From contig JACRNX010000011.1 in NCBI GenBank assembly GCA_016214755.1, positions 1 through 34,513 of the forward strand: DNA of 34,513 bases, written 5' to 3'. Within the stretch, counting starts at the first letter, position 1, and the number at the start of each line of letters is the position of its first letter. This document shows positions 1-34,513 of the stretch, piece by piece. The stretch comes from Candidatus Falkowiibacteriota bacterium. Its GTDB lineage: Bacteria; Patescibacteriota; Patescibacteriia; UBA11705; JABHMO01. A model generated the notes under the pieces. The model ran no database searches, had not been told where the DNA came from, and worked only from the letters and a program-made list of their open reading frames with translations. A program made the position numbers and the translations under genes.

Positions 1-96
1 AATATTAGATGATACTTTGCATAATATGTGCTATGTCCTTGTCTATAGAATTTCATATACTGCTATTCTACCACGAGGATAGCGGGAAGTCTTCAT

Positions 97-118
97 CCAC
101 GGGCTTACGCCCGTGGGA
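97..118. repeat. short GC-rich palindrome (CCACGGGC-TTAC-GCCCGTGG) upstream of infC
   Basis: Perfect 8-bp stem, 4-nt loop, read directly; about 22 nt before the infC ATG. Confidence 0.6.
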
Positions 119-139
119 TTAAGATCTGTTTTTCTAAAA

Positions 140-727
140 ATGAGAAAAGCGTACAAATTTAAAAAAAGGCAGCGCGATGAAAAAAATTTTTCTTGCAACG
201 AACAAATCCGCGCGCCCCAAGTAGCCGTTATTGACGAGGACGGCGTTTCTTTGGGCGCGATGCCGACGCCCAAAGCGCTGCAACTGGCGAATGAACGAGG
301 ATATGATTTGGTTGAGGTTTCTCCCCTGTCCAATCCGCCGGTGGCGAAACTTCTTAATTTTGGCAGTTTTCAATATCAAAGAGAAAAACAAATCAAAAAA
401 CAGCGCCTACAATCCAAAGGATTAGACGTGAAAAATATCAGAATCTCAATAAAAATCGGCGAGCACGACCGCGACGTGAGAATCAGCCAAGCGGATAAAT
501 TTTTAGCCAAAGGCCATAAAATTAAAATCGAGCTGATTCTAAAGGGCCGCGAAATGCAGCATTTCAATTTAGCCAGGGACGCGATGCGATCGTTTCAGCA
601 AGCGCTGACTGAAAAAACGCTAATTGAACAAGATGTTGCCAAACAAGGAAATAAAATATTCATGATTCTAATGCCCGATCGGACAAGAAGCGTGAGTAAA
701 CACGAATCAACTTCAGAATTAAATTAA
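140..727 (+). CDS. infC: translation initiation factor IF-3
   Basis: Protein has NEQIRAPQVAVIDEDG, YDLVEVSP, PVAKLLNFG, MILMPD; followed by rpmI-rplT. ATG at 140 preferred over GTG at 113. Confidence 0.95.
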   Translation: MRKAYKFKKRQRDEKNFSCNEQIRAPQVAVIDEDGVSLGAMPTPKALQLANERGYDLVEVSPLSNPPVAKLLNFGSFQYQREKQIKKQRLQSKGLDVKNIRISIKIGEHDRDVRISQADKFLAKGHKIKIELILKGREMQHFNLARDAMRSFQQALTEKTLIEQDVAKQGNKIFMILMPDRTRSVSKHESTSELN

Positions 728-769
728 AATAAAAGCACTGAAAATAATTAGGTCGTATTGTCTAAGATC

Positions 770-795
770 GTAGGGACAGAATATCATTCTGTCCG
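770..795. repeat. short palindrome GTAGGGACAGAAT-ATC-ATTCTGTCCG
   Basis: Perfect 9-bp stem, 3-nt loop; related to the palindrome inside gyrB at 23139-23163. Confidence 0.7.
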
Positions 796-814
796 AATGC
801 GAAACAAACCATTT

Positions 815-1012
815 ATGAATAAATTAAAAACAATCCAAGCAGTCGCTAAAAGATTAAAAGTGACAAAAAATAAAAAAATTTTGAAAAAACGAGTTGGCCA
901 AGATCATTTTAATGCGCGTGAAAGCGGAAAAACCACCCGCCGGAAACGGCGCGCAACCCAGATTAGCGACACGTATTACAAAAATATTAGACGTTTTATT
1001 CCCTATTCGTAA
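815..1012 (+). CDS. rpmI: 50S ribosomal protein bL35
   Basis: MNKLKTIQAVAKRLKVTKNKKILKKRVGQDHFNARESGKTTRRKR; between infC and rplT. Confidence 0.9.
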   Translation: MNKLKTIQAVAKRLKVTKNKKILKKRVGQDHFNARESGKTTRRKRRATQISDTYYKNIRRFIPYS

Positions 1013-1124
1013 AATACAAGATGTACAGATTTGTACAGATGTACAGATGAAGACATTTTTTATTGATTACTCCCAATTAAGACCTCATCTGTAAATCTGT
1101 ATTAATCAGTAATCTTGTATTAAT
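1013..1124. repeat. ATACAAGATGTACAGAT inverted-repeat element, copy A
   Basis: Left arm AATACAAGATGTACAGATTTGTACAGATGTACAGATGA, right arm TCATCTGTAAATCTGTATTAATCAGTAATCTTGTATT, nearly complementary; spans exactly rpmI stop to rplT ATG. Confidence 0.9.
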
Positions 1125-1472
1125 ATGTCGCGAGTAAAAACAGCAATCCTTCATCTAAAAAAACGGCGAAAAACATTAAAAGCGGCCAAGGGCTATCGCC
1201 ACGGCCGCAAGCGTTTGATTCGCTTGGCGCGCGTGGCGGTGACTAAAGCCGGCGCTTACGCTTATCGCGACCGGCGCAAGAAAAAACGGGAAAGACGAAC
1301 TCTTTGGCAAGTCCAAATTAATGCCGCGGTTAGGCCGCTCGGACTTAGCTACAATCAGTTCATCAATCTTTTGACTAAAAAGAAAATCGGCTTAGACAGA
1401 AAAATTCTGGCTGATTTGGCGGAACAAAATTTGGCTCTGTTTACAAAAATTGTTGAACAAGTGAAAAAATAA
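1125..1472 (+). CDS. rplT: 50S ribosomal protein bL20
   Basis: MSRVKTAILHLKKRRKTLKAAKGYRHGRKRLIRLARVAVTKAGAYAYRDRRKKKR. Confidence 0.97.
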   Translation: MSRVKTAILHLKKRRKTLKAAKGYRHGRKRLIRLARVAVTKAGAYAYRDRRKKKRERRTLWQVQINAAVRPLGLSYNQFINLLTKKKIGLDRKILADLAEQNLALFTKIVEQVKK

Positions 1473-1491
1473 ACATCATCTTCAATAACCA

Positions 1492-1526
1492 AACAACAGC
1501 GTCCGAATTTAATAGACGCTGTTGTT
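1492..1526 (+). terminator. intrinsic terminator-like hairpin after rplT
   Basis: 12-bp perfect stem AACAACAGCGTC/GACGCTGTTGTT followed by T-rich sequence. Confidence 0.65.
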
Positions 1527-1607
1527 TATTCGAGCAATAATGTGGATGCAAAGATTGACTTCAAACGTAATTTCCAATATACTGAAATTAATGATTTAAA
1601 TTTACGA

Positions 1608-1686
1608 GGACCGGTGGTGTAGCTTGGTTTAACACATCGCCCTGTCACGGCGAAGAGCGCGGGTTCGAATCCCGTCCGGTCCGCCA
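1608..1686 (+). tRNA. tRNA-Asp (anticodon GTC), CCA encoded
   Basis: Acceptor GGACCGG/CCGGTCC, anticodon loop CCTGTCACGG, T-arm GCGGGTTCGAATCCCGT, encoded CCA. Confidence 0.95.
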
Positions 1687-1794
1687 CAGTTTGGAGGTCA
1701 GCTGATAGAAATTAGAGGTTAAAAAATGCCGACTCTTTTCTCGCTTACAATTAATTTTTGATTTATTTTCTTAATTGTGCTATTATTTCGTTAT

Positions 1795-2019
1795 ATGAGA
1801 AATATTAATTTTACAGCCTACATCGAACAAGACGAAGATGGCATGTTTATCGGTTCAGTGCCATCCATTCCTAGCTGTTACGCCCAGGGTAAAACTCAAA
1901 AAGAACTACTGGATAATCTACAAGAAGTTCTAAAATTGTGTTTACGGAATTTAGATACTAAACCTTTTGATAAAACAAAATTTGTCGGTATCCAGAATTT
2001 AAAACTCAAACATGCCTAA
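1795..2019 (+). CDS. HicB-like antitoxin
   Basis: MRNINFTAYIEQDEDGMFIGSVPSIPSCYAQGKTQKELLDNLQEVLKLCL is a HicB-type fold; overlaps the HicA-like ORF by 8 nt. An upstream GTG at 1777 is also possible. Confidence 0.85.
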   Translation: MRNINFTAYIEQDEDGMFIGSVPSIPSCYAQGKTQKELLDNLQEVLKLCLRNLDTKPFDKTKFVGIQNLKLKHA

Positions 2020-2251
2020 ACTTGTTCCTATTAAACCGAAACGGCTAATAAAAATCCTCCTATCGCTAGAATTTACCAAACGTGATGCCGAAGGGTCTCA
2101 CGTCTTTTTTGCTCATCCTGACGGCCGAACTACCGTCATTCCATTACACAACAGAGATATCAGCCGCGGTCTTCTAAGAAAAATCCTTAACGATATCCAA
2201 CTGTCTGTGGATGAATACGAAAAATTAAGAACAAAAAATACTAATCATTGA
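2012..2251 (+). CDS. HicA-like mRNA interferase toxin
   Basis: LIKILLSLEFTKRDAEGSHVFFAHPDGRTTVIPLHNRDISRGLLRKILNDI: HicA pattern with G-S-H catalytic region. Confidence 0.88.
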   Translation: MPKLVPIKPKRLIKILLSLEFTKRDAEGSHVFFAHPDGRTTVIPLHNRDISRGLLRKILNDIQLSVDEYEKLRTKNTNH

Positions 2252-2268
2252 TTCAATATTCTTATCCT

Positions 2269-2352
2269 ATGCCTCGAAAAAATATCAAGCGCGGCACTGG
2301 CGTTAAAGTGCCAAAAATAAAAAAATGGCTCCGCGGCGGAAAAACCAGATAA
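2269..2352 (+). CDS. possible micro-ORF, very basic 27-aa peptide MPRKNIKRGTGVKVPKIKKWLRGGKTR
   Basis: Clean ATG..TAA between hicA and the terminator at 2371; below the ORF-track cutoff; no clear RBS. Confidence 0.35.
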   Translation: MPRKNIKRGTGVKVPKIKKWLRGGKTR

Positions 2353-2370
2353 CCGACGTCCGCGCATAAA

Positions 2371-2400
2371 AAAATCCCTCGTTTATCAGGGATTTTTTTT
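2371..2400. terminator. bidirectional intrinsic terminator
   Basis: AAAATCCCT-cgtttatc-AGGGATTTTTTTT. Confidence 0.8.
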
Positions 2401-2437
2401 ATTTCGATGTCCAGCGAGGAATGCATATATGCGTTCC

Positions 2438-2686
2438 CTACTCTTTTATTTTTTCGACCACCTGCTCCAACAAACCAAACTTATCCAGCGAATAAATAAC
2501 CAACAGCGCCAGCAGCGCGATCACGATCCAAAATAAAACGATTTTCCATTTTGATTTCCACCAATCAACTTTCTGGATAATCTCACCGCGATAGACGCGG
2601 TATAAAATCAAACCGACCCAATAAGCGACGACTAAAGCCGCGCCGGCGAGAATTTTTTTATAATTTTCATTTAAGAAATCCAACAT
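2438..2686 (-). CDS. small membrane protein (82 aa, two predicted TM segments)
   Basis: Hydrophobic stretches ILAGAALVVAYWVGLILYRVY and IVLFWIVIALLALLVIYSL. Confidence 0.6.
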   Translation of the reverse strand: MLDFLNENYKKILAGAALVVAYWVGLILYRVYRGEIIQKVDWWKSKWKIVLFWIVIALLALLVIYSLDKFGLLEQVVEKIKE

Positions 2687-2744
2687 ATCGATAATTATAG
2701 GGTTTTCTCTTTAGCTATTGCGTACTCCAAGGGGGGGGGCCGCT

Positions 2745-2843
2745 CGTCATTGCGAGGAGTTAGACGACGAAGCAATCTCGAGATTATACGCGCTGGGATT
2801 GCTTCGTCGCCCCGACGTACGTCGGGGCTCCTCGCAATGACCG
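2745..2843. repeat. REP-like palindromic repeat GTCATTGCGAGGAG...CTCCTCGCAATGAC, copy 1
   Basis: TIR plus inner inverted repeat GACGAAGCAATC/GATTGCTTCGTC; second copy at 33472-33579. Confidence 0.9.
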
Positions 2844-2907
2844 TAGGACATCTTTCGCTTCACGAAATTAGCTCACTATTGCGTTAAAAGTCAAAATTTG
2901 ACTTAGG

Positions 2908-3033
2908 TTAAAATCCGGCAATAGCGAAATTATCCGTCAACACCCGATAAACAAGCCAAAGACCAAGCGCCGCGAAACAAATCAGCGCGTAAAAAATAAT
3001 TGATAACGTGTGAAATTTGTGGCGCCGGCGCAT
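2908..3033 (-). CDS. small single-TM protein, 41 aa
   Basis: Own translation: MRRRHKFHTLSIIFYALICFAALGLWLVYRVLTDNFAIAGF*; missed by the 60-aa cutoff. Confidence 0.5.
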   Translation of the reverse strand: MRRRHKFHTLSIIFYALICFAALGLWLVYRVLTDNFAIAGF

Positions 3034-3214
3034 ATGGACATCACATTATGAAAACGCACTAAGAAATAAGAGAAAATCGATGAGCTGCGAAGTTTTGGAG
3101 CGTGAAAAAATTTGAGTCGTAGCCATAGCTACGATGAAAATTTTTTCCGCGAAAAACAAGCGGATCGCGATTTTTGCTATTTATGGAGTTCGTTTTCATA
3201 ATGTGATGTTCATA
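3033..3214. mobile_element. MITE-like long palindromic element, copy 1 (complete)
   Basis: 24-bp TIRs (1 mismatch) TATGGACATCACATTATGAAAACG / CGTTTTCATAATGTGATGTTCATA; centre GTCGTAGCCATAGCTACGA; near-identical 141-bp copy at 17506. Confidence 0.85.
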
Positions 3215-3220
3215 GAGTCC

Positions 3221-6200
3221 TTAATTTTCTTTTGTTAACGTATCCACTCGATAAAAATCTTCGTGCAATTCATTTTGATTTACTTCCTTCAGCTCGCCCA
3301 TAAACTTTTCTTCTTCGGGGCGGACTAAACGTTTCGCGCCAGCGACTTCCGCCTCTTCCGCCCGACTTAAATCTGAACGCAAAGTAAGAGGTTTTTCCTC
3401 CGCCTGCGCCTGTTCGACTCCTTTGCCCAAATGATGCGGCTTCAAATAAAAATCATCAACCAAATATCCGGATTTTTCCGCGGACAAATTATAACGCTCT
3501 GTCCGCTTCGGATAATAACCAACTTTTTCCGCAGTCATATAATATTCCTCGTTGCCGACCAAAAAAGCGTACCGGCCTTTTCCATCTGTTATCTGCGAAT
3601 CGAGGAGCTTGTTAAACTTGGTGTCAAAAACGCGGACAATCGAACGCGCGATCGCTGACTTTCGTTCAACATCTTTCACCGTGCCCCAGCTCTTTGGTTT
3701 TTCTCCCAATCCTAATTTTTTAAATATCCCGTACATCGCGATTTGCCCTGCCGCCACTCCTGCTACCCACCATGACGGACTAACCGCGAACGAAATAATC
3801 GCCAGCGCCGGTCCGACTAGAGTCAAAACTATTTGCGACCGGCGAACGAAATACATCATCAATTCTGCTTTGGCTTTTTTGAGCATTTTGTGCGGGTCAA
3901 GCGGAATGGCTTTATTCACCGCTTGTTTTTCCGAAAGTTCGATTTCGCCACCGAAATATAAATCTTCAAAACGGCCGTCAATCTTTTCACCAGCTAACAG
4001 CGCGCTGGGAAATTTTAATTCTTTTTTCTCAACGACAATGAAATATTGACCCTGATTCAAAATAAATTCATAACGGCCTTGCTTGTCAGTCACTCTGGTG
4101 CCGACTATTCGCCGCGTTTTCGAGTCGTAAACGCGGACAATCGCCAAATCCACCGGCTGTTTTGTCGCCGCGTTGTAAACTATTCCCCAACCAAATTTCT
4201 TTCTTCGCGCCAGCAGGAAAAACGGCTGGGTGAATAAAAATTGCAAATAAGTCAGCGCCGACGCGCCGGAGACGCCGGTCGCGCCGACCGTCGCCACCGT
4301 CGCCACTGAAGTCGCTGTCACCACGGCCATGGCCGGTTCTTTTGTTGTATCATTAACTTTTTCTACTATTCGATTATCCAAAGTCGCCTGTTTAATTTGT
4401 TTTGTCGTTTTGACAACGCCCTCGGCCGCGGCTTTAACTTGTTGCGTCGCGGCTTCAACATCAATACCCGTAATGCCGCTCAATATGGACGCCGCTTCGT
4501 TTATTATTTTTCCCATGACCGCTGACTGCATTATTTTTTCTGTTGCGTACGCGAGTTCCAGCGCCTTCTCCTCGTCGGTTTTCTCCCATTCTGGCTTGTT
4601 CTCTATGGCGCTGATCATTAATTCTATTTCTTTTTTTGTTTTTTCAACTTCTATTTCCGTCATTGCTCCTTCGCCGCTTATCGGTACCGCTGTTTGTTCC
4701 CCTGTTCCGACACCAATTTCTTCAATCGGCGCTATTTCTTTTTTCGGCACAAATACAATTGGTTTTGGCTCCTCGACGGGTTTCAGTTCTTCGACGGGTT
4801 TCGGCTTCTCAACGGGCTTCGGCTCCTCGACGGGTTTCGGCTCTTCGACGGGCTTCGGCTCTTCGACGGGCTTCGGCTTCTCAACGGGCTTCGGCTCTTC
4901 TACGGGTTTCGGCTTCTCAATAGGCTTCGGCTCTTCAACAGGCGCCAGCGCCACGTTAAACGCTTTTTCGTTCGCGGTCGCGGACATATTGCCTGCCAGG
5001 TCAATCGCTTTAACGGAAATTTTATGGTCGCCTGGAATTAAAATCGCGCTGAAATCATAAATCCAATTATTCGCCGAGACCGCGATTGTATCCACGTAAA
5101 TCGCGCCGTCAATGTACAGCATAATATATTTCGCGTCTGCTTTGACTTCTCCCTGCACTGCTAAACTCGATTTCAACTTTTCGCCGAATGAAGCGACTGA
5201 TTTGACTTGGATTAAATTTATCAGCGGCGATTCTGGCGCGGCCGTGTCAACGACAATCGTGTGTTTTTTTGAATACGCGCCGCCGCTAACAAGATAAATT
5301 ACGTGCGCCCCATCGTTTAACGCCGGGCTCACTTTCCAAACAAAGCTTTTATCCGACTGCGAAAGTAATTGATACGCGTTAACGTCATCAATAAATATTT
5401 TGACAGCCATCGCGCCTTCATTGGTCGTGCCAATAATATACGGCTGATTATTATTTAAAAGCGAACCGTCTTTTGGCTCTGACAAAATCGGCGCTGGATA
5501 TTGCAAATTATATTCGCTGTCGTCGCTGGCGCTGTCGCAGCCCGGATCCAGCAAATCAACATAGCCATCACTGTCATTGTCTTTGCCGTCACTACACTGA
5601 TAGATCACTGCCGTTGGCTGTACTGGCGTATCCGGCGTTTGATTATCATGGGACACACTCAACGTACTCAAGCTCCCAGCAGTTGAAAAACTCGTTTCAA
5701 TTCCATCAGCGTTTCTCGCTTTTACGCGGAAGGAATATGGCGTGCCGGCGGTCAATCCACTGCTTTGCCATGAATTCGTTTGAATCCAGCCAGAGTTCGT
5801 CGCCGCGGTTACATTTTCAAAATATAAGCCAGAGTTTCCGGTAGTTAAATTCGAAAATGTACCTGACGCCGTGACAGTAATATAGTTTGACGTTGTTGTT
5901 GCCGCGCTGACGCCGGTCGGCGTGTTTTGCGCCGTGTAATAACTTGCCGTCGCCGCTGTTGTTTCAATGCTGTCACCGTTTCTCGCTTTCACCCTGAATC
6001 CATATTGGGTATTGGCGGATAAAGAAGCGCTGTTCCAACTATTTACCTGCAACCAACCCGAGTTGCTGGATGTCGTCGTGTTTTCAAAATATAATCCTGA
6101 ATTACTGCTAGTTAAATTATCTAACGTGCCGTCCGCGGTAAGCGTAATGGAATCAGCGGCCAGCGCGCTTTTTGAAATCCCGGTCGGCGCGTTTTGGGCG

Positions 6201-9200
6201 GTAAAATAATTAGCGCTGGCGGTTGTTGTCTCGTCAGCATCGCCATTGCGCGCTTTGGCTTGAAATGTGTACTGGCGATTGGCGAGCAAGCTAGAACTTA
6301 TCCAAGAATTCGTTTGCGTCCAGCCGGAATTCGTGCTTTCACTGGTATTGGAAAAATATAATCCAGAACTAGCGCTTGTTAAATTAGAAAACGTGCCTGT
6401 CGCGGCAATGGTCAAAGAATTGACGGACAACGCGCTCTTGCTTACCGCGGTCGGCGCGTTTTGCGCGGTGTAAGCGGTCGTCTGTGCCGCTGATGTTTCT
6501 ACTAACGAATTATCGCGCGCCTTGACCGATAAAGTAACGGCCGTGTTGGCGGAAAGTCCGTTTTGATTCCAAAAAGCATTCGTCGTCCAGCCGCTATTAT
6601 CCGCCGGCGCGGCTGTGCTCGCGTAATAATCCTTCTGCGTGCCGCCGGACGCCCAAGTCCATTTCATGGCCGCGGTGGTCTGCGAACTGGCGTCATGGCC
6701 CAAACTGACCGGAATGCTGGCGCCGCTGCCGGACGCGGTGTACGCGCTGGTAGTCGTTGAAGCAATGCCTTCATCGCTTCCCTCTGCCCGCACATAAACA
6801 GAATACTGCGTGTTGATTATTAAGCTTTGCTGTGTATATTGACTGGTGGTCGAACCGACATTCCCAACTAACGTATTATCGCTTAAATAAATTTTGTAAT
6901 CCGACGCTTGAGCGACATCACTCCAATCCCAAGTAATCGAAGTCGTGGTTTGCGCGATCGCCGTCAAACCCGTTGGCTGGGCCGGCGGCATTGTTATCTG
7001 GCTGGTTTCCGGCGAAGATGTTGTATTTAAATTTCCTCCAAGATTATATGATGAAAAACGGAATTTATAGCAAACTTTCGGCGAGAGTCCGCTTACCGTG
7101 TAAGGCGATGCCTGTAAAGTAGACGCATTGTCATAAACCGTGGTGTCATATCCATTACAACCAGTGTCCTGTTCAATTTTTAAACCAGTCGGCGTGCCAC
7201 TGGCATAGGCCCAAGATAACCGCGCTTTATAAGTGCTCACGTCAGTCGCGTTCACCGCCCCTGCGCTCGTCACTTGTGGCGCGTTCGTGTAGGCGGCTAA
7301 TTCCGTGGCATTCGCTTTGTTTCCATAATTATCATAAGTCCAAATGTTCGCCACATACTGGGTGTTCGCCGACAAAGTAGCAATTTGGGTGGTATTGCCA
7401 GCAGTATAAGAAGCAGTCGCGATTGTGGTATGCAAAGTATCTGTCTCGGCCACGCCGGACGCCGCTTGCTTGTAGTATATTTTGTAATTATTAATATTCG
7501 TGTCACTGCCCGCGGCGCCCAAGGTGAAAGTAATGGAGTCCGTCGCTCGACTGCTAACAGTCAGACTGCCGCTGGCGACTGGATTTGAATTATCCACTTC
7601 AAAATTCGCTGACGCCTGCGCCGTGCCATCGGCAATGCTGTCATTCGGCGTTACGCGCACTTTAATGTCCGACTGGTCAGTGTTATTCAACGTTCCGTTC
7701 CCGTTTGACGCTGATTGCGTATCCCAAACAATCGTCAAAGCAATACTGCCAGCGCTTGTGTCAATAGCGTTGACTGAACCGATTTGATATGTTTGCGCGT
7801 CGTCTAAATCAACTGAACCAGAACTCGGGGTCGCTGACACCAAATCAGGGTCATACCAATTTGTTCCGCCGTCATCCGAATATTCGATTTTTAATTTTGT
7901 GTTTTCCGAGTTCGCGTCGGAAATCGCGGTGGAGAAAGTAATTTTTCCCGTGTCATCTGTTGATTGAGTAATGCTGGCCGGCGTTGTCGCCACCGGCACG
8001 CTGTTCGGTAAACTGGATATTTGCATGTATTGGTCGTACGTGCCCAACGCGGCGCCGCTGGACAATACTGCCCGCAGACAATACGTTGTATTGTTCGGCG
8101 CAGTGTTGTCGTAAAGCGCGAAATCCCAAAGACCATCTTGGCCAGCGGTAATCGCGGCCGTTGAATTAGTAAAATTGTTCGACTCTTCGTATGTCTGCGC
8201 TTGCACTGTGTGCGCGCCGTGCGTCGGGTCATTGGCGTTCACAGTCAAATTCGCGCCGTCCGCGGGCGTGGCGTTATTTTTATACGCCAGCGCCGTGGTG
8301 CCATCTACATCCGTGTAAGCCGCCGGTGTGCCGCCAGTCGGACTGGCGCAAGTGCCGGTTCCTTTGCCGACAAATTGTAATTTAAAATTTTGATTGGAAA
8401 CGTAAAGATTGCCGCCAGCGACATGCAAAAGCGTCCTCAAACGCACTGCTTGTCCATCAGCGGTCATGGTATAGGCCGTGTCTTGCGCCGCTAACGCCGC
8501 GCCCACGTCTGTCGAATCAGCGTTCGTATAAGCGCGAAACGCGGATTGATTATATGTTTTAAAATTCCAGGCCGCGTAGCGGTAAGTGCCGGTATTGGCG
8601 TTGACCGTCGTGTCTGTCCCCAAAGAAAAACCATCAGAGCCAAGAGCGGTTACAATGCCAGTGCCATTCGCCACATTAGAAAAATATTGATTGCCATTTC
8701 CCGTCAAAGTACTTGTCCGCAAGACGCCATTCACCGCGGTTGACCGTTTAATCCACAGCATATCCGGTTGAAATCCGACGCCAGTGATATCGCGAGCCAC
8801 GCCGGTCCCAGTATACGACACGACCACAAAATTTGAACTGGTTTTGAAAGAAAACCAATAATGCATAACCTGTAAACCATTGACGCCATCATTCGTGCCC
8901 AATTGAAATCCATCAGAATTAAATGTCTGAATTAAATTCGCCGCGTCGGCGCTGGCATTGAAATAATATGCGTTATCAGTTGTTTCAACAGACGTTCTCC
9001 AAACAGCAGATCGTATGGAGTTTGCTTTTATTACCACCAAATTGGGAGTCATCCCTGTTCGCAAAATATTCATACTATCAAGACCCGTGCCTGGCGGCAT
9101 ATAAGCGCCAACGCTGAAATCAGCCGCGCCAGACGCGTCATATGGGTCAAAAGCATTGCCAAACGCTTCCCAATAATAAGTATCAGCATTGGTATTTACT

Positions 9201-10492
9201 GTCGCGTGCGTACCGACCGTAAATCCGTTTGCGTCTAATGAAGTGATGCCTCCGGAAAAATTCGCTGTCGCACTACCGAAATAAGCCGTGGTATTACTAC
9301 CCATCATTTTTGTCCTAAAAACCGCCGCTTGGTCAGTAGCTTGGTCAGTATGTTTGATGATTACTAAATCCGGCTGAAAAGCAAGTCCAGTCACTGATTG
9401 CGCCACGCCGGTTCCCGCGTATGAACCAGTTGCTGACTGGAAAGTGCCGCTGGCTACCGGATCGCTCGCTCCGCCAAAAGCGACGTAATAATACGTTTTA
9501 TCGAGACTGGAATCACCGGCGCCGACAGTAAAGCCATTACTATCAAGTGAAGTTATTTTATTATTATAAATTTCTGAAGTATTTAAAAAAGTTGAATAAC
9601 TATTTGATTCAGTAACGTGGAAAGTCGTCCAACCAGCGGTAACCGCGCCTTGATTGATAATGGTATCCGGCTGAAAACCAACGCCCGTGATGCTTTGAGC
9701 CGCGCCGGTCCCTGTATAAGTACCAACGTTCATCGCGCCGGTCACGTTTTTAAAAGCGAAGAACCAATAAGTATTGGCATTGACATTTACTAATGTATTT
9801 GAGCCGACAGTAAAACCAGAAGTGTCCAAACTTTGAATGGCTGTTGTGTCAGTAATCGGCGCGCCGCCGCTTGCTTGCAGATATCGATTTGCCGCCAAAC
9901 TCGAACTTGACCAAACTCCAAGTGACGCGCCTGAGCGTTTAATCATGGCGAACGCCGGCTGGAAGCCAGTGGATATGCTTTTTGACGATAAGCCATCGCC
10001 CGTGTAACTGCCCACGCAAAAAGTGCCGGTGGCAGTGCAGTCCGAACCCTTAAACGCCGTCCAGACATATCTTACATCAACCGTATTTATATCTATCTCT
10101 GTCCCGACTGTAAAACCATTGCTGTCCAACGATTGAATCGCGTCCGAAGAAATATCCGCTTCAGCTTCGCCAAGTTTCGCTGTTGTTTCTCCTCCCATGA
10201 TATTGCTTTTCCACAAAATCCCGTCGTCTCCAAGATGGTTGTGTTCTTCCATCACTAAAAGTAAATCAGGCGAGAACCCCACGCCGGTAATCGCCAAATT
10301 ATCCGCGCCAGTGCCGACGTAATATCCGGTCTGCATCTGAAAAGTGGCGGCTTTTGCCGGCTCCATGAATGGCAGCCAATAAAAAATTCCCAGCGTCCAT
10401 GAAATTAAAATTAAAATCAATAATAGCCGGGAACTTTTTCTCGCTAAATAAGAAATCTTTCGCTCAAATTTCTTTATCTTCCGTTTGTTCAT
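3221..10492 (-). CDS. giant modular secreted/surface-anchored protein (2423 aa)
   Basis: N-terminal signal/TM; six ~90-aa SYTGTG..ITGVGFQPD..IK..SLDSNGFTVG repeats; Fn3-like domains; DGKDNDSDGYVDLLDPGC Ca-binding-like motif; Ig-like domains; (VEEPKP)n; C-terminal TMs with two carboxypeptidase-regulatory-like domains. Confidence 0.93.
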   Translation of the reverse strand: MNKRKIKKFERKISYLARKSSRLLLILILISWTLGIFYWLPFMEPAKAATFQMQTGYYVGTGADNLAITGVGFSPDLLLVMEEHNHLGDDGILWKSNIMGGETTAKLGEAEADISSDAIQSLDSNGFTVGTEIDINTVDVRYVWTAFKGSDCTATGTFCVGSYTGDGLSSKSISTGFQPAFAMIKRSGASLGVWSSSSLAANRYLQASGGAPITDTTAIQSLDTSGFTVGSNTLVNVNANTYWFFAFKNVTGAMNVGTYTGTGAAQSITGVGFQPDTIINQGAVTAGWTTFHVTESNSYSTFLNTSEIYNNKITSLDSNGFTVGAGDSSLDKTYYYVAFGGASDPVASGTFQSATGSYAGTGVAQSVTGLAFQPDLVIIKHTDQATDQAAVFRTKMMGSNTTAYFGSATANFSGGITSLDANGFTVGTHATVNTNADTYYWEAFGNAFDPYDASGAADFSVGAYMPPGTGLDSMNILRTGMTPNLVVIKANSIRSAVWRTSVETTDNAYYFNASADAANLIQTFNSDGFQLGTNDGVNGLQVMHYWFSFKTSSNFVVVSYTGTGVARDITGVGFQPDMLWIKRSTAVNGVLRTSTLTGNGNQYFSNVANGTGIVTALGSDGFSLGTDTTVNANTGTYRYAAWNFKTYNQSAFRAYTNADSTDVGAALAAQDTAYTMTADGQAVRLRTLLHVAGGNLYVSNQNFKLQFVGKGTGTCASPTGGTPAAYTDVDGTTALAYKNNATPADGANLTVNANDPTHGAHTVQAQTYEESNNFTNSTAAITAGQDGLWDFALYDNTAPNNTTYCLRAVLSSGAALGTYDQYMQISSLPNSVPVATTPASITQSTDDTGKITFSTAISDANSENTKLKIEYSDDGGTNWYDPDLVSATPSSGSVDLDDAQTYQIGSVNAIDTSAGSIALTIVWDTQSASNGNGTLNNTDQSDIKVRVTPNDSIADGTAQASANFEVDNSNPVASGSLTVSSRATDSITFTLGAAGSDTNINNYKIYYKQAASGVAETDTLHTTIATASYTAGNTTQIATLSANTQYVANIWTYDNYGNKANATELAAYTNAPQVTSAGAVNATDVSTYKARLSWAYASGTPTGLKIEQDTGCNGYDTTVYDNASTLQASPYTVSGLSPKVCYKFRFSSYNLGGNLNTTSSPETSQITMPPAQPTGLTAIAQTTTSITWDWSDVAQASDYKIYLSDNTLVGNVGSTTSQYTQQSLIINTQYSVYVRAEGSDEGIASTTTSAYTASGSGASIPVSLGHDASSQTTAAMKWTWASGGTQKDYYASTAAPADNSGWTTNAFWNQNGLSANTAVTLSVKARDNSLVETSAAQTTAYTAQNAPTAVSKSALSVNSLTIAATGTFSNLTSASSGLYFSNTSESTNSGWTQTNSWISSSLLANRQYTFQAKARNGDADETTTASANYFTAQNAPTGISKSALAADSITLTADGTLDNLTSSNSGLYFENTTTSSNSGWLQVNSWNSASLSANTQYGFRVKARNGDSIETTAATASYYTAQNTPTGVSAATTTSNYITVTASGTFSNLTTGNSGLYFENVTAATNSGWIQTNSWQSSGLTAGTPYSFRVKARNADGIETSFSTAGSLSTLSVSHDNQTPDTPVQPTAVIYQCSDGKDNDSDGYVDLLDPGCDSASDDSEYNLQYPAPILSEPKDGSLLNNNQPYIIGTTNEGAMAVKIFIDDVNAYQLLSQSDKSFVWKVSPALNDGAHVIYLVSGGAYSKKHTIVVDTAAPESPLINLIQVKSVASFGEKLKSSLAVQGEVKADAKYIMLYIDGAIYVDTIAVSANNWIYDFSAILIPGDHKISVKAIDLAGNMSATANEKAFNVALAPVEEPKPIEKPKPVEEPKPVEKPKPVEEPKPVEEPKPVEEPKPVEKPKPVEELKPVEEPKPIVFVPKKEIAPIEEIGVGTGEQTAVPISGEGAMTEIEVEKTKKEIELMISAIENKPEWEKTDEEKALELAYATEKIMQSAVMGKIINEAASILSGITGIDVEAATQQVKAAAEGVVKTTKQIKQATLDNRIVEKVNDTTKEPAMAVVTATSVATVATVGATGVSGASALTYLQFLFTQPFFLLARRKKFGWGIVYNAATKQPVDLAIVRVYDSKTRRIVGTRVTDKQGRYEFILNQGQYFIVVEKKELKFPSALLAGEKIDGRFEDLYFGGEIELSEKQAVNKAIPLDPHKMLKKAKAELMMYFVRRSQIVLTLVGPALAIISFAVSPSWWVAGVAAGQIAMYGIFKKLGLGEKPKSWGTVKDVERKSAIARSIVRVFDTKFNKLLDSQITDGKGRYAFLVGNEEYYMTAEKVGYYPKRTERYNLSAEKSGYLVDDFYLKPHHLGKGVEQAQAEEKPLTLRSDLSRAEEAEVAGAKRLVRPEEEKFMGELKEVNQNELHEDFYRVDTLTKEN
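4760..4939 (-). repeat. 18-bp tandem coding repeat, 10 units, VE(E/K)PKP
   Basis: VEEPKP IEKPKP VEEPKP VEKPKP VEEPKP VEEPKP VEEPKP VEKPKP VEELKP VEEPKP; exactly 180 bp. Confidence 0.95.
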
Positions 10493-10630
10493 TAAAAATT
10501 CACTTTTAACTCAAAACTTGACGCTTTTTCAGCGCTTCTCAACTGGATTTATTATAACATTTTTTGTTAAACTAAAAAAATCATTTTATCCCCAGTTTTG
10601 CCGCTTTTTCGTTAACCATGATACATTCGA

Positions 10631-10680
10631 CCCCGCATTTTGCGGGGCTCAGTATCAATCCTGAGCTTGTCGAAGGATTG
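10631..10680. repeat. nested palindromes: CCCCGCATTTTGCGGGG and CAATCCTGAGCTTGTCGAAGGATTG
   Basis: Perfect 7-bp CCCCGCA/TGCGGGG stem next to the CTTCGACAAGCTCAGG-type repeat, which overlaps the lgt 3' end. Confidence 0.75.
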
Positions 10681-11473
10681 ATTTTAACAGCCAACCGGAC
10701 GCGGCGATGATAATGGCAACGCTGAAAACCTGCGCCCAGCGAACACCAAAAATCAATGGGCTATAGTCAGTTCGTAAAAATTCCAAACCAAACCGAAGCA
10801 AAGAATAAAGGATAAGATAAATTGCGAAAATATTTCCCGCTGACCAAATACTCTTTTTAATTCGCCAGCGATGAATTAAAAGTAAAACCGCGAAAATCAG
10901 CAGATTGCCCAAACTTTCATATAAAAAAGTTGGGTGGAAAAATTCAAACGACGAGAATTTGGCTGGACGATTTACGAAATCAATCGGAATCCCCCAAGCC
11001 AGATTCGTTGGCAAACCGAAAATTTCTTGATTAAAATAATTGCCGACCCGGCCGACGAACTGCGCCGCGGCCAGTCCGGTTGCCGCTAAATCAAAAATCA
11101 ACCAAACGTTCTGCTTCTTTAAACGACAATAAAAAAAGACGACAAAAAAACCGCCAATCATTATGCCGTGAATCGCCAATCCTCCTTCCCAGATTTTGAC
11201 AACATCGAGCAAATTGTTTTTATAAAATTCCCAGGCATAGATGACGTAATAAATCCGCGCGCCGATCACCGCGCCGACGATAAAATATAAAAATAAATCA
11301 GAAAAAAATCTTTTCTCCAATTGATAATGCCTGGCCAATCGCAAAACAACGAAATAACCGAGCAAACCGCCGACCACCATTAAAAAACCATACCAATGAA
11401 TAGACGCTGGCCCAAACTTGAACAAAATCGGCGACGGATGAAATGAATGCAGAAGATCGAACATACAATTCAA
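10655..11473 (-). CDS. lgt: prolipoprotein diacylglyceryl transferase
   Basis: IHWYGFLMVVGGLLGYF, GGLAIHGIMIGG, FVGRVGNYFNQEIFGLPT, HPTFLYESLGNL. Confidence 0.95.
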   Translation of the reverse strand: MNCMFDLLHSFHPSPILFKFGPASIHWYGFLMVVGGLLGYFVVLRLARHYQLEKRFFSDLFLYFIVGAVIGARIYYVIYAWEFYKNNLLDVVKIWEGGLAIHGIMIGGFFVVFFYCRLKKQNVWLIFDLAATGLAAAQFVGRVGNYFNQEIFGLPTNLAWGIPIDFVNRPAKFSSFEFFHPTFLYESLGNLLIFAVLLLIHRWRIKKSIWSAGNIFAIYLILYSLLRFGLEFLRTDYSPLIFGVRWAQVFSVAIIIAASGWLLKSILRQAQD

Positions 11474-11498
11474 TTATATTATAGCACACAATCAATGT

Positions 11499-11571
11499 CA
11501 TTCTGAGGTGTCATCCTGAGGTGCGAGTCCCGCTTCTGGCGGAACGAGCCTCGAAGGATCAAAGGGCGACT
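11499..11571. repeat. STTCGA/CTGAGG-type intergenic palindromic repeat (GTCATTCTGAGGTG..CCTCGAAGGATC..GGGCGAC)
   Basis: Shares TCATCCTGAGG, GCCTCGAAGGATC and CGAGTCCCGC words with repeats at ~16060, 23520, 26139, 31665, 34413. Confidence 0.7.
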
Positions 11572-11628
11572 TCTAGTAGGGAACAAAAATTTTTTTATTC
11601 CCTACTCCTCGCGATTACATCCTTAATA

Positions 11629-11661
11629 CAAAAACAGGGACAAAATAATGTCCTGTCCCTG
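11629..11661 (-). terminator. intrinsic terminator (minus strand) for the YtxH-like gene
   Basis: Minus strand: CAGGGACAGGACATTATTTTGTCCCTGTTTTTG. Confidence 0.65.
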
Positions 11662-11708
11662 CTTATATGCTTAATTTTAATTTAACAATTTAACGCGTTT
11701 TTCCGGTT

Positions 11709-12053
11709 TTATTTCTTCGCTTTTTTCTTTTTCAGCTTTGGACCTTTTAATTCTTTCTGTACGTCGTTCCAGCGCTTAAGCAGTTCGTCTTTAATTTCAA
11801 ACCACGCTTCTTTGGACATTAAATCATCTTTGGAATATTTTTTAACGATATTTTCCACGATCGCCGCGTACTCTTTTTGCGAGAGCGAACTTATTTTCGA
11901 CGCTTCTTTAACTATTGTTTCGCTGACTTGTTTGGCGACTTTTTTGAATTTCTCGCGATTTTTTTTGCCAGTCGCTGGACTCAAAAATAAACCCAACGCC
12001 GAACCAATTAAAGCGCCCAAAGCCAGTGTGCCCAAAAATCGTTTTGTTTTCAT
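11709..12053 (-). CDS. YtxH-like (gas-vesicle-protein-like) small protein
   Basis: MKTKRFLGTLALGALIGSALGLFLSPATGKKNREKFKKVAKQVSETI: one N-terminal TM followed by SPATGKKNRE. Confidence 0.75.
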   Translation of the reverse strand: MKTKRFLGTLALGALIGSALGLFLSPATGKKNREKFKKVAKQVSETIVKEASKISSLSQKEYAAIVENIVKKYSKDDLMSKEAWFEIKDELLKRWNDVQKELKGPKLKKKKAKK

Positions 12054-12065
12054 AAATGATTCAAG

Positions 12066-12160
12066 ATTGTAATCCGTAATCCGTAACTCGTAATCCGTAA
12101 TCTGTAATTTTTAAGACAGCTTACCAGTTACAAGTTATGTGTTACAAATTACAATTATTT
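12066..12160. repeat. word repeat GTAATCCGTAATCCGTAACTCGTAATCC / GTTACAAGTTATGTGTTACAAATTACAA
   Basis: Iterated ~8-mers with loosely complementary arms, just upstream of the YtxH-like start. Confidence 0.65.
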
Positions 12161-12233
12161 TCTTAATTTCTTAATTTTTTAATTTCTTATTTTATTATAT
12201 CATCGTCAAACATTTTCTTCAACACAAATTTAA

Positions 12234-12256
12234 AGAGGAGCAAATGTTGCTCCTCT
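12234..12256. terminator. perfect hairpin AGAGGAGCAA-ATG-TTGCTCCTCT
   Basis: 10-bp perfect stem just 3' of the minus-strand ORF ending at 12264. Confidence 0.6.
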
Positions 12257-12263
12257 ATTTTGT

Positions 12264-13019
12264 TTACACCGGCCGGGCAAAGCCCAGCATCTCAAGCCCC
12301 AACAATTTTTCCTCGCCCGGCCGCTTCTCCGCGAAAACCAGAGAACCGTTCGGCGCCATCTTGAAGTGGGCGTACGAACAGCTCTTGATAAGCGGCCGGC
12401 CCAGCGCGAGCTGAAGAAGAACAATCGTCCAGATATTACTGAAGCCCACCTTTTCGACGCGGAACAGCTTGTCCGAGTCGCCCATCTGGACGTTCACCGC
12501 TTCTTCACGGCTCAAGAACACGTAGCCGGGCGCGTTGCGCGCGCCGACTGAACACAACCGGTTAATGAAGTCGTGTCCGTCTGACGGACTCATTTCCTGG
12601 ACGAAATTGCCCAGTGTCCGCAGCCACTGCTCCTTGTACGGAACGTCGAGCGATCGGAACAACTCGAGCAAAATCGCGAACGGGATGTCGGGCAGAAAAA
12701 GACAGACCCAACTGCCGTCCGCCAGATGCGCCGCTTGCTCTTCGGTCGCGGTAAACGCGACCTCGCCTTCTTCCTCCAAGCGGAAGAACTGGACAGATCT
12801 CTTGAAAAGAGCGTTGAACGCTGCTGTCACTTCTCGGCGGCTGACAAACAGTTCGCCGAAAATGTGCCTCGCGCGCTCTTCAGTCAAGGTAACCTTAGGA
12901 TGAATAGTCACCCTAGTCAGAACATTCTCATCAAGCGAGAAAGTCATATCCTTCTGTATCGCGAGTTCCCTACCCCACAGCACTTTGCTCACACGCACAT
13001 TTTCCAACATTGGTTCCAT
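12264..13019 (-). CDS. hypothetical protein (251 aa)
   Basis: Long ORF with strong SD (AAAGGAGGGATTCAATG) and own terminator; no family recognised. Confidence 0.8.
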   Translation of the reverse strand: MEPMLENVRVSKVLWGRELAIQKDMTFSLDENVLTRVTIHPKVTLTEERARHIFGELFVSRREVTAAFNALFKRSVQFFRLEEEGEVAFTATEEQAAHLADGSWVCLFLPDIPFAILLELFRSLDVPYKEQWLRTLGNFVQEMSPSDGHDFINRLCSVGARNAPGYVFLSREEAVNVQMGDSDKLFRVEKVGFSNIWTIVLLQLALGRPLIKSCSYAHFKMAPNGSLVFAEKRPGEEKLLGLEMLGFARPV

Positions 13020-13220
13020 TGAATCCCTCCTTTGCCTTGTTTTGACGGTAAATTTTCCTCTCCGCCAAACATTAGAATATACTACAAATTTAATTTTTTG
13101 TCAAATGTTCTTTTTTTTTACCAATTTTTTCATTAAATATCAATAAATTTCGACAATATATTAAACGCTGAAACAATAAACAATGTGACTATTGCGGAAA
13201 AAAAATAAACATGATATGAA

Positions 13221-13330
13221 TGATACAAGATGTACAGATTTGTACAGATATACAGATGGCGACGTTTTATAGATTACCCATAATTGAGACCTCATCTGTA
13301 AATCTGTATTAATCAGTAATCTTGTATTAC
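13221..13330. repeat. ATACAAGATGTACAGAT inverted-repeat element, copy B
   Basis: Right half CCTCATCTGTAAATCTGTATTAATCAGTAATCTTGTATTA identical to copy A; ends just before the rpmE ATG. Confidence 0.9.
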
Positions 13331-13612
13331 ATGAAAAAAGACATCCATCCGAAATACTATCCAAAGGCAAAAATTACTTGCGTTTGCGGCAATGAATTCA
13401 GCGTTGGTTCAACGGTGGAAAACATTAAAGTTGAACTTTGCCATCTCTGCCATCCTTTTTACACTGGCAAGCAAAAATTAGTTGACACGGCGCGGCGCGT
13501 TGAAAAATTCAGAGAAAAGCTGGCAAAAAAAGAAACCGCGGCCAAAACCCATAAAGGAAAGAAAGCGAAGAAGCAAGCCAAAGCCGCGAAGAAAACTGGA
13601 CCGGCGAAATAA
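13331..13612 (+). CDS. rpmE: 50S ribosomal protein bL31
   Basis: [60 protein letters not shown]; CxC/CxxC zinc-type bL31. Confidence 0.95.
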
Positions 13613-13618
13613 CTAATT

Positions 13619-13662
13619 TAAGCCGCCTGATTTTTAATAAATGCGAAAAGGGCGGTTTTTTG
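13619..13662 (+). terminator. intrinsic terminator after rpmE
   Basis: AAGCCGCC...GGGCGGTTTTTTG. Confidence 0.65.
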
Positions 13663-13671
13663 TTATGATAT

Positions 13672-13708
13672 AATACAAGATGTACAGATTTGTACAGATG
13701 TACAGATG
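13672..13708. repeat. ATACAAGATGTACAGAT element, copy C (left arm only)
   Basis: AATACAAGATGTACAGATTTGTACAGATGTACAGATGA identical to the left arm of copy A. Confidence 0.85.
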
Positions 13709-13746
13709 AGGGCAAATAAGATAAACAGGATAAACAAGATTATTAA

Positions 13747-13842
13747 ATAAAAATCCTAAATTCGAATGTCTAAATCCTAAATAAGCCCCAATTTTCCAAT
13801 TTAGAATTTCGATATTAGGATTTAGAATTTTTATAAATTTCC
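13747..13842. repeat. word hairpin AAATCCTAAATTCGAATGTCTAAATCCTAAAT / ATTTAGAATTTCGATATTAGGATTTAGAATTTTT
   Basis: Two complementary arms of iterated CCTAAAT words between rpmE and prfA. Confidence 0.75.
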
Positions 13843-13877
13843 AATTACGGATTACTGATTACGAATTCCAATAATAT

Positions 13878-14933
13878 ATGCAAGACAAAATTGACAAAAT
13901 TAAAAAACAATTCGAGGAGCTGGAAAAAAAGCTGCAAGATATTTCGATTTTAAACAAACCCGACGAATTAAAAAATTTTTCCAGCGAGCGGGCGGAAATA
14001 AAAGAAGTGATGGACATTATTAGCGAATACGAAAACGTGAAATCAAAAATTGAACAAGCGGAAGATGCGTTAAAAACAGAGAAAGACACCGGACTCATTG
14101 GGCTGGCGAAAGAGGAATTGACGGAGTTGGAACCGAAATTTCATAACTTGGAGCAGACATTAAAACAAGCTTTAGCGCCGAAGGACACAAATGATATAAA
14201 AAACGTAATCATGGAAATCCGCGCCGGCACTGGCGGCGATGAATCCGCGCTATTTAGCGCTGAACTTTTTCGAATGTACTCAAAATACGCGGAATCAAAA
14301 AAATGGAAAGTGTCCGTCATCTCCGCCAATCGAATTGGCCTCGGCGGATTCAAAGAAATTATTTTTGAAATCAACGGAAAAAACGTGTTTGGCGCGCTTA
14401 AATACGAACGCGGCACGCACCGCGTTCAGCGCGTTCCCGAGACGGAAAAAAACGGCCGCGTCCATACTTCCGCCGTTACTGTCGCTGTTCTACCACAAGC
14501 CGAAGAAGTTGACATTAAAATCGAAGCGAAAGATTTGCGGATTGACACGTTTTGCGCCGGCGGGCACGGCGGACAGAGCGTCAACACTACTTATTCGGCT
14601 GTTCGCATCACCCACTTGCCGACCGGACTGGTTGTTTCTTGTCAGGACGAAAGATCGCAGGTCCAAAACAAGGAGAAAGCAATGCGCGTTCTGCGTTCCC
14701 GATTGCTTGAATCAGAACAAGAAAAACAGCAAGCGAAAATCGGGGCAGAACGCAAAACGCAAATCGGCACTGGCGATCGCAGTGAAAAAATCCGTACTTA
14801 CAATTTTCCGCAGGACAGAATTACTGACCATCGCATCAAACAAAACTGGAGCAACATTAAAACAATACTTGATGGCGACCTGGACTCGATAATCAACGCA
14901 CTCAAAGAGGCAGAATTTAAATTGGTAAAATAA
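13878..14933 (+). CDS. prfA: peptide chain release factor 1
   Basis: [69 protein letters not shown]. Confidence 0.96.
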
Positions 14934-14938
14934 AAGTT

Positions 14939-14964
14939 ACTGCCATACTACATAGTATGGCAGT
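14939..14964. repeat. perfect intergenic hairpin ACTGCCATACTA-CA-TAGTATGGCAGT
   Basis: 12-bp perfect stem, 2-nt loop, between prfA and prmC. Confidence 0.9.
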
Positions 14965-14972
14965 TAAATAAA

Positions 14973-15908
14973 ATGGCAAATAAACAACCCTTCGTCTCTT
15001 CGACAAACTCAGAACTCAGAGCAACAAAAACAATAAAACAGTTACTTAGAGAAGGAGCAAATCGGCTTTTAAAAAACAAAATAACTTCCGCCTATTTGGA
15101 CGCGGAAATTATTTTATATTCAACGCTGAACAAAACGAGAGAATGGCTGTACGCCAATTTGAACACAAAAATTGTTCAAGCGCTGGCAGACAAGTATTAT
15201 TCGCTAATTGGCAAACGTGCAAGACATATTCCCATCGCCTATATAACTAATCGCAAGGAATTTTTTGGCCTGGACTTTTATGTTGACAAAACCGTTCTAA
15301 TTCCAAGGCCAGAAACAGAACTTCTCGTGAAGCAAACCATTGCGGAAGCAAGGCGAGACAATTTTAGACAGGACGATTTTAAAACAAACATAACTATCGC
15401 CGACATCGGCACTGGTTCTGGCTGTATCGTTATTACGCTCGCGAAAAAACTGCCACAGGCAAAATTAATCGCCACCGACATTTCAAAAAAGGCGCTGGTG
15501 ATTGCGAAAAAAAACGCCAAGCGGCACGGCGTCTCGTCCAGAATTAACTTTTTTCGCGGCGATTTGCTCAAGCCCGTCCAAAACAAAATAATTGACATCA
15601 TCATCGCCAATCTTCCCTATCTCGACTCAAAAATGAACAACCTCCTCCGTTCGCCTGATTCGCAAAGTTTAAAATTTGAGCCGACAATCGCGTTAAAAGG
15701 CGGGATTGACGGACTCAATCTGTATCGCCGACTGCTCAAGCAAATCAGCGCTATGAAAGACAAACCAACATTGCTATTGTTCGAAATCGGCGCGGGACAG
15801 GCCGTTGAGATGAAAAAAATTATAAGAAAATTATTTAAAAAATCAACAATACAGATTATCAAAGATTTAGCTGGATTTGATCGCGTCATCAAAATAAAAA
15901 CGCATTAG
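14973..15908 (+). CDS. prmC: release factor glutamine N5-methyltransferase (PrmC/HemK)
   Basis: VLIPRPETELLV, IADIGTGSGCIVITLAK, IIIANLPYL (NPPY-like), downstream of prfA. Confidence 0.93.
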   Translation: MANKQPFVSSTNSELRATKTIKQLLREGANRLLKNKITSAYLDAEIILYSTLNKTREWLYANLNTKIVQALADKYYSLIGKRARHIPIAYITNRKEFFGLDFYVDKTVLIPRPETELLVKQTIAEARRDNFRQDDFKTNITIADIGTGSGCIVITLAKKLPQAKLIATDISKKALVIAKKNAKRHGVSSRINFFRGDLLKPVQNKIIDIIIANLPYLDSKMNNLLRSPDSQSLKFEPTIALKGGIDGLNLYRRLLKQISAMKDKPTLLLFEIGAGQAVEMKKIIRKLFKKSTIQIIKDLAGFDRVIKIKTH

Positions 15909-15924
15909 CTTTTCATTGAAAAAA

Positions 15925-15956
15925 ACGCGCCATTCGAAATTTTTCGAATGGCGCGT
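15925..15956. terminator. hairpin ACGCGCCATTCGAAA-TT-TTTCGAATGGCGCGT (terminator, best on minus strand)
   Basis: 15-bp perfect stem; minus strand followed by TTTTTTT; lies between convergent genes. Confidence 0.75.
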
Positions 15957-16059
15957 AATAAATAAGATGGAGGGACACTAGAGCTGCTTCGCCTTCCTCC
16001 TGGGCTCAACACTCTTCAGCTCTCTACGAAGCCGCTTCGTAAGCGAGCGAACGAGGGGC

Positions 16060-16215
16060 CGAGTACTAGGATCCTTCGAGGCTCGTCCCTCTTTCCGCGG
16101 GACTCGCACCTCAGGATGACACCTCAGGGTGACATCTTCTCTTCTTGTCATGCTGAGGCCTGTGCTGAGTTTATCGAAGCGCTCTCGAAGCATGACATTG
16201 TTCAGAATGACAAAT
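16060..16215. repeat. composite STTCGA/CTGAGG palindromic repeats
   Basis: GGATCCTTCGAGGCTCGTCCC..GGGACTCGCACCTCAGGATGAC and TGTCATGCTGAGG..TTTATCGAAGCGCTCTCGAAGCATGACA. Confidence 0.8.
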
Positions 16216-16237
16216 TGTCTTGCTTGTCTTGCTTGTT

Positions 16238-16423
16238 TTACTTGTTTTGACTGAACTCATTATCCCCTATTCTAAACTCAAACTGCGAAAAATCGATTTT
16301 CGGCGACTTGAAAAGGTTTCGGCCGAACAGCAAATTCCAGCCGTAAATTAAAAAACCGGCGCCGAAAATAATGGCGATTATCGCGATATAAATTTTTTCT
16401 TTCGACGACATACAACTAACCAC
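16238..16423 (-). CDS. small single-TM protein (~60 aa)
   Basis: MSSKEKIYIAIIAIIFGAGFLIYGWNLLFGRNLF; immediately downstream of the DUF3048-like gene on the same strand. Confidence 0.55.
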   Translation of the reverse strand: MVSCMSSKEKIYIAIIAIIFGAGFLIYGWNLLFGRNLFKSPKIDFSQFEFRIGDNEFSQNK

Positions 16424-16435
16424 TTATAAAACTAC

Positions 16436-17497
16436 TTAATACGTTACTTTCGGAAAATGCGACGGCACGACTTCTATCCACGTTGTTCCCGACAAAAAAG
16501 CGATTTCTTCGCCCGCGGCGTTAAAGAATCGCGTCCGCTCGCTCAAACTGGATCTGCGCCATTCTCCGTCTATCGCCTCGCCACCAGAAAACACTACTGC
16601 CTTGCCCGAACCGACTGTTTTCGTTTTTCTGCGTCCATACGAATCAATCACTTTACTCTCCGCGTACATAACCGCGATATTCTTCGCCCTAATTTCATTT
16701 CCATCCGCGTCTTTATACGCGGCGCCGGACTGTTCGCGCGAATAATCACCTCTCTCCGCGTCATATTTCCATTGAACTGAATACGCCGCGTCAGCAAAAT
16801 CAATATTAATTGTCTGCGGCGGCGCCACCGGGGCGCTGTTTTCGTTGAACGTTCTGTCCGGCCGGAACTTCCACGAAGAGAATTCATTCTTAACTTCCCA
16901 CTTCTTGTCAACCATTGCTTTAAATAATAATTCCGTTGAAGTAAAAATATTATGCGGCGCCGCTTTTGAATAATCGCGCCAAAAATATTTGCCGCTTGAA
17001 AATTCATTGAGGTCAAAAACACTTTTCCCTTTCAAATAATTGAGCGCGTCGTCACTGCCGCCAACGTGCAAATATGGGCCGTCAAACTCCAGCGCCCAAT
17101 CAGCAAAAAACGGCCGCGCAGAACGAACCGGGCCGATTTTTTTCACTTTCGGCTCGCTGTAAAAAACCGCCAGAAACCGAGTGATCGGCGCCTCGACGAT
17201 TGTTTCGTAAACTAAACTCGCCTGATTCAACCCGAACACCGGCCGCGCCTCGTTATGGTTATCAATCATCACGGAGAAAACGAGCGGCTCTTTTTCGCCG
17301 GAAAAACATAAGCCGTCGAGTCGCCGAATTTTCTCGCAAACAATTGGTTTTTCTTCAATGATTGCGTTAACAACTGATTCAATGTTCTCTCTCTGCGGCT
17401 GACCAACACTGATTATCGCGAGTCCTGCTACCACCGCGAGAGCGACTAAAACAATGATTCCCCATAATTCCTGTTTTTGCTTTTTCTTTTTTATCAT
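16436..17497 (-). CDS. DUF3048/YerB-like membrane-anchored protein
   Basis: N-terminal TM; VMIDNHNEARPVFGLNQASLVYETIVEAPITRFLAVF, KKIGPVRSARPFFADWALEFDGPYLHVGGSDDAL. Confidence 0.85.
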   Translation of the reverse strand: MIKKKKQKQELWGIIVLVALAVVAGLAIISVGQPQRENIESVVNAIIEEKPIVCEKIRRLDGLCFSGEKEPLVFSVMIDNHNEARPVFGLNQASLVYETIVEAPITRFLAVFYSEPKVKKIGPVRSARPFFADWALEFDGPYLHVGGSDDALNYLKGKSVFDLNEFSSGKYFWRDYSKAAPHNIFTSTELLFKAMVDKKWEVKNEFSSWKFRPDRTFNENSAPVAPPQTINIDFADAAYSVQWKYDAERGDYSREQSGAAYKDADGNEIRAKNIAVMYAESKVIDSYGRRKTKTVGSGKAVVFSGGEAIDGEWRRSSLSERTRFFNAAGEEIAFLSGTTWIEVVPSHFPKVTY

Positions 17498-17505
17498 AAA
17501 AAGCT

Positions 17506-17646
17506 TATGGACATCACATTATGAAAACGCACTAAGAAATAAGAAAAAATCGATGAGCTGCGAAGTTTTGGAGCGTGAAAAAATTTGAGTCGTAGCCATA
17601 GCTACGATGAAAATTTTTTCCGCGAAAAACAAGCGGATCGCGATTT
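17506..17646. mobile_element. MITE-like element, copy 2 (right end missing)
   Basis: By eye 140/141 identical to 3033-3173; right TIR absent, replaced by CTATGAACAATCATAGAG. Confidence 0.88.
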
Positions 17647-17688
17647 CTATGAACAATCATAGAGCACTTTTTTATTTGAATCAACTAA

Positions 17689-18381
17689 CTATTCTTTCTT
17701 CTCCGTTTTCTTTTCTACTTTTTTCTCCGATTTTTTGTCTGCTTCCGTGGTCACGCCCTCTGCTGGCGTCGCCGCCGCGCCTTCCGCTGGAACCGCCGCT
17801 GCCGGCGCCTCTTCCTTCTCCTCCTCTGGCACGGATATCATCGCCACCACTTCTTCCGGATTATCCATCACCTCAAAAGAAGCAGGAAATTTAACGTCTT
17901 TCACCAAAATTTTATCTTCTAACGTTTTAAGCGAAGAAACATCCACTTCAACCTCTGAAACAATGTCTTTCGGCAGACAGCGGACCGCGATATTATCAAT
18001 GTTTTGCACTAAAATGCCTTGCAAATCTTTGACCGCCGGCGCCACGCCCACCAATTTAATTCTGATATCCACTTCCAATTTTTGGCCTTCTTTAAATTGA
18101 TAAAAGTCAACATGGTTTATCGTGTCGCGCACTGGATCGCGGCTGATTTCTTTAATTAAAACATCGCGCGGCTTTTCTTCGCCTTCAATCAATAGAGAAA
18201 CAACCGCGCTGCCTCCGGCCGCGTCAAACACTTTATTAAAAGCAACGCCGTTTAAAAAAATTAAAATGTTTTTTTCCATTCCTTGTCCGTAAACAATGCC
18301 GGGGATTTCACCTTTCTGCCTAAAAACAATTAGTTTTTTCCCTTGCGCCTGCCGTAATTTTCCTTTTAGTTCGTGAACCAT
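17689..18381 (-). CDS. rplY: 50S ribosomal protein bL25/Ctc with long C-terminal extension
   Basis: GKKLIVFRQKGEIPGIVYGQG, NHVDFYQFKEGQKLEVDIRIKLVG; low-complexity Ala/Glu/Lys tail. Confidence 0.92.
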   Translation of the reverse strand: MVHELKGKLRQAQGKKLIVFRQKGEIPGIVYGQGMEKNILIFLNGVAFNKVFDAAGGSAVVSLLIEGEEKPRDVLIKEISRDPVRDTINHVDFYQFKEGQKLEVDIRIKLVGVAPAVKDLQGILVQNIDNIAVRCLPKDIVSEVEVDVSSLKTLEDKILVKDVKFPASFEVMDNPEEVVAMISVPEEEKEEAPAAAVPAEGAAATPAEGVTTEADKKSEKKVEKKTEKKE

Positions 18382-18413
18382 ATTCCGTTATGATGATTAA
18401 AGATTAAAGCGAT

Positions 18414-18578
18414 AATACAAGATGTACTGATTTATACTGATATACTGATTAGATAAAAGAGAGAGAAAGCAAGTAATCTGTAATCCGTAACTCATAACTT
18501 GTGAGACGAGTTATAATAAATCGAAATTCAAAATTTAGATCTCATCTGTATATCTACAATAATCTGTAATCTTGTATT
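18414..18578. repeat. ATACAAGATGTACWGAT element, copy F (diverged, longer loop)
   Basis: AATACAAGATGTACTGATTTATACTGATATACTGAT ... CTCATCTGTATATCTACAATAATCTGTAATCTTGTATT; loop holds GTAATCTGTAATCCGTAACTCATAACTT words. Confidence 0.82.
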
Positions 18579-18895
18579 TAAATGTTTTTTACGAAATCTT
18601 TCCGCCGCAACGCGTCATGCAGTTCGAGAGCATCGTCAGCGCTGATCGGCCCGCGCTCTGAAAATTTTCCGATTTCTTCGCCTGCCAAGTCGGTCAAGAC
18701 GCCAAGCAAACTAACTGCTTCAGCCGCGAACGACACCAGCACGACAAGTCGGCTCGCGCAATTCTGGCATTGAACGTAAAGCAGATGCCCGACCGGATGC
18801 TCGTCAAGAAACTGAATCTTCGGGTCAGCTTGCTTCTCATGGCAAACCGGGCATTCGGAAATTAGTTTAATTGATTTCAAATGGTCAAATCGCAT
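18578..18895 (-). CDS. small zinc-ribbon protein (105 aa, two CxxC pairs)
   Basis: SECPVCHEKQ ... LLYVQCQNCASRLVVLV. Confidence 0.65.
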   Translation of the reverse strand: MRFDHLKSIKLISECPVCHEKQADPKIQFLDEHPVGHLLYVQCQNCASRLVVLVSFAAEAVSLLGVLTDLAGEEIGKFSERGPISADDALELHDALRRKDFVKNI

Positions 18896-18928
18896 ATTGT
18901 CTGAATGATACCAAATGATTAAAATATG

Positions 18929-20023
18929 TCAACTATGGACCGCTACGCTTTCGGTAAAACCAATAAAAGCCATGCTGACAATCAAAAAACTTCCGCCATA
19001 ACTTAAAAATGGAGCGGAAATTCCCATCACTGGCATAATGCCAAGATTCATGCCGATATTAATAAAAGCATGCAGAAAAAATAAAGTCGAAGCGCCTAAT
19101 ACCAAAAATAATCCAAAGTCATCGCGCGCTTTCTTCGCGATTTGAAAAAGCCGCCAAAACACTATCGCCCATAATCCCAATACTATCGTCACGCCAAGCA
19201 AACCCAGTTCTTCGGCAATGACGGCGAAAATAAAATCGGTCTGCGCTTCAGGAATAAATTTTAACTGGCTTTGCGAACCAAAGCCGAGCCCGCGTCCAAA
19301 CCAACCGCCTGAACCAACGGCGATGACCGACTGGGTGACATTATAACCGCTGCCAAACGGATCGTGCGTTGGATTTAGAAACACTAAAACGCGCTCGCGC
19401 TGATAATCTTTGAGCGCGAAATTCCAACCAACAGCGGCGATAACGACAAAAATCAGAAGCAATAAAATCAAGTATTTTTTCTTAAGCCGCGTAAGAATCA
19501 GGAGCGTGAACCAAATACCAAATAAAATCATCGCTGAACCAAAATCCGGCTGAAGCATTATCGGCAGAGCGAGGACAAGGCAAAAGAAGACGCTGACTAA
19601 AATATGTTTGGCGACTTGAAAGCGCTGGAACCGATTGCAAAAAAATTTCGCCAGCGCGATGATTAACACTACTTTGGCGAGTTCGGCCGGCTGGAATCCG
19701 AATCCGCCGAATAAAAACCAGCCCTTGGTGCCTCGAATGGCGCTGCCAAAAAACAGGACTAATAACAAAATCAAAAACATCGCCACCAATAACGTCCGGC
19801 TGTAAACGCGCCAGCTTGAATAATTAATCAGTCCGCAAACGATTAAAATGATAAAGCCGATGCCGCCGAAAATTATCTGCTTGTTGAAATCCGTGAAGTT
19901 CGCACCCGATTGACTTAGATTAACGCTGTATATCGCCGCCAGCCCAAGGCAAAAAAGCAAAAAGACCGCGATCAAAAGCGGCCAATCGAATCTTCTTAAT
20001 TTTTCCGTTGCTCGCTCTAACAT
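18929..20023 (-). CDS. FtsW/RodA/SpoVE-family SEDS glycosyltransferase
   Basis: Multi-TM; GTKGWFLFGGFGFQPAELAK, LQPDFGSAMI, VTQSVIAVGSGGWFGRGLGFGSQSQLKFIPEAQTDFIFAVIAEELG, GISAPFLSYGGS. Start MLERATEKL at 20023 preferred over 20128. Confidence 0.95.
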   Translation of the reverse strand: MLERATEKLRRFDWPLLIAVFLLFCLGLAAIYSVNLSQSGANFTDFNKQIIFGGIGFIILIVCGLINYSSWRVYSRTLLVAMFLILLLVLFFGSAIRGTKGWFLFGGFGFQPAELAKVVLIIALAKFFCNRFQRFQVAKHILVSVFFCLVLALPIMLQPDFGSAMILFGIWFTLLILTRLKKKYLILLLLIFVVIAAVGWNFALKDYQRERVLVFLNPTHDPFGSGYNVTQSVIAVGSGGWFGRGLGFGSQSQLKFIPEAQTDFIFAVIAEELGLLGVTIVLGLWAIVFWRLFQIAKKARDDFGLFLVLGASTLFFLHAFINIGMNLGIMPVMGISAPFLSYGGSFLIVSMAFIGFTESVAVHS

Positions 20024-20026
20024 ATT

Positions 20027-20150
20027 TAGTGGGTAGGTTGTAGTGCGTAGGGGGTAGTAAGTAGGAGGGTAATGAGTAGAAATCTTTTCGGTTTTCCAGC
20101 CCAACAGTATCATACTACCATCTACCAACTACCACCTATAACCTATTTTC
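20027..20150. repeat. word hairpin GTGGGTAGGTTGTAGTGCGTAGGGGGTAG / CTACCATCTACCAACTACCACCTATAACC
   Basis: Complementary arms of iterated GTAGGTTGTAG words filling the gap from upstream stop to rodA-like start. Confidence 0.85.
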
Positions 20151-21035
20151 TTACTTCAACTCTCCTGAACTGCCGCTGCCGCCTTTGAACACGCTCGGGT
20201 CAAGGATATTGATGTCTGGAATAATCTGCAATTCCGCGCCGCCGGAAATTGATTGGAATAAATTAACTGTCTCTGTCCGTCTTTCGCCGGAAGACAAACC
20301 AGGCAGGACTGTTTGCGTAACACCGACGATTTTATCGGCCTTGCCGATTAAAACAATAAACCGCGGCTCCAAAAAACTGTAAGGGCTTCTATTTAACACG
20401 TCAAACTGGATGGTCGAAATCATTTCCTGTTCGCTCAATCCGCTTTTCTTCGAAGACAGCGCGACTTGATTTTCAAAACCAAACTGCATCACCTTTTCCT
20501 GCCAGGCGCTGAAATCCGCCACTTTTTTCCATTTAATATTCTCCATCATTAATTGCGCTGAACTGATTCCCGCGCCGTCGTCATAATTCAAATACAAAAT
20601 TAATTTGGACTGGCCGGGCAAAATGTATTCTGTTTTCACGTTTGTTTTTTCATCGCCGATCAAATAATAATAGTCGAGCGATTCCACCGCCCACTGGCTG
20701 TTTGGGTTGACAACAGAAGTGACGATGTCATGCGCGCCTCCGCCGCCTTTGATGATTTCCGTCTTCATTATCTGCAAATCAAGCGGCTTATTGATTTCCG
20801 CCAGCAACTGGTAATTCAGTTTGGATTTGGCGATATCCGCCTCAAGCGCTTGGCGATTCGCGCTTTCCGCCAAATAGAAATTAATCAACCCCCAAACGCC
20901 GTATAAAAGCAATCCGCCGCTGACTATCGCTAAACTAAAAACAAAAATTTTTCGCAATAAAACTCGATGCGTCACGTACCAATATCCGGCTTTAAGTTCA
21001 TCGTCGCTTAAATTGTCGTAAATTGTGTTGGGCAT
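20151..21035 (-). CDS. hypothetical single-TM membrane protein (294 aa)
   Basis: ILRKIF..FSLAIVSGGLLLYGVWGLINFYL TM near N-terminus; C-terminal extracytoplasmic-type domain; same strand as rodA-like gene. Confidence 0.8.
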   Translation of the reverse strand: MPNTIYDNLSDDELKAGYWYVTHRVLLRKIFVFSLAIVSGGLLLYGVWGLINFYLAESANRQALEADIAKSKLNYQLLAEINKPLDLQIMKTEIIKGGGGAHDIVTSVVNPNSQWAVESLDYYYLIGDEKTNVKTEYILPGQSKLILYLNYDDGAGISSAQLMMENIKWKKVADFSAWQEKVMQFGFENQVALSSKKSGLSEQEMISTIQFDVLNRSPYSFLEPRFIVLIGKADKIVGVTQTVLPGLSSGERRTETVNLFQSISGGAELQIIPDINILDPSVFKGGSGSSGELK

Positions 21036-21070
21036 AGTTTAAAAATATAAAAATATAAAAACAGAAAAAT

Positions 21071-21245
21071 TTTTAGCTTATTAGCTTTTTAGTATTTATC
21101 CTGTCTAAGTTGCCTAATAAGCTAACAAGCTACCACCTAAAAAGCTAATTCGTCTGAATTGCCTAATAAGCTAACAAGCTACCACCTAAAAAGCTAATTC
21201 GTCTGAATTGCCTAATAAGCTACAACCTACCACCTACAACCTATT
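21071..21245. repeat. word repeat with 49-bp tandem duplication (CCTAATAAGCTAACAAGCTACCACCTAAAAAGCTAATTCGTCTGAATTG)
   Basis: Units start at 21113 and 21162, partial third at 21211; inverted arm TAGCTTATTAGCTTTTTAG at 21074. Confidence 0.9.
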
Positions 21246-21317
21246 TTATTGTATCACAAACAAACTTGTTCGTTAAACTTTTCCCCTTCACGTTTTCTTT
21301 TTTTTATGCTAAAATAG

Positions 21318-23459
<2,142 letters not shown>

Positions 23460-23464
23460 ATGGA

Positions 23465-23695
23465 TAAATCACAAACCACAAATTACAAATCACAAACAAA
23501 TCACAAATCCAAAATAACATGCTTCGAGAACGCTTCGATAAACTCAGCACAGGCCTCAGCATGACAACAATCTGTCACCCTGAGGCACTCGAAGGGTGAA
23601 TTTGTAATTTCGAATTTGTTTGCCTGCCCTGTAGCGAACGAAGTTCTGCTACTGGGGTGATTTGGTGCTTGTAATTTGTAATTTTGTTTATAGAA
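23465..23695. repeat. ACAAATTACAAATCAC word arms enclosing STTCGA/CTGAGG repeats
   Basis: Left CACAAACCACAAATTACAAATCACAAACAAATCACAAATCC; right GAATTTGTAATTTCGAATTTGTTTG and GCTTGTAATTTGTAATTTTG; between them TGCTTCGAGAACGCTTCGATAAACTCAGCACAGGCCTCAGCATGACA. Confidence 0.8.
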
Positions 23696-23777
23696 TATCT
23701 TAACGAGTTGTTAACAATCAGTTGAAACGTTACGTGTAGGCGGTAGGACTGAACAACCCCTATCAAACACCACTTGC

Positions 23778-23806
23778 TTGCATTGTTTTTTATTTTGTTC
23801 TATAAT
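23778..23806 (+). promoter_or_regulatory. sigma70-like promoter for secE-nusG-rplK-rplA
   Basis: TTGCAT - 17 nt - TATAAT. Confidence 0.55.
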
Positions 23807-23836
23807 AACGACATCAAGGCCAAAGGGCCTTTTTAG

Positions 23837-23941
23837 ATAGCTACAAATTACGGTTACAAAATTACAAATCACTACAAATGTTACAAATATTCAATACTAA
23901 AATTTGTATATTTGTAATAATTTGTAATTTGTAACATTATT
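23837..23941. repeat. ACAAATTAC word hairpin upstream of secE
   Basis: CTACAAATTACGGTTACAAAATTACAAATCACTACAAATGTTACAAAT / ATTTGTATATTTGTAATAATTTGTAATTTGTAACATTATT then ATG. Confidence 0.85.
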
Positions 23942-24133
23942 ATGAATTTAAAAGAAACCCGTTTCGTGAAATATCTAATCGAAGCCAAAGCGGAATTGAA
24001 AAAGGTCTCCTGGCCAACCCGAGCGGAAGCGACCAAACACACGCTCATCGTTATCGGCATCAGCTTGTTCGTCGCCGCCTTCCTCGGCGTTTTGGATTTC
24101 GCGTTCTCGAAAATTTTGACGCTGTTCCTGTAA
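23942..24133 (+). CDS. secE: preprotein translocase subunit SecE
   Basis: FVKYLIEAKAELKKVSWPTRAEATKHTLIVIGISLFVAAFLGVLDFAFSKIL; before nusG. Confidence 0.93.
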   Translation: MNLKETRFVKYLIEAKAELKKVSWPTRAEATKHTLIVIGISLFVAAFLGVLDFAFSKILTLFL

Positions 24134-24243
24134 AAATAAAAAGTTAAAAATAATAAATAAAAAACACAAATCAAAAATGTAAAAATTTTTTATCTTTTAT
24201 TTGTATTTATTCTCTTTTATTTTTCACCTTTTATCTTTAACTT
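24134..24243. repeat. A-rich/T-rich word hairpin between secE and nusG
   Basis: AAAAATAAAAAGTTAAAAATAATAAATAAAAAACAC / TTTTTTATCTTTTATTTGTATTTATTCTCTTTTATTTTTCACCTTTTATCTTTAACTT then ATG. Confidence 0.6.
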
Positions 24244-24789
24244 ATGCCAAAGCAAATTCAACAGCATGGCCGGCGCTGGTATGTTATCCACACTTATTCC
24301 GGCTATGAAGAAAACGTGGCGGAAAATCTGCGCCAAAGGATTGAATCCATGGATATGGAGGATAAAATTTTCAACATCCTCATCCCCACGGAGAAAAAAA
24401 TAAAAATTAAAAACGGCAAAAGGAAAATCATCACCGAAAAAATATTTCCCGGCTATGTTTTTGTGGAAATGACCGTTACCGACGATTCCTGGTACGTGGT
24501 CCGTAACACGCCGAGCGTTACCGGTTTTATCGGCACCGGCAACGTTCCGTCCCCGCTCGCCGACAAAGAAATCGAGGAACTGCGCAAGCGGATGGGCGTT
24601 GACGAGCCGAAGTACATCATCGAGGTAACGGTTGACACGCCGGTGAAAATCGTTGACGGGCCGTTCAAAGGATTCGAAGGAAAAATTTCATCAGTGGATA
24701 ATGAACGCGGCAAGGTCAAAGTTCTCGTTACCATGTTCGGCCGCGAAACGCCGATTGAGCTCGATTATTTGCAAGTCAAAAAAATATAA
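24244..24789 (+). CDS. nusG: transcription termination/antitermination factor NusG
   Basis: WYVIHTYSGYEENVAENLRQRIESM, FPGYVFVEM, VVRNTPSVTGFIG, KOW: VKIVDGPFKGFEGKISSVD. Confidence 0.96.
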   Translation: MPKQIQQHGRRWYVIHTYSGYEENVAENLRQRIESMDMEDKIFNILIPTEKKIKIKNGKRKIITEKIFPGYVFVEMTVTDDSWYVVRNTPSVTGFIGTGNVPSPLADKEIEELRKRMGVDEPKYIIEVTVDTPVKIVDGPFKGFEGKISSVDNERGKVKVLVTMFGRETPIELDYLQVKKI

Positions 24790-24900
24790 ATTTTATTCTA
24801 TTTTCTATTTTCTAAATTCTACTTTCTAAACTAAGTTGCTTTGATTTTAACGAACGTGATGAATCACCTGTCCGTTAGATGCCGAAGCGCTTAATAATTT

Positions 24901-25323
24901 ATGCCGAAGAAAGAATTGACGAAAGTCAAATTGCAAATCGCCGGCGGCCGCGCGACGCCCGCGCCGCCAATCGGACCCGCGTTGGGCCAGCACGGCGTTG
25001 CCATTCAGGATTTTTGCAACAAATTCAATGACGCGACGAAAAATCAAGCCGGTGAAATCGTTCCCGTTGTCATTACTGTTTACGTGGATCGCACCTTTAG
25101 TTTCATCATGAAAACGCCGCCGGCGTCGGAACTGATAAAAAAAGCCGCCGGCATCCAAAAGGGCGCGGCAAAACCAAGCAAGGAAAAAGTCGGAAAAGTC
25201 ACCAAACAGCAGTTGCGCGAAATCGCGGAAAAGAAAATGCCGGATTTAAACGCTAATGACATCGAAGCGGCCATGAAAATTATCGCCGGCACGGCGAGAC
25301 AGATGGGCGTGACTGTTGAATAA
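24901..25323 (+). CDS. rplK: 50S ribosomal protein uL11
   Basis: [58 protein letters not shown]. Confidence 0.97.
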
Positions 25324-25326
25324 AAT

Positions 25327-25435
25327 AAGAATTTAGAATCTAGAAAATAGAATCTAGAATGGGAGAATTCAGAAAAGCGTTTACCAACAAACTTCTATTT
25401 TCTACTTTCTAGATTCTACTTTCTATTTTCTATTT
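25327..25435. repeat. TAGAATCTAG word hairpin between rplK and rplA
   Basis: GAATTTAGAATCTAGAAAATAGAATCTAGAA / TTCTATTTTCTACTTTCTAGATTCTACTTTCTATTTTCTATTT then ATG. Related single arm at 24795-24830. Confidence 0.85.
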
Positions 25436-26113
25436 ATGCCAAACAAACAAACTAAAAAACTTCAACAAACAACTGAAAAAGACAAGACGTATCCCATCGC
25501 CGAGGCGATTGAAATCGCCAAACAAAACGCCAAGGCGAAATTCGACGAAACGCTGGAAGCGCACTTCCGCTTAGGCATTGACCCAAAAAAAGGCGAACAG
25601 CAAATCCGCGGCGTGTTAGTTCTGCCTCACAGCTTCGGCAAAAGCAAAAAGATCGCCGCCTTTATTCCCGCTGACCGCAAAAAAGAGGCGCAGGACGCGG
25701 GCGCTGACATTGTCTATTCCGAACAAGATGTTGACGAGCTGAAAAAAACCGGCAAAATTGATTTTGACATCGCTATCGCTACCCCTGACATGATGAAAAC
25801 AATCTCTCCGTTGGCTAAAATTCTGGGACCAAAGGGATTGATGCCAACGCCGAAGAACGAAACAATTACGACGAACTTAAAAAAGACGATTGAAGAATTA
25901 AAAAAAGGGAAAATTGCTTATAAAAACGACGACACGGCGAATCTGCATCAAGCGTTCGGCAAAGCCAGCATGGACAGCGCCAAACTCGTTGCCAATTTCA
26001 CCGCCCTGTTCGAGGCGATTAAAAAATCAAAACCAGAATCATCCAAAGGCATCTTCTTGAAAAAAGTCGTCATCTGCTCGACCATGGGCAAGGCAATTAA
26101 AGTGCAAATTTAG
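25436..26113 (+). CDS. rplA: 50S ribosomal protein uL1
   Basis: YPIAEAIEIAKQNAKAKFDETLEAHFRLGIDPKKGEQQIRGVLVLPHSFGK, KILGPKGLMPTPKNETIT. Confidence 0.96.
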   Translation: MPNKQTKKLQQTTEKDKTYPIAEAIEIAKQNAKAKFDETLEAHFRLGIDPKKGEQQIRGVLVLPHSFGKSKKIAAFIPADRKKEAQDAGADIVYSEQDVDELKKTGKIDFDIAIATPDMMKTISPLAKILGPKGLMPTPKNETITTNLKKTIEELKKGKIAYKNDDTANLHQAFGKASMDSAKLVANFTALFEAIKKSKPESSKGIFLKKVVICSTMGKAIKVQI

Positions 26114-26138
26114 ACAGCAGGGCGCCTCTTTGTTTGTC

Positions 26139-26225
26139 ATCCTAAATAATGTCATGCTGAGGCTCTCGAAGCATGACATTGTTTGACATCAATTGTCGCC
26201 CTTCGAGTGCCTCAGGGTGACAATG
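26139..26225. repeat. STTCGA/CTGAGG palindromic repeats
   Basis: AATGTCATGCTGAGGCTCTCGAAGCATGACATT and TTGTCGCCCTTCGAGTGCCTCAGGGTGACAA, two consecutive palindromes. Confidence 0.85.
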
Positions 26226-26255
26226 AGCATTGATTATTTACACAATTATTTTACG

Positions 26256-26289
26256 AACACGGCTGGGTTAAACCTGGCGTGTTTTTTTT
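26256..26289 (+). terminator. intrinsic terminator after rplA
   Basis: AACACGGCTGGGTT-AAACCTGGCGTGTTTTTTTT. Confidence 0.7.
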
Positions 26290-26546
26290 GAAAAAAAATA
26301 TCCCCGCGTCAGCTTCTTCGTTCAGAGTTTAATGCGAGGATGAGATGTCTAAAAGAACATGAGGACTATCCGTCCCAAATAAATAAGAACAAAACTCTAC
26401 TTGCGGACGCCGCCGAACCAAACTCCACTAGGCCAGATGCGTTCGGCGCGGAAAACGTACACACTACGCTGCATGATGGCGTTACGTTGGAAAATAATGA
26501 AACACCATTTATCATTAGTATCGCGCCAGTGCGTGCAATTTGAGCG

Positions 26547-27026
26547 CTAGACAACAAACGACGGATTGTCAATGTTCACTTTTATTTGAGCGTAAATGTC
26601 AGGCACAAGGCCACGGGCTTCATATTCTTTTTCCAACACATCATCATTGATATCATAGTCGCACTGGAAAAAATACACGTCCTTTTCTTTCCCCTTGCCC
26701 TGCGGCATGCTATTAGCAACATCACGGTCAATGTATTTCTCCCAACCTGTGAGAGAACAAAGAAGCGCCTGTCCGCCCAAAGTACGATCTACTTTGACGT
26801 GCCTGACGATTATACCACCGACCACCTCCACGCGCTTGCGGATGACCGCGAGCAGTTCTTTGCCCAGTTCATGCCAGCCGAGCACTTGTTGCACATACTC
26901 CGAAGGCAGTTCATGCCCGTGCTTGCGCAGTTGCGCTCGGAATAGGTCAACCATTTTTTCAATTTGGCCAGACGTCATGCCTGCTACTTTTCCCGGTGGG
27001 GACAATGGTTTTCCCATTGGCGTCAC
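26547..27026 (-). CDS. hypothetical protein (159 aa)
   Basis: Full ORF with SD-like AGGTGA before ATG; no family recognised. Confidence 0.7.
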   Translation of the reverse strand: MTPMGKPLSPPGKVAGMTSGQIEKMVDLFRAQLRKHGHELPSEYVQQVLGWHELGKELLAVIRKRVEVVGGIIVRHVKVDRTLGGQALLCSLTGWEKYIDRDVANSMPQGKGKEKDVYFFQCDYDINDDVLEKEYEARGLVPDIYAQIKVNIDNPSFVV

Positions 27027-27193
27027 CTGCTTTCTATTTTATTGCCGCCATTGGCAATAGTCGTCAGATTTTCTGACAACAAAAAAGTATCGCATGGCTT
27101 ATTCTTCCTGTCAAGTTATTTATCTGTATTTATCTGTCATTCCCGTCCGTAATCTGTCATCCCCGCGATTCATTTACCTGTGACTAACTCCAT

Positions 27194-27221
27194 TTGCCAG
27201 TGTTTTTCAATCTGTTAAAAT
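27194..27221 (+). promoter_or_regulatory. possible sigma70-like promoter of the thymidylate cluster
   Basis: TTGCCA - 16 nt - TAAAAT, about 40 nt before the strong SD. Confidence 0.35.
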
Positions 27222-27263
27222 ATAATCACTAATTGAACGAACGTAAAAAAGGAGGGTGCGTTT

Positions 27264-29141
27264 TTGTATATGCCTATCGCTAATGACGAAACGAAAAATT
27301 CTTACCAACGACCTCCGTGGGACGAATATTTTTTAAAAATCGTGGAAATGGTCGGCAGTCGCGGCACTTGCGACCGCGGCCGGTCCGGCTGCGTCATCAC
27401 CCGCGACAAACGAATTATCTGCACCGGCTATGTTGGTTCGCCGAAAGGACTATCCCACTGCGATGAAATCGGACATGAGATGCACACAGTCATTGACGAA
27501 AACGGACGGACGACCGAGCACTGCATCAGAACAACGCACGCCGAACAAAACGCGATTTGCCAAGCAGCTCAATTCGGCATGTCTTTGCAAGGCGCCACAC
27601 TTTATTGCAAGATGACGCCGTGCTACACCTGCGCGAAAATGATTATCAACGCCGGCATCAGCCGCGTTGTTTGCGCTTTTGATTATCAAGCGAGCGAACA
27701 AAGTAAAAAAATATTTAAAGGAGCTGGCGTCCAATTTGATCTGTTAAATCAAACTGTTCTCGCTTACGGAAACACGAACAATCAGACAGAAAAGACGCTG
27801 AGCGACAATCATGCTTGCCGAACAGAAAATCAATTAGCCCAAATTTATATTTACGATGAATTCTCGCCGGAAGACACGGCCATGCTCCAAGCGTTGTATT
27901 CGCGCTCGCCGGAATCAGTCGTCAAACACGTTGATAAAGTAAAAGAAGCCGGCTCGGGCAAATTCATGGAAAAATTTTACGTCGGCTATGGCCACAAAAG
28001 CATCGCTGATTGCGGCAGTACGACGATTTTTATCGAGCGATTGAGCATTTTGGCCGACAAAGCGATTCAGGATTGGCCGCTTTATTCTGGCCAAGAAACC
28101 AGCACGCGCTATGTTGATATGTCGCGCCAGCTGATTATTGACCCTGTTGGTTCAGCGGCGTCAAAACAAATTCTTGACGATTGGATGTCTTTTTACGTTG
28201 ATAATCAGGAAAAAATTCAGGCGCGCGTCAGACAAAATTTTCCGCCAAAGGCCGATGAAAACGAGGCGATTTACGACAAAGCGGTTAAAGCGCGCGCCTT
28301 TGATATCACGCGCGGCTTTCTGCCGGCTGGCATCACCACTCAGCTTTCCTGGCACACGAATTTGCGCCAAGCGGCTGATAAATTATCATTTCTGCGCCAT
28401 CATCCACTTTCCGAAATTAAACAAATTGCGGACGATATTTATCAAAAACTCCAAGCAAAATATCCCAGCAGTTTTTGCCATAAATTTTATCCAGAACAAG
28501 AAAAATATCTGGCTGATGCTGTTAATAAAAATAATTATTTTGGAAACGACGACTGTCCGGAATTTGAAATGACGACAGACATCGGCTATTTTAAACTTTT
28601 AAATTACGGAAGAATGCTGGCCGAGCGTCCAGCCAAAGCGCTTTTACCCCATTTTTTGACAGAACTGGGTTTAATCACTTTTGATTTCAAACTTGATTTT
28701 GGTTCGTTCCGCGACATTCAACGGCACCGCAACGGCGTTTGCCGCATGCCGCTTTTGACGACTAAGCACGGTTTCAATAATTGGTATTTGGAACAATTGC
28801 CGGACGAAATTCGAGAGCAAGCGCGGGAGCTTATCGCTAAACAAACTGAACGAATCAACGCTCTTCCCGTAGATGACGAAATCAAGCAATACTATATTTC
28901 TCTGGGATTCAATGTCCCCTGCCGCGTCACCTACGGACTGCCGGCCGCGGTTTACGTGATTGAACTCCGCTCCGGCCAGGCCGTCCATCCGACATTGCGA
29001 AAAATCGCCCACAAAATGCACTTCGCGCTAAAAGAAAAATTTCCGTTCATCGCCCTGCACAGCGATCTTGAACTCGACGACTGGGACGCGCGGCGAGGGA
29101 GGCAGGATATTTGTTTAAAAAATGAAAAATGTAAAATGTAA
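27264..29141 (+). CDS. dCMP deaminase fused to tandem ThyX-like thymidylate synthase domains
   Basis: N-term HAEQNAICQ..TPCYTCAKMIINAGI zinc deaminase; then GYGHKS..FIERLSILADKAIQDWPLYSGQETSTRY..WHTNLRQAADKLSFLR; second domain DIQRHRNGVCRMPLLT..YVIELRSGQAVHPTLRKIAHKM. SD AAAGGAGGG before TTG 27264. Confidence 0.85.
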   Translation: MYMPIANDETKNSYQRPPWDEYFLKIVEMVGSRGTCDRGRSGCVITRDKRIICTGYVGSPKGLSHCDEIGHEMHTVIDENGRTTEHCIRTTHAEQNAICQAAQFGMSLQGATLYCKMTPCYTCAKMIINAGISRVVCAFDYQASEQSKKIFKGAGVQFDLLNQTVLAYGNTNNQTEKTLSDNHACRTENQLAQIYIYDEFSPEDTAMLQALYSRSPESVVKHVDKVKEAGSGKFMEKFYVGYGHKSIADCGSTTIFIERLSILADKAIQDWPLYSGQETSTRYVDMSRQLIIDPVGSAASKQILDDWMSFYVDNQEKIQARVRQNFPPKADENEAIYDKAVKARAFDITRGFLPAGITTQLSWHTNLRQAADKLSFLRHHPLSEIKQIADDIYQKLQAKYPSSFCHKFYPEQEKYLADAVNKNNYFGNDDCPEFEMTTDIGYFKLLNYGRMLAERPAKALLPHFLTELGLITFDFKLDFGSFRDIQRHRNGVCRMPLLTTKHGFNNWYLEQLPDEIREQARELIAKQTERINALPVDDEIKQYYISLGFNVPCRVTYGLPAAVYVIELRSGQAVHPTLRKIAHKMHFALKEKFPFIALHSDLELDDWDARRGRQDICLKNEKCKM

Positions 29142-29207
29142 AATGAAAAATTTTTGATTTTTATTTTTAATTGTGGTTTTACATTTTTCGTTTTGCATTT
29201 TTAATTT
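29121..29207. repeat. AAAATGTAAAATGAAAAATG word hairpin
   Basis: AAAATGAAAAATGTAAAATGTAAAATGAAAAATTTTTG / GGTTTTACATTTTTCGTTTTGCATTTTTAATTT then ATG; left arm encodes the previous CDS C-terminus. Confidence 0.8.
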
Positions 29208-30101
29208 ATGAATAAAATAATCGCCCTCGTCGGCATGACCGGCAGCGGCAAAAGCGCGGTCGCCGATTACCTCGTCCAGAAAGACTGGGGCTTCTGCCGC
29301 TTCGGCCAAATCGTGCTTGATATCGTCAAAGAGCGCGGACTGGCGCCGACCGAAGAAAACGAGCGGCCAATTCGCGAACAACTGCGCGAAGAACATGGCA
29401 TGGCGGCGATGGCTATTTTGAATATTCCAAAATTTGACGACATCCTGCGAACGCAAAATTTAGTCGCCGACGGTTTGTATAGTTGGTCTGAATACAAAAA
29501 ATTGAAAGAATATTACGGCGACCGGCTGGCGGTGGTCGCGGTTTACGCGCCGCCCAAATTGCGTTACGAACGGTTAGCCGGCCGCGTTCTCGCGGGCGAT
29601 GACGTCAATTTACGCAATCGGCCGGCGACAATTGACGCGGCCAGAGCGCGCGACTTCGCGGAAATTGAAAACATTGAAAAGGGCGGCCCGATCGCCATGG
29701 CGGATTATACTATTGAATACAAAACCAAAGGTTCGGTCGCTTTTGATTTATATTCTCGCGTTGACATCAAAATTCCACCGAAAAATTTGGCGCTTATTCC
29801 TTTAAATGTTATTATTAAAACGCCGAAGTCATATTTTCTCTTGATGGCCGCCCGCAGCAGTTTGCCGATAAAAAAGGGACTGATGATGGCGAACAGCGTC
29901 GGTATTGTTGACCGAGATTTTTGCGGCGATGAAGACGAATGGCAATTTGAAGCGTATAATTTTACCCACAAACCCGTGAAAATAAAACGGGGGGAACGAA
30001 TCGCGCAGGCGATGCTGCTCAAATTCAGCCGCGCGAAATTTGAACGCGTCAATTCGATGAATAAAAAATCAAGGCGCGGGTTCGGCAGTACGGGACAGTG
30101 A
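29208..30101 (+). CDS. P-loop (d)NMP kinase-like domain fused to dUTPase
   Basis: N-term MNKIIALVGMTGSGKSAVADYL Walker A; C-term dUTPase motifs ARSSLPIKKGLMMANSVGIVDRDFCGDEDEW and RRGFGSTGQ. Confidence 0.85.
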   Translation: MNKIIALVGMTGSGKSAVADYLVQKDWGFCRFGQIVLDIVKERGLAPTEENERPIREQLREEHGMAAMAILNIPKFDDILRTQNLVADGLYSWSEYKKLKEYYGDRLAVVAVYAPPKLRYERLAGRVLAGDDVNLRNRPATIDAARARDFAEIENIEKGGPIAMADYTIEYKTKGSVAFDLYSRVDIKIPPKNLALIPLNVIIKTPKSYFLLMAARSSLPIKKGLMMANSVGIVDRDFCGDEDEWQFEAYNFTHKPVKIKRGERIAQAMLLKFSRAKFERVNSMNKKSRRGFGSTGQ

Positions 30102-30207
30102 GTAGGTTGTAGTGAGTAGGTTGTAAATTTTTAGTTCTTTCGTTTTTTTGTTTTTCCGTTTTTCTTCTTCGTTTTTCTTTTTTCCTTTTTCAATTTTAAT
30201 TTAAACT

Positions 30208-30846
30208 ATGCCAAACTACCAAGGCAAATTCATCGTGTTTGAAGGCGGCGAAGGCGCGGGCAAAACCACCCAAATTCAATTACTGACAGACAAGCTAAAG
30301 CAAAATGGGTTTAACGTTTACTTGACGAGAGAACCGGGCGGCACTGGCTGTCCAATCGCGGAAAAAATCCGCGAACTGCTCAAGAATCCGGAAAACCGCG
30401 ACATGACGCCGGAGACAGAACTGTTTCTTTTTCTCGCTTCGCGGGCGCAACACGTCAAACGGGTGATTGTCCCCCATCTTGAACGCGGCGACATCGTTGT
30501 TTGCGACCGATTTTTCGGCTCCACCCTCGCCTATCAGCATTTCGGCCGCGGCTTATTTAATCTTGATGAAGTTAAAAAAATAAACGACTTCGCCACCCAC
30601 GGACTGGAGCCGGACTTAACGATTCTGCTGGATTTGCCGCCAGAAGAAGGATTGAAACGAATTCAGCGCGAATTGAAAAACGACCGTTTTGACGGCGAGA
30701 AACTGGAATTTCATAAAAAAGTACGTACTGGTTATTTGACTCTGGCGAAAATCAAATCAAACTGGGCGCTGATTGACGCGAAAGGCGAAGTCAACGATAT
30801 TCACGAAAAAATTTGGCAGGCAACGGCGGAACTATTGGACCTTTAA
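30208..30846 (+). CDS. tmk: thymidylate kinase
   Basis: KFIVFEGGEGAGKTTQIQLL, YLTREPGGTGCPIAEKIRELL, VVCDRFFGSTLAYQHFGRG. Confidence 0.96.
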   Translation: MPNYQGKFIVFEGGEGAGKTTQIQLLTDKLKQNGFNVYLTREPGGTGCPIAEKIRELLKNPENRDMTPETELFLFLASRAQHVKRVIVPHLERGDIVVCDRFFGSTLAYQHFGRGLFNLDEVKKINDFATHGLEPDLTILLDLPPEEGLKRIQRELKNDRFDGEKLEFHKKVRTGYLTLAKIKSNWALIDAKGEVNDIHEKIWQATAELLDL

Positions 30847-30862
30847 CACTATGGAGGCGAAC

Positions 30863-31510
30863 GTGGCGAAAAATCCTTTGGTGCGCGATGGCTGGATCGA
30901 AGTAATCTGCGGCTGTATGTATTCTGGCAAAAGCCAGGAAGCGCTCAAGCGCGTAGAAAAAGAATTGCTTTCCAAAATCAGAAAGGCGCTGATTTTCGTG
31001 CCTGACCGCGGTCGGCGGCAAGTAACGATAACCGCGACTAACGAACAGGTTGACACGCAAAATAAAGTGGTGACGCGCGCTGGCGGAATTTTCAAAGCCA
31101 TTGAATTTCCGTGGAATAATCCAGCGGTCATACTCGGACACCTGACACCGGAAATTTCCACTGTCTTGATCGAAGAAGCGCACTTTTGCACTTCTGAATT
31201 GGTGGCAATCTGTAAAACAATGGCGGAGAAGCATCATCTGCGCGTTATCGTCGCTGGACTTGACCAGACATTCGCCAGCGAAGGATTCGGTCCAATGCCG
31301 GCGCTGATGGTTGAAGCAGAGCGGCTCGACAAAGAACTGGCAGTTTGCATGGAATGCGGCTCGCAGAACGCCAGCAAAAGCTGGCTCGATACTCGCGTCC
31401 GCAATCAAGTGCAAAACGGGCAAGTCCTAGTTGGCGATGAACAATACCGCGCCGTCTGCCGGCATTGTTATCGCGAATTAACGGAAAAGTACGGCGGACA
31501 AAAGCCGTAA
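30863..31510 (+). CDS. tdk: thymidine kinase (type II)
   Basis: IEVICGCMYSGKSQEALKRVEK, VLIEEAHFC, VIVAGLDQTFASEGFGPMPALM, zinc Cys pairs CMECG/CRHCY; SD GGAGG 6 nt before GTG 30863. Confidence 0.93.
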   Translation: MAKNPLVRDGWIEVICGCMYSGKSQEALKRVEKELLSKIRKALIFVPDRGRRQVTITATNEQVDTQNKVVTRAGGIFKAIEFPWNNPAVILGHLTPEISTVLIEEAHFCTSELVAICKTMAEKHHLRVIVAGLDQTFASEGFGPMPALMVEAERLDKELAVCMECGSQNASKSWLDTRVRNQVQNGQVLVGDEQYRAVCRHCYRELTEKYGGQKP

Positions 31511-31664
31511 GCAAACGCGAGCAGGACTTCAAAAAGTTCTGCTCTTTCATTTTACAAAATTTTTTGGTAAACTATTTAATAGTAAGGGTGCTTAATTATC
31601 GTCTCTAATCCGTATTTCTTGCTTTTAACGTGCATACCACGGGGTCTGGGGTACTTCGTCGGAG

Positions 31665-31855
31665 TTTATCCTGAGCTTGTCCCGCCATTGGCGGGACGAG
31701 TCGAAGGGCTCGGTGTAAATTCCGCCCGCCCCTTTGTCACCCTGAGGAATGTCACCCTGAGGTACTCGAAGGGCTCTCGAAGGGCGACAAAAATCATTCG
31801 TTTGTCATGGTTCGAGAGTCCTTCGATGAACTCAGGATAAACTCTCACCATGACA
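31665..31855. repeat. composite STTCGA/CTGAGG repeats, incl. TCATGGTTCGAGAGTCCTTCGATGAACTCAGGATAAACTCTCACCATGACA
   Basis: Last unit (31806-31855) is the reverse complement of 34413-34469; first unit interrupted by TCCCGCCATTGGCGGGA. Confidence 0.88.
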
Positions 31856-31890
31856 AAAAACATTTCCCAGCGCTTCGGAGAAAACCGTCT

Positions 31891-33420
31891 ATGAAACTCC
31901 AAACATTAATCGGCCTTGAATTCCACGTCCAGCTCAAAACCAAAACAAAAATGTTTTGCGCTTGTTTGAATAACTCTGAAAATGAAAAGCCGAATGAAAA
32001 TATTTGCCCGATTTGTCTTGGCCATCCGGGCGTTTTGCCAGTAGTCAACGAAGAAGCTGTCCGCATGGCGCTCAAGGCGGCTCTGGCTTTGAATTGCGAA
32101 ATCGCTGAATTTTCAAAATTCGACCGGAAAAATTATTTCTATCCTGATTTGCCGAAGGGCTATCAAATTTCGCAATTTGACGAACCAGTCGCGACCGATG
32201 GTTATCTCGCGATTAACAATGTCGCGCGAGACGGACTAAGCGCTCCGCTCAATGACGCAAGCCAGCTTAAGCGGATCGGCATTATCCGTTTGCACCTTGA
32301 AGAAGACGCGGCGAAATCAATCCACGAAAAAAACAAAAGCTTGATTGACTTTAACCGCGGCGGCGCGCCGCTTGTTGAAATCGTAACCGCGCCGCATTTC
32401 AGTTCTCCGTATGAAGCAAAATCTTTCGGACAGGAGCTCCAGCTGATTATGCGTTTTTTGGAAATCTCTGACGCGGACATGGAAAAAGGCCAAATGCGCT
32501 GCGACGCCAATATCTCTTTGCGGCCAGAAGGCGACGCTAATTTATATCCGAAGACGGAAATAAAAAATATCAATTCGTTCCGCGCGCTCGAACGCGCGCT
32601 CGCTTTTGAGATAAAAAGACAGACAGAACTTTGGCTCGACGGTAAGCCGCCGCAAACCCAGGAAACGCGCGGTTGGGACGACCAAAAACAGCAAACCGTC
32701 AGCCAGCGCTCAAAAGAAGAATCGTCCGACTATCGTTATTTTCCCGAGCCCGACTTGCCGCCGCTTACCTTTACGAAAAAAGACATTGACGCGGTTCGCG
32801 CTCATCTGCCGGAATTACCGCAAGCAAAACGTCAGCGGTTTGTTGAAATGTATTCTTTAAATTATGAAGAGGTAAAAATTTTAACCGCGACGAAGGACTC
32901 GGCGGATTATGTTGAAAAAATAATTTCCGAGCTTCAGGAATGGCTGTGCTCAACCGCCGAAGGGACAAAAGAAGAAATTTGGGCGCGGCATTCAAAAAGA
33001 GCCGTTAAATCAGCCGCCGGCTGGCTGATTAATAAATTTTTAAAGTTGCTGGACGAACAAAATATCGCGTTTAACGAAAATAAAGTTACGTCGGAAAATT
33101 TCGCCGAATTCATCACTTTGGTTTATCAGAATAAAATCAACAGCGCGGCTGGGCAAATTATCCTCGAAGAAATGGTCAGAACCGGCGCCGACCCGTCGCA
33201 GGTGATGGAAGAAAAGGACTTAAAACAAGTGGACAACGAAGCTGATTTGGCGAAAATAATTTTGAAAATAATAAAAAATAGCCCGGAACAAGTCGAGCAA
33301 TTTAAAAACGGCAAAGAAGCGGTGATTAAATATTTTATCGGGCTGGTGATGAAAGAAACAAAAGGCAAGTCCGACCCGCGCAAGGCCGAAGAAATCCTGC
33401 GCGTTCACCTTGTTAAATGA
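31891..33420 (+). CDS. gatB: Asp/Glu-tRNA amidotransferase subunit B
   Basis: LIGLEFHVQLKTKTKMFCAC, CPICLGHPGVLPVVN, KNYFYPDLPKGYQISQ, LHLEEDAAKSIH, DFNRGGAPLVEIVT; ATG at 31891 preferred (upstream ORF part is repeat). Confidence 0.96.
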   Translation: MKLQTLIGLEFHVQLKTKTKMFCACLNNSENEKPNENICPICLGHPGVLPVVNEEAVRMALKAALALNCEIAEFSKFDRKNYFYPDLPKGYQISQFDEPVATDGYLAINNVARDGLSAPLNDASQLKRIGIIRLHLEEDAAKSIHEKNKSLIDFNRGGAPLVEIVTAPHFSSPYEAKSFGQELQLIMRFLEISDADMEKGQMRCDANISLRPEGDANLYPKTEIKNINSFRALERALAFEIKRQTELWLDGKPPQTQETRGWDDQKQQTVSQRSKEESSDYRYFPEPDLPPLTFTKKDIDAVRAHLPELPQAKRQRFVEMYSLNYEEVKILTATKDSADYVEKIISELQEWLCSTAEGTKEEIWARHSKRAVKSAAGWLINKFLKLLDEQNIAFNENKVTSENFAEFITLVYQNKINSAAGQIILEEMVRTGADPSQVMEEKDLKQVDNEADLAKIILKIIKNSPEQVEQFKNGKEAVIKYFIGLVMKETKGKSDPRKAEEILRVHLVK

Positions 33421-33471
33421 CCAATACTTGTTATCCTTAATCTTCGATATAAAACTTCGACGCGGACGATT

Positions 33472-33579
33472 CCGTCATTGCGAGAAGCGGAGCGACGAAG
33501 CAATCTCGAGACAATAAGCTCTGGGATTGCTTCGTCGCCCCGCGCCGCAGTTGTGGGGCGGGGCTCCTCGCAATGACGG
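33472..33579. repeat. REP-like palindromic repeat GTCATTGCGAG...CTCGCAATGAC, copy 2
   Basis: Same frame as 2745-2843 but a different internal palindrome. Confidence 0.9.
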
Positions 33580-33618
33580 AGTCAGGCAGGTAATTCAAAA
33601 AACGATAAACAAAAAGAT

Positions 33619-33651
33619 AAGCGCCGATTCCTTTGGAATCGGCGCTTTTTG
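33619..33651. terminator. bidirectional intrinsic terminator
   Basis: AAGCGCCGATTCC-TTT-GGAATCGGCGCTTTTTG; perfect stem between convergent gatB and the Cys-rich gene. Confidence 0.88.
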
Positions 33652-33652
33652 A

Positions 33653-34246
33653 TTATTCCGGCGGTTTGTAACACTGCCCGTCCGTAGCGCAGTATGTGCC
33701 GGCCGGGCAATCGTAGTTGGAGTAACAACCATCGTCTGCCGCATCTTCCGCGTAGCACTTGCCATTTGCTCCGCAGTACTCGCCATAGCCGCAGTCGTTC
33801 GCAGAACCGCATTTCGACGGGTCATCGTAGCACAACCCATTTGTGCCGCAAATCGCGCCTTGCGGACATTCGTAAGTTGAATTGCAACCAGGCTTTGGGT
33901 AGCACCACCCATCCATAGCGCAGTACAACTTCGGCGAGCCGCAGTCCGCGTCGCTGTGACAGCCGGGGTACATATAGCAGTACCCATCTGGTCCGCAGTA
34001 CTCGCCCATTGCGCAATCATTCGCAGAGTGGCAGTAATACGGGTCATAGTAATAACCATGCCCGTAGTAATACCCGCCGTAGTAGCCATATCCGTGATTG
34101 GCGTAACAGTACCCGTCCTGTCCGCAAAACTCATTCGAATAGCAATCGTAGTCAGACGCGCAGTACGGATACGGCAGGGTGCGAATTTCGCACGCAAAAA
34201 GGAACGCGGAAAAGAACAAAAACAGAATAAACAATGCCCTTTTCAT
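33653..34246 (-). CDS. Cys-rich repeat lipoprotein (six 4-Cys modules)
   Basis: MKRALFILFLFFSAFLFAC lipobox; repeats CASDYDCYSNEFCGQDGYCY, CHSANDCAMGEYCGPDGYCY, CHSDADCGSPKLYCAMDGWCY, CNSTYECPQGAICGTNGLCY, CGSANDCGYGEYCGANGKCY, CYSNYDCPAGTYCATDGQCY; SD AAAGGAGAAGTAAG-ATG. Confidence 0.85.
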   Translation of the reverse strand: MKRALFILFLFFSAFLFACEIRTLPYPYCASDYDCYSNEFCGQDGYCYANHGYGYYGGYYYGHGYYYDPYYCHSANDCAMGEYCGPDGYCYMYPGCHSDADCGSPKLYCAMDGWCYPKPGCNSTYECPQGAICGTNGLCYDDPSKCGSANDCGYGEYCGANGKCYAEDAADDGCYSNYDCPAGTYCATDGQCYKPPE

Positions 34247-34412
34247 CTTACTTCTCCTTTGGTTTTTCAACCTTTTGTTGCTACTGCGAATACCCTATCA
34301 TCAAACAAAACATTATATCATCTTTAAATAATAAAGTCAATACAAACGGAAATTTTCACGCTAAATTTAAGTTAAATAGTAACAAATGACAGAAAACAAT
34401 AATCAATCACGA

Positions 34413-34469
34413 CATGTCATGGTGAGAGTTTATCCTGAGTTCATCGAAGGACTCTCGAACCATGACATG
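34413..34469. repeat. palindromic repeat CATGTCATGGTGAGAGTTTATCCTGAGTTCATCGAAGGACTCTCGAACCATGACATG
   Basis: Terminal inverted repeat CATGTCATGGT/ACCATGACATG; inverted copy at 31806-31855. Confidence 0.92.
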
Positions 34470-34513
34470 TAAAAAATTTTTTACGAGCCGTAATGCCTCA
34501 CTTTTATTCTCAA

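Follow-up and report, generated by a model that had tools for sequence, protein, structure and literature searches.

Related systems and the architecture of the fused protein

The nearest precedent in architecture for the protein described here is the tmk-dut fusion of baculoviruses (pelu112, erel005 and op031), which is expressed as one polypeptide and speeds virus DNA replication (PMC4895240). As in the window, by which is meant the whole stretch of 34,513 nucleotides that was analysed, an N-terminal NMP kinase is followed by a C-terminal trimeric dUTPase. However, the baculovirus kinase is a thymidylate kinase, while that of the window is UPF0200-like and has a separate tmk gene next door, and the two fusions have independent origins; a Tmk or baculovirus-type N-terminal domain was rejected for the fused ORF, PF02223 matching the next gene instead. 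In the same class of bacteria, the protein L020:778-1920 also unites a dUTPase and an NMP kinase in one chain, but in the reverse order and with a kinase of another family (Tmk). The kinase and dUTPase families of the window both occur in a triple fusion (L209, 1495-3051, genome G555), a single 519-aa frame in which a dCMP deaminase lies between them and which has a separate origin in the kinase tree. Anti-phage dCTP deaminases of the AvcD type (NF041025; PADLOC dCTPase) combine a related P-loop kinase domain with a deaminase, the latter being found next door in the window. The window chain differs in having no deaminase and in its metabolic neighbourhood, and because it scores far below the family cut-off (17.9 against 400 bits for NF041025) it is not classed among the defence proteins. 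The closest relative of the kinase half, in both sequence and fold, is SSO1041 (UPF0200), a stand-alone archaeal protein crystallised with AMP (3lw7). The two are about 29% identical, and the window kinase is unlike SSO1041 in being without the C-terminal helix and in carrying a dUTPase. No mention of UPF0200 or SSO1041 was found in the literature searched.

The fused gene, known in this form from the sequence of one MAG, is a 297-aa frame with an ATG start and no internal stop (29208..30101, + strand). It had been read in the initial annotation as a P-loop nucleotide kinase fused to a dUTPase, and this was borne out: the frame is unbroken, and the domain search proposed as a check placed both AAA_18 (residues 5-126, E = 9.4e-14) and PF00692 (residues 169-296, E = 1.2e-19, 70.7 bits against 22) above their curated Pfam cut-offs. 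The motifs quoted at that stage (GMTGSGKS, RSSLPIKKGLMMANSVGIVDRDF and RRGFGSTG) are all present. Residues 1-169 (29208..29714, +) make up the UPF0200-like P-loop NMP-kinase domain, as assigned from AAA_18, phmmer and profile matches to 3lw7/3h0k, AF2 and Foldseek, and include the Walker A motif GMTGSGKS at residues 9-16 (29232..29255, +). Within this motif G9, G12, G14 and K15 are invariant, both among the 22 close kinases of alignment A1 and among the 39 sequences of alignment A6. Missing catalytic residues had been named as grounds for doubting the kinase, but the fused protein keeps 34/34 of the columns that are invariant in A1, Walker A included, and several arginines are invariant among the close kinases, as should be the case for a working NMP kinase.

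The second half, residues 170-297 (29715..30098, +), is a trimeric-type dUTPase domain with motifs I-V, recognised by PF00692, by TIGR00576 (E = 3.5e-26, its 91.7 bits falling below the stricter cut-off of 102.55) and by matches to PDB dUTPases, including those of H. pylori (8hrv) and B. subtilis (YncF, 2xcd). With trimeric dUTPases (PF00692; B. subtilis YncF/YosS, H. pylori) it has in common the five motifs, the catalytic Asp and the RRGFGSTG sequence. All five motifs are kept in alignment A2 (VAFDLYS, RSSLP, NSVGIVDRDFCG, GERIAQ and RRGFGSTG); motif III (29892..29927, +) contains the catalytic Asp235, which is invariant, and motif V lies at 30072..30095 (+). Two differences from the usual trimeric enzyme are evident. 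Motif III has a Phe, likewise seen in many A2 relatives, at the position where textbook dUTPases carry Tyr, and the first strand is missing, the last strand of the kinase standing in its place. The two halves match separate relatives, the kinase at 76% identity (genome G002) and the dUTPase at about 55-56%, with the boundary between the matches at residues 169/170, so that a chance joining is excluded. Neither half has signs of decay in its identities, motifs or invariant residues. Since the fused gene supplies the sole PF00692/DCD-family match, and so the only dUTPase, of a 95%-complete assembly, the fused protein is probably functional.

The kinase family and its genomic partners

The type of kinase had been given as that of adenylate or dephospho-CoA kinase; the assignment to P-loop nucleotide kinases stands, but the closest family is UPF0200 (3lw7 and 3h0k) and not either of those enzymes proper. 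Among PDB sequences, phmmer matched the kinase half to SSO1041 (3lw7, 3h0k) at E ~1e-12, and a profile of the 22 close kinases retrieved 3lw7 and 3h0k at E = 6e-23 and scarcely any other match. Structure prediction, which had also been suggested as a check, gave a kinase-only AF2 model with a pLDDT of 93 and pTM of 0.85, for which Foldseek ranks 1-4 were all SSO1041, the best being the AMP-bound 3lw7; after 3lw7 and 3h0k come adenylate and UMP/CMP kinases. By sequence and modelled fold, the kinase belongs with UPF0200. The C-terminal helix that follows the ADYxIxN strand in UPF0200 and AdkA-like proteins is found in all 21 remaining sequences of A1 but not in the fusion. Several other families were considered and rejected, including dephospho-CoA kinase (TIGR00152, 14.8 bits against a cut-off of 65.55) and cytidylate kinase (PF02224 is not listed for the ORF, and TIGR02173 gives 12.7 bits against 102.1). 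The phage deoxynucleoside monophosphate kinase family PF21448 leaves the window kinase unmatched, and a member of the second kinase subfamily, KIN2 (L014), scores 26.4 against its cut-off of 27.1.

Gene partners were counted at 80 GTDB loci, and as these are the best 80 of 550 matches, near-duplicates included, the figures indicate a trend and not independent events. A dCMP deaminase is fused to the kinase in 3/80, lies directly beside it on the same strand in 41/80 and nearby in 6/80, and a dUTPase is immediately downstream in 6/80 and nearby in another 6/80. The commonest genomic partner among these best 80 matches is the dCMP deaminase (fused or adjacent in 44/80), otherwise adk. Kinase and dUTPase genes that are adjacent, and often overlapping, were found at L003, L005, L025, L028, L030, L031, L034, L036, L055, L085, L088, L106, L108 and L114, and in G005 and G008 a KIN2 gene is directly followed by the same type of dUTPase and, further on, by tmk, the same order as in the window. 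In G002, the nearest relative, no dUTPase lies next to the kinase.

Where such partners are scarce the setting is a different one, the order secY-adk-kinase-map being present in seven of the 13 partner-poor loci inspected (L070, L071, L078, L079, L083, L098 and L104, around 4300-6400), with the adk-like, map-like (methionine-aminopeptidase-like) and secY-like genes named by sequence appearance only. The adk-like/map-like setting was seen in genomes of the Nealson/Staskawiczbacteria type. Both settings suit an NMP kinase, and the second of them, with the kinase flanked by an adk-like and a map-like gene, leaves room for a role that is not thymidylate-specific. A function as replacement for Cmk was looked for in the presence/absence rows, but there was no anticorrelation, Cmk being no rarer beside the kinase (6/23 kinase-bearing genomes) than without it (7/21). 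As this comparison gave no support for replacement of Cmk, the substrate suggested below is put forward as a hypothesis.

Rarity and origin of the fusion

Among about 750 sampled genomes of the same phylum (381 from the class and 380 from the phylum, a few of them overlapping), no other direct kinase-dUTPase fusion of the window type was found. At L008 (G027) both halves lie in one frame with a run of Ns between them. Open frames of ~346-383 aa over both halves in G631, G647 and G541 were rejected, since a TAG or TAA stop separates the genes at L219, L223 and L226, and a similar frame in G654 was rejected by analogy with these three loci. Scans of genomic and viral contigs with a single protein as query, a kinase-profile scan of viral contigs, and a search of viral sequences with a degenerate junction pattern gave no match. 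In two viral contigs a dUTPase is fused to an N-terminal domain of ~240 aa that looks HNH-type or zinc-binding (L146:1760-2857 and L159:1766-2866), and in a relative a dUTPase is fused to an NTP_transf_6 nucleotidyltransferase (L018:1426-2451).

The pairing is new but its component families are known, and such fusions recur in this lineage and pathway. Besides those described above, they include, in several lineages, dCMP deaminase-kinase (L027/L084 and L037) and kinase-dCMP deaminase (L075 and L087) proteins, and KIN2-dCMP deaminase proteins of 305-366 aa in Woesearchaeota/Nanoarchaeota (L048:6296-7303, L049:5637-6644, L052:5634-6641, L053:3848-4945 and L058:4039-4953). The last group has the AvcD architecture and may be related to that defence protein. 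In a kinase tree of 100 rows, well-supported branches force six separate changes of fusion state, and the window kinase and the unfused one of G002 are sisters (100/94) that lie near Woesearchaeota/Nanoarchaeota sequences, a placement which suggests gene transfer between Patescibacteria and DPANN. The window and L002 kinases group near L048, L049, L052 and L059 of DPANN archaea, with up to 73% identity.

The junction itself is abrupt. It lies at I169|E170 (29709..29723, +), as judged from the ends of the relatives' matches, AF2 and the alignments, straight after the final beta strand of the kinase core, and since that strand occupies residues 167-170 of the kinase model there is no linker. Separate kinases extend ~24 residues beyond ADYTI to form a final helix (A1), and separate dUTPases begin with ~15-20 residues (MKVKIKRIDKxLPLP) that form their first strand (A2). 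Both are missing from the fusion, in which EYKTKGSVAFDLYS follows directly after ADYTI, and by comparison with its separate relatives the dUTPase fold is incomplete at its N-terminal strand. The full-length AF2 model has a mean pLDDT of 68 and falls below 50 at residues 147-174, with a shallow alignment (A4 was used for folding, the larger A3 and A5 being discarded because their dUTPases were misaligned). The GC3 values of the two halves, 0.63 for the kinase and 0.50 for the dUTPase, are compatible with an origin from two genes. The loss of the last helix of one and the first strand of the other makes the junction look like the product of a deletion, in frame, across the boundary of two genes, and this is the simplest origin for the fusion.

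A probability of about one half is given to the reading that this is a genuine two-domain protein, consisting of an active UPF0200-type NMP kinase and an active homotrimeric dUTPase, that arose from a small in-frame boundary deletion within a dTMP-synthesis cluster. The shortened junction leaves room for a deletion artefact, in which real, overlapping kinase and dUTPase genes would have lost ~120 nt at their boundary during metagenome assembly and come to be in frame by chance. The missing parts are precisely the kinase tail and the first dUTPase strand, close relatives that have both genes retain these, and the join is absent from all the other sampled genomes, yet the frame is exactly kept, the two homologies abut without stray residues and the junction contains no N run. 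A second, clean fusion, of deaminase and ThyX with both sides at full length, lies just upstream, so the window lineage does fuse neighbouring genes, and an assembly error is considered unlikely, though to be taken seriously. Were the deletion real, it could also have left a damaged or one-sided protein in which one domain works, either the kinase or the dUTPase, and the other is a remnant. Core structural elements are gone at the join, and an in-frame ATG (Met164; 29697..29699, +), with a weak candidate ribosome-binding site (AAAAGGG) ~13 nt upstream, offers a possible internal start from which a dUTPase of 134 aa could be translated. The absence of decay, with 76% identity to the G002 kinase, ~55% to separate dUTPases and intact motifs and invariant residues, makes a remnant domain rather improbable.

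Finally, the N-terminal domain could be a regulatory nucleotide sensor, a role that the P-loop part of anti-phage dCTP deaminases may also have. With the PADLOC dCTPase model, the kinase (7e-10) and the neighbouring deaminase (2e-17) give separate matches, and the KIN2-deaminase fusions are matched over their full length (1e-56, L049). The scores against NF041025, from 17.9 to 149 bits (the latter for L049), nevertheless stay far under its cut-off of 400 bits, the invariant arginines are those expected of a working NMP kinase, and many genomes have the kinase beside an adk-like gene and without a deaminase, all of which makes a purely sensory domain very improbable.

The dTMP-synthesis cluster and a possible role

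The initial annotation had supposed a nucleotide-pathway context, and rightly so, as the fused ORF sits in a dTMP-synthesis cluster. Upstream is a ComEB-like dCMP deaminase fused to a double-length ThyX (27264..29141, +; 625 aa; PF00383 E = 9e-22, PF02511 E = 3e-19), and downstream are genes for thymidylate kinase (tmk, 30208..30846, +; TIGR00041, 195.7 bits against a cut-off of 83) and thymidine kinase (tdk, 30851..31510, +; PF00265 E = 4e-30), the start of the latter being set at an ATG inside ORF 30773-31510. In a relative, G038 (L228), deaminase and ThyX are separate, adjacent genes, and a single match spanning both at full length was found in 0/54 other relatives.

With a genuine fusion of two active enzymes as the preferred reading, the following scheme can be suggested. 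A small in-frame deletion would have fused two adjacent genes of the dTMP cluster by taking out the boundary that separated them, and the dUTPase part would form its usual trimer, bearing three kinase domains. The dUTPase and the neighbouring dCMP deaminase would then supply dUMP to ThyX, while the kinase would most likely phosphorylate a deoxynucleoside monophosphate at the dCMP/dUMP node. It had been proposed that the fusion serves channelling or substrate regeneration, an idea which was not confirmed: rephosphorylation of dUMP by the kinase would undo the work of the dUTPase, and for the same reason a different dNMP, such as dCMP, is the more sensible substrate. The host assembly (95% complete) encodes Gmk (169 bits), Tmk and Tdk, together with a UMP kinase of divergent sequence (47.5 bits), but no true Cmk could be recognised in it, and on this ground (d)CMP is the best guess at the kinase's substrate. 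By phosphorylating dCMP the kinase would pull this shared pool toward dCDP and so set the split between dCDP and dUMP/dTMP, and its attachment to the dUTPase trimer would hold both activities together at a constant ratio, with no implication of true channelling. The kinase is thus best read as a dNMP kinase, perhaps a (d)CMP kinase, tethered to a dUTPase at the dCMP/dUMP node.

That two proteins work together is strongly indicated when their genes are fused, and the recurrent fusions and gene adjacency tie the UPF0200-like kinase of Patescibacteria and DPANN to dCMP deaminase and dUTPase. They provide a testable role for an orphan kinase family that is without an assigned function in the literature searched, and make it a candidate for the CMP/dCMP kinase that is missing from such genomes. 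It could be speculated, tentatively, that an uncharacterised dNMP kinase family, widespread in these two groups, acts at the dCMP/dUMP branch together with dCMP deaminase and dUTPase, and that its repeated welding to them (as deaminase-kinase, kinase-deaminase, kinase-deaminase-dUTPase and kinase-dUTPase) is a compact substitute for the Cmk/Dcd route in reduced cells. The kinship with the kinase domain of the anti-phage dCTP deaminase also bears on the origin of that defence protein. Elsewhere on the same contig, a 2423-aa ORF occupies the minus strand at window positions 3221-10492 (-).
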